From assembly GCF_000012865.1 (NCBI RefSeq), contig NC_007503.1, positions 1,178,001 to 1,242,000 of the forward strand: a DNA stretch of 64,000 nucleotides, in the 5' to 3' direction. This DNA comes from Carboxydothermus hydrogenoformans Z-2901. Its GTDB lineage: Bacteria > Bacillota > Z-2901 > Carboxydothermales > Carboxydothermaceae. Within the stretch, counting starts at the first letter, position 1; each line of letters opens with the position of its first letter. The position numbers and the translations under genes are program-made. Below, in pieces: positions 1 to 64,000 of the stretch. The notes below the pieces were generated by a model that saw nothing but the letters and a program-made list of their open reading frames with translations, made no database searches and had not been told where the DNA came from.

Positions 1-1
1 T

Positions 2-805
2 ATGATTGGCAGCCAAACTCATCTGGATTTCCTAGATTTTCTTAAAAATTTAACACCGGTTATTATAGTTATCCATATCGTAACCATGTTTCTTTTTTAC
101 TTGATTTATTATAAGGAATTTAAAGTACCTGGGGAATTAAAAAAGAAATTACTGGAATTAAATGAATTAGATGAAATTAAAGATTTTGCCCTTTTAAAGA
201 AAAGCCTTTTTGTCTTAGGCCTCGTCATTCTTGGCTTTATTTTGCACGGTGCACTTGGTTTAGAATCGGCCACCATCGCCTTATTTGGTGCAGCACTTTT
301 ATTAACCATCACCCGGGACGAGCCGGAGGAAGTGCTTTTAACCGTGGAATGGCCTTCCATCTTCTTTTTCCTCGGCTTGTTTATTGTGGTAGGAGGCCTT
401 GTGGAAACGGGAGTTATCGACCGGGTAGCCCGCTGGAGCCTGGAAGCCACCAAAGGTAATTTCACTTTAACTGGGATGTTAATTCTCTGGCTTTCGGCTA
501 TAACATCGGCATTTGTTGATAACATCCCCTTTGTGGCCACGATGATTCCGTTAATTCAGAAGATGGGTGCTTTAGCCGGCATGACACCACAGGCTTTAGA
601 GCCGCTGTGGTGGGCCTTATCTTTAGGGGCCTGCCTGGGCGGCAACGGTACGATAATCGGTGCTTCAGCTAACGTAATTGTGGCAGGGTTAGCTGAGAAA
701 AACGGCTATCCGATTTCGTTTATTAGCTTTATGAAATTAGCCTTTCCTTTAATGTTAGTTTCGGTAGTAATTTCCATGGTTTATCTTCTCCTGTTTTACT
801 TTTAA
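2..805 (+). CDS. NhaD/ArsB-family ion transporter, C-terminal part (cut by window edge)
   Basis: This is the C-terminal 267 residues of a polytopic membrane protein; the frame is open to the window edge, so the true start lies outside. It begins with MIGSQ, which resembles the segment after the PPN loop of the ArsB/NhaD/citrate-transporter (IT) superfamily. Hydrophobic segments follow at about residues 17-38, 66-100, 115-140, 155-172 and 245-266. The segment with SAFVDNIPFVATMIP near 165-185 and the GACLGGNGTIIGASANVI segment near 207-225 are the second conserved half-site of this family. It probably exchanges an ion across the cytoplasmic membrane. The substrate (Na+/H+, arsenite or a carboxylate) cannot be told from this part. 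The next gene follows after about 100 bp. Confidence 0.85.
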   Translation: MIGSQTHLDFLDFLKNLTPVIIVIHIVTMFLFYLIYYKEFKVPGELKKKLLELNELDEIKDFALLKKSLFVLGLVILGFILHGALGLESATIALFGAALLLTITRDEPEEVLLTVEWPSIFFFLGLFIVVGGLVETGVIDRVARWSLEATKGNFTLTGMLILWLSAITSAFVDNIPFVATMIPLIQKMGALAGMTPQALEPLWWALSLGACLGGNGTIIGASANVIVAGLAEKNGYPISFISFMKLAFPLMLVSVVISMVYLLLFYF

Positions 806-908
806 AGGAAAAACATATAAATTTTTCAATTGAAAAAATTAGCTTTGAACGCCTTATGAAAAAGGTTATTTGAGTAGGATTTTTATTAAATGGTTAAGGA
901 GGAAAATT

Positions 909-1697
909 ATGGATAAAGTAGATTTACAAACAGCGGCAGAAGCGCTCTGGAAAGCCTGTCAAGAAAGAAAAGCATTAGAACAGCCTTTAACGGAAATTTA
1001 TCCTGATATTACTATTGGTGATGCTTACCAGATTCAGTTAATTAATGTAGACAAGAAAAAAGCTCTGGGACGTAAAGTTGTTGGTAAAAAAATAGGTTTA
1101 ACCAGCCGGGCAATGCAGCAAATGTTAGGAGTTCATGAGCCGGATTACGGGCATGTAACTGATGACATGATTGGCGATGAAGAGGTTGCTATTTCTCGTT
1201 CCAAATTATTGCAACCCAAAATTGAAGCGGAAATTGCTTTTGTTTTAAAGGACAGGCTTGTAGGTCCTGGAGTTACTTTAACGAAAGTATTGCAAGCGAC
1301 AGCAGGAGTAATTCCAGTATTTGAAATAATTGATAGCCGGATTAAAGACTGGAAGATTAAGATTCAGGATACTATTGCCGATAATGCTTCCAGTGCGATG
1401 GTTGTTTTAGGAAGTAAATTAATACCGGTAGATCAGGTTAATCTTAAATATGTTGGGTTAGTATTAGAAAAAAATGGAGAGATTATTGATACCGCGGCCG
1501 GAGCTGCGGTTTTAGGGCACCCTGCATTAGCTGTTGCCTGGCTTGCCAATAAACTTTCCGAGTTTGGTATTGCCTTGGAACCGGGGGAGATTATTTTATC
1601 CGGTTCGCTGACTAAAGCGTATGAAGTTACCGGTAATGACCATTTTGTTGCCAATTTCGGGCCTCTTGGTTCGGTTAAAGTAAAATTTACTGATTAA
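909..1697 (+). CDS. 2-keto-4-pentenoate hydratase / fumarylacetoacetate hydrolase-family protein
   Basis: 262-residue soluble enzyme of the MhpD/HpaH type. These are divalent-metal enzymes that hydrate or decarboxylate 2-oxo-alkenoates in meta-cleavage and homoprotocatechuate pathways. The family pattern is visible: GKKIGLTSRAMQQMLGV near residue 55, a metal-binding EAEIAFVL segment near 105, and DNASSAMVVLG near 160. The ATG at 909 is chosen because AAGGAGG lies seven bases upstream; an in-frame start at 870 has no ribosome site. No other aromatic-ring-cleavage gene is in view, so the substrate is open. A sigma-54 promoter lies downstream of its stop, so it is probably not co-transcribed with the acyl-CoA dehydrogenase that follows. 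Confidence 0.85.
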   Translation: MDKVDLQTAAEALWKACQERKALEQPLTEIYPDITIGDAYQIQLINVDKKKALGRKVVGKKIGLTSRAMQQMLGVHEPDYGHVTDDMIGDEEVAISRSKLLQPKIEAEIAFVLKDRLVGPGVTLTKVLQATAGVIPVFEIIDSRIKDWKIKIQDTIADNASSAMVVLGSKLIPVDQVNLKYVGLVLEKNGEIIDTAAGAAVLGHPALAVAWLANKLSEFGIALEPGEIILSGSLTKAYEVTGNDHFVANFGPLGSVKVKFTD

Positions 1698-1735
1698 CGA
1701 TTAACACCCATAAGTAGAAGAAAATTTTAATAATT

Positions 1736-1751
1736 TGGCATGGAAATTGCT
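1736..1751 (+). promoter_or_regulatory. sigma-54 (-24/-12) promoter of the first acd-cat-etf cluster
   Basis: The sequence TGGCATGGAAATTGCT matches the sigma-54 consensus TGGCAyr-N4-TTGCW, with GG at 1737-1738 and GC at 1749-1750, exactly the required spacing. Transcription would begin near 1762, leaving a leader of about 210 nt before the acyl-CoA dehydrogenase. A matching element precedes the paralogous cluster at 31093. Confidence 0.8.
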
Positions 1752-1762
1752 TTGTATTATTG

Positions 1763-1793
1763 GCAAATAAATTATATTACACATTTATTTAGC
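1763..1793. repeat. Inverted repeat at the predicted transcription start (candidate operator)
   Basis: GCAAATAAAT (1763-1772) and ATTTATTTAGC (1783-1793) form a near-perfect inverted repeat around a 10-base spacer, directly downstream of the -12 element. Its core resembles the arms of the inverted repeat at 31012-31050 upstream of the second cluster. It may bind a regulator. AT-richness of the region means chance cannot be excluded. Confidence 0.35.
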
Positions 1794-1971
1794 ACAAAAA
1801 GTGAAAGTAACCACAAGAACATAACTTAAAAATGAATACACTTTAGGTATAAAAAGTTACAAAAAATTAAGGACACAGGTTTTCAATTATGCTTTCAGGA
1901 AAATTATGCATATATGAATAAAATTTTCTTTAGTTTTATCTATAAAAAAAATAAAAAAAGGAGGAGTTCAT

Positions 1972-3117
1972 ATGGATTTTAGGTTATCTGAAGAGCACGA
2001 ATTATTAAGGCAAACGGTAAGAGAGTTTGCTGAAAAAGAAGTTGCCCCATCTGCAGCCGCAAGAGACGAAGAGGAAAGATTTGACCGGGAAATCTTTAAG
2101 AAAATGGCCGAATTAGGGTTAACGGGCATTCCCTGGCCCGAAGAATATGGCGGGGCAGGAATGGATTATCTTGCCTATGTTATCGCTGTGGAAGAACTTT
2201 CCCGGGTTTGTGCTTCTACCGGTGTTACATTATCCGCTCACGTTTCGTTGGGAAGTTTCCCAATTTATAAATATGGGACGGAAGAACAAAAGCAAAAATA
2301 CCTAAAACCGCTGGCTTTGGGCGAAAAAATGGGTGCTTTCGGGTTGACCGAGCCTTCAGCGGGCACAGATGCCGGTTCATTAAAGACAACAGCGGTAAAA
2401 GATGGAGATTATTATGTATTAAACGGATCCAAAATTTTCATAACCAATGGGGGAGAAGCAGAAATATATGTAGTTTTTGCAACTGTTGATAAAAATAAAA
2501 GACACAAAGGAATTTCTGCTTTTATTGTCGAGAAGGGAACACCTGGGTTTAATTTTGGTAAAAAAGAGAAGAAAATGGGCATTCGTTCTTCCCCGACAGT
2601 TGAGTTAATTTTTGAAAATTGCCGGATTCCAAAGGAAAATTTACTTGGTGAAGAAGGTCAGGGATTTAAAATTGCTTTATCTACCTTAGATGGCGGACGC
2701 ATTGGTATTGCTGCTCAGGCGGTAGGTATAGCCCAAGGAGCTTACGAAGCTGCAGTGAAATATGCCAAGGAAAGAACCCAGTTTGGCAAACCCATAGCTG
2801 AATTTCAAGGAGTAAGTTTTGTTTTAGCGGATATGGCGACTAAAATCCAGGCGGCAAGGTTGCTGGTTTATCATGCTGCCTGGCTTGAATCAAACAATCT
2901 GCCCTATGGCAAAGCTGCATCAATGGCTAAACTTTTTGCTGCAGAAACGGCTATGGAAGTTACCACGAAGGCGGTTCAAATTTTTGGAGGCTATGGCTAT
3001 ACCCGTGAATATCCGGTAGAACGGATGATGAGAGATGCTAAAATCACCGAAATTTATGAAGGTACCAGTGAAGTGCAAAGAATGGTGATTTCATCGTATA
3101 TCCTCAAGGAATTTTAG
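1972..3117 (+). CDS. acyl-CoA dehydrogenase (butyryl-CoA dehydrogenase type), copy 1
   Basis: 381 residues, the usual length for short-chain acyl-CoA dehydrogenases. These FAD enzymes introduce a 2,3 double bond in an acyl-CoA and pass electrons to ETF. N-terminal helical domain (about 1-115), central beta domain with [13 protein letters not shown] near 127 and the FITNGG segment near 158, and C-terminal helical domain with [16 protein letters not shown] near 265. The catalytic base is probably the glutamate in [12 protein letters not shown] near 361. GGAGG lies six bases before the ATG. It heads an acd-cat-etfB-etfA cluster behind a sigma-54 promoter. The paralogue at 31161 is about 95% identical by eye. 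Chain-length preference is not evident. Confidence 0.95.
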
Positions 3118-3137
3118 TGCTTTAAAGGGTGAGGTAA

Positions 3138-4442
3138 ATGTTATTAAACTATCATGCCGAATATAGAAAAAAATTAACAACTGTTGAGCAAGCACTGGAA
3201 GTAATTACGAATAATTGTAATGTATTTGTATCCCTTGGTGCAGCAGAACCATTAATGCTCTTGGACGGTTTGGGAAAAAGAGTTTTAGAGCAAGATTTAA
3301 GAGGTATTAAAGTCTTTCAACTCCTTCCAGTACAAGATTCTTTGTACTTAAAACCAGAGTTAAGTGAGCGCATAATGCATATATCGATGTTTGCCGGAAG
3401 GCCGGTGCGCGAATTAATAAATCAGGGTTTTGCTGAGATGATTCCTTGTCATTTCCACGATGTTCCCCAAATTATTCAGGATTATTTAGATGTCGATGTT
3501 TTTATGACAACGGTTTCGCCCATGGATGAACATGGCTTTTTTAGCCTGGGAACATCGGTGGATTATTCGCTTGCAGCCTTAAAGAAGGCCAAAAAGGTAA
3601 TATTAGAAATTAACCCCAATATGCCAAGAACCTTTGGCCAGGGAATTGTTCATATATCGGAGGTAGATTTTTTGATTGAAAGTGAAAGGCCGCTGCCTGA
3701 GCTTTTTCCAGAAGAACTAAAAGCCGAAGACTTACGCATTGGTGAATATATTGCTGAATTGGTCGAGAATGAGTCAACGTTACAATTGGGAATTGGAGGA
3801 ATACCTAACGCTGTAGCTAAATTTTTAAAGGAAAAGAAAAACTTAGGAATCCATACCGAAATGATTACCGATAGTATGGTGGATTTAGTAGAAGCTGGAG
3901 TAATTACCGGCAGCGCGAAATCCTTGCATCCTTATAAAATTGTTGGTACATTTGCCTTAGGCACGAAAAAACTTTATAGCTTTTTGAATAACAATCCAAT
4001 GGTTGAAATGCATCCAGTTTCTTATACCAACAATCCGTGTGTAATAGCTCAGAATAAAAAGATGATTTCCATCAATACCACTTTGGAAATCGATTTATGG
4101 GGGCAATGTGCATCCGAAAGTATTGGTACAAAAATTTACAGCGGTACTGGTGGACAAGCCGATTTTGCCCAGGGTGTTTTACATTCCCCGGGCGGTAAAG
4201 GGATAATTGCTTTATACTCTACGGCAAAAAATGGACAGATTTCAAAAATTGTTCCAACATTAAAACCTGGGGCAATTGTAACAACTTCTAAAAATGATGT
4301 TGATTACATTGTTACCGAATACGGTGTAGCTAAACTTCGAGGAAAAACTTATCGGGAAAGAGCAAAAGCTTTAATAAATATTGCCCACCCTGATTTTAGA
4401 GATGAGTTAAAGTTTCAAGCCAAAAAGTTAAATATTTTATAA
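3138..4442 (+). CDS. acetyl-CoA hydrolase/transferase-family CoA-transferase (butyrate or 4-hydroxybutyrate type), copy 1
   Basis: 434 residues, typical of family I CoA-transferases related to 4-hydroxybutyrate or butyryl-CoA:acetate CoA-transferase, which swap CoA between carboxylic acids. Visible features are MTTVSPMDEHGFFSLG near 123, QLGIGGIPNAVAKFL near 216 and GIHTEM near 237. The glutamate at about 241 sits where the catalytic glutamate of 4-hydroxybutyrate CoA-transferase is expected. SESIGTKIYSGTGGQADF follows near 335. It lies 20 bp after the dehydrogenase and 21 bp before etfB. Its job here is probably to load or unload the acyl-CoA used by the dehydrogenase. A diverged paralogue is at 32352. 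Confidence 0.9.
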   Translation: MLLNYHAEYRKKLTTVEQALEVITNNCNVFVSLGAAEPLMLLDGLGKRVLEQDLRGIKVFQLLPVQDSLYLKPELSERIMHISMFAGRPVRELINQGFAEMIPCHFHDVPQIIQDYLDVDVFMTTVSPMDEHGFFSLGTSVDYSLAALKKAKKVILEINPNMPRTFGQGIVHISEVDFLIESERPLPELFPEELKAEDLRIGEYIAELVENESTLQLGIGGIPNAVAKFLKEKKNLGIHTEMITDSMVDLVEAGVITGSAKSLHPYKIVGTFALGTKKLYSFLNNNPMVEMHPVSYTNNPCVIAQNKKMISINTTLEIDLWGQCASESIGTKIYSGTGGQADFAQGVLHSPGGKGIIALYSTAKNGQISKIVPTLKPGAIVTTSKNDVDYIVTEYGVAKLRGKTYRERAKALINIAHPDFRDELKFQAKKLNIL

Positions 4443-4463
4443 AAACATGAGGAGGGAGATTAG

Positions 4464-5225
4464 GTGAAACTGGTAGTCCTTTTAAAGCAAACCTTTGACA
4501 CCGAAGCCAAGATAGTATTAAAGGACGGGAAAATTGACGACAGCGGGGTAACCTTAATCATTAACCCCTACGACGAATTTGCGGTAGAAGAAGCACTAAG
4601 GATCAAGGAAAAACTTGGGCAGGGGGAGGTAGTGGTAGTATCGGCGGGGAGTGATAGGGCTCAGGAAGCATTACGGCAGGCCTTAGCCATGGGAGCCGAC
4701 CGGGCGGTACTGGTCAAAACCGACGGCCTGCAGTTAGATGAAATGGTGGTAGCCGAAGTACTGGCGAAAGTGCTGCAGCAAATGGAATACGACCTTATTT
4801 TAGCCGGCTGGCGGGCCATTGACGACAGTTCCGCCCAGGTAGGGGTACGGGTAGCCGAGATTTTAGGCTTACCCCAAATTAACCTTGTCACCAAATTAGA
4901 AGTAGGGGAAGGCAAGATTACCGGCCACCGGGAAATCGAAGGTGGTACCGAAGTGGTAGAAGTGCCTCTACCGGCCCTTGTTACCGCCCAGCGGGGGTTA
5001 AATGAGCCGCGGTATCCTTCCATGAAAGGCATCATGCAGGCCAAGAAAAAAGAGTTAAAGGTCATAAACGCCGCAGACCTGGGGGTAAATGCCACGCCCA
5101 AGGTAGAGATAAAAGAAATCTTTCTTCCCAAAGGCAAGCAGGCGGGGAAAATCTTCACCGATGAGCCGGCGGTAGCGGTAGCCAAGTTAGTCAAAGCCTT
5201 ACGGGAAGAAGCCAAGGTAATATAG
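4464..5225 (+). CDS. etfB: electron transfer flavoprotein beta subunit, copy 1
   Basis: 253 residues, usual for EtfB. It forms a heterodimer with EtfA and carries electrons from acyl-CoA dehydrogenase. Family features are VVLLKQTFDTEAKI at the start, NPYDEFAVEEALRIKE near 34, a nucleotide-binding segment ALAMGADRAVLV near 73, and the recognition-loop region LPALVTAQRGLNEPRYPS near 168. The start is GTG after GGAGGG; the copy at 33680 begins with ATG. The encoded protein is identical to that second copy. From codon 4 onward the DNA is also identical, although the genes in front of both copies have diverged. GC content is visibly higher than in neighbouring genes. Confidence 0.97.
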   Translation: MKLVVLLKQTFDTEAKIVLKDGKIDDSGVTLIINPYDEFAVEEALRIKEKLGQGEVVVVSAGSDRAQEALRQALAMGADRAVLVKTDGLQLDEMVVAEVLAKVLQQMEYDLILAGWRAIDDSSAQVGVRVAEILGLPQINLVTKLEVGEGKITGHREIEGGTEVVEVPLPALVTAQRGLNEPRYPSMKGIMQAKKKELKVINAADLGVNATPKVEIKEIFLPKGKQAGKIFTDEPAVAVAKLVKALREEAKVI

Positions 5226-6194
5226 GGGGTGGAGCTAATGGGTAAAGTATGGGTAGTAGCAGAGCAAAGGGAAGGTAAGTTAAAGAAAGTAACCTTTGAG
5301 ATGGTAACTTTGGCCCGGCAAATAGGGGGAGAGGTTGAAGGGGTAGTAATCGGAAAAGACGTAAAAGGCCTGGCTTCTGAACTTGGGGAATACGGAGTAG
5401 GGAAAGTATATGTAGCCGACCATCCGGATTTAGAGCAGTACACCACCGCCAAATACACCCGGGTACTGGCGGAATTAATCAATAAAGAAAAGCCGGAAGT
5501 AGTGTTAATTGCCAACTCCGCCCAGGGGCGGGACTTTGCACCGCGGACAGCCCAGCGGGTAGGAGCGGGGCAGATAAGCGACATCACCGGTTACGAAGAA
5601 GGAGTCTTTGTACGACCCATTTACGCCGGGAAAGCTTATACCAAAGTGGGGGCCACCAGCCATCCGTTAATAGTAACGGTACGGCCCAACGTATTTCCGG
5701 CAGCGGAAAAGACAGGCGGGCAAGCAGCAATTGAAGAAGTGGCGGTCAGCTTTATGCCGGAAGATTTAAAAGCCATAGTAAAGGAAGTAGTCAAGCAGGT
5801 ATCGGGACGTCCCGAATTAACCGAAGCGGATATCATAGTATCGGGCGGTCGGGGGATGAAAGGACCGGAGAACTTCAAGCTGTTGGAAGATTTGGCGGAC
5901 GTTTTAGGGGCAGCGGTAGGGGCTTCCCGGGCAGCGGTAGATGCCGGCTGGCGGGAGCACCGGTACCAGGTAGGCCAGACCGGTAAGACCGTATCCCCCA
6001 GTTTGTATATTGCCGTAGGTATTTCCGGAGCAATTCAGCACTTAGCCGGGATGGGCAGCTCCAAGGTAATAGTAGCCATTAACAAAGACCCGGAAGCTAA
6101 CATCTTTAAAGTTGCCGATTACGGCATAGTTGGCGATTTGTTTGAAATAGTTCCGCTTTTAACCGAAGAGTTTAAAAAGCTTTTAAAATCGTAA
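4473..6194 (+). repeat. Near-identical etfBA repeat, copy 1 (partner 33689-35410)
   Basis: About 1.72 kb repeated in direct orientation 29,216 bases downstream. By eye I find no mismatch over the first 1,049 bases (4473-5521), then about 17 substitutions in the last 670. Identity begins nine bases into etfB and stops at the etfA stop codon; flanking DNA does not match. Such a block can recombine or mis-assemble. Confidence 0.93.
5238..6194 (+). CDS. etfA: electron transfer flavoprotein alpha subunit, copy 1
   Basis: 318 residues. The N-terminal domain carries LANSAQGRDFAPR-type sequence near 95. The C-terminal FAD domain has GGRGMKGPENFKLLEDLA near 205, AVGASRAAVDAGW near 227, QVGQTGKTVSPSLYIAVG near 246 and INKDPEANIFKVADYG near 285. 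ATG 5238 is preferred because GGTGGAG sits five bases upstream; a GTG at 5229 is in frame. It follows etfB by 12 bases and works with it as the ETF dimer. It differs from the copy at 34454 by two residues (I/V and P/S). The following gene encodes a plausible membrane electron acceptor for this ETF. Confidence 0.96.
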   Translation: MGKVWVVAEQREGKLKKVTFEMVTLARQIGGEVEGVVIGKDVKGLASELGEYGVGKVYVADHPDLEQYTTAKYTRVLAELINKEKPEVVLIANSAQGRDFAPRTAQRVGAGQISDITGYEEGVFVRPIYAGKAYTKVGATSHPLIVTVRPNVFPAAEKTGGQAAIEEVAVSFMPEDLKAIVKEVVKQVSGRPELTEADIIVSGGRGMKGPENFKLLEDLADVLGAAVGASRAAVDAGWREHRYQVGQTGKTVSPSLYIAVGISGAIQHLAGMGSSKVIVAINKDPEANIFKVADYGIVGDLFEIVPLLTEEFKKLLKS

Positions 6195-6217
6195 AGGAAG
6201 GCATTTTTGCCTTCCTT
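6194..6217 (+). terminator. Perfect 10-bp hairpin between etfA and the HdrD-like gene
   Basis: AAGGAAGGCA (6194-6203) pairs with TGCCTTCCTT (6208-6217) around a TTTT loop, overlapping the etfA stop codon. The tail CTCTAATAAATTTT is a poor U-tract. It may be a partial terminator or an RNA-stabilising element setting ETF above the next gene. Confidence 0.5.
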
Positions 6218-6269
6218 CTCTAATAAATTTTGTTTAGAAAAAATTGCAAACAAAAGGGGAGGGATTAGG

Positions 6270-8318
6270 GTGAATGGAATTCCCCAGCGGGAACTTTACT
6301 GGAATATAAACCACACAGCCAAGTTTTTAATGTACCCGTTGTTTTTAATCGCCCTGGCAATTTTCGCCTATGGGATGTACCAGCGGTATCAATACTGGAA
6401 AATAGGGCAAAAAGCCAGTGTTAAGTGGGATTTCGGAAGATTCTTAAAAGAAACGTTTTTCCAAAGAAGAATCTTAAACGAACTGTATCCCGGCTTAATG
6501 CATTTTGGTATCTTCTGGGGTTTTACTGTCTTGTTTTTAACCACTTTAATAGTGGCAATTCAGGCAGACTTCGGGATTAAAGTATTTACCGGCAACGTTT
6601 ATTTACTTTTTAGCTTTTTAGCCGATGTAGGTGGGGTTGCAGCAATCATTGGTATTTTAATGGCTATTATTTGCCGCTATATTATAAAGCCAGATCGTCT
6701 CGATAACAAGCCTGATGATTTAATTTCATTGCTTTTAATTTTAACAATTTTGGTTACCGGTTATATCGTCGAAGGAATCCGCATGGCAGTGGCCGGGGAT
6801 AACTGGGCGGCCTATTCGCCTTTTGGCAATTTAGTGGCCCAGCTATTTGCCGGAGCCGATGAAGGAATCCTCAGGCTGTGGCATGTTATTCTCTGGTGGG
6901 GGCATATGCTTTTAGCCTTTGGCTTTATTGCTTATATTCCGTATTCCAAATTAATTCACCTCTTCACTGCTCCCATCAACCAGGCTTTGGCGGATCCCCA
7001 GAGTGCCAAGACCTTCCCCTTAATTGATTTGGAAGCTGAAGATGCAGAATCCTTTGGGGTATCGACGGTTGAAGAGTTTACCCAGAAACAGCTTTTAGAT
7101 TTGGATAGCTGTACCCGCTGCGGACGGTGTCAGGATAACTGCCCCGCTTATCTTACGAAAAAGCCGTTATCGCCCAAGAAAATGACCCAGGACCTGAAAG
7201 AGGCTCTAAACGAAAGAGCACCGGTGATAATTGCCAGAGCCAAAGCCGAACTGGTCAAAAAAGGATTGGGGGAAGAAGCGGCAACCAGTGAAGTGGAAGG
7301 TGCGGTTACAAGGGCATTAATCGGGGAGGTAATTGAAGAAGATACGATTTGGTCGTGTACTACCTGCCGGGCATGTCAGGAAGTCTGTCCGGTATACGTA
7401 GAGCACATTCCGAAAACAATAGAGTTAAGAAGAAATTTAGTCCTAATGGAAAGCTCCTTTCCGCAGGAAGTACAGCTTACTTTTAGGAATATGGAAAATA
7501 ACGGTAACCCCTGGGGTGTGGGCTGGGCCAGTAGAGCGGACTGGGCGGAAGGTTTGGATGTGCCAATCCTGGGAGAGATGGAAAACCCCGAAGAAATAGA
7601 ATATCTCTACTGGGTTGGCTGTGCCGGTTCCTTTGATGAAAGAAACAAAAAAGTCTCTCGGGCCTTAGTTAAAATCCTTAAAGCAGCAGGGATTAAGTTT
7701 GCCATTTTAGGTACCGAAGAAAAATGCTGTGGCGACTCTGCCCGGAGAATTGGTAATGAATATTTATACCAGATGCTTGCCCAGGAAAATATTGAAACCA
7801 TGAATAATTATAAAGTTAAGAAAATTATTACCGCCTGTCCACACTGCTATAATACTTTGAAAAATGATTACCCGCAGTTTGGCGGTAATTACGAGGTGAT
7901 CCACCACAGCGAGCTAATTGCCAAGCTTCTTTCAGAAAATAAGATAAAGTTAAACAGCACCGATAACCGTCGCTTTACCTATCACGATTCCTGTTACCTG
8001 GGACGGTATAACCGGGTATTTAATGAGCCAAGGGAAGTATTAAAGAAGGTAGGAGTAAAATTAACCGAAATGAGCAGGAACAGAGAAACCAGTTTTTGCT
8101 GCGGCGCTGGTGGTGGACGGATGTGGATGGAAGAAACTTTAGGGGAACGGATTAACGTTGAGCGTACGCGGCAAGCTTTAGCTACCAACCCGGAGGGAAT
8201 TGCGGTAAACTGCCCGTACTGCCTTACCATGCTTGAAGATGGAATAAAGGCATTTGATAAGACCGAGGAAGTTAAAGTTTACGATATTGCAGAGTTAGTG
8301 GCTGAGAAGCTTAATTAA
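6270..8318 (+). CDS. HdrD-like membrane iron-sulfur oxidoreductase (probable ETF:quinone oxidoreductase)
   Basis: 682 residues fusing a NarI-like membrane cytochrome b domain (about residues 15-240, five or six membrane helices with histidines) to a cytoplasmic heterodisulfide-reductase-D-like part. Two [4Fe-4S] motifs are clear: CTRCGRCQDNCP near 285 and CTTCRACQEVCP near 365. They are followed by two CCG-type domains with CCGDSARR near 470 and CCGAGGGRMWMEE near 590. Proteins of this architecture encoded beside etfBA are proposed to move electrons between ETF and menaquinone. The start is GTG 6270 with GGGGAGGG upstream; an in-frame TTG at 6207 lies inside the preceding hairpin. Only the first acd cluster has this partner. 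Confidence 0.9.
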   Translation: MNGIPQRELYWNINHTAKFLMYPLFLIALAIFAYGMYQRYQYWKIGQKASVKWDFGRFLKETFFQRRILNELYPGLMHFGIFWGFTVLFLTTLIVAIQADFGIKVFTGNVYLLFSFLADVGGVAAIIGILMAIICRYIIKPDRLDNKPDDLISLLLILTILVTGYIVEGIRMAVAGDNWAAYSPFGNLVAQLFAGADEGILRLWHVILWWGHMLLAFGFIAYIPYSKLIHLFTAPINQALADPQSAKTFPLIDLEAEDAESFGVSTVEEFTQKQLLDLDSCTRCGRCQDNCPAYLTKKPLSPKKMTQDLKEALNERAPVIIARAKAELVKKGLGEEAATSEVEGAVTRALIGEVIEEDTIWSCTTCRACQEVCPVYVEHIPKTIELRRNLVLMESSFPQEVQLTFRNMENNGNPWGVGWASRADWAEGLDVPILGEMENPEEIEYLYWVGCAGSFDERNKKVSRALVKILKAAGIKFAILGTEEKCCGDSARRIGNEYLYQMLAQENIETMNNYKVKKIITACPHCYNTLKNDYPQFGGNYEVIHHSELIAKLLSENKIKLNSTDNRRFTYHDSCYLGRYNRVFNEPREVLKKVGVKLTEMSRNRETSFCCGAGGGRMWMEETLGERINVERTRQALATNPEGIAVNCPYCLTMLEDGIKAFDKTEEVKVYDIAELVAEKLN

Positions 8319-8388
8319 TTTTTATATTCGAATTAAAATTATGCCGTTTTGCATAAATAATTAAATTTTATAATCCACCAATACTTTG

Positions 8389-8434
8389 GGTCTGTTCCGC
8401 TGAAATACCATAAGCGGGATTTCAGACCTTTTTT
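8389..8434 (+). terminator. Rho-independent terminator after the HdrD-like gene
   Basis: GGTCTGTTCCGCT pairs with AGCGGGA-TT-CAGACC across an 11-base loop and is followed by TTTTTT. It closes the first acd-etf operon. Confidence 0.85.
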
Positions 8435-8463
8435 AATGTATTTTTTTAATAACAAATAAATGC

Positions 8464-8479
8464 TGGTATAAAAATTGCT
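8464..8479 (+). promoter_or_regulatory. sigma-54 promoter of the creatinase-fold gene
   Basis: TGGTATAAAAATTGCT has GG at 8465-8466 and GC at 8477-8478 with exact -24/-12 spacing. TGGTA departs from TGGCA by one base that is tolerated at natural promoters. It lies about 110 bp before the ATG at 8591. Confidence 0.65.
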
Positions 8480-8590
8480 TGTACATTCCTCGTAAAACAA
8501 GAGAATTTTATCTTAAAATATTCTAAACTCTACTTATAATGGGAAATTAACTTCTATAGAATAAAAAATTTTAATAGGGAAGTGATTTAT

Positions 8591-9694
8591 ATGGCAGCAA
8601 AGTTTATTTATAGGATAAAAAAGGTACAACGATTAATGACTGAGAGAAAAATAGATATTTTAGTGGTCGTAAAGCGAGAAAACATAATATATTTAACCGG
8701 ACTAACTCAAATAGAAAATATGGCAGTATTAATTCCGATAGAAGGTGAACCGTGTATAATTGCCAACTGGTTGGATGCTGACTATATTGAGGAAGAGTCT
8801 GGATTAAAAACTTTTAGCTATTTTAAACCGAGAGAAAATTTAGGAGATAAGATTGCCAAGCGTATAAATGCCTATGGATTTAGGAATGTAATAATCGGCT
8901 TAGAAAAATATTTCATTTCTAATACGGTTTTTGAAACTATCAAAAAAGCTCTACCAGAAGCAAAATTTATTGATGCATCTGATTTGTTTTATAAGGTAAG
9001 AGCGATTAAAGAACCAAGTGAGGTTGAAAAAATCAAGCAGGCAGCAGTTATGGTATGCAAGGGAATGGAAACAGCTTTGAATCTTATACGTCCCGGAGTA
9101 AGTATGTTAGAACTTAGTAAAGAAGTTGAATATGCCCTGCTTAAAATGAATTCAAATAGAATACCATTTCGAATTCAAATAGTTTCTGGTGAGCGTGGAC
9201 TATTAAACTATGCTGCCTCAAGTTGTAAATATATTAAGGATGGAAATATTGTATTAGTTTTTCTTGAGGCAATCTATGAAGGATATTATGCAAAAATATG
9301 TCGAACCATAGCTGTTGGGAAAATACCCTTGGAACAGGAATTGTTATTTGAAAATTTATTGGAAGCTCAAGAAAAAGCAATTGCAGCATTAAGACCAGGT
9401 GCTAAGGCTTGGGAAGTTGATTTTACAGCACGAAGGATTTTTAAAAAGTTAGGACTTGAAAATCAATTTATGGATATAATTGGATATGGAGTTGGATTAC
9501 GTCCAATTGAGTATTTCCCGATTATTGGTAGAAAATATCATGATCTTATTGAAGCTGGAATGGTAATAGAATTATTTTCACCTAAAATTTATGTAAAGGA
9601 TAGAGGTGGCCCAAGAATTACAGACTTAATATATGTTGGAGAACATGAAAATGAGATATTAACCGCTTTTCCCAGAAAATTATTTAGAGTATAA
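8591..9694 (+). CDS. M24 (creatinase/aminopeptidase P fold) protein lacking the usual metal ligands
   Basis: 367 residues. A creatinase-type N-terminal domain (about 1-130) with VKRENIIYLTGL is followed by a pita-bread domain beginning VRAIKEPSEVEKIKQAA near 136. In metallopeptidases of this fold two Asp, one His and two Glu bind metal. Here the expected YxxD reads YYAK (235), GHG reads GYG (298-300), the EPG-type segment reads LFSPKIY (328-334) and RIED reads RITD (342-345). It is therefore probably not a metallopeptidase; a metal-free hydrolase like creatinase or a binding protein are options. ATG 8591 is chosen over an in-frame GTG at 8582. It lies alone behind a sigma-54 promoter, upstream of MoaD and AOR genes. 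Confidence 0.8.
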   Translation: MAAKFIYRIKKVQRLMTERKIDILVVVKRENIIYLTGLTQIENMAVLIPIEGEPCIIANWLDADYIEEESGLKTFSYFKPRENLGDKIAKRINAYGFRNVIIGLEKYFISNTVFETIKKALPEAKFIDASDLFYKVRAIKEPSEVEKIKQAAVMVCKGMETALNLIRPGVSMLELSKEVEYALLKMNSNRIPFRIQIVSGERGLLNYAASSCKYIKDGNIVLVFLEAIYEGYYAKICRTIAVGKIPLEQELLFENLLEAQEKAIAALRPGAKAWEVDFTARRIFKKLGLENQFMDIIGYGVGLRPIEYFPIIGRKYHDLIEAGMVIELFSPKIYVKDRGGPRITDLIYVGEHENEILTAFPRKLFRV

Positions 9695-9751
9695 AATTCT
9701 TATTTTTCAAATGTTTCGCTAATTGGCGTAATATAAATTAAAGTTTGTGAG

Positions 9752-9767
9752 TGGAAAGTTTTTAGCA
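9752..9767 (+). promoter_or_regulatory. Weak sigma-54-like element upstream of moaD-aor
   Basis: TGGAAAGTTTTTAGCA has GG and GC at the right spacing (9753-9754 and 9765-9766), but TGGAA and TAGC are imperfect. It is suggested mainly by the strong sigma-54 sites flanking it. The 196-base gap 9695-9890 shows no other clear promoter. Confidence 0.3.
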
Positions 9768-9890
9768 TTTCTGTTATAAAGGAAACTATAATAACAGTAG
9801 AAGTCAAAGGAAATATAGTACTAACGTTAACAATATTCAACAATTAATAAGTCAAAAAACAGCCAAGGACAAAAAAGCAGGTGAGGTATT

Positions 9891-10136
9891 ATGTCCAACA
9901 TTTCAGTGCAAGTAAAAGTCGACAACTTTTTATTAAAAAATTCATCGAGATTGAAGGCTTGCCACGAAATAGTGGAAGTTCCAGAACAATCTACTATCAG
10001 CACTCTTCTTGAAATTATAGGATTGAATAAAGATCTTATAAGTTTTGTTACTGTTAACGGGGAACGCAAGGATTTAGCTTACAGGCTGCAAGAAAATGAT
10101 GTGGTGGCCTTTTACCCTTATATTTCTGGCGGGTAA
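9891..10136 (+). CDS. MoaD/ThiS-like small sulfur-carrier protein
   Basis: 81 residues with a beta-grasp (ubiquitin-like) appearance and a C-terminus ending YISGG; the terminal Gly-Gly is the site where MoaD proteins are adenylated and thiocarboxylated. VTVNGERKDLAYRLQENDVVAFYP is the usual late segment of the fold. It lies 45 bp before an AOR-family gene, a common arrangement, so it probably supplies dithiolene sulfur for the pyranopterin cofactor of that enzyme. AGGTG lies a few bases before the ATG. A MoaB/MoeB-like activating enzyme is not in this window. Confidence 0.85.
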   Translation: MSNISVQVKVDNFLLKNSSRLKACHEIVEVPEQSTISTLLEIIGLNKDLISFVTVNGERKDLAYRLQENDVVAFYPYISGG

Positions 10137-10181
10137 AATTATGAAGGGTTACTTAGAATTCAGAAAGGAGGGAGAAAATAA

Positions 10182-11951
10182 ATGCAGGGTTTTTATGGGA
10201 AAATACTAAGGATTAACCTTACCGATAAGTCTTACCGTGTGGAAGAACTCAGTGAAGAGATATTGAAAAAATATTTAGGCGGGAAAGGGTTGGGGTCATA
10301 TCTTCTCCTTAACAATGTCGCTCCAAGGATCGATCCCCTTTCTCCGGATAATAAGCTTATTTTTACTGCAGGTCCGGCTACTGGAACAGGAATGTTAGGT
10401 TCCAGCCGTTATGGCGTATTTAGCAAATCGCCCTTAACAGGTTTATATGCTGAATCATATTCCGGAGGAAAAGTAGCTCCTGCCATGCGAAAAACGGGCT
10501 ATGATGCGATTATTCTGGAAGGAGCTTCTTCTGAGCCAGTGTATTTAGAAATAAGTGATAGTACTGTAAAGTTCCACGATGCCACCCATCTTTGGGGCAA
10601 AGACACCTATTATACTGAAAATAAAGTTCTTGAAGAAGTAGGCGTTCCTGGGGCTCAAGCGGTGGTCATTGGACCGGCAGGTGAAAATTTAGTACTTTTT
10701 GCCTGTATTGAAAACAACTACTGGCGCTCGGCAGGACGTACCGGCCTGGGTGCGGTGATGGGTTCCAAAAAAGTCAAGGCTGTAGTTTTTCATGGTCAGG
10801 CCCAAGGTGAAATTGCCGATCCTGAGTTATTGAAAAGCTTGATTAAATCCATTAGCCAGAAAGCTAAAGATAATCCGGGAGTTAAGGCTTATCAAATGTA
10901 TGGTACTACCCAGATGGTTAGAATAATGAACGGAGCTAAAGCCTTTCCAACGAAATACTGGTCTAATGGTACCTATGAGCACTGGGAAGATATCAGTGGA
11001 GATAGTTTAATCACCAATTTTGAGGTCAAGCCCAGGAGCTGTCCCAATTGTTTTCTGGCTTGTGGCAAACTGACTACCGTGAAAGAAGGGAAGTACGCGG
11101 GTTTAACGGTAGAGGGGCCGGAGTATGAAACCATTTATGCCTTTGGCGGTTTATGCTGCATTAACCGATTGGATGAAATTTTAAAATTAAATGACATATG
11201 CGATCGGTTGGGCATGGATACCATCACCGCTGGTAATTTAGCTGCCTTTGCTATTGAAGCGGTTAATAGAGGGAAGATAAAGGCAGATTTACAATATGGA
11301 AATGCTGATGGCATTGCCCGACTATTGGAAGATATTGCTTATGGCAGGGGCATTGGGGCGATCCTGGCTCGGGGTATTAAAAAAGCTTCAGAGGAGTGGG
11401 AAATGGAAGATGTGGCAATCCATGTAAAGGGCTTAGAGCCGGCAGGATATGATCCTCGAGTCCTTAAAGGGATGGGTTTAGCCTATGCAACTTCAACAAG
11501 AGGTGCCTGTCATTTGAGAGCTACATTTTATAAAGCTGAACTAAGCGGGATGATTGACCCGGCAACAATAGAGGGCAAAGCCAGATTGTTTATAGAGTTT
11601 GAAAATCGCCTAACGATATTTAATACCCAAATTTTGTGCGTATTTTTCCGGGATTTAATCCAGTGGCCGGAGCTTATTCAACTAATTAAGGCAACTACCG
11701 GCTGGGAATACACCCAGCAGGAATTAGAAGAAATGGCCAATAGGATTGTCACTTTAACCAGGGTGTTTAACAGCCGGGAAGGGGCAACAAAAGCTCAGGA
11801 TACGTTGCCAAAACGTTTCTTTTCGGAACCGATCAATGAAGGCAAAAATAGTATTTCCGAGGAAGAACTATCTTATATGGTAAATGAGTACTACCGTTTG
11901 CGGGGATGGGATGACCAAGGATTTCCAACCTCAGAGCCATGTTTCTTTTAA
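10182..11951 (+). CDS. aldehyde ferredoxin oxidoreductase (AOR) family protein
   Basis: 589 residues, close to the usual 600 or so. AOR-family enzymes carry a tungsten or molybdenum bis-pyranopterin and one [4Fe-4S] cluster and oxidise aldehydes, or in some members other substrates, with ferredoxin. Cluster ligands are C287, C290 and C294 (CPNCFLAC) and probably C486 (NTQILC). N-terminal features are YLGGKGLGSYLL near 31 and GRTGLGAVMGSKKVKAV near 185; DRLGMDTITAGN is near 341. GAAAGGAGGGAG precedes the ATG. It pairs with the MoaD-like gene. The true substrate is unknown, and the setting in a hydantoin-type block suggests it may not be an ordinary aldehyde. Its 3' end overlaps the convergent gene by 21 bp. 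Confidence 0.93.
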   Translation: MQGFYGKILRINLTDKSYRVEELSEEILKKYLGGKGLGSYLLLNNVAPRIDPLSPDNKLIFTAGPATGTGMLGSSRYGVFSKSPLTGLYAESYSGGKVAPAMRKTGYDAIILEGASSEPVYLEISDSTVKFHDATHLWGKDTYYTENKVLEEVGVPGAQAVVIGPAGENLVLFACIENNYWRSAGRTGLGAVMGSKKVKAVVFHGQAQGEIADPELLKSLIKSISQKAKDNPGVKAYQMYGTTQMVRIMNGAKAFPTKYWSNGTYEHWEDISGDSLITNFEVKPRSCPNCFLACGKLTTVKEGKYAGLTVEGPEYETIYAFGGLCCINRLDEILKLNDICDRLGMDTITAGNLAAFAIEAVNRGKIKADLQYGNADGIARLLEDIAYGRGIGAILARGIKKASEEWEMEDVAIHVKGLEPAGYDPRVLKGMGLAYATSTRGACHLRATFYKAELSGMIDPATIEGKARLFIEFENRLTIFNTQILCVFFRDLIQWPELIQLIKATTGWEYTQQELEEMANRIVTLTRVFNSREGATKAQDTLPKRFFSEPINEGKNSISEEELSYMVNEYYRLRGWDDQGFPTSEPCFF

Positions 11952-13133
11952 ACCTACCTTTAAAATTGTTTGATTAAATGGTAAATAACGGAGAGAAGTT
12001 TCTTGACTAAAAGCTACAGGTTTTTCCAAGAAATTGTGTTTTTTATTAAAAAGTTGCAATCTTTTTAATAATTTTTTTTTGTTTTTATCTATTTCTTCTT
12101 GTTTGCAGAGGGAAAGAATTGTTAATTCTGCCGGAGCCGTTAGTAAGCCAAGAAAACGAAGTTGTCGGGATGGTGCAAGCTTATAAATCCGGTATGGGTA
12201 TGAGTCAGCAAGATAGTAACCCGAAAAGTTAAAAATAGGAACTGGCCCATTGGCATTTTCGGGTAAAATGGATTTAATACTGGCCAACAAGTGTTGTACC
12301 GAAGAGGTAGTAGTAAAACTAAAAGTTGGAGATAATTCACTGACTTCTACGGAGTTTTGCACCTGAAAAAGTTTAAAGGCTTGGCCAACTTTAAAAAGAG
12401 CTAAAGCGTAATGGTAGCCAAACAGCACGGCAGCACCCCGGGCTATTTGGTACAAAGGAGCAAGCTCGGAAACTTTACCGCAAGTTTGCGGTAAAAAATT
12501 ATCGGTTACACAAACCGCTTCATTTTCTACCCAAAATATCCCGGGAGAATACGGAATAAAGAATTCCCTTATTTGTTGAAGATAAGGGTTAATGGTAGCG
12601 ATAAAAGCAGCAGCCATCAGTAAGGCTTTTTCTCTTTCCCGAAAGCCCAAATGCGGATAATTTTGCGATTTTAAAATTACTGCAGGAGTGAATTTTGTAA
12701 TAACGCGTAAAGCTTTATTTTCTTTTTCTGGATAAACCATAGCAAAAGGTGAAATAAGGGAAACCACTTGAGCTTTTTTAATTTGCTCTTCCCTGGCTTT
12801 TAAGGTCCTAATAAGCTTTTCGGGGGTTACTTGCAAAATTTCTACTTTTTTTTGAATGCCTCTGGGAGCCGAAAAAGAAGTATTGAAATGTTCTGGAACA
12901 AGACGTAAATGAAAAATTGGTTTCAGGTTACTCTGATTTTCTAAAGAAAAGGGAGGAGTAAGGTAAATTTTGTGGACATCCTGCTTTGATAATCCCAAGT
13001 GGGTAAGGCAGTTTTGTAATTCAACTAAAAAGCTTTGCGCGGAGAACTTTCCTTCATATAAATGGTGCCTGCCCGCTCCAGCAATAAGAGTCCCGGATTG
13101 ACCATTGAAAAGTACTCCCAATACAATTTTCAC
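11931..13133 (-). CDS. Degenerate hydantoinase/oxoprolinase-like protein without ATPase motifs
   Basis: 400 residues from a GTG start at 13133, which follows AAGGAGG by about seven bases. Its overall order resembles the HyuA-like protein at 18487: for instance QIARGAAVLFG here lines up with SIRGAAFLSN there. But both phosphate-binding motifs of the ASKHA fold are lost. The N-terminal DVGGTNTD position reads LFNGQSGT, and the internal DVGGTTSDIG position reads FKVGQAFKLF. It is also about 115 residues shorter. The GTG overlaps the stop of the upstream DUF917-like gene by four bases, implying translational coupling. A catalytic role as an ATP-dependent hydantoinase is unlikely; a structural or sensing role is inferred. 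The family call rests on alignment by eye. Confidence 0.65.
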   Translation of the reverse strand: MKIVLGVLFNGQSGTLIAGAGRHHLYEGKFSAQSFLVELQNCLTHLGLSKQDVHKIYLTPPFSLENQSNLKPIFHLRLVPEHFNTSFSAPRGIQKKVEILQVTPEKLIRTLKAREEQIKKAQVVSLISPFAMVYPEKENKALRVITKFTPAVILKSQNYPHLGFREREKALLMAAAFIATINPYLQQIREFFIPYSPGIFWVENEAVCVTDNFLPQTCGKVSELAPLYQIARGAAVLFGYHYALALFKVGQAFKLFQVQNSVEVSELSPTFSFTTTSSVQHLLASIKSILPENANGPVPIFNFSGYYLADSYPYRIYKLAPSRQLRFLGLLTAPAELTILSLCKQEEIDKNKKKLLKRLQLFNKKHNFLEKPVAFSQETSLRYLPFNQTILKVGLKETWL

Positions 13134-14239
13134 GAAAATACCTCCTTGTTGCGGTAGTGGTTTGGATATAGCCTTTCCAAGGGCAGGTAGGTAGTGCGGT
13201 AGCCGAAGCATTGTGGTCCCACTACATCTAAAGCTTTTTTGATTCTAAGCCTTAGCGGGGCCGGAAGGCCCAGGAGTGCTAAACGCTGTCCTTCATAAAT
13301 TTCGTTGTTATTTACCGGCTTAAGTTCGTTCAAATCAATTGCTGATATTAAATCAGGTACGCTTGCAGCAACATTACCGTTTTTAAAGGCGAGCAAATTT
13401 TCGTATTGAAAAAGAAGTTGCAGTTCTTCGCCTTTCGGTGAAGTTAATGTAGCAGATTTCCATTTTGCCAATTCATAGGTTGATATTTTTTTTACAATTC
13501 CCTGGAAAAGCTCAATTACGGGACCGTAAAAGGAGTTAGAAGTAACTTCCAAGAGCATAGTAATTAACTCCCGGTAATTATCAGCCTGCAGGAAACATTC
13601 TCCAATTTCGCGCGCAAAGGTCAATGTGCCAGGAAGCAGAACTCGCTTTAAAACGGAACCGGGGTGAGGAAAGCCTGCAAAGTAACCAACGCCTCCCTGC
13701 TGGCCAATTATCTGGCGAGTATTTAGCTCTAAAAGAAAAGTATCTTGTTTATCAAGAAAATAGTGTAAGTGATAATTGCCATCAATTAGCACTAAAGGTG
13801 CTGCCGTTAAGTTTTCAAGGTGATAGGTGGTCATTTGTAGCTCAGGAAAGGCTCGACCCATGCTGTCGCCGTCAACAACCGGTAAGCCGGTTTGCAGTGC
13901 CGCTAAAAGGGGATAAAAGATATTAACACCTGCACCTTCAACAATGGTGATTCCTTTAAACTTAACCCCGGTGTGTTTTTCAAGCTCTTCAATTATGATA
14001 CCCGCTTCTACTCCTGAAGGTAGGTTTTCTTCACACAATTCCGGCGAACCAAAAAGACCGGTCCCGCAAAAAAAATCATTTTCCGGCAATTCTTCAAGGG
14101 ATAACAAAGGAATACTGCGGTTTTGCAGTGCTTTTTGCAGCTCGATTGCTAAAAGGTGACTTTTTCCGCCACCGCCGGAACCAAGGAAAATACTACCGTA
14201 CCAGAGCGGTTCGAGCCAGTCACGGGTAATTTCCTGCAT
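13130..14239 (-). CDS. DUF917-family protein, diverged copy
   Basis: 369 residues. It shares GSGGGG near residue 21, the VDGDSMGRAFPELQM segment near 132 and the end pattern GPQCFGYRTTYLPLERL with the DUF917 protein at 17389. DUF917 proteins are found with hydantoinases; Pfam now names the family for S-methyl-thiohydantoin desulfurase, which I recall but cannot check here. It lies nine bases after the sigma-54 activator on the same strand and overlaps the degenerate hydantoinase by four bases, making a three-gene unit. Similarity to the other copy is moderate outside the motifs, so the two copies diverged long ago. Confidence 0.8.
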   Translation of the reverse strand: MQEITRDWLEPLWYGSIFLGSGGGGKSHLLAIELQKALQNRSIPLLSLEELPENDFFCGTGLFGSPELCEENLPSGVEAGIIIEELEKHTGVKFKGITIVEGAGVNIFYPLLAALQTGLPVVDGDSMGRAFPELQMTTYHLENLTAAPLVLIDGNYHLHYFLDKQDTFLLELNTRQIIGQQGGVGYFAGFPHPGSVLKRVLLPGTLTFAREIGECFLQADNYRELITMLLEVTSNSFYGPVIELFQGIVKKISTYELAKWKSATLTSPKGEELQLLFQYENLLAFKNGNVAASVPDLISAIDLNELKPVNNNEIYEGQRLALLGLPAPLRLRIKKALDVVGPQCFGYRTTYLPLERLYPNHYRNKEVFS

Positions 14240-14247
14240 ATTTTCAC

Positions 14248-15819
14248 CTACTTTAGACGGTATTTGTTAAGCCAGCGATAGAGAGTTGCTAAACTAACAC
14301 CCAGTTCTTGAGCAATTAACCTTTTGGCCTGGGTAGAATGGCCGTATTCGGCTAAAAGAATTTCTAAACGCTCCTTTAATTTTCTACTTTCAAGATTTGG
14401 GAATCCAGGATTAATAACTTTAGGTTGCGGTGTACTGACCAATGAACCGTTTAGTAAATACTTTGGTAGAAAAGGCGGCGTAATGATGTCGCCTTCACAA
14501 AGGGACACGGCGTAGGCAACTACGTTTTTCAACTCCCGGACATTTCCTGGCCAATGATAATTTTTAAGAATCTGTACGGCTTCAGGACTAAAAATTTTAA
14601 AAGGTTTATTTTGCTCCAGACAAATATTTTTTAAATAAAAGTCCAAAAGCAAAGGTATGTCATCTCGCCGTTCGCGTAGCGGTGGTATATGAACCGGGAA
14701 TACATTTAGACGGAAGAAGAGATCTTCCCTGAAAAGTTTTGCATCAATTAATTCTTGTAAATTTTTATTCGTTGCCGCAATAATGCGGATATCGACTGGA
14801 TAGGAAACAGTAGCTCCAATTCTTTCTACCCGCCTTTCTTCCAAAACCCGGAGAAGTTTTGCCTGTAATTGAATCGGCATATCGCCAATTTCATCAAGGA
14901 AGATTGTTCCACCATTGGCAAGCTCAAATTTGCCGGGCTTGCCGCCCCGACGGGCACCAGTAAAAGAACCATCTTCATAACCGAATAGTTCGCTTTCCAG
15001 AAGGTTTTCGGGAATTGCTGCGCAGTTTATGGCAATAAAAGGCCGATCTTTCCGTGGACTTAAGTAATGGATATAACGAGCAAAAAGTTCTTTACCCGTA
15101 CCGCTTTCTCCCTGGAGCAGGACCGTGTTGTTAGTTATTGCAATTTGCCTGACAAGTTTTTTGATTTCTAAAAAACGGGGGTTTTTGCCGGGAATAATAA
15201 AAATAGAGTCCTTGGAAAAGTACGAGTCGGTTTCTTCCGGTTGGATTGGTTCTGTTTTCCAAGCCAATATTCCCGCCATCTTGCCGTTTTTTGTAAATGC
15301 ACGGTAGTAAAAGTTTCCTTCCGTCGTTTCGATCAAACCCTCTGGTTCTCCAGCCTGGTTTAATTTTTTCCAAAGGTCAAAAGTAGAAATTGAAATAGGA
15401 GAATTACTTTGGCTTACGATTACTTGACCTTTCCTGTCAAAAAGAAAAATATTTGTGTCCAACTGGCTTGCCAGGAATTGCAAAGCATTTTTGACCAATG
15501 AATTGTCAACTTCTTGCTCTAAGGCTTGCAAATTTTCTAAAACAATCAAAAGAAATTTAAGAAGCAAAGCAGGCGTTATATTCGCGTTGTTTTCACGTTT
15601 TTTGGGGAATGCTACCCAAAAACCTTCATCTTTAAGATTAAAGGTTAGGATTAAATCGTATGGGCAAGTAGCTGCTTCCGGGCAAGTTGGTGTACAGGGT
15701 GTTGACAAAACACGATAACCAACCTGTGGACGTGGTATTAAAGAAAGGCATTTTTTTGGAAGATCGGTAACAAGTCCGAAAATTTCTTTAAGTGCTTCAG
15801 TAAAGTCTTTTCTCATCAT
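14248..15819 (-). CDS. sigma-54-dependent transcriptional activator with GSFTGA loop and N-terminal cysteine cluster
   Basis: 523 residues. The N-terminal 200 residues hold an unassigned sensor region with cysteines at about 24, 42, 46 and 52 (the last three in PCTPTCPEAATC) and a PAS-like stretch near 105-190. The AAA+ domain follows: Walker A GESGTGKE near 239, [19 protein letters not shown] near 277, Walker [12 protein letters not shown] near 304. The C-terminal Fis-type helix-turn-helix is LIAQELGVSLATLYRWL. The sigma-54 contact loop is GSFTGA rather than GAFTGA. It is divergent from the NCS1-DUF917-hydantoinase-racemase operon, whose promoter is sigma-54 type, so it very likely activates that operon, in response to an unknown ligand. 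Confidence 0.92.
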   Translation of the reverse strand: MMRKDFTEALKEIFGLVTDLPKKCLSLIPRPQVGYRVLSTPCTPTCPEAATCPYDLILTFNLKDEGFWVAFPKKRENNANITPALLLKFLLIVLENLQALEQEVDNSLVKNALQFLASQLDTNIFLFDRKGQVIVSQSNSPISISTFDLWKKLNQAGEPEGLIETTEGNFYYRAFTKNGKMAGILAWKTEPIQPEETDSYFSKDSIFIIPGKNPRFLEIKKLVRQIAITNNTVLLQGESGTGKELFARYIHYLSPRKDRPFIAINCAAIPENLLESELFGYEDGSFTGARRGGKPGKFELANGGTIFLDEIGDMPIQLQAKLLRVLEERRVERIGATVSYPVDIRIIAATNKNLQELIDAKLFREDLFFRLNVFPVHIPPLRERRDDIPLLLDFYLKNICLEQNKPFKIFSPEAVQILKNYHWPGNVRELKNVVAYAVSLCEGDIITPPFLPKYLLNGSLVSTPQPKVINPGFPNLESRKLKERLEILLAEYGHSTQAKRLIAQELGVSLATLYRWLNKYRLK

Positions 15820-15860
15820 TTTTTATCACCGCTATATAAAATGAGAAAAATTAATAAAAA

Positions 15861-15890
15861 ATAAGAATACTTAAGAAATTGTAAGAAATA
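15861..15890. repeat. Three phased TAAGAA repeats upstream of the sigma-54 promoter
   Basis: TAAGAAT (15862), TAAGAAA (15872) and TAAGAAA (15882) recur at exact 10-base intervals, about 110-130 bases upstream of the -24 element at 15990. That is the usual distance for an enhancer-binding site, or for phased A-tracts that bend DNA. The region is AT-rich, so this is tentative. Confidence 0.3.
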
Positions 15891-15989
15891 TCAGGTATAT
15901 TTTTATTTTACAATCAAAAAAGGTCTATGACAAGGATAGTTTTTCGGGGAAAATAACGAATTTATAACCTGAAAGACCGGTAAAATTGT

Positions 15990-16005
15990 TGGCATAAAAC
16001 TTGCT
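15990..16005 (+). promoter_or_regulatory. sigma-54 promoter of the NCS1-DUF917-hydantoinase-racemase operon
   Basis: TGGCATAAAACTTGCT matches the consensus, with GG at 15991-15992 and GC at 16003-16004. Transcription would start near 16015, about 45 bases before the permease ATG. The divergent sigma-54 activator is the obvious regulator. Confidence 0.82.
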
Positions 16006-16059
16006 AAAAAATTAAACCAGTAATATTTAAAAAATAAATCTACAAGGGAGGATGGCAAG

Positions 16060-17385
16060 ATGGTAAAAGGTGAAGATTATGCCTTAGCAAGAATTCCCAT
16101 GGAAGAACGGCGGCCGATGTGGGAAGTTTTCATGATTCGGTTTGGTGCTGTTGTTACTTTATCGCAGTTTATGCTGGGAGCAGCGCTTGGATATGGTTTG
16201 ACCCTAAAAGATGCGTTATTTGCTACGATCCTTGGGTCGGTGCTACTTGAAATTATTAGCTTTTTAAATGGGGTTGCTGGAGCGTGGGAAGGTCTTTCAA
16301 CCTCTCTTTTAACCCGGTGGGCCGGTTTTGGGAGGTTAGGATCAAGTTTAATTGGATTAATTGTGGGGATTTCATGTATTGGTTGGTTTGGAATTCAAAA
16401 TACGATCTTTGCTCAGGGATTAAGTCAAGCGTTTGGTGGGGCAGTAAGTACCAAGATTATGTCGGTAATTACCGGAATATTAATTACCCTGTTAGTTGTA
16501 TACGGTTATAAAATGTTAAGCTATACAGCTAACATTGCGGTTCCAGGTTTTTTAGTGGCAGTGGGTATTGCTACCTATCATTTATTAAGCAAATATGACC
16601 TTAACACGCTGCTAACTTCGCCACCCCCTGGTCCAGCTTTGAATTTCGGTGTTGCAGTTACTATGGTTGCCGGGGGCTTTATGGTGGGCGCAGTGGTTAC
16701 TCCTGACCTATCAAGATACAACCGCAACGCCAAAGATGTTTTTTGGATGACGCTTCTTAGTATTTTTGCCGGAGAACTTTTAATAACTTTTATAGCTGTG
16801 TTAATGTCCCATGCGGTAAAAAGTGCTGATGTGATAACTATTATGTTAAATTTAGGTGGCTGGATTTCAGCTGCTTTAGTAATATTTTCCACGATTAAGA
16901 TTAATGATTTGAACTTATATGCTGCATCGTTAGGAATTGCTAATTTCCTTGATGCTGTTTTTAGAGTGAAAATAAGTAGAGCAGTTTTAACGATTATTAT
17001 AGGCTTATTAGGAACTTTGGGTTCTGTCTTGGGAATACTGGATAAATTTGTTAACTTTTTAGTTATCCTTGGTATTGCAGTTCCGCCGGTAGGTGGGATT
17101 ATGGTGGTTGATTACTTTATTTTAAAAAGATATAGAAAAGAGCTGGAAGAAAGCCGTGCGTATGGGCGTTTGCCCAGAGAAGTTGAAGATTGGAATCCCA
17201 TTGCTATTGTTAGTTTAGTTTTAGCTTTTCTAGTGGGTTATTTTTACAAAGGAGGCTTAAATCAAGCATTAAATTCATTAATTGCCGGAATGATTTTCTA
17301 CTTTGTTTTAATGAAATTATATATAGCTTTCTCACCCGCCAAAAATGCAAAATTTATTAAAAAATCAGAGGTTGGGGAGGTATAA
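16060..17385 (+). CDS. NCS1-family nucleobase/hydantoin permease (CodB-like)
   Basis: 441 residues with about 12 hydrophobic segments, the usual size of NCS1 cation symporters, which take up cytosine, purines, allantoin or hydantoins. The N-terminal PMEERRPMWEVFMIRFG, the first-helix FMLGAALGYGLTLKDA and the GIQNTIFAQGLS segment near 110 fit cytosine permease-like members. AGGGAGG is placed nine to ten bases before the ATG. It is first in an operon with DUF917, hydantoinase-like and racemase genes, so it probably imports their substrate. The neighbours favour a hydantoin-type or other ureido ring compound over cytosine, since no deaminase is present. Confidence 0.9.
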   Translation: MVKGEDYALARIPMEERRPMWEVFMIRFGAVVTLSQFMLGAALGYGLTLKDALFATILGSVLLEIISFLNGVAGAWEGLSTSLLTRWAGFGRLGSSLIGLIVGISCIGWFGIQNTIFAQGLSQAFGGAVSTKIMSVITGILITLLVVYGYKMLSYTANIAVPGFLVAVGIATYHLLSKYDLNTLLTSPPPGPALNFGVAVTMVAGGFMVGAVVTPDLSRYNRNAKDVFWMTLLSIFAGELLITFIAVLMSHAVKSADVITIMLNLGGWISAALVIFSTIKINDLNLYAASLGIANFLDAVFRVKISRAVLTIIIGLLGTLGSVLGILDKFVNFLVILGIAVPPVGGIMVVDYFILKRYRKELEESRAYGRLPREVEDWNPIAIVSLVLAFLVGYFYKGGLNQALNSLIAGMIFYFVLMKLYIAFSPAKNAKFIKKSEVGEV

Positions 17386-17388
17386 TTT

Positions 17389-18471
17389 ATGACCAAAATC
17401 GATGTACAAATGGTTGAGGACATTGCAGTAGGTGCAGCTCTTCTTGGAACCGGAGGAGGGGGAGACCCTTATGTTGGCAAGCTTATGGCTATTCAGGCAT
17501 TACAAAAAAATGGACCAGTAGAACTTATTAGTGTTGATGATGTGCCAGATGATGCCCTGGTTGTCCCTGCGGCCATGATGGGAGCACCAACAGTTTTGGT
17601 GGAAAAAATACCGTCGGGTAAAGAGATCTTCAAGGCTTTTGACAGCCTGCAAAATTACTTAGGTAAAGAAATCTTTGCGGTTATTCCCATTGAAGCCGGT
17701 GGGCTTAACTCAATGATTCCGATTACTGTGGCAGCGGAAAAGAAACTGCCACTGGTGGATGTAGACGGTATGGGACGAGCTTTTCCCGAATTACAAATGG
17801 TTACTTTCCATTTATATGGTGTCTCAGCCACTCCCATGGTCTTAGCCGATGAAAAGGGGAATTCGTTACTTTTAAATACTATCAATAACTTCTGGACCGA
17901 AAGTCTTGCCCGAAATGCCACTGTAGTTATGGGTGGCTCGGTAATGATTGCAATTTATCCTATGTATGGCAGAGATTTGAAACAGGCGGGAATTCGGAAA
18001 ATCGTTACTTACTCGGCAAAAATCGGCCGGGCAATCCGGGAAGCCCGCAAAAATGGCGAAGATCCCATTGAAGCGCTCTTAAAAGCAACCGGCGGTTTTG
18101 CCCTCTTTAAAGGAAAAATTTCCGATGTGCAAAGACGGACTACCGGTGGTTTTGTTCGGGGTGAAGCCCATATTGACGGAATTGACCAGTATAAAGGGGA
18201 AAGTATGATAATTGACTTCCAAAACGAGAATTTAATTGCCCGGCGGAACGGGAAGGTTGTAGCTACAGTTCCTGATTTAATCTGCATAGTGGATGCCCAT
18301 ACAGCAGCGCCTATTACTACCGAAGGTTTACGTTATGGGCAAAGGGTAGTGGTCATCGGTATTCCCTGCGATCCCAAGTGGCGGAGTGAAAAGGGTATTG
18401 CAACCGTTGGACCTCGCTACTTTGGCTACGATGTTGATTATGTACCTGTTGAAGAGCTCATTAAAGGTTAA
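17389..18471 (+). CDS. DUF917-family protein (hydantoinase-associated)
   Basis: 360 residues. Conserved elements are GAALLGTGGGGDPYVGK near residue 12, IPIEAGGLNSM near 98, VDGMGRAFPELQMVTFH near 126 and a C-terminal half with GFVRGEAHIDG near 250 and VGPRYFGYDVDYVPVEEL near the end. The family occurs with HyuA-type hydantoinases and is now linked in Pfam to S-methyl-thiohydantoin desulfurase; which reaction occurs here is not established. It follows the permease stop by three bases and precedes the hydantoinase gene by 15. A second, diverged copy lies across the divergent promoter at 13130. Confidence 0.88.
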   Translation: MTKIDVQMVEDIAVGAALLGTGGGGDPYVGKLMAIQALQKNGPVELISVDDVPDDALVVPAAMMGAPTVLVEKIPSGKEIFKAFDSLQNYLGKEIFAVIPIEAGGLNSMIPITVAAEKKLPLVDVDGMGRAFPELQMVTFHLYGVSATPMVLADEKGNSLLLNTINNFWTESLARNATVVMGGSVMIAIYPMYGRDLKQAGIRKIVTYSAKIGRAIREARKNGEDPIEALLKATGGFALFKGKISDVQRRTTGGFVRGEAHIDGIDQYKGESMIIDFQNENLIARRNGKVVATVPDLICIVDAHTAAPITTEGLRYGQRVVVIGIPCDPKWRSEKGIATVGPRYFGYDVDYVPVEELIKG

Positions 18472-18486
18472 AGGAGGTCGGAAAAA

Positions 18487-20037
18487 ATGGAATATCGGAT
18501 AGGCATTGATGTTGGGGGTACCAATACGGACGCGGTACTGGTTGATGAAAATATGAATTTAGTTGAAAGCATCAAAGTACCAACTACAAAAGATGTTTCC
18601 ACCGGCATATATGAAGCGTTGCATCGGGTTTTAGAAAAAAGTAAAGTTGACCGGAAAAATATTAAATATGCTATGCTCGGTACTACCCATGCTACTAATG
18701 CGATTGTGGAACGCAAACGCCTTTGCAAAACTGCAATTATTCGTATTGGCCGTCCGGCAACGGAAGCGATTGTCCCCTTAGTGGCATGGCCAAAGGATTT
18801 AGTTGAGGCGGTAGGAAATCATTACTATTTAATTGCCGGTGGTCATGAATTTGATGGCCGGGAAATCAGTCCCCTGGATGAAGAAGAATTAAGAAAAATT
18901 GCCCGGGAAATAAAGGGCAAAGTGGAAAGCGTTGCGGTGGTTTCGGTTTTTTCACCGGTAAACAACCAGCATGAACTAAGGGCCCGGGAAATACTGCAAG
19001 AAGTGCTTGGCGATATTCCAATTTCGCTATCTCATGAAATTGGTTCAATTGGTCTTTTAGAAAGGGAAAATGCTACTGTTTTAAATGCTGCTTTGGTTGA
19101 AGTCGCTCGGACTACAGCCAGTGGATTTAAAGAAGCATTAGCGCGGGAAGGAGTTACCGATGCCAAAGTATTTCTTTGCCAGAACGATGGTACTTTAATG
19201 TCAATTGATTATGCGATGCGGTATCCCATTTTAACCATTGCCTGCGGACCTACCAACAGTATCCGGGGTGCTGCCTTTTTAAGTAACTTAGAAAATGCTT
19301 TGGTGCTTGATGTGGGTGGGACTACCAGTGATATCGGTATCATCGCTCAAGGCTTTCCCAGGGAATCTTCAATTGCAGTAGAAATTGGAGGAGTAAGAAC
19401 AAACTTCAGGATGCCCGACCTGATTTCCATTGGCCTTGGGGGTGGCACGATTATTCGGGAAGAAAACGGTGAGGTGAAAATTGGACCCGATAGCGTTGGC
19501 TACCGGATAACCGAAGAAGCAGTAGTTTTCGGCGGTAAGACCGTTACAGCTACCGATATAGCCGTGCGCCTGGGATTGGCAGAGGTTGGTGATAAAGAAA
19601 AAGTAAAGGATTTACCGTTAGAATTTGCTCAAAAAGCCTACCAGAAAATGCAGGAATTGGTTGAAGAAGCGATTGATAAAATAAAAACCAGCAAAGATCC
19701 TCAACCGCTCATTCTTGTAGGGGGAGGCAGCATAATTGTAAGCGATAAAATTAACGGCGTAAGTCAGGTTGTGCGTCCGCAAAATTTTGGTGTAGCCAAT
19801 GCCCTGGGGGCAGCTATTGCTCAGGTTAGCGGTGAAGTGGACCGGATTTATTCATTAAGCGAAATGAGCAGGGATGAGGCTTTAAATAATGCTAAACAGC
19901 TGGCAATAAATGAGGCTATTAAAGCTGGAGCTAATCCGGATTCCGTGAACATTGTTCATGTAGAAGATATTCCGCTTGCCTATCTGCCCGGAAATGCGGT
20001 GAGAATCCGGGTAAAGGCTGCCGGGAATTTACTTTAA
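18487..20037 (+). CDS. HyuA-like hydantoinase/oxoprolinase-family protein
   Basis: 516 residues. It has an intact ASKHA nucleotide-binding fold: IGIDVGGTNTDAVLVDEN at residue 4, GTTHATNAIVERK near 74, a middle GPTNSIRGAAF segment near 255, LVLDVGGTTSDIGII near 274 and LVGGGSIIV near 414. Family members hydrolyse hydantoins or 5-oxoproline in ATP-dependent reactions, or form subunits of acetone carboxylase. With DUF917 and a racemase alongside, an ATP-using ring-opening of a hydantoin-like compound is most likely. No separate HyuB-type subunit gene is present. AAAGGAGG precedes the ATG. It is about 116 residues longer than the degenerate relative at 11931. Confidence 0.88.
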   Translation: MEYRIGIDVGGTNTDAVLVDENMNLVESIKVPTTKDVSTGIYEALHRVLEKSKVDRKNIKYAMLGTTHATNAIVERKRLCKTAIIRIGRPATEAIVPLVAWPKDLVEAVGNHYYLIAGGHEFDGREISPLDEEELRKIAREIKGKVESVAVVSVFSPVNNQHELRAREILQEVLGDIPISLSHEIGSIGLLERENATVLNAALVEVARTTASGFKEALAREGVTDAKVFLCQNDGTLMSIDYAMRYPILTIACGPTNSIRGAAFLSNLENALVLDVGGTTSDIGIIAQGFPRESSIAVEIGGVRTNFRMPDLISIGLGGGTIIREENGEVKIGPDSVGYRITEEAVVFGGKTVTATDIAVRLGLAEVGDKEKVKDLPLEFAQKAYQKMQELVEEAIDKIKTSKDPQPLILVGGGSIIVSDKINGVSQVVRPQNFGVANALGAAIAQVSGEVDRIYSLSEMSRDEALNNAKQLAINEAIKAGANPDSVNIVHVEDIPLAYLPGNAVRIRVKAAGNLL

Positions 20038-20062
20038 ATTAATATAAACGGGGGGATTTTTA

Positions 20063-20791
20063 ATGAAAATTAAGGTAATAATGCCGATTACTTCAGATGT
20101 TTTTAATGAGGAAATCAGGGAAGAGTTTAAACATTATGTTGGACCGCATGACAGCTTTGATGTGGAAAACTTAGATTATGGCCCGGCATCCATTGAGAGT
20201 GAATTTGATGAAGCTATGGCCATACCGGATATTTTAAATAAGGTTAAAAAGGCCCAGGAAGATGGCTTTGATGGTGTTATTATCGATTGTTTTGGCGATC
20301 CCGGCGTTAATGCGGCCAGGGAATTGGTAGATATTCCGGTTTGCGGTGGCTTTGAGCCGGCAATGCAAATTGCCTTAGGCCTTGGGAAAAACATAGGCAT
20401 TGTTACAGTATTACCCAATGTTGTTTCCATGCTTCAAGATTTAATAGCCAAAATGGGAATAGAGAAACGGGTAAAATCAATCCGTTATGTTAATATTCCG
20501 GTTCTGGATTTGGGAGATAAAAAGAAGTTAGAAGACGCTCTATTTAATCAGAGCTTAGAAGCAATAAAAAACGACCATGTCCAGGTGGTGGTATTGGGCT
20601 GTACAGGAATGATGGGTATGGCTCATAATTTAATGAAGCGGCTAAAAGAGGCTGGCTATGATGTTCCAGTAGTAGATCCAGCCTTTTCAGCGGCGATGAT
20701 GGTAAAAAATTATGTGTACATGGGATTAAAGCACAGCAGGTTAACGTATATGACACCTCCGGTTAAGCCCTATAAGTGGTGGGAGAAGTAA
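20063..20791 (+). CDS. Asp/Glu/hydantoin racemase-family protein
   Basis: 242 residues of the two-domain cofactor-independent racemase fold. The two catalytic cysteines are probably in IIDCFGDPGVNAARE near 74 and VVLGCTGMMGMA near 180. Hydantoin racemases (HyuE) and aspartate/glutamate racemases belong here; arylmalonate decarboxylase and maleate isomerase are relatives. As the last gene of a permease-DUF917-hydantoinase operon it most likely interconverts hydantoin enantiomers. GGGGGG lies about ten bases before the ATG, and a strong terminator follows. Confidence 0.85.
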   Translation: MKIKVIMPITSDVFNEEIREEFKHYVGPHDSFDVENLDYGPASIESEFDEAMAIPDILNKVKKAQEDGFDGVIIDCFGDPGVNAARELVDIPVCGGFEPAMQIALGLGKNIGIVTVLPNVVSMLQDLIAKMGIEKRVKSIRYVNIPVLDLGDKKKLEDALFNQSLEAIKNDHVQVVVLGCTGMMGMAHNLMKRLKEAGYDVPVVDPAFSAAMMVKNYVYMGLKHSRLTYMTPPVKPYKWWEK

Positions 20792-20800
20792 AAAATTTAA

Positions 20801-20846
20801 CCCCTTTTAAGTAGATTAATAGTCTACTTAAAAGGGGTTTTTATTT
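20801..20846 (+). terminator. Strong rho-independent terminator after the racemase gene
   Basis: CCCCTTTTAAGTAGA (20801-20815) pairs perfectly with TCTACTTAAAAGGGG (20823-20837), followed by TTTTTATTT. Confidence 0.93.
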
Positions 20847-20966
20847 ATGTTTATAAGTCTATAAAATTTGCAAACTAAAGTTCATACTTATCCGCTGTTA
20901 ATTTTGGTAAAGTTATAGTAAAATAAAGAAGCCGGTAAGATCAACGCTGGAGGCAATAAAAATATT

Positions 20967-21356
20967 ATGACAACGGTTACAGCAGCAATAATAATACACA
21001 AGGGGAAAGTCTTAATAACCCGCCGAAAACTTAATGATAAATACCTGCCGGGAAAATGGGAATTTCCCGGGGGAAAAGTTGAACAGGGTGAGACGCCCGA
21101 AGATTGTCTTGTTCGGGAAATAAAAGAAGAGTTGGACCTTAACATCAAGATTACCCAATTTTTTGGTGAATCGATTTATGAGTACCCTTTTTTTAAAATA
21201 AAATTATTGGCTTTTTTAGCCCAGCCAGTTTCAGGGAAAATAAAGCTAAACGATCATGCTGAAGCGCGCTGGGTTGAAATTAAGGATTTAAATTTTTATG
21301 ATTTTGCGCCGGCAGACTTGCCTTTTGTGGAAAAGTTATTGAAATTAACAACTTAA
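20967..21356 (+). CDS. NUDIX hydrolase, MutT/8-oxo-dGTP diphosphatase type
   Basis: 129 residues. The NUDIX box is clear at about residues 34-56: GGKVEQGETPEDCLVREIKE followed by ELD. The N-terminal VTAAIIIHKGKVLITRR and late WVEIKDL segments are typical of MutT. It probably removes oxidised nucleotides from the pool, though other nucleotide substrates are possible. The gene stands alone between a terminator and the adk promoter. GGAGG lies 13 bases before the ATG, longer than usual; an in-frame ATT at 20964 is closer. Confidence 0.9.
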   Translation: MTTVTAAIIIHKGKVLITRRKLNDKYLPGKWEFPGGKVEQGETPEDCLVREIKEELDLNIKITQFFGESIYEYPFFKIKLLAFLAQPVSGKIKLNDHAEARWVEIKDLNFYDFAPADLPFVEKLLKLTT

Positions 21357-21399
21357 GTCCTGCCTGGTTTTCAGCGTTTTATGTATAAAGTTTTGCTTA

Positions 21400-21429
21400 T
21401 TGACAGTAAAACCTAAAAGATAGTAAAAT
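21400..21429 (+). promoter_or_regulatory. sigma-70-type promoter of adk
   Basis: TTGACA (21400-21405) and TAAAAT (21424-21429) are separated by 18 bases, about 55 bases before the adk start. Confidence 0.6.
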
Positions 21430-21468
21430 TAAGTTCAGAGTTAATGGCAATTTATAGAAAATTCTTAA

Positions 21469-22127
<659 letters not shown>

Positions 22128-22128
<1 letters not shown>

Positions 22129-22157
22129 ACTCTCCCTTTTGGGGAGAGTTTTTTTAA
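22128..22157 (+). terminator. Rho-independent terminator after adk
   Basis: AACTCTCCC and GGGGAGAGTT form a stem around a short T-rich loop, followed by TTTTT. It begins on the last base of the adk stop codon. Confidence 0.88.
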
Positions 22158-22170
22158 AGGAAGGTAAAGT

Positions 22171-22878
22171 ATGCCTTACAGTAAAATTGCCAACTTCTAC
22201 GATCTTTTGTTAAGCGGAGTTCCCGGCGATTACTGGGTCCAATTAATTGAAGATTTACTAAAACGCTGGAATTATGAAGTGAAAAGTATTGCGGAATTAG
22301 GCTGTGGTACCGGTGTAATTTTAGAAAAGCTTTCCCAAAAAGGTTATAAATTATATGGAGTGGATATTAGCCCTGAAATGCTTGCCGTTGCCCACAACAA
22401 GAAAATAGGAAATACAAAATTATTTTGCCAAGATATCGTAAATTTAGAACTTCCGGAAAAAGTTGATCTAATCTTTGCTTTTCATGATTGCCTTAATTAT
22501 ATAAATACAACGGACGATTTATATCAGTGCTTTTCTCAAGTAAAAAATAACTTAAACGAACAGGGCTTATTTTACTTTGACCTAAATCGTTTAGAATGGC
22601 TTTTGGATTTAGAAAATTTACCTGGCGAACTTCATTTAGATAACTTAGTACTAAATTGGACCGGCAAATTTAACAATAATAAATTTTTTATTAAACTTAG
22701 AATTTATAACCAAAATACCGGTGAAGTTTCCTACGAGCAGCACGAGCTTTCCCTCTTTTCGCCGGAGGAAGTTTTAAAAATGCTTGCGGACTTAAATTTT
22801 TCGGTTTTATCGGTAAACCATACACCTACCAGGAGTTTTTATTTAGCTGTAAAAGGAGGAAGTAGTAGTGAATGTTGA
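22171..22878 (+). CDS. class I SAM-dependent methyltransferase
   Basis: 235 residues. Motif I is AELGCGTGVILEKL near residue 41, followed by the acidic LYGVDISPEML near 63 and NCLNYI-like loop FHDCLNYI near 106, typical of small-molecule methyltransferases (Methyltransf_25/11 type). The substrate is not evident. The N-terminal YSKIANFYDLL is common in this group. It overlaps the following phosphorylase gene by 11 bases, suggesting coupled translation; methylthioadenosine chemistry downstream of SAM use is a possible link, but only inferred. Confidence 0.88.
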   Translation: MPYSKIANFYDLLLSGVPGDYWVQLIEDLLKRWNYEVKSIAELGCGTGVILEKLSQKGYKLYGVDISPEMLAVAHNKKIGNTKLFCQDIVNLELPEKVDLIFAFHDCLNYINTTDDLYQCFSQVKNNLNEQGLFYFDLNRLEWLLDLENLPGELHLDNLVLNWTGKFNNNKFFIKLRIYNQNTGEVSYEQHELSLFSPEEVLKMLADLNFSVLSVNHTPTRSFYLAVKGGSSSEC

Positions 22879-23674
22879 TATAGCTTATATAGGTGGATCA
22901 AGTACCTTGGGAATAGGATTTCCGGAAAAGTTTCTACCCCCTGATGTTAAATTTATAAAAGAAGAAACTTTTACAACACCTTATGGTCCATCTCCCAAAA
23001 TATATTTCTTAGAAATCGGTACAAAGAAAGTAGTTCATGTAAAAATGCACGGCTGGCGTCCCGGGGTTTCTCGAAGAGATGCCTCTCTCCAGGTATTCTG
23101 GGTTTTTCAACAGTTGGGAGTAAACAAAATATTTTCTGAAGGCGGGGTAGGGGCTGTAAATCATTTGTTAGAATTAAGGGATTACGTTATTCCTACCGAT
23201 TACCTTGATTTTACCATGCGTAAAGATGTCCATCTAACTTCTAATTACCTTTTAATTATGAGAAAACCTACCTGCCCGGAAATAAATCGCGCATTATTTG
23301 AAAGTGCTAAAACTCATGCCAAAGGCAGAGTTTTTCAGCGCGGAATTTATGCTTGTACCGATGGTCGCCACTTTGAAAGCGTTGCGGAAGTTGCCTTTTT
23401 GAAAAATGCCGGAGCAGATGTAATAGGTCAGAGTATGGTCCCGGAAGTTTATCTTGCCCGGGAAATTGGTGCCTGCTACGGCCGAATCGATTTGGTAGTT
23501 AATTATGCCGAAGGAATTATTAAAGAGTGGGAACACGAGGAATTAAAAGATATTTATTATAATGATGCTCTTACAAATTTGCAAATAGTTACCGAGGCAA
23601 TTTTAAATTTTAACCCGCAAAATACCTGCGAATGCCAGGATTTTCGCAAGGAAACATTATTAAAACTTGAATGA
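22868..23674 (+). CDS. purine nucleoside / 5'-methylthioadenosine phosphorylase-family protein
   Basis: 268 residues of the trimeric PNP/MTAP family (family 2). Visible are IGGSSTLGIG at residue 8, a phosphate-site-like HGWRPGVSRRDASLQ near 60, SEGGVGAVNHLL near 89, YACTDGRHFES near 160 and GADVIGQSMVPEVYLARE near 180. The last is the base- and ribose-binding GMT(x)xPE region, here reading GQSMVPE. It would split a purine nucleoside or methylthioadenosine with phosphate. The GTG start at 22868 has AAAGGAGG six bases upstream. The phosphate loop is unusual (HGWRPG rather than RHGxxH), so the exact substrate is uncertain. Confidence 0.8.
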   Translation: MNVDIAYIGGSSTLGIGFPEKFLPPDVKFIKEETFTTPYGPSPKIYFLEIGTKKVVHVKMHGWRPGVSRRDASLQVFWVFQQLGVNKIFSEGGVGAVNHLLELRDYVIPTDYLDFTMRKDVHLTSNYLLIMRKPTCPEINRALFESAKTHAKGRVFQRGIYACTDGRHFESVAEVAFLKNAGADVIGQSMVPEVYLAREIGACYGRIDLVVNYAEGIIKEWEHEELKDIYYNDALTNLQIVTEAILNFNPQNTCECQDFRKETLLKLE

Positions 23675-23726
23675 AATTTCCATTTCCTTGCAGGCAGGTA
23701 ATTTTTTATCGTCGTCGAATTTTATA

Positions 23727-23757
23727 AACAAGCTTCGAAAGCTTGTTATTTTTTTAA
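23727..23757 (+). terminator. Rho-independent terminator before the NERD-kinase gene
   Basis: AACAAGCTT (23727-23735) pairs with AAGCTTGTT (23739-23747) around CGA, then ATTTTTTTT. Confidence 0.9.
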
Positions 23758-23770
23758 GGAGAGGTTTACG

Positions 23771-26065
23771 ATGGGAATAACCATCAAGGAAGTTTCCAGG
23801 ATATCGGGAGTATTTGGCCAACAAGGAGAAGAAAAAGTAGCCGAAGTACTAAAAGAGCACCTGCCTGATGGTTATAAAATTATAAATTCTTACCGTTTAA
23901 ATTATCAAGGTGACAGCTGGGATATTGACCATATTGTCATTGGCCCCAATGGTATTTTTGTTATTGAAACCAAAAACATGCGGGGCCGGGTTTTTGGTGG
24001 CGCCATGGGCAACTGGTGGCAGGAAAAGTGGGCAGGAGGGCAAAAAGAAAAAATTAAGATTGGCAATCCTGCCGCTCAGGTAAACCATTATGCCAAACTT
24101 GTCAAAGAGTTTTTACGGCTTTATTTCCCTGAGGAAGAAACCAGAATCTTGGTTTACCCTGTAGTTGTCTTTGCTCACGAAGAAGCTGACTTTTCTAAGC
24201 TTCGTTTTACCCGTCCTGGCAGAATTGGTAAAACCAAAATCCTTAGTTTATATGAACTTCCGGCATTTATTTTAAGCAGGGAAGAGGTTTCTTACGATTC
24301 AGATTTTATTGATAAAGCGATAAATTTCTTAATTCCCGAAGATGAACGGGAAAAAACCGGTATGTTTAAAACCGGTCTTTATTACCAAAACCTTCAAGAA
24401 CAGTTTTCCCGGCGCTATCGGTTAGAAGATCTGATCGGCGAGGGAAATTTCAGCAAGGTTTACTGGGCATACGATAATAAGCTGGATCGGGAAGTAGCGG
24501 TTAAAGAAATTAATTTAACAGATCTACCGGGGGATATCAAAGATAAAATCTATAATGAAGCCCAGTTAATGGCAAAAATTAATCATGAAAATATCGTGAA
24601 ACTTTATGATACCTTTTATTTTGATGACAAAATATATCTGATAATTGAATTGGTGCAGGGGAAAACCTTAGTTGAATATCTTGAAGAAAAGGGCGGAATG
24701 CTTTCCGTTAAGAAAGCTGTAAATATAATGATTCAAATTGCCAAAGCCCTTTCTTATATTCACCAGCACAACATTATTCACCGGGATTTAAAACCGGAAA
24801 ATATCTTAATTTCTACCGACGATATTGTAAAAATAACAGATTTTGGTATAGCTCAACTAAACGAAGAAGAAAAAGAAGAAGGCTTTATCTTGGGTACTCC
24901 GGTAGTTATGGCTCCGGAACAAATATTAAAAACGGGTATTGACCAGCGAACAGATATTTTTGCTTTGGGATGTATTTTTTACTATTTATTAACCGGTCAT
25001 TATCCGTTTTCTGGAACAAATTTTTCCGAATTAAGTTATAACATACTCCATTTTGATCCTGAACCTATTCGGACTTACAATAGTCATTGTAGTTTAGAAA
25101 TTGAAAAAATTATTTTAAAATGCTTAGAAAAAAATCCCGAAAACCGTTATCAAAAGGTTAGTGAACTACTTCAGGACTTGATTAAATATCAAGAGCAAAA
25201 AAACCTTGGTTTATTTTTTAATAAGAAAACTTTTCTAAAAATAGCTTTGGTAGTTTTAGGCATTGCTTTTTTGTATCTTTTTACCTTAGGTACAAGCATG
25301 CAAAATCAAGGTAGTGCTCCTATATCCTTAAACGAAATTTTAAATAAAGAGCAAATTACCCTTACCAATGATAATTTCAATCAAGTTTTTGCCAATAATT
25401 ACCTGGCAGGAGCTAAAGTTAAAATAACAGGAAGGATTCTTGATATAATTGGCGCCCAAAACGGTCGCACCTTGTGTTATTTTTTATTAGAACCGGCTTC
25501 GTTAAAGGATAATAAACTAACAATAGCCTTAAATCTTGATCCCTTTTCCATTTTTAATGGTACTAAATATTACCAATTAGAAGGCTTTTTAGCTTATTCT
25601 CCTTTAGTCGAAAACGGTGCTGCCAAACCGGTGGTTATTGTCGAAAGATATAAACCTCTTGAGCCCTGGCATCTTTTTGACCCTCCAATTAAAACGGTAG
25701 AAGTTAAGCAAACCTTAAAACGAAAAGATAAAGAAATTATCTTTGAAAAAATTGAATTTGGTAAAAACGAAACCAGACTCTTTATTACATTAAGAAATCT
25801 TTCCAACCATCCGGTGAATTTTAATTTATTAGAACCCAGAGCCAGTCAAAAAGATCGCTTTTACGTAGAAGCGTTGTATCAAAACCGGGATTATCCAAAA
25901 CTAAAAGACCAATTAGGACCTAAAGAAATTGTCAGGGGAATTATCGTGCTGGAAAAAATGGATTACCAGATTAAAGAGGCAGTATTTTTTCTCGGCCTGA
26001 CTATGGCTGGAGAAGAACCATATATTTTTCATGTGAGGTGGGGAGATGAAAATACTGGGAATTAG
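23771..26065 (+). CDS. NERD domain - Ser/Thr protein kinase - membrane helix - ectodomain fusion
   Basis: 764 residues. Residues 15-135 are a NERD (nuclease-related) domain with DIDHIVIGPNGIFVIETKN at 51-69, a PD-(D/E)XK-like core. Residues 217-475 are a Hanks-type kinase: glycine loop IGEGNFSKVYWA, VAVKE lysine at 245, HRDLKPEN at 337, DFG at 357, APEQ at 381. A single hydrophobic helix lies at about 488-507. The remaining 250 residues would be outside the membrane and hold an OB-like region (about 540-625) and a DUF4352-like beta domain (about 640-755). Catalytic residues are intact. NERD-kinase fusions exist in bacteria but their signals are largely unknown. The following flavoprotein gene overlaps it by 20 bases. 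Confidence 0.9.
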   Translation: MGITIKEVSRISGVFGQQGEEKVAEVLKEHLPDGYKIINSYRLNYQGDSWDIDHIVIGPNGIFVIETKNMRGRVFGGAMGNWWQEKWAGGQKEKIKIGNPAAQVNHYAKLVKEFLRLYFPEEETRILVYPVVVFAHEEADFSKLRFTRPGRIGKTKILSLYELPAFILSREEVSYDSDFIDKAINFLIPEDEREKTGMFKTGLYYQNLQEQFSRRYRLEDLIGEGNFSKVYWAYDNKLDREVAVKEINLTDLPGDIKDKIYNEAQLMAKINHENIVKLYDTFYFDDKIYLIIELVQGKTLVEYLEEKGGMLSVKKAVNIMIQIAKALSYIHQHNIIHRDLKPENILISTDDIVKITDFGIAQLNEEEKEEGFILGTPVVMAPEQILKTGIDQRTDIFALGCIFYYLLTGHYPFSGTNFSELSYNILHFDPEPIRTYNSHCSLEIEKIILKCLEKNPENRYQKVSELLQDLIKYQEQKNLGLFFNKKTFLKIALVVLGIAFLYLFTLGTSMQNQGSAPISLNEILNKEQITLTNDNFNQVFANNYLAGAKVKITGRILDIIGAQNGRTLCYFLLEPASLKDNKLTIALNLDPFSIFNGTKYYQLEGFLAYSPLVENGAAKPVVIVERYKPLEPWHLFDPPIKTVEVKQTLKRKDKEIIFEKIEFGKNETRLFITLRNLSNHPVNFNLLEPRASQKDRFYVEALYQNRDYPKLKDQLGPKEIVRGIIVLEKMDYQIKEAVFFLGLTMAGEEPYIFHVRWGDENTGN

Positions 26066-26867
26066 TTTTTCCGCCAGGGATAAGGGTAATACCGACATCC
26101 TGGTCATTACGGCGCTTCGGGGGGCAGCGTCGGCAGGTGCATCTACCGAATTTCTTAAAGCCAAAGATTTAAACATCGAGTACTGCCGGGGATGTTTAAG
26201 TTGCATTTACAAAGGAAAATGTCCGATAGACGATGACCTTTATAAGTTTATTGAAACCGTCAAAAGCGCTAATGGCATAGTAGCTGGAGCTCCAACCTAT
26301 CTTTTTGGTCCTACCGGAAAAGTAAAAACAATGATTGACCGCTCCCTGACCATTTCTCCTTTTTTAGAAGAAATGGACCCTGAAAAAAGGCTGGGAATAA
26401 CCATCAGCGTTGCCGGCAATCCTTTATGGAATCCTATGGGCAGTGAAATCTTAAATCAATTTCTTTTAAGTTACGGTTTTGGTCTTTATGATTTTCTTGC
26501 CGGTTATGCTCCCGGACCGGGTGAAGTCTTATTAAATGATGAATTATTGGAAAACGCCTACCGGCTCGGTAAAGAGCTGGTTTTAGCCTTAAGAAAAGAA
26601 ATAGAGCCCCCGAAAGCCAAGGAAAATCAGTGTCCTTACTGTAAAAGTCGGTTGATTAAATTTGAAGATTCGAAAATTTACTGTGCCCTTTGTCTGGCTC
26701 CGGCAGAACTTCATGACGGTAAGTTAGTTTTTGCTGAAAATTATGAACCCTTTTGGACCAGAAATCATCGCATAAATCATATTAACGATTGGATCATACC
26801 TTCAAGGGATCGTTTTTTAACCAAAATTAAAGATATAAAAGAAAAAGCAAAACACTTCAATCTTTAA
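26046..26867 (+). CDS. NADPH-dependent FMN reductase / iron-sulfur flavoprotein-like with C-terminal zinc ribbon
   Basis: 273 residues. The N-terminal flavodoxin-like domain has SFSARDKGNTDIL at residue 6, CRGCLSCIYKGKCPIDDD near 48 (cysteine spacing as in iron-sulfur flavoproteins) and GAPTYLFGPTGKVKTMIDR near 80. The C-terminal part holds CPYCKSRL near 196 and CALC near 215, a probable rubredoxin-like or zinc-ribbon knuckle. It probably carries FMN and moves electrons; the partner is unknown. The ATG lies inside the end of the NERD-kinase gene with GGTGGGGAG in front, so the two are translationally linked. Confidence 0.85.
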   Translation: MKILGISFSARDKGNTDILVITALRGAASAGASTEFLKAKDLNIEYCRGCLSCIYKGKCPIDDDLYKFIETVKSANGIVAGAPTYLFGPTGKVKTMIDRSLTISPFLEEMDPEKRLGITISVAGNPLWNPMGSEILNQFLLSYGFGLYDFLAGYAPGPGEVLLNDELLENAYRLGKELVLALRKEIEPPKAKENQCPYCKSRLIKFEDSKIYCALCLAPAELHDGKLVFAENYEPFWTRNHRINHINDWIIPSRDRFLTKIKDIKEKAKHFNL

Positions 26868-26875
26868 AAAACAGA

Positions 26876-26904
26876 AAAACCTCGCTCCTGCGAGGTTTTT
26901 TTTT
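26876..26904. terminator. Bidirectional terminator between the flavoprotein gene and tRNA-Trp
   Basis: AAAACCTCGC (26876-26885) pairs with GCGAGGTTTT (26890-26899) around TCCT, with T-runs downstream on both strands. It can end both the plus-strand gene and the minus-strand tRNA. Confidence 0.9.
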
Positions 26905-26906
26905 AA

Positions 26907-26982
26907 TGGCAGGGGAGACAGGACTCGAACCCGCAGCCCTCGGTTTTGGAGACCGATGCTCTACCAATTGAGCTACTCCCCT
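26907..26982 (-). tRNA. tRNA-Trp (anticodon CCA)
   Basis: Read on the minus strand, the 76 bases form a full cloverleaf. The acceptor stem is AGGGGAG with CTCCCCT, the D arm GTAGCTCAATTGGTAGAGC is canonical, the anticodon loop is CTCCAAA giving anticodon CCA, the T arm contains GGTTCGAGTCC, and discriminator G is followed by an encoded CCA end. It stands alone, not in a tRNA cluster. Confidence 0.97.
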
Positions 26983-27124
26983 TTATCAATTGCAAGATTA
27001 TTATAAGAAAAAAAAATAACATCGTCAAGAAGAAGTTTTCAGGTAGAAATTTATTCCTATTTGTTATACGATTATAGTGTAATAAATAAAATATATTATA
27101 AAACATTTTTTTGGAGGTAAAAAA

Positions 27125-28063
27125 ATGAAAATTGGCGTTATTTGCGGCGGGCTTTCTTCCGAAAGAGAAGTTTCTCTACGTACCGGCGACGCGATTTTTA
27201 GAGCTTTATTAAAAAAGGGATACAACGTTGTAAAAATCGATATGGACAGAAATATTGCCGAAACATTAAAAAAGGAAAATATCGATTTTGCCTTTATTGC
27301 CCTTCACGGGAAGTACGGGGAAGACGGAGCCATCCAGGGGCTACTTGAAATTATGGATATCCCCTATACTGGCTCCGGAATACTTGCCAGTAGTTTAGCA
27401 ATTGATAAAATAATGACAAAGAAAATTTTAAAAGCCGAGGGAATTCCGACACCAAACTATATTGCTTTTAGCTTTGATGAAAACCCCAATTTTGAAGCTA
27501 TCAGTTCTGAAATACTGCAAACATTGAAACTTCCCGTGGTAATAAAAGCTCCCCGCGAAGGTTCAACTATTGGCATTGAGTTTGTTTTTAGCAAACAAGA
27601 GCTACCGAAAGCTATTAAAAAAGTTTTAGAAATAGATAAACAGCTTTTGGTTGAAGAATTTATTGAAGGGGTAGAAGTTACCGCTTCAGTATTGGGCAAT
27701 TCTAATCCCGTTGTTTTACCCTTAATTGAGATCGTCAGCAAGACTCGTTTTTACGATTACGAAGCTAAATATACCCCAGGATTAAGTGAACATATCATAC
27801 CTCCAAGAATAGCTCCGGAATTAAGTCAAAAAGCTATTGAATACGCCCGGAAAACGTATAAAGCTTTAGGTTGCCGCGGATTTGCGCGAGTGGATTTTAT
27901 GATTGATGTAAGAAAAAATGAAGCCTATGTCTTGGAAGTAAATACTATTCCGGGAATGACCGCCACCAGTTTATTTCCCGACGCAGCAAAAGCTCAGGGA
28001 ATAAGCTTTGAGGACCTGGTGGAAAAAATACTTATGCTCGGTTTAGAGGGGAGGCAAAAATAA
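27125..28063 (+). CDS. ddl: D-alanine--D-alanine ligase
   Basis: 312 residues, usual for Ddl. ATP-grasp ligase that makes the D-Ala-D-Ala dipeptide for peptidoglycan. Motifs: GGLSSEREVSLRTG at residue 8, HGKYGEDGAIQGLLE near 60, YTGSG near 80, PVVIKAPREGSTIGI near 138, VEEFIEGVEVT near 177 and the metal-binding VLEVNTIPGMTATSLFP near 276. GGAGG lies eight bases before the ATG. Monocistronic or followed closely (7 bp) by the ABC-class ATPase gene; no terminator separates them. Confidence 0.96.
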   Translation: MKIGVICGGLSSEREVSLRTGDAIFRALLKKGYNVVKIDMDRNIAETLKKENIDFAFIALHGKYGEDGAIQGLLEIMDIPYTGSGILASSLAIDKIMTKKILKAEGIPTPNYIAFSFDENPNFEAISSEILQTLKLPVVIKAPREGSTIGIEFVFSKQELPKAIKKVLEIDKQLLVEEFIEGVEVTASVLGNSNPVVLPLIEIVSKTRFYDYEAKYTPGLSEHIIPPRIAPELSQKAIEYARKTYKALGCRGFARVDFMIDVRKNEAYVLEVNTIPGMTATSLFPDAAKAQGISFEDLVEKILMLGLEGRQK

Positions 28064-28070
28064 AAATAGC

Positions 28071-29711
28071 ATGAATAAATTATTTAAAATAATCTCGGAA
28101 ATTGACAGGCTCGGATATAAAGCTTACTCTCGCCTTAAAGGTAGTTACACTTTTCCGCAATTTTCGTTAAGTTTTCTTAAAATTCAAGGAGACCCCTTTG
28201 CACCTCCAAGTATTGTAAGAATAACTTTAAAAGAAGAACAGCACAAATACCCGAAACAGTATTTAAAAAAGGAACTCGAAGTTCCGTTGGGCGATTTTAT
28301 TTTAGAACGCTTCTCTAAAGGATTATCCCAACTACCCAAAATCCACGGTTCTGGAAATAGCGGAGTAATTTTCGTTAATACCAACGGCCAGCAGCTTTTA
28401 AAACGAGCAAGTTTCAACCTTGATGGAACTGCTATCGAATTAAATTTTTATTTCGGTTTACCTGCTAACGGCAGAAAAATCAACGGACAGGCATTAATCC
28501 AAATGCTTGAAGGGCTTAAAGATGTTGTCCAGAACTTTCTAGTATTTAAACCAGCTTATGCAGAAAGTCTTAAAAAACAAATAAATTTGTATCAGGATCA
28601 GGAATTCCTCCGTTCTTTTCTCCAGAAAAACAATTACATTGCCTTTATTGCTGACGGGTCTATATTGCCCCGGGCTTCGGGACAATCGGAAAAACCATTA
28701 AAAAACGCTGTTCCCTTTAAATCTCCGGAAAGCTTACGCATTACCGTAGATTTACCTAATTCCGGACCAATTTCTGGCCTGGCTATTCCCAAAGGTGTTA
28801 CGGTGATAATCGGTGGTGGTTTTCATGGCAAATCAACCCTTTTAAAGGCACTGGAAAAAGGTATATATAACCACCGCCTTGGCGATGGCAGGGAATTTGT
28901 CATTACCGATAATACTGCGGTAAAAGTTAGGGCAGAAGACGGCAGGATAATTAATAACGTAGATATTTCCCCCTTTATCAACAACCTTCCCCAGGGGATA
29001 GATACTAAATGTTTTTCAACCTTAAATGCCAGCGGAAGTACATCCCAAGCTGCCAATGTAATGGAAGCCATTGAAGCGGGAGCTAAAGTATTATTATTTG
29101 ACGAGGATGTTAGCGCAACCAATTTTCTTTTAAGAGACAAGCTCATGGAAAAGTTAGTTGTTAAAGAACCCATCACGCCGTTTTTAAAAATGTGTAGAAA
29201 TCTTTATAAGGATTTAGATGTTTCTTCAATTCTGGTAGTTGGCAGTCTTTCGGATTATCTTAAAATTGCCGATCGCGTAATTTTAATGGAAGAATATATA
29301 CCACACGACGTAACTGCCAGGGTTCACTCCATTACCGGTTTTGACTCAAATACGACAGATATAACTCTCTCCGTTAGGTCGCGGAAAATCAAAAAATGGA
29401 ATAAATCTTTTTCTAAAATTAAGGCTAAAGACCAGTTTACTCTTTATTTAAATAAAGATTTATACATAAACCTTCGCTATCTTGAACAGCTTTGTGATTA
29501 CGGACAAGCTAACTTTTTAGCAAAATTTATTATGTATTTAAGCGAAAAGAAAATAACCGGAGAATTGAGAGATATAGTTTATAACTTTTGGCAGGAAATT
29601 AACTCCCAGGGTTTTAAAATACTTGGGGTAGAGCCAAATCTGGCCCTGCCGAGATGGCAAGAAATGGCTTTTATTATAAATAGAATCCCCGATATTTTTA
29701 TTACATATTAA
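28071..29711 (+). CDS. predicted ATPase of the ABC class
   Basis: 546 residues. Walker A is VIIGGGFHGKSTLLKALEKG near 244, and the LFDEDVSATNFLLRD segment near 342 acts as Walker B. The arrangement matches the large ABC-class ATPase family of unknown function (Pfam ABC_ATPase, PF09818 as I recall). The N-terminal 230 residues contain the family's GSYTFPQFSLSF and VPLGDFILERFSKG segments. There is no membrane segment and no transporter partner. It starts seven bases after ddl. The gene after it encodes a small zinc-ribbon protein. I can assign no substrate. Confidence 0.85.
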   Translation: MNKLFKIISEIDRLGYKAYSRLKGSYTFPQFSLSFLKIQGDPFAPPSIVRITLKEEQHKYPKQYLKKELEVPLGDFILERFSKGLSQLPKIHGSGNSGVIFVNTNGQQLLKRASFNLDGTAIELNFYFGLPANGRKINGQALIQMLEGLKDVVQNFLVFKPAYAESLKKQINLYQDQEFLRSFLQKNNYIAFIADGSILPRASGQSEKPLKNAVPFKSPESLRITVDLPNSGPISGLAIPKGVTVIIGGGFHGKSTLLKALEKGIYNHRLGDGREFVITDNTAVKVRAEDGRIINNVDISPFINNLPQGIDTKCFSTLNASGSTSQAANVMEAIEAGAKVLLFDEDVSATNFLLRDKLMEKLVVKEPITPFLKMCRNLYKDLDVSSILVVGSLSDYLKIADRVILMEEYIPHDVTARVHSITGFDSNTTDITLSVRSRKIKKWNKSFSKIKAKDQFTLYLNKDLYINLRYLEQLCDYGQANFLAKFIMYLSEKKITGELRDIVYNFWQEINSQGFKILGVEPNLALPRWQEMAFIINRIPDIFITY

Positions 29712-29725
29712 GGAGAGTGAAAGAG

Positions 29726-29896
29726 ATGGAGTTCACGTGTATAATTTGCGGGAAAAAAATTACCATAGATTTAATTGTCGATGAAGACGATGACCTGGTG
29801 GTTAAGCCTTCAAATTTGCAGATCTGCGAACTTTGCAAAAAAAAGTTAAAAAAAGAAGCGGAAGATAGCAGTAAACCGGTAAAACCCATAGGATAA
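29726..29896 (+). CDS. small zinc-ribbon protein (56 aa)
   Basis: 56 residues, too short for most gene finders. Two CxxC knuckles, CIIC at residues 5-8 and CELC at 34-37, flank an acidic middle (DEDDD), followed by a lysine-rich tail. It resembles the DUF2197-type small proteins of Firmicutes, but I cannot confirm the family. AAGGAGAG lies about eight bases before the ATG. It sits between the ABC-class ATPase and pfkA with short spacing, so co-transcription is likely. Confidence 0.7.
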   Translation: MEFTCIICGKKITIDLIVDEDDDLVVKPSNLQICELCKKKLKKEAEDSSKPVKPIG

Positions 29897-29919
29897 TTAC
29901 AAAGAAGGAGGGATACGAA

Positions 29920-31005
29920 ATGGCTGTGGGTATTTTAACCGGTGGTGGTGATTGCCCGGGCTTAAATGCAGTAATTCGGGCTTTAGTGAAAACTCTTCAA
30001 CAAAAGCTTCCCGAAGAGAAAATAATCGGCTTTTTAGATGGTTTTCGCGGGGCAATTGAAAACCGAAGTGTGCCTCTAACAACGAAAGACGTGGTAGGTT
30101 TACTCCCTAAAGGCGGAACGATTTTGGGCACTTCCAACCGGGATAATCCTTTTAAATTTCCCGTATCTGTTAACGGCACCTTAGAATTTCACGATGTTAG
30201 CGATACTGTAATCGAAAATTTACATAAAAACAATATTGAGGTGTTATTCGTCATTGGGGGTGATGGTTCTCTTTCTATTGCCCACGAACTCTCCCAAAAG
30301 GGTGTAAAGGTTATAGGAATCCCAAAAACTATAGATAATGACCTGGATGCTACCGATTTTACCTTTGGCTTTGACAGTGCGGTAAGGACCGCAACCAAAG
30401 CTCTTGATATGCTTCACACCACTGCTGAATCCCACCACCGGATCATGGTATTGGAGGTTATGGGACGGTATGCCGGCTGGATTGCCCTATATTCGGGACT
30501 GGCCGGAGGTGCAGATGTTATTTTAATTCCCGAAATTCCCTTTAACTGGGATGCCGTTTGCCGAAAAATTCAGCAAAGAAAAGCCGAAGGAAAGCATTTT
30601 TCCATAGTTGTAGTTGCTGAAGGAGCCTATCCCGAAGGTGGGGAAAGGGTAATTGCAAGATATGTTAAGGAAAGTACCGATCCGGCCCGTTTGGGGGGAA
30701 TTGGCCAGGTAGTAGCTGACCATTTAAGCCGCTGTACGGGCTTGGAAAGCAGGGTAACGGTTTTAGGTCACCTGCAAAGGGGTGGAGGTCCTACACCCTT
30801 TGACCGCATCCTGGCGACTCGCTTTGGGGTTGCTGCAGTAAATACATGGCTTCAGGGTAATTATAATGTCATGGTTGCCTTTTTAGGGGGAAGGGTAACT
30901 ACGGTGCCTTTAAGCGAAGGAATAAAAAAATTAAAATTAGTCCCCGTTGATTCAGAATTAATTGTAACCGCTAAAGCAATAGGTATAAGTTTTGGAGATG
31001 AATGA
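29920..31005 (+). CDS. pfkA: 6-phosphofructokinase
   Basis: 361 residues of the PfkA family. Motifs: GILTGGGDCPGLNAVIRALV at the N-terminus, GGTILGTSNRDNPF near 67, FVIGGDGSLSIAHEL near 110, GIPKTIDNDLDATDFTFGFD near 130, MGRYAGWIAL near 184 and VLGHLQRGGGPTPFDR near 280. It would phosphorylate fructose 6-phosphate in glycolysis. Residues that report the phosphoryl donor are mixed: glycine in GGDGS favours ATP, while lysine in PKTIDND is the form seen in PPi-type and related long enzymes. Donor specificity is therefore open, with ATP more likely. AGGAGGG precedes the ATG. Confidence 0.93.
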   Translation: MAVGILTGGGDCPGLNAVIRALVKTLQQKLPEEKIIGFLDGFRGAIENRSVPLTTKDVVGLLPKGGTILGTSNRDNPFKFPVSVNGTLEFHDVSDTVIENLHKNNIEVLFVIGGDGSLSIAHELSQKGVKVIGIPKTIDNDLDATDFTFGFDSAVRTATKALDMLHTTAESHHRIMVLEVMGRYAGWIALYSGLAGGADVILIPEIPFNWDAVCRKIQQRKAEGKHFSIVVVAEGAYPEGGERVIARYVKESTDPARLGGIGQVVADHLSRCTGLESRVTVLGHLQRGGGPTPFDRILATRFGVAAVNTWLQGNYNVMVAFLGGRVTTVPLSEGIKKLKLVPVDSELIVTAKAIGISFGDE

Positions 31006-31011
31006 TTGATA

Positions 31012-31050
31012 TGTAAATAAATGTTTACTATGCGCACACATTTATTTACA
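31012..31050. repeat. Perfect 12-bp inverted repeat upstream of the second acd cluster (candidate enhancer/operator)
   Basis: TGTAAATAAATG (31012-31023) and CATTTATTTACA (31039-31050) are exact reverse complements around 15 bases. The repeat ends 42 bases before the -24 element at 31093, a plausible place for an activator site. It could instead be a weak terminator for pfkA. Its core resembles the repeat at 1763-1793. Confidence 0.5.
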
Positions 31051-31092
31051 GTTTTAAGTTCTATTTTTGCTCTTTTAGCCCTAATTTTAAAA

Positions 31093-31108
31093 TGGCATTA
31101 ATTTTGCT
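31093..31108 (+). promoter_or_regulatory. sigma-54 promoter of the second acd-cat-etf cluster
   Basis: TGGCATTAATTTTGCT has GG at 31094-31095 and GC at 31106-31107, an exact -24/-12 match. The start would be near 31118, about 43 bases before the ATG at 31161. Confidence 0.82.
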
Positions 31109-31160
31109 AAAAGTTTTAATTGTAAGAAATTTTTTTAAAAATTATAGGGAGGGGATTTAT

Positions 31161-32306
31161 ATGGATTTTCGTTTATCCGAAGAACACGAATTATTACGAC
31201 AAACGGTAAGAGATTTTGCCGAAAAAGAAGTAGCACCTTCAGCAGCCGAAAGGGACGAACAAGAAAGATTTGATCGGGAAATCTTTAAGAAAATGGCCGA
31301 ATTGGGATTAACAGGCATTCCCTGGCCGGAAGAATACGGTGGGGCCGGCATGGATTACATTGCTTATGCCATAGCAGTGGAAGAACTTTCCCGGGTTTGC
31401 GCCTCCACGGGAGTAACGTTATCCGCCCATGTCTCTTTAGGTAGTTTCCCCATTTATAAATACGGTACGGAAGAACAAAAGCAAAAATATTTAAAACCAC
31501 TGGCTTTGGGAGAAAAACTTGGTGCTTTTGGTCTCACCGAGCCTTCTGCCGGTAGCGATGCCGGTTCCCTAAAAACTACTGCTGTCCGGGATGGCGATTA
31601 TTACATTTTAAACGGGTCAAAAATTTTCATAACGAATGGTGGGGAAGCGGAAATCTATGTAGTTTTTGCTACCGTCGATAAATCTAAAGGACACAGAGGA
31701 ATTTCCGCTTTTATTGTTGAAAAAGGGACCCCGGGCTTTTCTTTCGGTAAGAAAGAAAAGAAGTTAGGCATTCGTTCCTCTCCAACGGTGGAGTTAGTAT
31801 TTGAAAACTGCAGAATTCCCAAAGAAAATCTTTTAGGAGAGGAAGGTCAGGGGTTTAAAATTGCCTTATCTACTTTAGATGGCGGACGCATCGGTATTGC
31901 TGCTCAGGCTGTAGGTATTGCCCAGGGAGCTTATGAAGCTGCTGTAAAATATGCCAAGGAAAGAACCCAGTTCGGAAAGCCCATAGCTGAATTTCAAGGA
32001 GTAAGTTTTGTTTTAGCGGATATGGCAACTAAAATCCAGGCGGCAAGGTTGTTAGTTTATCATGCTGCCTGGCTTGAATCAAACAATCTGCCCTATGGTA
32101 AGGCAGCGGCAATGGCTAAACTTTTTGCTTCGGAAACGGCAATGGAAGTAACTACAAAAGCCGTGCAAATTTTCGGAGGCTATGGTTATACCCGTGAATA
32201 TCCTGTAGAACGAATGATGAGAGATGCTAAAATCACCGAAATTTATGAAGGTACCAGTGAAGTACAAAGAATAGTTATTTCTTCGTATATCTTAAAGGAG
32301 TTTTAA
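31161..32306 (+). CDS. acyl-CoA dehydrogenase (butyryl-CoA dehydrogenase type), copy 2
   Basis: 381 residues, same length as copy 1 at 1972 and about 95% identical by eye. It has the same FAD and acyl-CoA motifs ([13 protein letters not shown] near 127, [14 protein letters not shown] near 265) and the probable catalytic glutamate in [12 protein letters not shown]. The ATG at 31161 follows AGGGAGGGG; an in-frame start at 31092 would lie inside the sigma-54 promoter and is rejected. Some 100-bp patches are nearly identical to copy 1 while others differ at many third positions. It heads the second acd-cat-etfB-etfA cluster. Confidence 0.95.
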
Positions 32307-32351
32307 TTGGTATAATAATCCTGTATAAGACTAAAGCAGAGGAGGAGCCTA

Positions 32352-33650
32352 ATGCCAGCAACACCTTCAGCAGAATACCAAAAAAAACTGGTAGATGTAG
32401 ACCACGCCCTTTCTTTGATAAAAGATAACGATAATATTGTGGTTTCCCTTGGTGCAGCAGAACCATTACTTCTTTTGGAAGGTTTAGGTAAAAAAGCTTT
32501 GGAATTAAAAGGAGTTAAAGTTTACCAAATACTGCCCGTCCATTCTCCATCTTACTTAAAACCAGAATTGAGCGATAACATAAGGCACATATCATTTTTC
32601 GCTGGCAAACCGGTCCGGGAGTTAATCCATCAGGGGTATGCCGAGGCAATTCCCTGTAACTTTCATGATGTTCCCCGAATTATTCAGGATTATTTAGATG
32701 TCGATGTTTTTATGACAACGGTTTCGCCCATGGATGAACATGGTTTTTTTAGCCTGGGAACATCGGTGGATTATTCGCTGGCCGCTCTTAAAAAAGCCAA
32801 AAAAGTAATAGTTGAAGTAAATCCGAATATGCCAAGGACTCTGGGACAAGGAATAGTGCATATTTCCGAAATAGATTTTTTAATTGAAAGCAAGCGCGAG
32901 CTTCCTGAACTTCCTTCGGAAGATCTCAAACCGGAAGATTACCGGATAGGTGAGTTTATTGCTGAACTGGTGGAAGATGAGTCAACTCTGCAGTTGGGAA
33001 TTGGTGCTATACCCAACGCAGTTGCGAAACTCTTATTAAACAAACGCGACTTGGGCATTCATACCGAGATGATTACTGACAGCATGGTCGATTTAGTAGA
33101 AGCGGGTGTGGTTACAGGACGGGCTAAAACACTTCATCCCTATAAAATAATTGGTACCTTTGCCTTTGGTTCCAAAAAACTTTATAAGTTTTTAAACAAT
33201 AACCCAATGGTTGAAATGCACCCTGTTTCGTATACCAATAATCCGTGGGTGATTGGTCAAAACAAAAAAATGGTTTCCATCAATACAACAATAGAAATTG
33301 ATTTATGGGGGCAATGTGCATCCGAAAGTATAGGCACAAAAATTTACAGCGGTAGCGGCGGTCAGGCAGACTTTGCCCGTGGGGTTTTGTATTCTCCCGG
33401 GGGTAAAGGTATAATTGCCCTTTATTCTACAGCAAAAGACGGACAGATTTCCAAAATTGTTCCCACATTAAAACCGGGAGCTATAGTCACCAACTCAAAA
33501 AACGATGTTGATTATGTTGTTACGGAATTTGGTGTAGCCAAACTTCGGGGAAAGACCTACAGAGAAAGAGCTAAAGCCCTAATAAACATAGCCCATCCCG
33601 ATTTCAGAGACGAACTTAAGTTTCAAGCAAAAAAGTTAAATATATTGTAA
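32352..33650 (+). CDS. acetyl-CoA hydrolase/transferase-family CoA-transferase, copy 2
   Basis: 432 residues, a clear but more diverged paralogue of the gene at 3138. It retains MTTVSPMDEHGFFSLG, QLGIGAIPNAVAKLL, GIHTEM with the probable catalytic glutamate near 239, and SESIGTKIYSGSGGQADF. Differences cluster in the first 110 residues and in loops, so acid specificity could differ between the copies. GAGGAG is placed seven bases before the ATG. A 100-base segment (32679-32778) matches copy 1 with a single mismatch. Confidence 0.9.
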   Translation: MPATPSAEYQKKLVDVDHALSLIKDNDNIVVSLGAAEPLLLLEGLGKKALELKGVKVYQILPVHSPSYLKPELSDNIRHISFFAGKPVRELIHQGYAEAIPCNFHDVPRIIQDYLDVDVFMTTVSPMDEHGFFSLGTSVDYSLAALKKAKKVIVEVNPNMPRTLGQGIVHISEIDFLIESKRELPELPSEDLKPEDYRIGEFIAELVEDESTLQLGIGAIPNAVAKLLLNKRDLGIHTEMITDSMVDLVEAGVVTGRAKTLHPYKIIGTFAFGSKKLYKFLNNNPMVEMHPVSYTNNPWVIGQNKKMVSINTTIEIDLWGQCASESIGTKIYSGSGGQADFARGVLYSPGGKGIIALYSTAKDGQISKIVPTLKPGAIVTNSKNDVDYVVTEFGVAKLRGKTYRERAKALINIAHPDFRDELKFQAKKLNIL

Positions 33651-33679
33651 TTAATTCTTTCAGGGGGGGATTTAACTTT

Positions 33680-34441
33680 ATGAAATTAGTAGTCCTTTTA
33701 AAGCAAACCTTTGACACCGAAGCCAAGATAGTATTAAAGGACGGGAAAATTGACGACAGCGGGGTAACCTTAATCATTAACCCCTACGACGAATTTGCGG
33801 TAGAAGAAGCACTAAGGATCAAGGAAAAACTTGGGCAGGGGGAGGTAGTGGTAGTATCGGCGGGGAGTGATAGGGCTCAGGAAGCATTACGGCAGGCCTT
33901 AGCCATGGGAGCCGACCGGGCGGTACTGGTCAAAACCGACGGCCTGCAGTTAGATGAAATGGTGGTAGCCGAAGTACTGGCGAAAGTGCTGCAGCAAATG
34001 GAATACGACCTTATTTTAGCCGGCTGGCGGGCCATTGACGACAGTTCCGCCCAGGTAGGGGTACGGGTAGCCGAGATTTTAGGCTTACCCCAAATTAACC
34101 TTGTCACCAAATTAGAAGTAGGGGAAGGCAAGATTACCGGCCACCGGGAAATCGAAGGTGGTACCGAAGTGGTAGAAGTGCCTCTACCGGCCCTTGTTAC
34201 CGCCCAGCGGGGGTTAAATGAGCCGCGGTATCCTTCCATGAAAGGCATCATGCAGGCCAAGAAAAAAGAGTTAAAGGTCATAAACGCCGCAGACCTGGGG
34301 GTAAATGCCACGCCCAAGGTAGAGATAAAAGAAATCTTTCTTCCCAAAGGCAAGCAGGCGGGGAAAATCTTCACCGATGAGCCGGCGGTAGCGGTAGCCA
34401 AGTTAGTCAAAGCCTTACGGGAAGAAGCCAAGGTAATATAG
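33680..34441 (+). CDS. etfB: electron transfer flavoprotein beta subunit, copy 2
   Basis: 253 residues, identical in protein to the copy at 4464. The start codon is ATG instead of GTG, and three of the first nine bases differ; from 33689 onward the DNA is the same. The ribosome site (GGGGGGA) and upstream DNA are unrelated to copy 1. The product pairs with EtfA to accept electrons from the acyl-CoA dehydrogenase of this cluster and, being identical, can serve both clusters. The start codon difference may give different expression. Confidence 0.97.
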   Translation: MKLVVLLKQTFDTEAKIVLKDGKIDDSGVTLIINPYDEFAVEEALRIKEKLGQGEVVVVSAGSDRAQEALRQALAMGADRAVLVKTDGLQLDEMVVAEVLAKVLQQMEYDLILAGWRAIDDSSAQVGVRVAEILGLPQINLVTKLEVGEGKITGHREIEGGTEVVEVPLPALVTAQRGLNEPRYPSMKGIMQAKKKELKVINAADLGVNATPKVEIKEIFLPKGKQAGKIFTDEPAVAVAKLVKALREEAKVI

Positions 34442-35410
34442 GGGGTGGAGCTAATGGGTAAAGTATGGGTAGTAGCAGAGCAAAGGGAAGGTAAGTTAAA
34501 GAAAGTAACCTTTGAGATGGTAACTTTGGCCCGGCAAATAGGGGGAGAGGTTGAAGGGGTAGTAATCGGAAAAGACGTAAAAGGCCTGGCTTCTGAACTT
34601 GGGGAATACGGAGTAGGGAAAGTATATGTAGCCGACCATCCGGATTTAGAGCAGTACACCACCGCCAAATACACCCGGGTACTGGCGGAATTAATCAATA
34701 AAGAAAAGCCGGAAGTAGTGTTAATTGCCAACTCCGCTCAGGGGAGGGACTTTGCACCGCGGACAGCCCAGCGGGTAGGAGCGGGACAGGTAAGCGACAT
34801 CACCGGTTACGAAGAAGGAGTCTTTGTCCGGCCCATTTACGCCGGGAAAGCTTATACCAAAGTGGGGGCCACCAGCCATCCGTTAATAGTAACGGTACGG
34901 CCCAACGTATTTTCGGCAGCGGAAAAGACAGGCGGGCAAGCTGCAATTGAAGAAGTGGCGGTCAGCTTTATGCCGGAAGATTTAAAAGCCATAGTAAAGG
35001 AAGTAGTCAAGCAGGTATCGGGACGTCCCGAATTAACCGAAGCGGATATCATAGTATCGGGTGGTCGGGGGATGAAAGGTCCGGAGAACTTCAAGCTGTT
35101 GGAAGATTTGGCGGACGTTTTAGGGGCAGCGGTAGGGGCCTCCCGGGCAGCGGTAGATGCCGGCTGGCGGGAGCACCGGTACCAGGTAGGCCAGACTGGT
35201 AAGACCGTATCCCCCAGTTTGTATATCGCCGTAGGTATTTCCGGGGCAATTCAGCACTTAGCCGGGATGGGCAGCTCCAAGGTAATAGTAGCCATCAACA
35301 AAGACCCGGAAGCTAACATCTTTAAAGTTGCCGATTACGGTATTGTTGGCGATTTGTTTGAAATAGTTCCGCTTTTAACCGAAGAGTTTAAAAAGCTTTT
35401 AAAATCGTAA
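33689..35410 (+). repeat. Near-identical etfBA repeat, copy 2 (partner 4473-6194)
   Basis: Direct repeat of 4473-6194 at an offset of 29,216 bases. Differences are confined to 34738-35346, nearly all at third codon positions. The flanks (CoA-transferase end, and DNA after the etfA stop) do not match. Confidence 0.93.
34454..35410 (+). CDS. etfA: electron transfer flavoprotein alpha subunit, copy 2
   Basis: 318 residues, differing from copy 1 at only two positions (GAGQV against GAGQI, and NVFSAAEK against NVFPAAEK). FAD-domain motifs are as in copy 1. The ATG at 34454 is preferred over an in-frame GTG at 34445 because GGTGGAG is well placed. No HdrD-like gene follows this copy. Instead there is a terminator and then thiolase, so electrons from this cluster probably reach the membrane through the protein encoded at 6270. 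Confidence 0.96.
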   Translation: MGKVWVVAEQREGKLKKVTFEMVTLARQIGGEVEGVVIGKDVKGLASELGEYGVGKVYVADHPDLEQYTTAKYTRVLAELINKEKPEVVLIANSAQGRDFAPRTAQRVGAGQVSDITGYEEGVFVRPIYAGKAYTKVGATSHPLIVTVRPNVFSAAEKTGGQAAIEEVAVSFMPEDLKAIVKEVVKQVSGRPELTEADIIVSGGRGMKGPENFKLLEDLADVLGAAVGASRAAVDAGWREHRYQVGQTGKTVSPSLYIAVGISGAIQHLAGMGSSKVIVAINKDPEANIFKVADYGIVGDLFEIVPLLTEEFKKLLKS

Positions 35411-35470
35411 CTTAAATGTAAGTGAAATGTAGAGAAATGGAAGAGGAGATTGGCTTTAATTATACTTCTT

Positions 35471-35502
35471 GGGGTGTAGACCAACAACTACACCCCCATT
35501 TT
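35471..35502 (+). terminator. Rho-independent terminator after the second etfBA
   Basis: GGGGTGTAG (35471-35479) pairs with CTACACCCC (35488-35496) around an 8-base loop, followed by CATTTTTC. Confidence 0.85.
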
Positions 35503-35540
35503 TCAACTATGAAAAATGTTTTAGAGGGGGAGAATGGTAA

Positions 35541-36722
35541 ATGGAAGAAGTTGTAATAGTTAGTGCCGTTAGAACTCCCATTGGCAGTTTTTTGGGTAGC
35601 CTTGCCCAAACTCCGGCAGTGGATTTGGGAGCGCTTGTTATTAAAGAAAGTCTAAACCGCATTAACCTTGCGCCCCGGTTTGTCGATGAGGTTATCATGG
35701 GAAACGTTTTGCAGGCAGGATTAGGCCAGAACCCAGCCCGGCAGGCAGCTATAAAAGCAGGAATACCCCAGGAAGTACCTGCTTTTACAGTAAACAAAGT
35801 TTGCGGTTCAGGATTAAAATCCGTCGGACTGGCTTATCAGGCAATAGCAACAGGTGATGCCGATATCGTTGTCGCCGGGGGAATGGAAAACATGTCTTTA
35901 GCACCTTACGTCTTGCCCAAAGCCAGGACAGGTTACCGCATGGGGCATGATACCCTGATAGATTCCATGATTAAAGATGGCTTATGGTGTGCTTTTACCG
36001 ATGTGCATATGGGTATTACCGCGGAAAATATAGCCGAAAAATACAATATAACCCGCGAAGAACAGGATAAATTTGCCCTGCAAAGTCAGGAAAGAGCTAT
36101 AAAAGCAATTGATGAAGGAAAGTTTAAAGAAGAAATCGTTCCCGTAATCATCCCCCAGAAAAAAGGAGAACCCCTGGTATTTTCCACCGATGAATTTCCC
36201 AAACGCGGTACATCCCTGGAAAAACTTGCCGCTCTAAAACCGGCCTTCAAAAAAGATGGTACCGTAACTGCCGGAAATGCCTCGGGAATTAACGATGGAG
36301 CTGCTGCGGTTGTAGTTATGTCAGCAAAAAAAGCTCAAGAGTTAAATATTAAACCCTTGGCTGTTATCCGCGGTTATGCAGCTGCGGGAGTAGATCCTGC
36401 CTATATGGGTTTAGGCCCAATACCTGCCACCCGCAAAGCCCTTAAAAAAGCCAATTTAACCGTTTCGGACTTGGGGCTTATTGAAGCAAACGAAGCTTTT
36501 GCCGCCCAGGCTTTAGCGGTAATTAAAGAGCTCGAATTAAATCCGGAAATAACTAATGTCAACGGTGGTGCCATAGCGTTAGGTCACCCCATAGGAGCCT
36601 CGGGAGCTCGAATATTGGTAACCTTATTACATGAGATGCAAAAACGTAATACAAAATACGGTTTAGCAACCTTGTGTATCGGTGGCGGCCAAGGATTTGC
36701 TTTAGTAGTTGAAAAAGTTTAA
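35541..36722 (+). CDS. acetyl-CoA C-acetyltransferase (thiolase)
   Basis: 393 residues, standard for biosynthetic/degradative acetoacetyl-CoA thiolases. The acyl-accepting cysteine is in [11 protein letters not shown] near 88, the second site is [16 protein letters not shown] near 340, and the last catalytic cysteine is in CIGGGQG near 378. It condenses two acetyl-CoA or cleaves acetoacetyl-CoA, fitting the acyl-CoA cluster upstream. AGAGGGGGAG lies before the ATG. It is separated from etfA by a terminator, so it may be transcribed on its own. Hydratase (crotonase) and 3-hydroxyacyl-CoA dehydrogenase genes are not in the window. Confidence 0.95.
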
Positions 36723-36747
36723 AAGCCGGAAATTCCGGCTTTTTTTC
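36723..36747 (+). terminator. Rho-independent terminator after thiolase
   Basis: AAGCCGGAA (36723-36731) pairs with TTCCGGCTT (36733-36741), then TTTTTTC. It starts immediately after the stop codon. Confidence 0.88.
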
Positions 36748-36797
36748 TTTGGTTTAAAGTGGTAAAATTTTGGGTAAAGAAAAAGGAGGTTATAACT

Positions 36798-37277
36798 ATT
36801 TTTTTAGTTAGCGCTTGTTTAGTTGGTTTAAATACAAAATATGATGGTACTAACAATTTAAATCCCCGGGTACTGGAGTTTTTAAAAGATAAATTATTTA
36901 TTCCCATTTGTCCCGAACAATTAGGTGGTTTGCCAACACCCCGCTTACCGGCAGAAATTATTTCGTATCCCGAACTTAAAGTAATCAATATCAAGGGTGA
37001 AGATGTAACAAGTAACTTTTTCCGGGGAGCTCAGGAAACCTTAAAAATTGCTCAATTTTATGAAAATAAATTATCCGGTATCATCCTTAAAGAAAAAAGC
37101 CCTTCCTGCGGCGTAAATTACATTTACGATGGAAGTTTTCAAAAACGGTTAATTCCAGGAATGGGTGTTACCGCTCGGCTTCTTTTTGAGCATGGTTTTA
37201 AACTTTTTACCGAAAAAAGTATAGGGAGGGAGGCGGATGGAAATCTATCGTGGCAATATTTTTCGCCCCCCGAGTGA
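36798..37277 (+). CDS. DUF523 (YbbK-like) protein, probable ATT start
   Basis: About 159 residues. Typical DUF523 features are LVSACLVGLNTKYDG at the N-terminus, FIPICPEQLGGLPTPR near 40, and LKEKSPSCGVNYIYDGSF near 105 with conserved cysteines. The function is unknown. Family members begin about two residues before LVSACL. Here that position is an ATT (36798) eight bases after AAAGGAGG, with no ATG, GTG or TTG suitably placed. An in-frame GTG at 36759 lies just after a terminator and lacks a ribosome site. The end overlaps the radical SAM gene by 41 bases. Confidence 0.8.
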   Translation: MFLVSACLVGLNTKYDGTNNLNPRVLEFLKDKLFIPICPEQLGGLPTPRLPAEIISYPELKVINIKGEDVTSNFFRGAQETLKIAQFYENKLSGIILKEKSPSCGVNYIYDGSFQKRLIPGMGVTARLLFEHGFKLFTEKSIGREADGNLSWQYFSPPE

Positions 37278-38115
37278 AGCAAATAGCGTTATTTTACAAG
37301 TAACGGTGGGATGCAGCCATAATAAGTGTACCTTTTGCGGAATGTATAAAGACAAGGTTTTTCAGATAAGGCCTTTAAAGGAAGTTAAAGAAATTATCAA
37401 CTTTTTTAAGCTAAATTATCCCTTTGCCGAAAAAGTTTTTTTAGCCGATGGCGATGCTTTAAGTGCTCCTACCGAATACCTAATCGAAGTATTAAAGATG
37501 TTAAAAAACAGCTTTCCCCGGTTAAAAAAAATAAGCAGTTACGCAGGACCTAAATCGCTTTTAACTAAAAGTGCCGAAGAACTGCATTTGCTTCGAGAAC
37601 ACGGGATATCACTTTTGTACCTCGGTCTTGAAAGTGGTTCAGATACGGTTTTAAAAAAGGTCCAAAAAGGATTTTCTGCCGAAGAGATAATCAACGGGTG
37701 TCAAAAAGCAAAAGAGGCAAATTTTGAACTTTCCATAACCGTAATATCCGGATTGGGTGGCAAAGAGCTCTGGCAAGAACATGCCCTATCTTCGGCTGAG
37801 GTCGTTTCCAAAATAAGTCCCCATTTTTTAGCTACCCTCACATTAATGTTAGTACCCGGTACAAAACTATACAAGGATGCAGAAGAAAACCGCTTTCAGC
37901 TCCTTTCGAGCAAAGAAATTTTACAGGAATTAAAATTGTTTTTACAAAATTTAAACTTATCCAATACGGTATTTCGCAGTAATCATGCTTCAAACTACTT
38001 ACCATTAAGAGGAGTACTTAATCAAGACCGCGCTAAACTTATTAAAATTATTGATGAAGCTCTCGAAGAAAAAGGAATTTGGCCATTGCGCCCCGAATAT
38101 CTTAGAAGGCTATAA
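37237..38115 (+). CDS. radical SAM protein
   Basis: 292 residues. The cluster motif is GCSHNKCTFCGMYKDK near residue 26, that is Cx4CxxC, a spacing seen in one COG1032-like subgroup instead of the common CxxxCxxC. LADGDALSAP near 68 and LYLGLESGSDTVLKKVQKG near 127 match the SAM-barrel segments of that subgroup. The reaction is unknown. GGGAGGGAGG precedes the ATG, and the start lies within the end of the DUF523 gene. A HAD phosphatase gene follows after 14 bases, so three genes form a likely operon with the sigma-54 activator after them. Confidence 0.88.
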   Translation: MEIYRGNIFRPPSEANSVILQVTVGCSHNKCTFCGMYKDKVFQIRPLKEVKEIINFFKLNYPFAEKVFLADGDALSAPTEYLIEVLKMLKNSFPRLKKISSYAGPKSLLTKSAEELHLLREHGISLLYLGLESGSDTVLKKVQKGFSAEEIINGCQKAKEANFELSITVISGLGGKELWQEHALSSAEVVSKISPHFLATLTLMLVPGTKLYKDAEENRFQLLSSKEILQELKLFLQNLNLSNTVFRSNHASNYLPLRGVLNQDRAKLIKIIDEALEEKGIWPLRPEYLRRL

Positions 38116-38129
38116 AAAGGAGAGTTGTA

Positions 38130-38768
38130 ATGATAAAAGCAGTATTTTTTGACTTAGATGGTACTTTGTTGGACACTTTTGATCTGATATATGAATCGTT
38201 TAAACATGTTTATAAAAATTTTCTAAATAAAGATATCACCAGGGAAGAGATTTATCCCTATTTCGGCAAACCACTCATTTATTCCTTTGAAAATTTAGAT
38301 CCGGAAACAATCGACCAAGTGATAGCTGCTTACCGTGAATTTAATTTACAGCATCACGATCAAATGGTAAAACCTTTTCCGGGGGCAAAAGAAACTTTGA
38401 AAAAATTAAAACAAAGGGGTAAAATACTTGCCGTCATTACATCAAAAGTAAAAAGTACTGCTATAAGAGGCCTTAAGTTATTTAACCTGGACCGATATTT
38501 CGATCTCGTAGTTGCTTTGGAGGATACTGAAAAACATAAACCCGACCCTGCTCCGGTGTTATACGCTCTAAAATTTTTTCAATTAAAGCCAGAACAATGT
38601 TTAATGGTTGGCGATAGTCCTCATGATATGGTAAGTGCCCAAAGAGCTGGAGTTAAAACTGCTGCGGTAAAATGGAGCGTTTTACCTTGGGAGGATTTGG
38701 TAAAAACAAAACCGAATTACATTTTAAATTCTTTTGACGACTTGTTAAAAATAACCGGGGTGGAGTAA
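38130..38768 (+). CDS. HAD-superfamily phosphatase (PpaX/phosphoglycolate phosphatase type)
   Basis: 212 residues. HAD motif I is FFDLDGTLLDTF at residue 6, motif II is ITSKVKS near 106, and motif III/IV are KHKPDPAP near 142 and MVGDSPHDMVSAQRAG near 170. The helical cap between motifs I and II places it with PpaX pyrophosphatases and phosphoglycolate phosphatases. The substrate is undetermined. AAAAGGAGAG is seven bases before the ATG, and three bases separate its stop from the next GTG start. Confidence 0.9.
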   Translation: MIKAVFFDLDGTLLDTFDLIYESFKHVYKNFLNKDITREEIYPYFGKPLIYSFENLDPETIDQVIAAYREFNLQHHDQMVKPFPGAKETLKKLKQRGKILAVITSKVKSTAIRGLKLFNLDRYFDLVVALEDTEKHKPDPAPVLYALKFFQLKPEQCLMVGDSPHDMVSAQRAGVKTAAVKWSVLPWEDLVKTKPNYILNSFDDLLKITGVE

Positions 38769-38771
38769 ACT

Positions 38772-40493
38772 GTGGCGATAAATCCCATAAATCATTTAAG
38801 TCTTTTAAACATTCTTGATTCAATTCATAATGCTATTGTAGCCATCGACGAAGAAGGAAAGGTTATTATTTTTAATAAAGCCAGTGAAAGAGTTTTTAAC
38901 TATCCTGCAAAAAAAGCTTTGGGAAAAAATATAAATGAAGTCTTGCCGTTTAGCGGGCTTAATAAGGTGCTGAAAACTGGCGAATCCCATATTGGTCGCA
39001 AATTTAAAATTGGGGATAACTTGTATGTAGTTAACCGAACCCCACTTTATTACAAGGGTAAGATTATTGGTGCTATTGGGGTAGCTCAGGAAATTAATGA
39101 ACTAAAAAACATTGCCGATGAATTGGAAAATGTTTTGGCTTTAAAACAAACTTTAGAAACCATCCTCGAAGCGGGCCAGGAAGGATACATGGTTCTGGAT
39201 TTAGATAAAACGGTCACCCACGCCAATAAAGCAATTGCTGACCTCTTTGGCCTAAAGTTAAGCGATATCGTCAATAAACCTATTAACTCCTTAACCGCAA
39301 ATCCTTTCTTTTGTGAATTACCAGAATCCGCCGACGATATAAAAACAGAAGTTGTAGAAATTAACGGCAGGCAAGTGGTAGCTTTTAAATACCCGATAGT
39401 AAAAGATTACAAACTTTATGGAGGAGTAATCAAAGTTATTTTTCAAGAAGTCAGTGACTTATTAGCCTTGGCTGAAAAGGTTAATCAATTAAATTCCGAA
39501 TTATCGTATTATAAAAACGAATTAACTAAATATACGTCAAAACAATTTACCGAAAATAAAATAATCGGCAATCATCCCTCTATTGTACGCTTAAAAGAAA
39601 TAATTAAAAAGATAGCTCCTTATAACACCACCGTTTTAATCCGGGGGGAAAGTGGAACCGGAAAAGAATTAGTTGCCCATGCCTTACACGTGGAGAGCGG
39701 AAGACCGGGTAGCTTTATAAAGGTTAACTGCGCCGCAATTCCGGAAAATCTCTTCGAAGCAGAGCTTTTTGGTTATGTCGAAGGAGCGTTCACCGGAGCT
39801 AAAAAAGGAGGACAAATCGGTAAGTTTGAATTAGCAAATAATGGTACAATATTTTTGGATGAAATAGGGGATATGCCCTTAACTATGCAGGCTAAACTTT
39901 TAAGGGTACTGCAGGAAAAAGAAGTTGAACGGCTGGGAGACCGAAAGACAAGAAAAATTAACGTTAGGGTAATTGCCGCAACCAATCAAAACTTAGAAGA
40001 ACTTATTAAAAAGAAGAAATTTCGGGAAGATCTTTACTACCGGCTTAATGTAATTTCGTTATACGTACCAGCTCTAAGGGAAAGGATTGAAGATTTACCT
40101 TTATTAATAAAATATTTCATAGAAAAATTTAATAAAGAATACGGAACCAATGTTACGGGTATTTCTCCGGAAGTTATGGATATATTTATGAATTATTCCT
40201 GGCCGGGAAATATCCGAGAACTTGAAAATGTCCTGGAAAGGTGTTTTAATTTAGTTGAGGGCAAAGTCATCGAAAAAAAGTATCTACCACCGTATATTCT
40301 GGGAGAAGAACTAAAAAATAAAGAATTTCCATTAGGACAAAGTCTTACAAATTTACTTGAGGCATATGAAAAAGAATTAATTAAGGCAGCTCTTTTAAAA
40401 GCTAAAGGCAATAAAAGTAAAGCGGCCAATCTTTTGGGAATATCCCGCCAATGGCTTCACAAAAGACTAAAATATTTTAACCTTTTACCTTAA
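38772..40493 (+). CDS. PAS-containing sigma-54-dependent activator
   Basis: 573 residues. Two PAS domains (about 8-110 and 125-230) precede the AAA+ domain: Walker A GESGTGKE near 293, ELFGYVEGAFTGAKKGG near 333, Walker [13 protein letters not shown] near 358, and an arginine-rich LRERIEDLPLL segment. A Fis-type helix-turn-helix, AANLLGISRQWLHKRL, ends the protein. The GTG start at 38772 follows GGGGTGGAG. No sigma-54 promoter is seen next to it. The unassigned sigma-54 promoters at 1736 and 31093 make it a candidate regulator of the acd-cat-etf clusters, by inference only. Confidence 0.92.
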   Translation: MAINPINHLSLLNILDSIHNAIVAIDEEGKVIIFNKASERVFNYPAKKALGKNINEVLPFSGLNKVLKTGESHIGRKFKIGDNLYVVNRTPLYYKGKIIGAIGVAQEINELKNIADELENVLALKQTLETILEAGQEGYMVLDLDKTVTHANKAIADLFGLKLSDIVNKPINSLTANPFFCELPESADDIKTEVVEINGRQVVAFKYPIVKDYKLYGGVIKVIFQEVSDLLALAEKVNQLNSELSYYKNELTKYTSKQFTENKIIGNHPSIVRLKEIIKKIAPYNTTVLIRGESGTGKELVAHALHVESGRPGSFIKVNCAAIPENLFEAELFGYVEGAFTGAKKGGQIGKFELANNGTIFLDEIGDMPLTMQAKLLRVLQEKEVERLGDRKTRKINVRVIAATNQNLEELIKKKKFREDLYYRLNVISLYVPALRERIEDLPLLIKYFIEKFNKEYGTNVTGISPEVMDIFMNYSWPGNIRELENVLERCFNLVEGKVIEKKYLPPYILGEELKNKEFPLGQSLTNLLEAYEKELIKAALLKAKGNKSKAANLLGISRQWLHKRLKYFNLLP

Positions 40494-40521
40494 AAAATTT
40501 TTGGAAAGGACGTAAAAGACA

Positions 40522-41076
40522 ATGTTCAGCGAAACTGAAAAAGAAACAACAAAAAGTTTTTCCTGGAAAAATGAAATAAAAGAATTCATTTCAGCAGCAA
40601 TCTGGGCAGTAATTTTAGCGTTTATCATTAAAACTTTTATCTTTCAACTGACTTACGTTCCAACCGGTTCAATGATACCCACAATTTTACCAAACGACCG
40701 GGTCGTAGTTTTGAAATTCTGGTATAAAATTAAGCCTATAGAGCGGGGACAAATAGTGGTTTTTGATCCTCCGAATTCAGCAAATTCACCGCCCTTTATA
40801 AAAAGAGTAATTGGGCTTCCGGGGGAAACATTGGAAATTAAAAATAATACCGTTTACATCAACGGTAAACCGTTAAAGGAAAATTATTTACCTGCAAAAA
40901 TGGAAATGGAACCCTTTGGACCTTTTAAAATTCCCAAAGATGCAATTTTTGTTATGGGTGATAATCGCCAACACAGTGCTGATAGCAGGTATTTTGGTGC
41001 GGTACCGATAAAAAACATAAAAGGTCGGGCAGTTTTAACCTACTGGCCGCTTAACCGGGTAAAGGTCTTAAGATAA
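40522..41076 (+). CDS. lepB: signal peptidase I
   Basis: 184 residues. One N-terminal membrane helix (about 22-42) is followed by the catalytic serine in VPTGSMIPTI near 52, box C-like DRVVVLKF near 65, the catalytic lysine in FIKRVIGLPGE near 95, and MGDNRQHSADSRYFG near 150. It cleaves signal peptides on the outer face of the membrane. GGAAAGGACG is upstream of the ATG. It lies 28 bases after the sigma-54 activator and is followed by a strong terminator. Confidence 0.95.
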   Translation: MFSETEKETTKSFSWKNEIKEFISAAIWAVILAFIIKTFIFQLTYVPTGSMIPTILPNDRVVVLKFWYKIKPIERGQIVVFDPPNSANSPPFIKRVIGLPGETLEIKNNTVYINGKPLKENYLPAKMEMEPFGPFKIPKDAIFVMGDNRQHSADSRYFGAVPIKNIKGRAVLTYWPLNRVKVLR

Positions 41077-41100
41077 CCAGAAAGTCTGGTTATCTTTTTT
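41071..41100 (+). terminator. Rho-independent terminator after lepB
   Basis: AGATAACCAGA (41071-41081) pairs with TCTGGTTATCT (41085-41095), then TTTTT. The stem overlaps the stop codon. Confidence 0.9.
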
Positions 41101-41150
41101 AAAGCTTTTTAGTTTACATAATACTTATTATGGGAAGTTATTTTTTAAAC

Positions 41151-41178
41151 AAAAAAGTGGACTACAAAGTTAGTCCAC
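41151..41178 (-). terminator. Rho-independent terminator after the CcmH-like gene
   Basis: GTGGACTA (41157-41164) pairs with TAGTCCAC (41171-41178); on the minus strand six T follow. Confidence 0.85.
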
Positions 41179-41180
41179 CA

Positions 41181-41663
41181 TTAAAGATATTTTTTAAGCT
41201 CCTCCTCAATCTCTTTAAAATCCAGGTTATTTAGACTGTCCTTATCACTATCATTTATTTTTTGCATAAGAACATTACCGCTTCTTTGTTTTTTACGAAT
41301 AAAGTAATTTACAAATAAACCACCGGCTATTAACCCGATACCGGGCATTATCCAGGCTAAAAAGTTAAATCCTTTAGCAGTTGGCGCCGCCAGCCGTTCC
41401 TGGCCATCTCTTTTAACGTAGTAACTTAAGATTTCCGCCTCCGTCTTTCCTTCATTTAGCATTTTCTTAACTTCGTTCCTAATAGTTTCAGCCTGTTGAC
41501 ACTCGCATTCATAGATTTTTTGTTTACCACAACCACATAAACAGACCATTTTACTGGTAATTTCTTTAAAAAGGTTTACATCATACGCAAAGGCTGTAGT
41601 ATTTAACATAATCATCAAGCTTAACATAAGTATCATGATGAAAAAATTTTTTCTTAAAAACAT
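41181..41663 (-). CDS. CcmH/CycL-like cytochrome c biogenesis protein
   Basis: 160 residues. A signal-like hydrophobic N-terminus (about 8-26, ending TAFAYD) is followed by MVCLCGCGKQKIYECECQQAE near 40, corresponding to the LRCxxC heme-handling motif of CcmH but with extra cysteines, then a helical hairpin (IRNEVKKMLNEGKTEAEILSYYVKRDG). A second membrane helix lies near 103-122. CcmH reduces or presents apocytochrome c for heme attachment outside the membrane. AAGGAGGTG precedes the ATG. It lies 17 kb from the main ccm operon with its own promoter, and fills a gap there, since that operon lacks ccmH. Confidence 0.82.
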   Translation of the reverse strand: MFLRKNFFIMILMLSLMIMLNTTAFAYDVNLFKEITSKMVCLCGCGKQKIYECECQQAETIRNEVKKMLNEGKTEAEILSYYVKRDGQERLAAPTAKGFNFLAWIMPGIGLIAGGLFVNYFIRKKQRSGNVLMQKINDSDKDSLNNLDFKEIEEELKKYL

Positions 41664-41682
41664 TTTTTCACCTCCTTAAATG

Positions 41683-41713
41683 ATTATACCACATTTTGTA
41701 GTATGTTTGACAA
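41683..41713 (-). promoter_or_regulatory. sigma-70-type promoter of the CcmH-like gene
   Basis: On the minus strand TTGTCA (41713-41708) and a perfect TATAAT (41688-41683) are separated by 19 bases, about 20 bases before the ATG. Confidence 0.55.
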
Positions 41714-41740
41714 AAAAGAAAAGCAACAACCACCGTTGCC
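41711..41740 (-). terminator. Probable terminator after the FrhB-like gene
   Basis: On the minus strand GCAAC (41739-41735) and GTTGC (41727-41723) form a short stem followed by TTTTCTTTTTT. The stem is only five pairs. Confidence 0.5.
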
Positions 41741-42943
41741 TCATTTTTTTTCTGGTGCCATATGAAACTCTCGAAAAAAAGGCGTATAATCCACCTTCAT
41801 GTGATAATTAGGAGTTGGCCAGCCAAATTGCTGGCGCTGAGCCAAACGAAAAGCCGCTCCGTGTTTTTTCATTTCAAACCCTACACTACTGCAAAGTTTT
41901 TCCGGCTCAAGAGCTTCCAGATATAACACCTTTTCTTCTACAGCACTCTTTATTAACTCCTCACCCGGTAAAGACCTTACTAACAGGGCTGAAGTGCCGC
42001 TGAAGTTATCTCCAATTGTCGGAGAAGCCCAGTAATCTCCTACAGCAATGTCGGCAAGTTCACTACTCCAGTCGATACACATTTCACACCGGTCCCTTTT
42101 GTAATTGGGCATTAACATATGATAAACATACCGGTGACGGTCAATAGTAATGGTTTTATCACTATGAAGCTTTACCACAAAATGTCCCGGCCATTCTCCT
42201 CCCCGGTACTCCAAATTAGCTATTTCTTCCATGTCATCTACACCGCACCACTCCACCAAAATATGCCGCGTACCCTCGAAATAAAACTGAGAAGCACAAA
42301 ACAAACCTATTGCTAATTTAATTTTCCCCGCTATATCCCTCGGTATATCATAATACTGCATCTTACGCACCGCATGAATATGGCAGGGAAGCCCAACAAT
42401 TCCTACGCGCTGGCATCCCGCCTTTACAGCTTCCCGGAAGAGCATATTAACAGGCACTACGGCGTATTTTGATTGGGCTGCATCTATAATTTCTTTTTTG
42501 CTTTTTGCTAACTTGGCCTCGGTAAGCCAAGGTTTTTCTTTATTAAAACCAGCCACAATGGCACAGTCAATTATTCCTTTTTCTAATGCATACACCAAGA
42601 GCGCCGTTACCACTCCTCCACTTGCACCCTTTATTCGGATAATTTCTTCCCCAGCATACCCAACATAGCTTCCGCGATAGAATCCCAGGTCTGTCAAAGT
42701 AGGGTTACGATTGCTACCAAAAAAATGTTTTTCAAATTCCAAAAGCGGCACATCGCTTCCCGGGCAAATGCGAAAGCAAATCCCGCACTCTGAACATTTG
42801 TCTCTGCAAACCGGCATAGGTTCGCCGTACACCCGGGTCATTTCAAGCGCCCCATTAGGGCATACTCCAACACAGCTGCCACAACCCGTACATAAGCCTC
42901 GCCGAATTACTAAATTTTCTAATTGGGGAAATCCCGTTTTCAT
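41741..42943 (-). CDS. FrhB/F420-dependent oxidoreductase beta-subunit family protein
   Basis: 400 residues. An N-terminal pair of [4Fe-4S] motifs, CTGCGSCVGVCPNGAL near 18 and CSECGICFRICPG near 50, is followed by the FrhB core: IRIKGASGGVVTALLVYALE near 100, GLPCHIHAVRKMQYY near 185 and CEMCIDWSSELADIAVGDYW near 287. Family members pass electrons between iron-sulfur clusters and a flavin, in methanogens to F420. In bacteria many act without F420, with unclear partners. No F420 or hydrogenase gene is near. It is flanked by its own putative terminator and lies upstream of CcmH in the same direction. Confidence 0.85.
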   Translation of the reverse strand: MKTGFPQLENLVIRRGLCTGCGSCVGVCPNGALEMTRVYGEPMPVCRDKCSECGICFRICPGSDVPLLEFEKHFFGSNRNPTLTDLGFYRGSYVGYAGEEIIRIKGASGGVVTALLVYALEKGIIDCAIVAGFNKEKPWLTEAKLAKSKKEIIDAAQSKYAVVPVNMLFREAVKAGCQRVGIVGLPCHIHAVRKMQYYDIPRDIAGKIKLAIGLFCASQFYFEGTRHILVEWCGVDDMEEIANLEYRGGEWPGHFVVKLHSDKTITIDRHRYVYHMLMPNYKRDRCEMCIDWSSELADIAVGDYWASPTIGDNFSGTSALLVRSLPGEELIKSAVEEKVLYLEALEPEKLCSSVGFEMKKHGAAFRLAQRQQFGWPTPNYHMKVDYTPFFREFHMAPEKK

Positions 42944-43006
42944 TCCTTTTATTTTCCCCCACTTTTTTTAGGAATTGCTATAATATTACCCCATTTTGAA
43001 AACTAT

Positions 43007-44026
43007 TCAGTTAAGATTTCCTGTTTTTAAAATTTCGTTTTGTAAATTTTTTGGAAATAAAGGGATTATTTCATACACAATAGGCTTTAATACCGCTTGC
43101 CACGCTTCCTTTTCTTCCGGAGTTAAATCATGAATCTTAATATTTTGATCATTTCGAATACGGGCTAAATCTTCAGCATTTTGTTCTAATGCTATTTTTC
43201 TTTGCCAAGCAGTAACTTCCTTTAAGGTGTCTAAAAGGATTTTTCTTGTTTCTTTGTCCAAGCTGTTAAAATAATCCCTGTTCATTAAAACCGCATATCC
43301 TAAGTAACCGTGATTGGAAACAGTTACATGGCTTTGTAGCTGGTAAAACTTTTTGGAGTAGAGATTTGATGGGGTATTTTCACTACCATTTACTTTTTTA
43401 TTTTCTAAAGCTGCAAATACTTCATTAAAGGAGAGGGGCACCGGAATTGCTCCTAATTTTAAAAACTGCTTTTTTAAAATAGGGCTGTCCATAATACGTA
43501 TTTTTAAACCTTGAAAGTCTTTCAAATTTTCTAAAGGCCGGTCAGCGGTAAGAATTTTAAACCCATTATCCCAGTAGGCCAACACTTCTATCCCTTTTTC
43601 TCGCATGCTTTTTCTTAATAGTTCTCCTACCGGCCCATCTGCCAATTGATGCACCTGCTCTAAATCGTTAAAGAAAAACGGAAGATCAAAAACCCCCCAG
43701 CGTTCATCTAATCCAGTTAACTTGGAGGTCGCAGGGGCAATAATCTGGACATACCCCTTTTTCAATGCTTCCAACTCTTCGCCATCTTTATAAAGAGTGC
43801 CATTGGGATAAATTTTCATTTCTATCCGTCCACCACTTCGTTGATAAATCAGATCGGCCCACAGGCGGGCAGCCCGCCCTTTGGGCGAAGCATCGCTTAC
43901 CACGTGAGAAAAGGTTAAAACTATTTTTTCTTTGGGACTCGTCTGTTCAAAATCAATTGCTTTTGGCGCACATCCCTGCAATCCCAAGAAAAGCAAACTT
44001 AAAATTAATAATAAACCTCGCACCAT
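43007..44026 (-). CDS. TRAP transporter substrate-binding protein (DctP-like), second copy
   Basis: 339 residues. A lipoprotein signal ends LLFLGLQGCAPK (cysteine near residue 19). The DctP fold features are FSHVVSDASPKGRAARLWAD near 40 and the LKIRIMDSPILKKQFLKLGAIPVPLSFNEVFAALENKKVNGSENT region near 175-220 (given here as positions; key R at about 177). It would bind a carboxylate outside the membrane and deliver it to DctQM. It lies 82 bases after dctM with a hairpin between, while another binding protein precedes dctQ. The two share the same ligand arginine region but differ overall, so they may widen substrate range. Confidence 0.88.
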   Translation of the reverse strand: MVRGLLLILSLLFLGLQGCAPKAIDFEQTSPKEKIVLTFSHVVSDASPKGRAARLWADLIYQRSGGRIEMKIYPNGTLYKDGEELEALKKGYVQIIAPATSKLTGLDERWGVFDLPFFFNDLEQVHQLADGPVGELLRKSMREKGIEVLAYWDNGFKILTADRPLENLKDFQGLKIRIMDSPILKKQFLKLGAIPVPLSFNEVFAALENKKVNGSENTPSNLYSKKFYQLQSHVTVSNHGYLGYAVLMNRDYFNSLDKETRKILLDTLKEVTAWQRKIALEQNAEDLARIRNDQNIKIHDLTPEEKEAWQAVLKPIVYEIIPLFPKNLQNEILKTGNLN

Positions 44027-44088
44027 CTCTCCTCCAAAGTCTTTTTTTAAAATTATACTCTTTTAAATCTACCCTTTTAAAGATTTAA

Positions 44089-44108
44089 ATGCCGGGAAAT
44101 CCCGGCAT
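44089..44108 (-). terminator. Hairpin after dctM
   Basis: ATGCCGGGA and TCCCGGCAT (44089-44097 and 44100-44108) form a perfect nine-pair stem with a two-base loop. The minus-strand tail TTAAATCTTT is weak, so read-through to the second binding-protein gene is likely. Confidence 0.55.
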
Positions 44109-45404
44109 CTAATCTTTCATTAAGACCCTGGGAATGTACAGGGATATATCCGGCCAAACCATTAGAAGAATCATAACTAAAATCATGATTACAATAAACG
44201 GTATTACCCCTTTTACTACCTCTTCCAATTTTTCCTTGGCCATATTGCTCACCACAAAAAGGTTTAAGCCCACCGGTGGTGTAATCATTGCCAGCTCCAT
44301 GTTTACCGTCATTACTATAGCAAACTGGATTAGGTCAATCCCGAGATGTTTTATCATCGGCAACAAAATCGGTAGCGTAATTAAAGTAATGGAAACTGCT
44401 TCTAAAAAGGTTCCCATGATAAAAAACATTAAGTTTGTTGCCAGAAAGAAAGTAAACTTGGTTAAATTAGCGTTTTTAATCCATTCTCCAACAATATTGG
44501 GAATTTGGTTGGTAACGATAAACAAGCCAAAAACCATCGCAGCAGCTATAACCAAGTAGATCATAGATACGGTATTAATAGTATCTACCAAGATTCCTCT
44601 AATATCTTGGAGTTTTAACTCGCGGTAGATAAAAACCGAAACAAATAAAGCATAAAAAAGCGAAAGCACTGCTGCTTCGGTCGGGGTAACAATACCAGAG
44701 TAAATACTTCCCAGGATAAATACCGGTAAAAACATTCCGGGCAAAGCCTTAACCGTTGCTTTTATCCTTGTCGCCCAGTCCGCTTTTTCAGCTCCTTTAA
44801 AGTTTCCCCTTTTAGCATAAATTATTGCACTTAATACCAGAACCCCCGCCAGGAAAAGCCCCGGCAAAAGGCCGCCCATAAAAAGCTTACCGATACTCTC
44901 TTCCGCGGTAATTCCATAAATTACGAGGGTTACGCTGGGCGGAATTAAAATTCCCAAAGTACCCGCTGCCGCAATAAGTCCCATACTGTATCGTTTGGGA
45001 TAGCCACTTTCCAAAAGTGCCGGCAGCATTATTGAGCCAATTGCTGCTGCTGTAGCCGGACTTGATCCCGAAATTGCCGCAAAAAAAGCACAGGCCAAGA
45101 TTGTAACCACCGACATCCCGCCGGGCAAATGACCAATCCAGGCTTTTAAAGCTTCAATTAAATACCTGGCAATCCCGCCCCGGGACATAATAACCCCGGC
45201 AGCCACAAATGCCGGTATTGCGATTAGGGGCGGGGAAAGAAGGGAAGCAAACATACGCTGCACGATAAAATATAAGGTAAACTTTCCGCTTAAATATAAA
45301 ATAATGACTGCAGCCGTACCCAGGCTTATCGCAATCGGTACGTTTAAAAGAAAAAGCAAGATAAAAATCGCAAATAACAATAACGTTAGAGTTCCTACAT
45401 CCAT
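44109..45404 (-). CDS. dctM: TRAP transporter large permease subunit (DctM)
   Basis: 431 residues with about 12 hydrophobic segments. Family features are LLFLLNVPIAISLG near 17, ASLLSPPLIAIPAFVAAGVIM near 50, AFFAAISGSSPATAAAIGSIM near 107, and IAAAGTLGILIPPSVTLVIYG near 143. It forms the Na+-driven translocation channel for C4-dicarboxylate-type substrates with DctQ. It begins one base after dctQ ends. Upstream sensor kinase and response regulator genes of the CitA/DcuS type, and the fumarase/SDH operon nearby, favour fumarate, malate or succinate as substrate. Confidence 0.93.
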   Translation of the reverse strand: MDVGTLTLLLFAIFILLFLLNVPIAISLGTAAVIILYLSGKFTLYFIVQRMFASLLSPPLIAIPAFVAAGVIMSRGGIARYLIEALKAWIGHLPGGMSVVTILACAFFAAISGSSPATAAAIGSIMLPALLESGYPKRYSMGLIAAAGTLGILIPPSVTLVIYGITAEESIGKLFMGGLLPGLFLAGVLVLSAIIYAKRGNFKGAEKADWATRIKATVKALPGMFLPVFILGSIYSGIVTPTEAAVLSLFYALFVSVFIYRELKLQDIRGILVDTINTVSMIYLVIAAAMVFGLFIVTNQIPNIVGEWIKNANLTKFTFFLATNLMFFIMGTFLEAVSITLITLPILLPMIKHLGIDLIQFAIVMTVNMELAMITPPVGLNLFVVSNMAKEKLEEVVKGVIPFIVIMILVMILLMVWPDISLYIPRVLMKD

Positions 45405-45405
45405 T

Positions 45406-45924
45406 TTACAGCCCCACCTCCTTTGATTGGATCAACTTCTGCCAGGTGTCTTTTTTTAGCAGTAGAAATACTTTTTCAACAAATCTTACCACCATCATAA
45501 AGCCTGATATTGGCAAAACCAGGGATACAATCCAAAGCGGGGTTTGACTGTCTGCCGAACCCTGGCCTAAAACTTTGTAGGTAACTACTAATTTTATACC
45601 GTAAATTAACATTAGAATTGCAAAAAATGCCCCAACTGAATTGGCAAAAATACTTACAATTCGCTTTCCTTTTGGTGAAAGCCGGTCATACAGTATATTT
45701 ACTTTAATATGGTGATCATCACGCAATGCAGTAGCAAAGCCAATCATGGCGCCCCACACTATTAAATACACCGAATATTCGTCTAAAAGGGCTATTGGTT
45801 TACCAAAAACGTAACGCAAAAGCACATTTACAAAAATAAGCGTAAGGCCTGAGTATAAAAGTCCGCCACTTAAGTAATCCTCTAAGCCCTCGTAGATTTT
45901 TATCCATAACGATTTTTCCCGCAA
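45406..45924 (-). CDS. dctQ: TRAP transporter small permease subunit (DctQ)
   Basis: 172 residues with four membrane helices (about 25-45, 55-75, 95-117, 135-157). The LRYVFGKPIALLDEYSVYLIVW segment near 37 (core R and E) and the DDHHIKVNILYDRLSP stretch near 69 are typical of DctQ. The TTG at 45924 is chosen because AAAGGAGG lies nine bases upstream; a longer in-frame reading to 45957 crosses a terminator hairpin. It connects the binding protein to DctM. It is separated from the upstream binding-protein gene by that hairpin. Confidence 0.9.
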   Translation of the reverse strand: MREKSLWIKIYEGLEDYLSGGLLYSGLTLIFVNVLLRYVFGKPIALLDEYSVYLIVWGAMIGFATALRDDHHIKVNILYDRLSPKGKRIVSIFANSVGAFFAILMLIYGIKLVVTYKVLGQGSADSQTPLWIVSLVLPISGFMMVVRFVEKVFLLLKKDTWQKLIQSKEVGL

Positions 45925-45945
45925 AACAATTCCCTCCTTTGTTAG

Positions 45946-45973
45946 TAAAAAGGGCACATCCGTTGATGTGCCC
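45946..45973 (-). terminator. Strong hairpin with T-tract between dctP and dctQ
   Basis: GGGCACATC and GATGTGCCC (arms 45952-45960 and 45965-45973) pair perfectly around CGTT/AACG; on the minus strand TTTTTA follows. It lies inside the transporter operon and may make more binding protein than membrane subunits. Confidence 0.82.
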
Positions 45974-47001
45974 TACTCGGCATTTCTCGCAGCATCCATG
46001 ATCTCTTTACCAATAATTGATTCATATTTTTTATAAAGCGGTTCAAAAACTTTAATGAAAGCCTCCCGGTCCTGTGGAGTTAAATAATAAAACTCAAGCT
46101 TGCCGCTCTTTTTAAGGTTTTCCATGCTTTTCTGGTTTAACTCCGTTGAAAGCTTAATTTCATATTCAGTAGCTTCGGCCAGAGCTTCTTCCAAAGCTTT
46201 TTTAATATCTTCAGGCAGGCTATCCCAGAAGGTCTTATTGGTTAAAACCACATAATCCAGCCGTCCATGACCCGAAACCGTGAGATATTTTTGCACTTCA
46301 GCATACTTTTGGGTATCGATGTTATTAAAAGTATTTTCCTGTCCGTCTACCGTTTTGTTTTGCAGGGCAGTATAAACTTCTCCAAAAGGTATAGTCTGGG
46401 AGCCGGCGCCTAAAAGTTTAAATTGCTCTTCCAAAACACCTCCGGATTGAGTTCTAAATTTAAGCCCTTTAAAATCTTCTGGTCTTCTCAAGGGACGTTT
46501 AGAATTGGTAAAATGCTTTGCCCCGTTTGGCCACCAGGCTAGACCAATGATACCTTTATCCTCCAGGCTTTTTAAAAGCTTTTGACCTGCGGGGCCCTGA
46601 TAAAACTTAAGTGCTGCTTCTTCGCTCTTAAACAAAAAGGGAATATCAACAATTTGAAACTGCGGATTTAAACCTACCAGTTTGGTTACCGAAGGTGCAA
46701 TAAATTGAACGTTATTTGCGATTAACGCTTCTAACTCCTCCTTATCCCCGAAAAGCTGGCTCGATGGATATACTTCCACCTTTACTTTTCCACCGGTTTT
46801 TTGCTCCGCAAGCTCTTTAAATTTTAATGCCGCCTGCCCCTTGGGAGTAGTTTCCGCCACTACGTGGGAAAACTTGATAACAATAGGTTCGGTTTTCTTT
46901 TCCCCTTCCTGTTTGCTTCCGCACGCAACTAACGCAAATACCAAAAACAGGACTAATACGGCAATAAAAATATTTCTGCTAAACTTTAACAACAAAGCCA
47001 C
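45973..47001 (-). CDS. dctP: TRAP transporter substrate-binding protein (DctP)
   Basis: 342 residues. A lipoprotein signal (LVFALVACGSK, cysteine near 27) and the DctP features FSHVVAETTPKGQAALKFKE near 44, VEVYPSSQLFGDKEELEAL near 76, and FRTQSGGVLEEQFKLLGAG near 182 with the ligand-binding arginine. GTG at 47001 is very close to AAGGGGG; TTG codons three and four positions on are possible starts. It is first in the dctPQM operon and lies about 90 bases after the response regulator. Expected substrate: a C4-dicarboxylate. Confidence 0.92.
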   Translation of the reverse strand: MALLLKFSRNIFIAVLVLFLVFALVACGSKQEGEKKTEPIVIKFSHVVAETTPKGQAALKFKELAEQKTGGKVKVEVYPSSQLFGDKEELEALIANNVQFIAPSVTKLVGLNPQFQIVDIPFLFKSEEAALKFYQGPAGQKLLKSLEDKGIIGLAWWPNGAKHFTNSKRPLRRPEDFKGLKFRTQSGGVLEEQFKLLGAGSQTIPFGEVYTALQNKTVDGQENTFNNIDTQKYAEVQKYLTVSGHGRLDYVVLTNKTFWDSLPEDIKKALEEALAEATEYEIKLSTELNQKSMENLKKSGKLEFYYLTPQDREAFIKVFEPLYKKYESIIGKEIMDAARNAE

Positions 47002-47090
47002 CCCCTTAAAATGATTTTATATTTTTAATATAAGAATTTTTCTAAATATTTAAAATATTTTACTCGTAAAGTTAATTTTGTTCTTTTTGT

Positions 47091-47753
47091 TCAGCGAAGA
47101 TAATAATAATTTACCGGTCTGCCAATACTACCATATCGTATTTCCTTTCCGGCAAGACCTTCCCTTTCTAAGTATTCCAGGTATCTTCGGGCCGTGACCC
47201 GCGATATTCCTGCTCTTTTGGCCACTTCCGCTGCTGCCAGCGGTTCCCTTGTTTCTTCCAAAAGAGACAAAATCTTTTTTAAAGTAATATCATTAAGCCC
47301 CTTCGGAAGCTCACCCCCAGCACTTGATCTGGCAAAAAGACGGTCAATATCTTCCTGTTGAACACTTCTCTTCCGGCCTATTTTTAAATATTTATTTTTA
47401 TAGGTTAAAAGTGCTTTTACAAGCCGCTCTTTTTTGAAAGGCTTGATAATATAATCTACCACACCGTACCGCAATAATTCAGCTACTATTTCTCCTTGCT
47501 GAGCTGCAGTTATGGCCAGCACATCCACCGAAATATTTTGCCGGCGAATTTCCTTTAACAATGTTAAACCGTCAATATCGGGAAGGTAAATATCCAGGAT
47601 GAGAAGTTCTGGAGAGTGGTTTTTTAAAAAGTTTAAAAGTTCACTACCGCTTTTAAGAGCTGCAATTATTTCAAAACCTTCTACTTCCTTTATAAAATTC
47701 TTATTTATCTCCAGGACCATGGGGTCATCTTCAACGATAACCGTTTTAATCAT
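47091..47753 (-). CDS. CitB/DcuR-family response regulator
   Basis: 220 residues. The receiver domain (1-120) has VIVEDDPM at residue 5, the phospho-acceptor aspartate in LLILDIYLPD near 54, and the KPF lysine near 103. The C-terminal part (about 160-220) is a winged helix with AAAEVAKRAGISRVTARRYL, as in CitB and DcuR. ATG 47753 follows TAGGAGGTG; an in-frame GTG at 47762 overlaps that site. It overlaps the kinase gene by eight bases and probably activates the downstream TRAP operon in response to an external di- or tricarboxylate. Confidence 0.92.
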   Translation of the reverse strand: MIKTVIVEDDPMVLEINKNFIKEVEGFEIIAALKSGSELLNFLKNHSPELLILDIYLPDIDGLTLLKEIRRQNISVDVLAITAAQQGEIVAELLRYGVVDYIIKPFKKERLVKALLTYKNKYLKIGRKRSVQQEDIDRLFARSSAGGELPKGLNDITLKKILSLLEETREPLAAAEVAKRAGISRVTARRYLEYLEREGLAGKEIRYGSIGRPVNYYYLR

Positions 47754-49324
47754 TTTTCTCACCTCCTACTTTGATTAAAAAAACGGTTCCTTTGGAAGTT
47801 GATCTAATTCTAATTTTGCCATAAACATCCTCTAAATGCCTTTTTACAATGTAAAGTCCATAACCACGATTTTCCCCTTTTGTAGAATACCCTGGCTCAA
47901 AGATTTTATTTTTTTCAACTTTTATTCCCGGCCCTGTATCAAGTACAAGAAGAAAAAATCTTCTTTTATTCGCCTGGATTTTAAGATAAACCTTTTTTAT
48001 TTTTCCTGATACCGCCGCTTCCAGGGCATTTTCCAGAATGTTGCCGGTAATCTCAATGACTTTGGTACTGTCAAGTTTGGCAGGATATCCTTCAACAAAA
48101 CTTCGCCGATTAACCAAAAATTCTACCTTTAATTCCGATGCCCTGGCGGCTTTCCCCAAAATAAGCCCGGCCAGAGCCGGGTCCTTAATTTTTTTTGTTA
48201 AAAATGTTGTAAGCGCCTGTTGCGTGTCCGTCAAACGAAAAATTAGGTCCAACGCTTCGTCCACCCTACCCAGTTGAATAAGACCGGCAATAGAATGAAG
48301 ACGGTTTAAGTTTTCATGGTTCTGAACCCTTAATGCTTCGACAAACTTTTTTACTCCGGTCAATTCTTCCGCTAATTTTTGGACCTCACTTTTTTCCCGA
48401 AAGACTGCAACCGCACCTATAACCTTACCCTTAACCTTTAAGGGCAACCGGCTGGAAATTAACTGCTTGCCGCCTACAAAAATTTCACGATTATACACCG
48501 GTTGCCCCGTTGCCATCACTTCAGGAAGCCTGCTTTCAGGGGCAACTTCTCCGATATTTTTACCCAATACCTCTTCTTGCCGGAGATTTAAAATAACTTG
48601 AGCCGCCGGATTTACCAGGGTAATATTCCCCATCCGATCGATAGCCACTATTCCTTCGTTAATGGTATTTAAGAGAGCATCCCGCTGTTCCACAAGACTG
48701 GCAATTTCTTCCGGTTCTAACCCCAGAATTTCCTTTTTTATTTTTACCGCTAAAAAACCTGCCCCTATTGCTCCAATAAATAAACCCAAAAGAGTTGCTA
48801 AGTATATTCCTTCCCGGACACTTTTTAAAAGCTCCCACCAGGTAGGAAGCAGTATTCCCACCACCACAACCCCAATTTGCTCTGTAAAAGATTCATTTTT
48901 GACAGGAACAAAAGCCCTAACCGCTATCCCCCTTATTCCTTTTGCCTCAGAAATATATTCGTTATCGGCAAAAGCCGGCCCTTCATCTCCTCCGGAAAAT
49001 TTTGAGCCTACCCTTTCCGGAAGAGGACTGGAATAGCGTATACGATTCATATCCAGTACAACTATATAATCAACATTGGTCGCCCGGCGTATTCTTTCAG
49101 CTACCGGTTCAATCTCCTTAAAACCTTCCGGCCTGCCCAGGTATTTTTTAACTGTAGGGTTTTCCGCTACCGTCCTACCAATTGCCAGGGCCCGCTTGCC
49201 GAGTTCCTTTTTTAATTCCACCGCTGCTTTATAGGTAAGAAAGAATCCTGAAAAAAAAAACCGAAAAAGCTGCAACCGTAAAAGCTAATAAGGTTATTTT
49301 TGTTGCAAGTTTAAATCTCCTCAT
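47746..49324 (-). CDS. CitA/DcuS-family sensor histidine kinase with an apparent frameshift in a 10-base homopolymer
   Basis: The main frame encodes a periplasmic PDC-type sensor (about 30-145), a second membrane helix near 165-185, a PAS domain near 205-310, the phospho-accepting histidine in VQNHENLNRLHSIAG and an ATPase domain with ILENALEAA, DTGPGIK and GYGLYIVKRHL. The natural start, ATG 49324, encodes MRRFKLATKITLLAFTVAAF, a plausible first membrane helix. It runs out of frame at a run of ten A on the plus strand (49251-49260); nine would join the two parts exactly. In the main frame the only start is a TTG at 49275 without a ribosome site. Sequencing error, transcriptional slippage or phase variation are all possible. 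Confidence 0.85.
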
Positions 49325-49417
49325 TATTCTTCCCTCAATATTTTTTAATTTAGAGTTTAAAATTCGTTAGAAAATTTAAAATTCCTTGTGACTATAAGAT
49401 TCACTTAGATTAACGCA

Positions 49418-49446
49418 TAAAAAAGCGACCCCTTTAGGAGCCGCTT
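49418..49446 (-). terminator. Terminator after malic enzyme
   Basis: Read on the minus strand, AAGCGGCTCC pairs with GGGGTCGCTT (two G-T pairs) around TAAA and is followed by TTTTT. It overlaps the malic enzyme stop and ends the fumarase-SDH operon. Confidence 0.85.
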
Positions 49447-50672
49447 TTTTCCAAAAGTTCAAGGGTATGTTTAAAGACATCATCCGGGCTTATCTTAATT
49501 CTTGCTATTCCTTCCTCTAAAGCCGCTTTTGCCACTTCGCGAGCAACTGTTGATGCAACTCTTGCATCGAAAGCTTTGGGTAAAATATAATCTTCATTAA
49601 GCTCATTTTCGGCAACCAAAGAACTTATAGCATAACTTGCTGCTATTTTCATCTTTTCGGAGATATCTGTCGCCCTTACATCCAATGCACCCCGGAAAAC
49701 TCCCGGGAATGCCAAAACATTATTTACTTGATTGGGGAAATCGGAGCGACCGGTAGCTACAATCCTGGCCCCCGCTCTTTTCGCTTCATCGGGGTAGATT
49801 TCCGGTTCTGGATTGGCCATAGCAAAGACAATTGCATCTTTATTCATTGACTTAACCATTTCTTCCGTTACTTGTTTTGCTTTGGAAAGTCCAATAAAAA
49901 CATCTGCTCCCTTTAAAGCATCCTTAAGGGTTCCTTTAATATTTTCAGGGTTAGTGATTTGGGCTAATTCTTCTTTGTATTTATTCATTCCTTCTTGACG
50001 GCCCCGGTAAATAATTCCCTTACTATCACACATTATTAAATTTTTTACTCCGCTTGCCATAATAAGCTTGGAAACTGCAGTCGCTGAAGCCCCTGCACCA
50101 TTGACCACTACTTTAATCTTTGAAATATCTTTATTAACTATTTTTAACGCATTTATTAGAGCCGCCAGGGTAACAATAGCGGTTCCATGCTGGTCATCAT
50201 GAAAAATGGGAATGGATGTTTCTTTCTTTAATCGCTCTTCGATGTAAAAACAATTAGGTGCTGCGATATCTTCTAAATTAATCCCTCCAAAAGTAGGCTC
50301 TAAAAGTTTTACTACCTCGACAATTTTATCCGGATCTTTGGTATCAAGGCAAATTGGGAAGGCATCAACCCCGGCAAATTCTTTAAAGAGGAGTGCCTTA
50401 CCTTCCATTACAGGCATGGCGGCATAAGGTCCAATATCTCCTAATCCTAAAACTGCAGTACCGTCGGACACTACCGCCACCATATTCCAGCGGCTGGTAT
50501 ACTCATATGACAAATCCTTATTTTCAGCAATTAACTTACAGGGCTCTGCAACTCCAGGGGTATAGGCTAAAGATAAGTCTTCCGCAGTTTTAGCAGGTAC
50601 TTTCGACTTTACTTCAATTTTTCCGCGAAATTTCTTGTGTAATTCTAAAGCTTTAGCTTTAAAATCTGCCAT
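49434..50672 (-). CDS. NAD(P)-dependent malic enzyme
   Basis: 412 residues, the short bacterial form. The N-terminal domain has YTPGVAEPCKLIAENK near 32, the tyrosine and lysine that act in catalysis; metal-site GGINLEDIAAPNCF near 130 and HDDQHGTAIV near 158; and the NAD fold with VVNGAGASATAVSKLI near 190. It oxidatively decarboxylates malate to pyruvate. As the last gene of the fumarase-SDH operon it links fumarate-derived malate to pyruvate. AAAGGAGG precedes the ATG; the gene starts 23 bases after sdhB. Confidence 0.95.
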   Translation of the reverse strand: MADFKAKALELHKKFRGKIEVKSKVPAKTAEDLSLAYTPGVAEPCKLIAENKDLSYEYTSRWNMVAVVSDGTAVLGLGDIGPYAAMPVMEGKALLFKEFAGVDAFPICLDTKDPDKIVEVVKLLEPTFGGINLEDIAAPNCFYIEERLKKETSIPIFHDDQHGTAIVTLAALINALKIVNKDISKIKVVVNGAGASATAVSKLIMASGVKNLIMCDSKGIIYRGRQEGMNKYKEELAQITNPENIKGTLKDALKGADVFIGLSKAKQVTEEMVKSMNKDAIVFAMANPEPEIYPDEAKRAGARIVATGRSDFPNQVNNVLAFPGVFRGALDVRATDISEKMKIAASYAISSLVAENELNEDYILPKAFDARVASTVAREVAKAALEEGIARIKISPDDVFKHTLELLEKSGS

Positions 50673-50695
50673 TTTAAAACCTCCTTTAATTTAAA

Positions 50696-51487
50696 TTAAA
50701 CAGTAGGCTCAGGAGCTTTTATTCCTCCCCGAGCAGGCTTTTCCTTATTTAAAGGAATTAAGCGGGCTTTAGGTTTGCGGCCGGTGAAAAAGAACGACCT
50801 TTTAAAAAGCTGGATAGCCAAAGCAGGGTCAACGCCTTTAGGACAGGCTTCAGCACATGCACCCGCCATATGGCAGCGCCATAAACCTTTTGGATTATCG
50901 ACCTGAACTTTTCTTTCCTTTTCCCCAAAATCGCGATTATCAGCATTATATCTATATGCTTGGGCCAAAGCTTGCGGTCCGGGAAAATCCGGCGTAGTTC
51001 CTACCGTAGGGCAAGCCGCCAGACAAGCACCGCATTTTATACAATAAGCAAATTGCAGGTATTCTTCAAGTTCTGCCGGTGTCTGGGAATATTCTCCGGT
51101 AGGATTTATAAATTCCTGCTCGTTTTCAGGTATTACATATGGCTTGACATTTTTATGTTTTTCAAAAAGCGGAGTTAAATCCGGAACTAAATCTTTTATA
51201 TTTTTATAATTAGGCAGTGGAGCAATCTCTATTACGTCAGTCCCGAGGGATAAAGCTTGAGTTTCACAGGCAAGTCGCGGCTTTTTATTAATGTACATCG
51301 CGCAGGAACCGCAAATACCCATTCGGCACGAGGCTCTAAAAGCCAACGTGGCATCAATATTTTCTTTTATATAGTAAAGACAATCTAAAACTGTCATGCC
51401 TTCTTTTACATCGAAAGTATAATCTTGAAAATACGGTTGTACATCTTTTGCAGGATCATAGCGCCAAATTTTAAACCTTACCTTCAA
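50696..51487 (-). CDS. sdhB: succinate dehydrogenase/fumarate reductase iron-sulfur subunit
   Basis: 263 residues. The [2Fe-2S] ferredoxin domain has CRMGICGSCAMYINKKPRLAC near 58 (shown to 20 residues: CRMGICGSC then C at about 78). The C-terminal part has CIKCGACLAACP near 148 and CHMAGACAEACPKGVDP near 203 for the [4Fe-4S] and [3Fe-4S] clusters. It carries electrons between the flavoprotein and the membrane anchors. The start is probably TTG 51487 following a GGGGGA stretch; no ATG fits. It lies six bases after the anchor gene. Confidence 0.93.
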   Translation of the reverse strand: MKVRFKIWRYDPAKDVQPYFQDYTFDVKEGMTVLDCLYYIKENIDATLAFRASCRMGICGSCAMYINKKPRLACETQALSLGTDVIEIAPLPNYKNIKDLVPDLTPLFEKHKNVKPYVIPENEQEFINPTGEYSQTPAELEEYLQFAYCIKCGACLAACPTVGTTPDFPGPQALAQAYRYNADNRDFGEKERKVQVDNPKGLWRCHMAGACAEACPKGVDPALAIQLFKRSFFFTGRKPKARLIPLNKEKPARGGIKAPEPTV

Positions 51488-51493
51488 TTCCCC

Positions 51494-51838
51494 CTACCCC
51501 CCAATGTAAGAATATATTACAACATAACTACCTAAAACTAAAGCTAAAAAGCCAATTATCCCTATTAAACCATTAATAAATTTAAGATTTTGCGGAAAAT
51601 ATTCCAAAAGAATCGTTCTTAAGCCATACATTCCGTGATATAAAGCAGCTACTAAAAGGATAAGATAACTCACCAGCCAAAAGGTATCCTGTCCCCGGGT
51701 TTTTACGTTATTGTAATCCAAGGGGTCGTTTACGCCCAAAATATTATCAAGATGCATGTATCCCAGATGTATTCCAAGAAACACCAGTAAAATTAAAGCA
51801 GCTACTATGAATAAAAACCACAATTTTGATTCACTCAC
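51494..51838 (-). CDS. sdhD: succinate dehydrogenase/fumarate reductase membrane anchor (SdhD position)
   Basis: 114 residues with three membrane helices (about 6-27, 51-70, 87-112). Histidines in FLGIHLGYMHLD near 20 and in AALYHGMYGLR near 66 are candidates for heme or quinone contact. It pairs with the SdhC-like anchor. GTG 51838 is preferred because GGAGGGG lies seven bases upstream; the TTG just before it also fits. Identification rests mainly on its place between sdhC and sdhB. Confidence 0.82.
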   Translation of the reverse strand: MSESKLWFLFIVAALILLVFLGIHLGYMHLDNILGVNDPLDYNNVKTRGQDTFWLVSYLILLVAALYHGMYGLRTILLEYFPQNLKFINGLIGIIGFLALVLGSYVVIYSYIGG

Positions 51839-51853
51839 CAAAACCCCTCCTTT

Positions 51854-52273
51854 TTAGGCCAAATATATATCATAAACACTTATAACAATTCCTACTAACG
51901 CTAAAATCATTAGGAAATACATTAAAGGTCGCTGTTTTAAAGTTGAATATTTATAGGGATACTCCTGACGTTCAGGTTTGCCGATAAAGTAACCAAATTC
52001 GGTAAGTATAAGCCGTAAACCGTTTAATCCGTGAAAAACACCTGCCACTACTACCAGGAATTCCCCGAATTTAAATATTGGACTATCAACGGTTCCCATA
52101 GCCTTTGCCCATGCATCGGGACCCCCAAGACGAAAAGAAGTTACCACAATATGCAGCAAAAGATAGATAATTAGTCCAAGCCCGGAAATCCGGTGTAAAG
52201 TATATAAATATCTTTCAATTCCGAATTTTCCCGCATAAAAGTTACCCTTGATGCCCAAACGATTGTCATACAT
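51854..52273 (-). CDS. sdhC: succinate dehydrogenase cytochrome b subunit (SdhC-like)
   Basis: 139 residues with three membrane helices (about 27-47, 70-95, 115-137). LYTLHRISGLGLIIYLLLHI near 24 and VFHGLNGLRLIL near 77 are the histidine-containing signatures of this anchor family, the histidines being probable heme b ligands. GGAGGGG lies seven bases before the ATG. Together with the next gene it fixes SdhAB to the membrane and handles quinone. Confidence 0.9.
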   Translation of the reverse strand: MYDNRLGIKGNFYAGKFGIERYLYTLHRISGLGLIIYLLLHIVVTSFRLGGPDAWAKAMGTVDSPIFKFGEFLVVVAGVFHGLNGLRLILTEFGYFIGKPERQEYPYKYSTLKQRPLMYFLMILALVGIVISVYDIYLA

Positions 52274-52289
52274 CTAAAAACCCCTCCTA

Positions 52290-54008
52290 TTAGTACTTTC
52301 TTTCCACTGGTTTCCAGGTAGTAATCTTTACCGGCAGGTATTCAAGCCGTGGCCCCTCAGGAGTATAATAAGCTAACGTGTGTTTTAACCAGTTTTCATC
52401 ATCCCTGTTGGGATAATCTCTACGGGCATGACCTCCGCGGGATTCTTTTCTTTCCAAAGCTCCTAAAACAATAATTTCCGCCAAAGTTAACATATTTTCC
52501 ATTTCCAGGTATGAAACTAAGTCGGTATTGTAATATTTACTCTTATCTTCCAGTCCGCAATCCTTAAACCGCTGAATTAGCTCCCTTACCTTGTTAAGGG
52601 CTGCAGTTAACCCCTTTTCATCCCGATATACTCCAACGTTTTTATCCATGATTTCCCTTAACTCTTTTCTTATTGTATATAAGCTTTCTTTATTTGGTTT
52701 ATTAAATATTTCGTTAATTCTGGCCTCTTCCCTCAAGACCATTTCTGTCGGTAATTTTGGAAAAGCTTTTTGCTTCTTTACGTACTCATATGCTTTGCCT
52801 CCGGTTATACCTCCCCATACCAGACATTCAGCAGTAGAATTTGTACCTAAACGGTTAGCTCCATGAATAGAAACACAGGCAACTTCACCGGCTGCATATA
52901 CCCCTGGCACCGGAGTTTGTCCATCAATGTCGACATGAATGCCGCCCATTGAATAATGGGCTACAGGCCGAACCGGAAGAGGTTTTTCAATCGGATCAAT
53001 TCCCGCAAATTTTATGGCCACTTCCCGGATTAGCGGTAAACGTTCATTAATTTTTTCCCTCCCGAGGTGGGTTAAATCCAGTAAAACGTAATCCAAACCA
53101 TCTTCCCGGGTAAATCCTCTGCCCGCTTCAATTTCCTGCATTTCCGAACGGGAAACAATATCTCTGGGAGCTAATTCCATCATTTTTTCTGCATATTTCC
53201 CCATAAAACGCTCCCCTAAGTTATTAATTAAATACCCTCCCTCTCCCCGAGCAGCTTCGGTAATTAAAATTCCCGAAGGAACAAGACCGGTCGGATGAAA
53301 TTGCACAAATTCCATGTCTTTTAACGGCAAACCTGCCCGGTAAGCTATCGCCATTCCGTCTCCGGTAACAGTGTATGAATACGTGGTGAAACCATAGATG
53401 CGGCAGGCGCCACCGGTAGCTATTATTAAAGCTTTGGATTGAAAGACTAAAAATTCTCCCCTGGTTAAATCTATTGCGGTAAATCCCCTGTACTCCCCAT
53501 CTTCAATCAATAGAGATGTAACCATTACTTCATCATAACGGTGAACGTTGGAAAAGCGCTGAAGATTATCATACATTGTGTGAACTTCAAAAAAGCCCGT
53601 TTTATCCGCCGCAAAAACCGCTCGCGGAAACGAGTGACCGCCAAATGGTCTTTGGTCAATTTTTCCGTTTTCCCGGCGGGCCCAAGGTATTCCCCAGTGG
53701 TCTAATTTCAAAATTTCTTGGGGAATTAATTCGACAAAACGCCAAACCGCATCTTGATCTGCTAAAAAATCACTTCCTTTAACCGTATCCCAGGCATGCA
53801 ATTCCGGACTATCCCCTTCGTCAATCCGGAGAGCTGCACCGGTTCCGCCTTCAGCACAAACCGAATGAGGTCTTAAAAGCTGCGTCTTACTGACAAGCGC
53901 AATATCCAATTCTCCCTTGGATAAAAAAGCAGCCTCCAACGCTGCCCTAAGTCCAGCAAGTCCGGAGCCAATAATTATCAAATCATGTTTTAGAACGTTC
54001 ACATCCAT
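52290..54008 (-). CDS. sdhA: succinate dehydrogenase/fumarate reductase flavoprotein subunit
   Basis: 572 residues. FAD binding: LIIIGSGLAGLRAALEA at residue 9, and HSVCAEGGTGAAL near 48 with the histidine that holds FAD covalently in this family. The active site includes FVQFHPTGLVPSG near 236, AARGEGGYLIN near 255, and HYSMGGIHVD near 350; GANRLGTNSTAECLVWGG is near 380. The enzyme could run as SDH or fumarate reductase; direction is not clear from sequence. The ATG at 54008 is very close to GAGGGGG, so GTG 54002 may be the true start. It follows the fumarase genes. Confidence 0.94.
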   Translation of the reverse strand: MDVNVLKHDLIIIGSGLAGLRAALEAAFLSKGELDIALVSKTQLLRPHSVCAEGGTGAALRIDEGDSPELHAWDTVKGSDFLADQDAVWRFVELIPQEILKLDHWGIPWARRENGKIDQRPFGGHSFPRAVFAADKTGFFEVHTMYDNLQRFSNVHRYDEVMVTSLLIEDGEYRGFTAIDLTRGEFLVFQSKALIIATGGACRIYGFTTYSYTVTGDGMAIAYRAGLPLKDMEFVQFHPTGLVPSGILITEAARGEGGYLINNLGERFMGKYAEKMMELAPRDIVSRSEMQEIEAGRGFTREDGLDYVLLDLTHLGREKINERLPLIREVAIKFAGIDPIEKPLPVRPVAHYSMGGIHVDIDGQTPVPGVYAAGEVACVSIHGANRLGTNSTAECLVWGGITGGKAYEYVKKQKAFPKLPTEMVLREEARINEIFNKPNKESLYTIRKELREIMDKNVGVYRDEKGLTAALNKVRELIQRFKDCGLEDKSKYYNTDLVSYLEMENMLTLAEIIVLGALERKESRGGHARRDYPNRDDENWLKHTLAYYTPEGPRLEYLPVKITTWKPVERKY

Positions 54009-54029
54009 CCCCCTCTTTTTTGTAAATTT

Positions 54030-54578
54030 TTATTCTTTCCGGAATTTCTCCGGACCTACCTCGTATAAATTTTGTCCCCGAGCATCAATAACCACAATTG
54101 CAGGAAAATCAACTACTTCTAAGCGGTAAATAGCTTCAGGACCTAAATCCGGATAGGCCACCACTTCACTTTTAACGATTGTTTTTGAAAGTAACGCTCC
54201 GGCTCCCCCAATTGCCGCAAAGTATATAGCTTTATTGCGGACAATCGCATCTTGCACTTCCTTATTTCGGAGTCCTTTACCTATCATCCCTTTTAAGCCA
54301 TAATCCAAAAGGCGCGGAGTATATTTATCCATCCGCCCACTGGTGGTTGGTCCAGCGGAACCAATAACCCTGCCTGGTTTTGCTGGTGTAGGACCTACGT
54401 AATAAATTATTTGCCCTTTTAAATTAACAGGTAATTCTTCCCCCTTTTCTAAAAGTTCATACAACTTTTTGTGAGCAGCATCACGGGCGGTAAAAATTAC
54501 ACCGTTAATTAAAACTTCATCACCGATTTGTAATTTCTCAATAACCTCTTCGCTCAAAGGTGTAGTAATCTTAATCAT
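54030..54578 (-). CDS. class I fumarate hydratase, beta subunit (C-terminal domain)
   Basis: 182 residues. This is the smaller half of two-subunit, oxygen-sensitive [4Fe-4S] fumarases. Features are IYYVGPTPAKPGRVIGSAGPTT near 55 (core residues GPTP and SAGPTTSGRMD) and KAIYFAAIGGAGALLSK near 117, ending with FPAIVVIDARGQNLYEV. It starts 12 bases after the alpha subunit with GAGGTGAG upstream. With alpha it hydrates fumarate to malate, feeding the malic enzyme at the operon end. Confidence 0.95.
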   Translation of the reverse strand: MIKITTPLSEEVIEKLQIGDEVLINGVIFTARDAAHKKLYELLEKGEELPVNLKGQIIYYVGPTPAKPGRVIGSAGPTTSGRMDKYTPRLLDYGLKGMIGKGLRNKEVQDAIVRNKAIYFAAIGGAGALLSKTIVKSEVVAYPDLGPEAIYRLEVVDFPAIVVIDARGQNLYEVGPEKFRKE

Positions 54579-54590
54579 GCTCTCTCACCT

Positions 54591-55433
54591 CTATAAAATA
54601 ACAGTTTCATGACGAGCAACATGACAATTTAAGTTAACTGCCACGGGTAAGCTTGCTATATGGGTTGGGTAAGTTTCAATGTGAACTGCTAAAGCTGTAA
54701 CCCTGCCTCCTAATCCCTGAGGCCCAATCCCCAAATTATTTATCTTTTCCAATAGTTCTCTTTCCAGGGAGTTGTAAAAGGGGTCGGGATTTTGAGTGCC
54801 AACTTCCCGTAACAATGCTTTCTTTGCTAATAAGGCAGCTTTCTCAAAAGTACCTCCAATTCCCACACCTACAATTATTGGCGGACAAGGATTAGAGCCT
54901 GCTTGACGAACTGTATCAATAACAAATTGCTTTACTCCTTCAACTCCATCAGCAGGCTTTAACATTTTTAGCTGGCTCATATTTTCACTTCCACCGCCTT
55001 TAGGTGCTACCGTAATTTTTACCCTGTCTCCTGGAACAATATCAATATGCACCACTGCTGGAGTATTGTCACCAGTATTTACCCGGTTTAGAGGATCCTT
55101 CACAATTGATTTTCTCAAGTATCCTTCACTATATCCCTCTCTAACCCCTTGATTAATTGCATCGTGCAAATCCCCCCCTACCAAGTGTACGTCCTGGCCA
55201 ATTTCTAAAAATATTACCGCAGTACCGGTATCCTGACAAATTGGTAATTCTTCATCTTTGGCTATTTGAGCATTTTCAATAACTCTCTGTAATATTTTTT
55301 TACCAACTTCACTTTCCTCATTGTTCGCTGCTACCTTTAAAGCATTTAAAATATCGGTACTTAGTTCCTGATTTGCCTTCACTACTAAAGTTTTTACGGC
55401 ATTTTTAATTTCCTTAACATCTAAATTACGCAT
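54591..55433 (-). CDS. class I fumarate hydratase, alpha subunit (N-terminal domain)
   Basis: 280 residues. Iron-sulfur cluster cysteines are probably those in [15 protein letters not shown] near 61, [17 protein letters not shown] near 178, and [13 protein letters not shown] at the C-terminus. [14 protein letters not shown] near 140 is the conserved substrate-site segment. It is first in the operon fumarase alpha-beta-SdhA-C-D-B-malic enzyme, with GGAGGG before the ATG and a sigma-54 promoter only 30 bases upstream. Confidence 0.95.
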
Positions 55434-55461
55434 CTATCCATCCCTCCCTATCGGTACTTTA

Positions 55462-55477
55462 AGCAATTATGATGCCA
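55462..55477 (-). promoter_or_regulatory. sigma-54 promoter of the fumarase-SDH-malic enzyme operon
   Basis: On the minus strand TGGCATCATAATTGCT (55477-55462) has GG and GC at exact -24/-12 spacing. Transcription would begin near 55451, giving a leader of about 18 nt that just includes the ribosome site of fumarase alpha. The sigma-54 activator gene lies immediately upstream. Confidence 0.85.
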
Positions 55478-55552
55478 ACGATTTTCAGGCATAAAAAAAA
55501 CAAACATGCTTCTATTTTTTAAAAATTATAACTTTTATTTTAATTTTTAAAA

Positions 55553-57067
55553 TTACAAATTATATCGCTTTATCTTATTGTAAAGGCTTGCAAGGGAAAT
55601 TCCCAGTTTTTCGGCAATCATTTTTTTTGCCGATAAGGACCTTCCATATTTCTCCAATGCCATACTTATAACCTCTTTTTCTATGTCCCCCAATTTTTTA
55701 ATTGGGAAACTTTTTTCCAAAACCGGAGGTTCATTAGCTTTTGAAAAATAGCCATAGAAATGATGCTCGTCTAAATACTCATCATCCACCAAGATTATTG
55801 TTCTCTCTAAAAGATTTTCTAACTCACGTATATTTCCGGGCCATGGATAATTTTGAAATAGCTCCTGTGCCTTTGGCGTTAATCCTTTTACCTTTTTGCC
55901 AAAGCGCCGATTTAATCTACCGATAATATTTTCTGCTATCAGCAAAATATCTTCTTTATTTCTCTTTCTTAACGGTGGTAGTTCTATATCAATAACTTTT
56001 AAACGAAAATATAAATCTTCCCTAAACTTTCTTTCCTTAACCATTCGCTTTAAATCGCGATTTGTTGCTGCAATAACCCTTACATCAGTAGTAATAGTTT
56101 CAATACCTCCAACCCTTTCAAATTGCTTATCTTCCAAAACTCGCAAAAGCTTGGCCTGTAAAAATAAATTTAAATCGCCAATTTCATCTAAAAATATCGT
56201 TCCCTGATGGGCTAATTCAAACTTTCCCATCTTGGTTTTGGTTGCCCCGGTAAATGCCCCTTTTTCATAACCAAACAGTTCACTCTCTAATAAATTTTCA
56301 GGTATAGCAGCACAGTTAATTTTAACAAAAGGTTTTGAGGAACGACTACTTTCCATGTGGATTGCCTGGGCAAACATTTCCTTACCGGTTCCACTTTCAC
56401 CTAACAGAAGAACCGTGGCATCACTTTTTGCGGCCTTTTTCGCTATTTTTTTGGCCTCTAAAAGTTTTTCATCCTTTCCAATAATATCGTTAAAAGTATA
56501 ACGACAACCGGAAAGCTCCGAAAGCTTTTGACTAAAGCTCTCTAACATTTCCTGAGTTTTACTGAGTTGTTCGCTAATTTTCAGAATATCCGTAACCGTT
56601 TGAAATACCACAGCTCCACCGCTTAATTTTCCATCGATAAATATCGGTACAGCATTTGATACCACTTCTGCTTTACTTCCCCCCACTAAAGTTCGGTGCC
56701 CGATAACCGGTTTCATTAACTTAATGGCCTGGGCTAAAGCTCCATAGGGGGAAACTTCGAAAATATTTTTGCCAATTCTTTCTTCCTTTTCGATACCAGT
56801 TATGCGGGTAAACGCTTGATTGATGTATTTAATTTCGCCTTTTTCGTCGGCTATTTCAATTCCCTCCTGGAGAGAATCTAAAATTTTCAGAAGCTCTTCC
56901 CGCATTTTCTGGGCAAGCACTAAATCGGTAATCTGACTTAACCCTTTATTATCGGCAATAAAAAAATCAGGATTTGCCATCACCGCTTGTTCCACATTCT
57001 GGACTTTGACTATTGGCAATCCCTTTAAAAACTCCGGCTCCAATTCTCCTAAATAATAAATCGTCAC
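55553..57067 (-). CDS. sigma-54-dependent activator next to the fumarase operon
   Basis: 504 residues. A short N-terminal segment of unknown type (1-50) and one PAS domain (about 65-175) precede the AAA+ domain with Walker A GESGTGKE near 227, [15 protein letters not shown] near 268 and [10 protein letters not shown] near 292. The Fis-type DNA-binding end has [20 protein letters not shown]. It lies 120 bases before fumarase alpha on the same strand, with the sigma-54 promoter between. It is very likely the activator of that operon; the ligand sensed by PAS is unknown. Confidence 0.92.
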
Positions 57068-57139
57068 TGTTCATTCCTCCGTTTTTAATTTTATAAATTT
57101 TTATTCTATAAATTATAAGTTTTTCCTGCAAAATAATTT

Positions 57140-57178
57140 CGAACTTATGTTTTCAAAAACCTAAAACATTATTATAAT
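57140..57178 (+). promoter_or_regulatory. lexA promoter with SOS box
   Basis: CGAACTTATGTTTT (57140-57153) matches the Gram-positive LexA operator CGAAC-N4-GTTYG except at the end. It overlaps a -35 element TTTTCA (57150-57155), 17 bases before a perfect TATAAT (57173-57178). This suggests autorepression by LexA. Confidence 0.7.
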
Positions 57179-57213
57179 AAACTTAAAAGCTACCAAAATG
57201 AGGTGATTTTTGC

Positions 57214-57828
57214 GTGAAAAACTCCCTTCTTTCGCACCAGGAAAAAAAAATAATCTCATTTATAAAGCAATACCTCAATGAGAATGGATATCCTCCCACA
57301 ATTCGAGAAATCTGTCAGGGTGTTGGATTAAGCTCTCCCTCCACTGTTCATCACCACTTGAAAAACTTGGAAAGCAAAGGCTATCTGCAACGAAATCCAA
57401 CCAAACCACGAGCCTTAGAACTTGTAGCCGAAAAAGCACCGGAAGAGCTTTTATCAATTCCCTTATTGGGCAATGTTGCTGCCGGTTATCCAACTTTAGC
57501 CATTGAAAATGCCGAAGAAGAAATGCAAATACCCAAGTCCCTATTTCCGGAAAAAGAGTTATTTGCTTTGCGCATTAAGGGAGACAGTATGATCGAGGAA
57601 GGAATACTGCCAGGAGATGTGATAATTGTAAAAAAGCAAGAAGTAGCCGAAAACGGTGACATCGTTGTCGCTTATTTAGAGGGAGAAGTTACTGTAAAAA
57701 AATTCTGGAAAGATAGTGTGAATGGAGTGATTAAATTAATTCCAGCAAATTCAAAATACGAACCGATTATCATAAACCGGGAAACAAAAATATTGGGTAA
57801 AGTTATAGGCTTGTTAAGACGATATTAA
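57214..57828 (+). CDS. lexA: LexA SOS-response repressor
   Basis: 204 residues. The N-terminal winged helix has NGYPPTIREICQGVGLSSPSTVHHHL near 22 (recognition helix SSPSTVHHHLKNL). The self-cleavage site is the Ala-Gly in GNVAAGYPT near 88, with catalytic serine in KGDSMIEEGI near 125 and lysine in GEVTVKKF near 162. It represses DNA-damage genes until RecA-stimulated self-cleavage. The GTG start has AGGTGA upstream. It is divergent from the sigma-54 activator gene and has its own SOS-box promoter. Confidence 0.97.
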   Translation: MKNSLLSHQEKKIISFIKQYLNENGYPPTIREICQGVGLSSPSTVHHHLKNLESKGYLQRNPTKPRALELVAEKAPEELLSIPLLGNVAAGYPTLAIENAEEEMQIPKSLFPEKELFALRIKGDSMIEEGILPGDVIIVKKQEVAENGDIVVAYLEGEVTVKKFWKDSVNGVIKLIPANSKYEPIIINRETKILGKVIGLLRRY

Positions 57829-57857
57829 ATAAGCCAGCAACTTTTGCTGGCTTATTT
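57827..57857. terminator. Bidirectional terminator between lexA and a convergent small gene
   Basis: AAATAAGCCAGCAA (57827-57840) pairs perfectly with TTGCTGGCTTATTT (57844-57857). It overlaps both stop codons and serves both strands. Confidence 0.85.
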
Positions 57858-58070
57858 CCATATTTTTAAAGCTTCCTTTAACAAATCCTGGTGCAGTTCC
57901 GCAGGTAGTTCCAGCCAAAATACTTTATCCTTACTTTGGTAGTAGTAATGCACTCTACCCATGCCATAAGTTTTAAAAACCTTTAAACCCTCAATTTCAA
58001 TCGCCTCTGGATAGCTGAAAGGACTTTTACCTATAGCCGCTTTTATCTTCCGGTCCATAAGATCACACAA
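57852..58070 (-). CDS. small conserved-looking protein of unknown function, start uncertain
   Basis: 72 residues from TTG 58070, which has GGAGG eight bases upstream. The frame stays open a further 18 codons to the stop of the previous gene and reads like coding sequence (IWISKANSVQEAAYLCDLMD). It could therefore begin at an ATT at 58112 with AAGGAAG just upstream, giving 86 residues. The protein is soluble and contains aromatic-rich KTYGMGRVHYYYQSKDKVFWLE. I do not recognise a family. It is the last gene of the ccm-direction operon. Confidence 0.55.
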   Translation of the reverse strand: MCDLMDRKIKAAIGKSPFSYPEAIEIEGLKVFKTYGMGRVHYYYQSKDKVFWLELPAELHQDLLKEALKIWK

Positions 58071-58124
58071 GTAAGCTGCCTCCTGTACTGAATTGGCCTT
58101 TGAAATCCAAATTCGGGCTTCCTT

Positions 58125-58361
58125 TTAATAGTTTTTATAGGTAATAACTTCAGCTGCTTTGATATCAATTAGTTTTCCATGTAAGTCGTTCACGGCGGCA
58201 ATTGCTGCATTTCCCTTGATATCTTCTACCCGATACATTTCAGCAAAAGTTTCCGGTGCTAAATTAAGTTCCAAATCTTTTTTTTCAAAGTAATTAACCA
58301 CAAAAAAGGCACCAAGAATAATCCCCCAAAAAATTCCCAATGCCAGTATTGCTCTTTTCAT
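58125..58361 (-). CDS. small membrane-anchored protein in the ccm operon
   Basis: 78 residues. One N-terminal membrane helix (about 4-24) is followed by an outside domain with APETFAEMYRVEDIKGNAAIAA. AAAGGAG lies seven bases before the ATG, inside the end of the CcmD-like gene. I do not recognise a family. Position after ccmC and ccmD suggests a role with exported heme or apocytochrome. It has no cysteine or CxxCH motif, so it is not itself a c-type cytochrome. Confidence 0.7.
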   Translation of the reverse strand: MKRAILALGIFWGIILGAFFVVNYFEKKDLELNLAPETFAEMYRVEDIKGNAAIAAVNDLHGKLIDIKAAEVITYKNY

Positions 58362-58364
58362 GGT

Positions 58365-58508
58365 TTAACTCCTTTTATCTAAAGCCTCTTTTATTAACTC
58401 CAATTCCCGTTTAATTTGCTTTTGCCTTTGTCCCAAGACCACAGTATAGAGAAAAATTAATGTCCAAATAATAAAATACGCTAAAGCTAAAGCAGTTAAT
58501 TTACTCAT
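58365..58508 (-). CDS. ccmD: CcmD-like small membrane protein (47 aa)
   Basis: 47 residues, too short for a usual gene call. One membrane helix (about 3-25, ALALAYFIIWTLIFLYTVVL) is followed by a charged amphipathic helix with GQRQKQIKRELELIKEAL, the layout of CcmD. CcmD releases holo-CcmE from the CcmABC complex. It lies 12 bases after ccmC, with GGGGGTAAG before the ATG, as in typical ccmABCD order. Confidence 0.8.
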   Translation of the reverse strand: MSKLTALALAYFIIWTLIFLYTVVLGQRQKQIKRELELIKEALDKRS

Positions 58509-58520
58509 TTTCTTACCCCC

Positions 58521-59225
58521 CTAACCGTAAAATTTTTCATTGACTATATCCTTTAAACGATTTAACTCCCGGTGCAGCAAATTAATTCTTGCGCTTTTTA
58601 CTAACAAGTAAATATATAAAGCTGTAAAGGCAAACAGGCTTATAAAAAAGGCTGGCTTCATGGCAGGGTCCAAACCGCCCGATGGATTATTAAAAATAAT
58701 TGGATGAAAAGTCTTTTGCCACCAGCGACCGGCAGCAAAAACCAGGGGAACATCTAAAAAGCCAATAATGCCAAAAATTGCTGCAAAACGTGCCGTTTTT
58801 TCTTCTTCCCCCGCCGCAAGCCTTAACACTACGTATGCTAAATAGATAAACCACATAATAATTGCAGTAGTTAATTTAGGATCCCAGGTCCACCAGGCAT
58901 TCCATACCGTTTTCGCCCAAATAGGTCCGGTGGTAATAACAATAGTAGTAAACACAACTCCTATCTCTGCCGAAGCCAGGCTGATCCCATCCCAGTAATA
59001 ATCCCTTTTAATTAAAAACATAATACTCCCTACAAAGACCACAAAAAAGGCTAAAAACGCAACCCAGGCAGCCGAGACATGAAAATAAAAAATTTTTTGA
59101 ACGATCCCCATCATTTTCTCCTCGGGGGCAACCACAAAAACCATGTAAATTGCCACCGAAAGAACTACGTATGCTAATAGTCCCAAAAAATAATCCCAAA
59201 CTCTATCCCTCTCCATCTTAACCAA
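58521..59225 (-). CDS. ccmC: heme exporter/handling protein CcmC
   Basis: 234 residues with six membrane helices. The tryptophan-rich periplasmic signature is WNAWWTWDPKLTTAIIMWF near 108, with conserved histidines FYFHVSAAW near 48 and FHPII near 172. CcmC presents heme to CcmE outside the membrane. It starts directly after ccmB; TTG 59225 has GGAGGTG five bases upstream, and ATG 59216 is an alternative. A ccmE gene is not in the window but could lie before 64 kb. Confidence 0.92.
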   Translation of the reverse strand: MVKMERDRVWDYFLGLLAYVVLSVAIYMVFVVAPEEKMMGIVQKIFYFHVSAAWVAFLAFFVVFVGSIMFLIKRDYYWDGISLASAEIGVVFTTIVITTGPIWAKTVWNAWWTWDPKLTTAIIMWFIYLAYVVLRLAAGEEEKTARFAAIFGIIGFLDVPLVFAAGRWWQKTFHPIIFNNPSGGLDPAMKPAFFISLFAFTALYIYLLVKSARINLLHRELNRLKDIVNEKFYG

Positions 59226-59903
59226 TTACACCTCCAGTAAGATTTCAAAAAGCATTAAAGGTACCACAATAAACAGTAAGTCATAAACCCCCAGAATTTT
59301 AAGCCAAATACTCCATTCGCTAAAGGGAAGATTGAAAAAAACACCTTTAGTTGCCGCCACACTTCCCAAAATAACCGGAATTAAGACCGGAAAGAGTAGT
59401 ACAGGCAGCAGTATGTCACTTGCCCGGGTATTAGCAGCCAAAGCAGCCAAAAAAGTTCCTATGGCTACAAATCCTAAACTACCAAAAAATAAGATAATCA
59501 AAAAAAAGCCAAATTTTTGGGGAACAGGAATGTTTAAAAAGATAAAAAACAGAGGTAAAGTTAAAATTTCAATAATCAGTAAGAAAACCAAATTACTTAA
59601 CATTTTTCCCAAAAAAATTACACTGCGATCCACCGGAGCTAACATTAATCCCAATAAACAATCCTGATTTTTTTCTATAAAAAAGGAACGATTTAACCCT
59701 AAAAGGCCTGAAAAGAAAAAGGTTATCCATATTATTCCGGGAAAAATATCGTTTACAATCTGTTTTTTAACATCAAAAGCAAAATTAAAAATTACCAGCA
59801 TTATTAAGGCAAAAACTAACATTACACTTAGCATCTCTTTGGAATGAAATTCAGCTTTTATGTCTTTTTCCACAATAGCTAATGCCTTTTTAAAAAAGGT
59901 CAT
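59226..59903 (-). CDS. ccmB: heme exporter membrane subunit CcmB
   Basis: 225 residues with six membrane helices. The family's KDIKAEFHSKEMLSVMLVF near 15, FFSGLLGLNRSFFIEKNQDCLLGLMLAPVDR near 62-92 (core GLNRSF and LLAPVDR-type end) and LFPVLIPVILGSVAAT near 167 fit CcmB. It forms the channel part of the CcmAB ABC transporter. Its start overlaps ccmA by four bases, implying coupling. Confidence 0.92.
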   Translation of the reverse strand: MTFFKKALAIVEKDIKAEFHSKEMLSVMLVFALIMLVIFNFAFDVKKQIVNDIFPGIIWITFFFSGLLGLNRSFFIEKNQDCLLGLMLAPVDRSVIFLGKMLSNLVFLLIIEILTLPLFFIFLNIPVPQKFGFFLIILFFGSLGFVAIGTFLAALAANTRASDILLPVLLFPVLIPVILGSVAATKGVFFNLPFSEWSIWLKILGVYDLLFIVVPLMLFEILLEV

Positions 59904-60601
59904 GCAGAAATCCCAACCTTTTTTCGGTATATTTCTTTTAAACTCTTTAAATCATAAAGATTAGCTTCATCGAAAACCAGTTGTCCGCGATTTAAAATTA
60001 ATATCCGATCGCTAAGTTCGACCCCTTCTTCAAAGTTGTGGGTAATCATTAAAATGGTTCGTTTTCTTTGCTTTAACGTTTTTAAAACATTGTTTAAAAT
60101 ATCTATAGCTTGCTGGTCTAACCCGGTATAAGGCTCATCAAAAAGGACGATTTCCGGATCGTTTAACAAACAGCGGGCAATAGCTAAGCGCTGGAGCATG
60201 CCCCGGGAAAAAGTTTTTACCTGCTGGTAAAAGCTAAGTTCCAAGCCTACCTGTTGAATAACTTCCCTTACCCTTTCTTCAAGGTTTTTTACCCCATACA
60301 TTTTTCCGTAAAAGAGCAAATTATCCCGGGCCGACAGGGAATCATACAGAAAGGAATTATGGGAAATTACCCCAAGCTTTTTCCTTAAAGCAACACCACC
60401 TTCATTTACAGCTATTCCGTTAATTTTTATTACACCAGAAGTTGGCTTCATTAAAAGAGAAAGAATTTTAAATAACGTACTTTTGCCAGCTCCATTGGGT
60501 CCAAGAACTGTTATAAACTGGCCATCTTCAACGTTAAAACTTATATTTTTTAAAATTACCTTGTCCCCGATCTTTTTCGTTACATTCTTCACTTCAATCA
60601 T
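59900..60601 (-). CDS. ccmA: heme exporter ATP-binding subunit CcmA
   Basis: 233 residues of ABC ATPase. Walker A is VLGPNGAGKSTLFKIL near 33, the signature is FSRGMLQRLAIARCLL near 130, Walker B is IVLFDEPYTGLD near 155, and the switch histidine is in MITHN near 190. It powers release of heme-loaded CcmE. Order here is ccmF - (two small/unknown genes) - A - B - C - D. Confidence 0.92.
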   Translation of the reverse strand: MIEVKNVTKKIGDKVILKNISFNVEDGQFITVLGPNGAGKSTLFKILSLLMKPTSGVIKINGIAVNEGGVALRKKLGVISHNSFLYDSLSARDNLLFYGKMYGVKNLEERVREVIQQVGLELSFYQQVKTFSRGMLQRLAIARCLLNDPEIVLFDEPYTGLDQQAIDILNNVLKTLKQRKRTILMITHNFEEGVELSDRILILNRGQLVFDEANLYDLKSLKEIYRKKVGISA

Positions 60602-60610
60602 GGCCTACAC

Positions 60611-61570
60611 CTATTCGGAAAGTTTTTTAAGCTCTATTTTGATCTTTTTTAGCTGTTCTTTATAATTATTTAAAAGTTCCTGATATTCTTCTTCAGTTAC
60701 CTCAGCCTTACCGTACTTTTCTTCCAAAAGCTCCACTTTGGCCAAAATTTCCTGCTCCTGGGCTTTTAATTGTTTTACTTTTTCCAAAAACTCCTCATCA
60801 TCTAAAGACTCGTGTTTACTCCGGTAAAGCATTACTAAAGCTACCACTATTCCCCCAATAACCAAAAGCAAAAAGACAAGCCACAGGTGAGGATCGGTAT
60901 TACCAAGGGGTGAATTTTTCCACCGTTGTATATGCTCCGGACTATGAAATTTCAAATTAGTAGTTTCTTCACTATAGATTTGAGGTGCTTTTTGCCAGTT
61001 CCCCTGGCCGGCTGTAAGGTTTAAAGTTATCTTGGTATTTTCCTTTAAATTTCCAGTTGCGTAGACATCAAAAGACTTACCATTGATTTCTAATACACCT
61101 TGAGGAGTTAATTCTCCGCTGTTTATGGTAAACTCCCCGGGCGTTGTTAAAACGGCAAAAACATCACAGCTATAGGGAAAGTAAAGGATTAAACTTTTTT
61201 TATCGGCAAAAGGTAAAGAGTAATTTATGCTAAGCTTTACCGCAGTAAGTCCCCCGGTAGTGAGACCCAGGCCATCTGGAAAGCGGATATATTGCTCTTC
61301 CTTTATCCCGCTTACGTTTAAATCGGTAAAACCCTGAGGCAAAGGAAGAAAAACTTCAACAACCTTTCCGTTGTGCTGTTCCTTGTAGCCTTGAGGTATG
61401 TCAATTTGAAGAATTTGCTGAACGTTAAGATTGGAACCGTTTTTTGCAAGAAACAAGTGATTCAACCTGACCACCGGTTTTTCCCCGGCAAAGACAGAAG
61501 TGCAAAGACCAAACAAGAAAAAGGTAATTATAAAGAAAAACTTAAAAGCAGCAAAAAATTTTTCTTTCAT
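60611..61570 (-). CDS. exported membrane protein of unknown function in the ccm operon
   Basis: 319 residues. A signal peptide (about 1-28, ending SVFAGE) precedes a 190-residue beta-rich outside domain, one membrane helix (about 230-250, HLWLVFLLLVIGGIVVALVM) and a cytoplasmic coiled coil (about 258-319, LEKVKQLKAQEQEILAKVELL and similar heptads). No heme or cysteine motif is seen. I do not recognise a family. The position between ccmF-linked genes and ccmA suggests a structural or adaptor role in System I of Firmicutes. Confidence 0.75.
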   Translation of the reverse strand: MKEKFFAAFKFFFIITFFLFGLCTSVFAGEKPVVRLNHLFLAKNGSNLNVQQILQIDIPQGYKEQHNGKVVEVFLPLPQGFTDLNVSGIKEEQYIRFPDGLGLTTGGLTAVKLSINYSLPFADKKSLILYFPYSCDVFAVLTTPGEFTINSGELTPQGVLEINGKSFDVYATGNLKENTKITLNLTAGQGNWQKAPQIYSEETTNLKFHSPEHIQRWKNSPLGNTDPHLWLVFLLLVIGGIVVALVMLYRSKHESLDDEEFLEKVKQLKAQEQEILAKVELLEEKYGKAEVTEEEYQELLNNYKEQLKKIKIELKKLSE

Positions 61571-61948
61571 CTAACCCCTCCGTTTTTTGTTGCGAAGTCT
61601 TTGAAGTTCTTCTTCAATTTCTTTCTCAATGTCCCGCTCAACCTGCACTTTATCTTCCAATTTGGACTGTTTTTTATCTCCTAAAAGTTCGTTGTAAGCT
61701 TTTAGGATTAAGCTTGCTTCTTTGGCATAACGGCTTTTTAACTCCTCATAATCTTCCTTGGCAATTTTCCCCATGTGATAATCAAACTCAATCTCGCTTA
61801 GGGTTTTAAAAATTGCTTCTTTATCCTTAAGTAGCTTTTCTTTTAAAGATGCGGTTTTCTTTGTTTCATCGGTGGATTTTACAAAGAAAGGATAAATTAC
61901 CAAAAATCCACATAATGCCAAGAGCAAAATATCGATTACTATGGCCAT
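61571..61948 (-). CDS. CcmI-like membrane coiled-coil protein
   Basis: 125 residues. One N-terminal membrane helix (about 4-24) is followed by a long charged helical region with FKTLSEIEFDYHMGKIAKEDYEELK near 47-71 (pattern LxELEFDxxxGKxxxEDYxxL), the typical short-form CcmI/zinc-ribbon-lacking segment of ccm clusters. It would help bring apocytochrome to the heme lyase. It overlaps the ccmF stop by one base. Confidence 0.75.
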   Translation of the reverse strand: MAIVIDILLLALCGFLVIYPFFVKSTDETKKTASLKEKLLKDKEAIFKTLSEIEFDYHMGKIAKEDYEELKSRYAKEASLILKAYNELLGDKKQSKLEDKVQVERDIEKEIEEELQRLRNKKRRG

Positions 61949-63945
61949 TATTCTGCCTCCTTAGCTAAGCTTGGTCCACCTATAACTCTGGGCCCCATCT
62001 CCGCCCCTTTACCCGGCCAGAGGGCAAAAACAGTACCAAAAATGAGGAAATATCCGCCAATCCAAATCCAGGCAATTAAAGGATTGACTTTAATTTTAAA
62101 AATCGCCGTATCCTGATTTTCCCAGCCGGCTAAAACCACATACAGGTCTTCCTTTAATGAACCTTTTATTGCCACCTCACTGGTGGGGTTTGGTTCATTA
62201 GGATAAAAGTTTTTGGAAGGAACAAGACGGGTAAGGTACTTGCCGTCTTGATAGACATCAATATCGGCAACTACGGCATCAACATTGTTCATTCGTACCT
62301 CTCTTAACCCTTTAAATTCAATAGTATAATTTTTAATTGTAACTTTTTCATTAGTTGTTAAAGTTACATTTTTTTCAATATCATACAGGGACGAGCCGGT
62401 AATACCAATGGCAATCAAGACTAAACCAATATGAATGATATAACCGCCGTATCTTCTCCGGTTCTTTGCAAAAAGGTTTATTAAAGCCTTAACAAAATTT
62501 TCACCGGTAAGTTTAACCCTTGTCTTAACTCCTTTAAAAATTTCATATAAAGTGGCAAAAAGAACAAAGAAATTAATAAAATAGGAGGCCACCGCCCAGG
62601 GTTTTCTAACTCCTACGATAAGCAAGTAAATGATAACCACTAACGCTAAAAACAAGGGAACGGTAAAATTACGGAAGATACGCGAAACTGACGCTTTTCG
62701 CCAGGCAATTAACGGGCAAATTCCCATTAGCAAGATAAAAGCCAGGAATATCGGAACATTCACTGTATTGAAAAAAGGAGCACCTACTGTTACCTTTTCA
62801 CCGGTTAGCAGTTCAGAAAAAAGCGGAAAGGTTGTCCCCCAAAAAGTAGCAAAAGCTGCTCCTACTAATAGCAAGTTATTTAATAAAAAGCTACTTTCTT
62901 TTGAAATAATCGATTCAAATTCTTTTCCTTCCCGCAAGAAATTAAGACGATCAATTAAAAGGTATAAAGAGCCAACTAACGCCAACAACGTAAATACCAA
63001 AAAATAACGGCCCAAACTCTGGTCGGCAAAAGCATGAACCGAAGATAAAACTCCACTTCTTGTTAAAAACGTGCCAAATAAAGTCAAAACATAAGTTATG
63101 CTGATAAGAAAAATATTCCAGACTTTTAGCATATCTTTTCGTTCTTGGACCATTACTGAATGAAGAAAAGCACTTCCCGTAAGCCATGGCATGAAAGAAG
63201 CGTTTTCGACAGGGTCCCAGGCCCAATATCCTCCCCAGCCAAGCTCCACATAAGCCCATTCCATTCCGGTCAAATTTCCTAAACTTAAAAACAACCAGGC
63301 CAGTACCGTCCAGCGTCGGGTAACTTTAATCCATTCATCCCCTGGATATTTGGCAATCACCGCCGCCATGGCAAAAGCATAGGGTACAGCAAACCCTACA
63401 TAGCCCAAATAAACCGCTATGGGGTGAATTACCATTCCCGGATTTTGTAACAGGGGATTAAGGCCATTTCCTTCAACCGGAGGAGGATTCAAGATTACAA
63501 AAGGTTTGGATATAAAAGATAACACAAATAAGAAAAATAAGTTATTAATATTAAGAATCGTCAAGGCAATTGGTTTAATGCGAGGTACTGCGTTATTTAA
63601 AGCAATGGCCAAACTGTACAAACTCAATACCCAAGCCCATAATAAAAGGGAACCTTCATTTCCAGCCCATAACGCGGAAAAACGATAGAAAAGGGGCAAG
63701 TCCGAACTGGTATAATGAGCCACATATTGAATAGCAAACTGCCCGCTTAAAAGAAATATTTCCAGAATTACAATGGCAATGGTTGTATTTATAGCAATGG
63801 CAATTGATGCACCTTTTACACTCTCCGCTAAAATAGAATTGTTTGACCGTATGGCAATTATGCCGGCTACTACTGCATAAGCACTTAGTAAAAATCCTAA
63901 AACCAGTGCAAAACTTCCGACATTTGCTAAAAATAAGTTATCCAT
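61948..63945 (-). CDS. ccmF: cytochrome c heme lyase CcmF
   Basis: 665 residues with about 14 membrane helices. The WWD domain reads WGGYWAWDPVENASFMPWL near 237, and heme-ligand histidine regions are MVIHPIAVYLGYVGF near 175 and TRSGVLSSVHAFADQSLG near 303. ALWAGNEGSLLLWAW is near 90. CcmF attaches heme to CxxCH motifs outside the membrane with CcmH. ATG 63945 is chosen because AGGAGG lies eight bases upstream; an in-frame ATG at 63963 is inside that region. The last 55 bases of the window hold no further gene. Confidence 0.94.
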   Translation of the reverse strand: MDNLFLANVGSFALVLGFLLSAYAVVAGIIAIRSNNSILAESVKGASIAIAINTTIAIVILEIFLLSGQFAIQYVAHYTSSDLPLFYRFSALWAGNEGSLLLWAWVLSLYSLAIALNNAVPRIKPIALTILNINNLFFLFVLSFISKPFVILNPPPVEGNGLNPLLQNPGMVIHPIAVYLGYVGFAVPYAFAMAAVIAKYPGDEWIKVTRRWTVLAWLFLSLGNLTGMEWAYVELGWGGYWAWDPVENASFMPWLTGSAFLHSVMVQERKDMLKVWNIFLISITYVLTLFGTFLTRSGVLSSVHAFADQSLGRYFLVFTLLALVGSLYLLIDRLNFLREGKEFESIISKESSFLLNNLLLVGAAFATFWGTTFPLFSELLTGEKVTVGAPFFNTVNVPIFLAFILLMGICPLIAWRKASVSRIFRNFTVPLFLALVVIIYLLIVGVRKPWAVASYFINFFVLFATLYEIFKGVKTRVKLTGENFVKALINLFAKNRRRYGGYIIHIGLVLIAIGITGSSLYDIEKNVTLTTNEKVTIKNYTIEFKGLREVRMNNVDAVVADIDVYQDGKYLTRLVPSKNFYPNEPNPTSEVAIKGSLKEDLYVVLAGWENQDTAIFKIKVNPLIAWIWIGGYFLIFGTVFALWPGKGAEMGPRVIGGPSLAKEAE

Positions 63946-64000
63946 CTCGCCTGCCTCCTGCATTTATTGTTGTTTTTTTTCATATTTTGACGGACATTTC

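Follow-up and report, generated by a model that had tools for sequence, protein, structure and literature searches.

A ten-base T-run breaks the reading frame of a DcuS/MalK-like sensor kinase gene in Carboxydothermus hydrogenoformans, most likely through a recent slippage mutation or a sequencing error

Genes put out of frame at A or T homopolymers have been described in several bacteria. Baranov et al. 2005 (PMC1088944) used the term "pseudo pseudogenes" for genes with a frameshift at a slippage-prone run whose product is perhaps still made, and they demand conservation in homologues before slippage is regarded as programmed. Thermus dnaX, as summarized in a review, is a case of slippage at nine bases. 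The E. coli reporter study PMC6260861 describes rescue of a T8 run by deletion at about 10% and a rescue at poly(T) that grows with the length of the run. A transcriptome-wide analysis (PMC5574713) reports that deletions are rare at homopolymers, where insertions are the rule. In C. jejuni, according to PMC3930126, A/T tracts switch flgR, flgS is phase-variable too, and reversible ON/OFF variants were observed. Here we describe a T-run in a sensor kinase gene of C. hydrogenoformans and compare it with these systems. The window, i.e., the whole stretch of DNA analyzed, comprises 64,000 nucleotides (chromosome positions 1178001-1242000) of a 2,401,520 bp genome assembled as one contig. The comparison covered three genomes, one per species: C. 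hydrogenoformans, C. islandicus (94% identity to C. hydrogenoformans), and G002, taken to be C. pertinax (80% identity). The features of the locus are as follows, in window coordinates and with the basis of each assignment in parentheses.

49434-50672, minus strand: malic enzyme gene, which precedes the kinase (open reading frame and profile match)
49329-49336, minus strand: ribosome-binding site GAGGGAAG preceding ATG 49324, identical in both congeners (sequence comparison)
49229-49324, minus strand: upstream frame from ATG 49324, 31 residues that include the first membrane helix, ended by a premature stop (open reading frame; conserved with the two congeners)
49251-49260, minus strand: T10 run (A10 on the plus strand), site of the frame break (sequence; interrupted in C. 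islandicus and G002)
47746-49251, minus strand: kinase frame after the run, with sCache_3_2, PAS, SPOB_a, and HATPase_c (Pfam domains; matches to DcuS and CitA domains of solved structure)
47091-47762, minus strand: response regulator, DcuR/DpiA-like (domain and family profile matches)
44109-47001, minus strand: TRAP transporter genes dctP, dctQ, and dctM (open reading frames and profile matches)

The four kinase domains all score above their Pfam cut-offs, a CitA/DcuS-type make-up, and the sCache_3_2-PAS-SPOB_a-HATPase layout is that of the DcuS/MalK/CitA sensor kinases. The gene order (malic enzyme, kinase, regulator, DctPQM transporter) also resembles these systems in its DcuR/DpiA-like partner and its TRAP transporter and malic enzyme neighbors. 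The best NCBIfam match of the kinase is DcuS/MalK (PRK11086) at 454.5 bits, which is under the curated cut-off of 520. The intact kinases of the congeners likewise fall below this cut-off (465.7 and 451.7 bits), so that all three differ from the curated DcuS/MalK family in this respect. Judged by its domains and neighbors, the protein appears DcuS/MalK-like, and a match under the PRK11086 cut-off does not settle its substrate or exact subfamily. No back-up paralogue was found: the sCache_3_2 profile PF17203 matches once in the whole genome. A second gene for a DctP-type solute-binding protein follows dctM in the window (43007-44026). The sole DctP relative found past the kinase and regulator genes of G002 is 40% identical to the first DctP of the window, and that genome may lack the first dctPQM set.

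The first-pass annotation of this DNA had proposed that a ten-base A-tract at 49251-49260 throws the kinase out of frame and that the frame entering from ATG 49324 supplies the missing first membrane helix before breaking at the homopolymer. Both proposals were confirmed. Translation from ATG 49324 on the minus strand gives MRRFKLATKITLLAFTVAAFSVFFFRILSYL followed by a stop, 31 residues in all, and the kinase frame immediately past the T10 run reads SGFFLTYKAAVEL. The view that the two frames belong together was borne out by the congeners, in each of which (2/2) the kinase gene is a single open frame with the same ATG and the same ribosome-binding site. Across the junction C. islandicus reads MKFKLATKITLLAFTVAAFSVFLSGFFLTYKAAVEL and G002 reads MKLKLATKIEVLALIIVAFSVLFSGFFLAYKVAGEL, each in one frame. 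Therefore, the two frames found here are one ancestral gene.

The kinase might still be made from a start in its own frame, either TTG 49275, the start of the listed 509-amino acid open frame (47746-49275, minus strand), or GTG 49221 by reinitiation past the upstream stop. Both codons lie in the kinase frame and the sCache domain starts downstream of them. However, the annotation's remark that this frame lacks a credible start holds: TTG 49275 has no ribosome-binding match and GTG 49221 has one of just 3 nt. The conserved ATG 49324 has a GAGG match 8 nt ahead of it. The next in-frame start after GTG 49221 is ATG 49050, which is already within the Cache domain. Furthermore, the helix would be truncated, with a best 19-residue hydropathy of 1.10 from the TTG start versus 2.12 in C. 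islandicus. The starts within the kinase frame are poor, and expression from them is very improbable. A promoter and terminator scan of 49200-49500 returned no match; a hairpin was seen by eye 3' of the malic enzyme gene.

The T-run is broken by other bases in both congeners, and among the three genomes it is long and pure solely in C. hydrogenoformans. This distribution bears on each of the described systems. As in the pseudo pseudogenes of PMC1088944, the frame breaks at a run of at least nine A or T (here T10), which the frameshift has lengthened into the slippage-prone range; in the homologues (2/2 congeners) one uninterrupted frame encodes the product, and the normal product may come from slipped transcripts. 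The difference is that most of the cases described there have nine As, whereas ten Ts are present here and deletion-type slippage would be required. A leaky rescue of the kinase by RNA-polymerase slippage is plausible from the E. coli reporter data of PMC6260861. A programmed slippage, in which the run is kept to set a low kinase level, could draw on the same precedents, since the PMC6260861 reporters indicate that bacterial RNA polymerase can slip on T-runs and Thermus dnaX does so at nine bases. Nonetheless, the split-frame arrangement is not conserved in either congener, which is the conservation that Baranov et al. (PMC1088944) ask for, and we consider this the least probable of all the readings.

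The annotation had also suggested that the kinase may be switched by phase variation, i.e., that reversible changes in run length turn it on and off in the population. The resemblance to C. jejuni FlgR/FlgS is that a two-component regulatory gene is out of frame through a change in the length of an A/T homopolymer, and pure A-tracts in a set of promoter-like elements of this genus, described below, do differ in length between copies. The difference is that reversible variants are reported for the C. jejuni genes (PMC3930126), while the tract studied here is not conserved. Its interruption in 2/2 congeners leaves the suggestion unsupported, and runs of this length are kept out of the other genes of this chromosome. 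Phase variation of the kinase is thus improbable. A young contingency switch, in which changes in T-run length would turn the sole sCache_3_2 dicarboxylate sensor of a free-living CO-oxidizing thermophile on and off, with a low basal supply from RNA-polymerase slippage while it is off, is likewise hard to credit, and even a little more so.

Long A/T runs were then considered over the window and the chromosome. Dinucleotide shuffling of the window gives a mean of 13.6 A/T runs of ten, but the window has just the one at 49251-49260; such runs are therefore depleted in it rather than enriched. The chromosome has 14 A/T runs of at least ten bases, collapsed from 56 overlapping matches. By reading of the open-frame maps, one of the 14, the kinase tract, lies inside a gene, and three others sit just ahead of likely starts. 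The chance of finding at most one of 14 in genes is 9e-9 to 1e-12 for an assumed coding fraction of 0.80-0.90. These results indicate that A/T runs of at least ten bases have been purged from genes in this chromosome. The chromosome also contains an A20 and an A19 (781050-781069 and 904837-904855) in stretches without a convincing gene, and an A17 (1769407-1769423) that adjoins an inverted repeat; by eye, its other strand resembles an intrinsic terminator whose T tail is unusually long.

The kinase tract is the longest A/T run placed in any gene here, where an error would be likeliest, and a sequencing or assembly error, with the true run in frame and the kinase normal, has to be weighed seriously. 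General homopolymer sloppiness of the assembly was looked for and was not seen. Runs of exactly nine numbered 47 among the matches listed (100 of 118 overlapping places, with some further runs outside the list), and ten of these 47 are located deep (120 nt or more) within continuous open frames of 250 codons or longer. Five pairs of open reading frames flank 9-runs, and in none do the two halves have a Pfam family in common, although in two of the pairs the second member is without a Pfam match; they look like separate genes. Finally, 48 of the 95 C. islandicus open frames given had a good match, and four of the 48, the kinase being one, were split over frames. The three other splits were judged to be antisense or alternate-frame readings and were dropped: two of these frames are on the plus strand, facing minus-strand genes, and in the third the second piece lies outside the DctM frame. 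This leaves the kinase as the sole gene split with respect to the syntenic C. islandicus contig. The reverse comparison found no split in the 49 window frames with a good match (of 82). The 9-runs in continuous frames and the single syntenic split indicate that homopolymers are not a general weakness of the assembly, although the same data fit a single error.

Codons past the run show no sign of decay. Their dN/dS is 0.076 against C. islandicus, and the pairwise values of the neighbors are 0.105 for the regulator and 0.049 for the malic enzyme. Polarized silent to replacement changes are 37:12 on the C. hydrogenoformans branch and 42:10 on the C. islandicus branch (Fisher p 0.63). Purifying selection acts on the kinase codons past the run just as it does in the sister species, and the gene is undecayed. 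A long-standing pseudogene was rejected on these grounds, there being no relaxed selection past the run. It follows that the frameshift is recent or a sequencing error, an undecayed gene being what an error predicts. With the homopolymer checks set against it, we regard the error as a serious possibility that falls somewhat short of even.

The frame break is thus most likely not a built-in switch but either an ordinary slippage mutation of recent date, which may be leaky, or a sequencing error. Of these, we lean slightly towards a recent change in the length of the T-run in the sole sCache_3_2 kinase. As the congener comparison indicates, base changes on the C. hydrogenoformans lineage would first have made the run long and pure, and replication slippage may then have changed its length. 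Standard decoding from the conserved ATG now stops after 31 residues. If full-length kinase is made at all, its source would be a small share of transcripts in which RNA polymerase has slipped on U10. Because rescue would come at most from these transcripts, the allele would be a null, perhaps a leaky one, rather than an evolved switch. Rescue of the frame would need deletion-type slippage and, given the rarity of deletions at homopolymers reported in PMC5574713, it may be slight. In a literature search on the organism and genus, no paper treating this kinase gene was found, as judged by titles and the beginnings of abstracts.

A real frameshift would mean that the sensor of a malate/fumarate-type uptake system is damaged in the sequenced strain, and tests of dicarboxylate use in that strain would then not represent the genus. 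If slippage rescues the kinase, annotation as a plain pseudogene could be wrong; if the break is a sequencing error, the reference annotation needs correcting. Whichever reading holds, the mechanism has already been described in other bacteria.

Outside the window, two near-identical promoter-like elements were observed at chromosome positions 1690611-1690642 and 1692591-1692628 (minus strand), with long A/T runs (1690623-1690637 and 1692604-1692622) within them. Their layout is TTGAC, an A-tract, a short GC-containing stretch, TATAGT, and then the palindrome GGAATGCATTCC. C. hydrogenoformans has two copies, G002 four, and C. islandicus two relatives, and the copies precede different genes, several of which, by reading, have signal-peptide-like starts. 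The spacing from the TTGACA-like sequence to TATAGT is 20 and 26 in C. hydrogenoformans and 14, 15, 15, and 19 in G002; one C. islandicus element has an interrupted tract and a spacing of 18 (hand count), and the other is without the upstream part. Sorted by tract, the spacings are 14, 15, 15, 20, and 26 for pure tracts and 18 and 19 for the two interrupted ones. Pure A-tracts in these elements vary in length and interrupted ones do not, which is the pattern expected of spacer-length phase variation in a promoter family. On this sequence pattern, the elements are a candidate promoter family with a phase-variable spacer length, and they may deserve more attention than the kinase tract.
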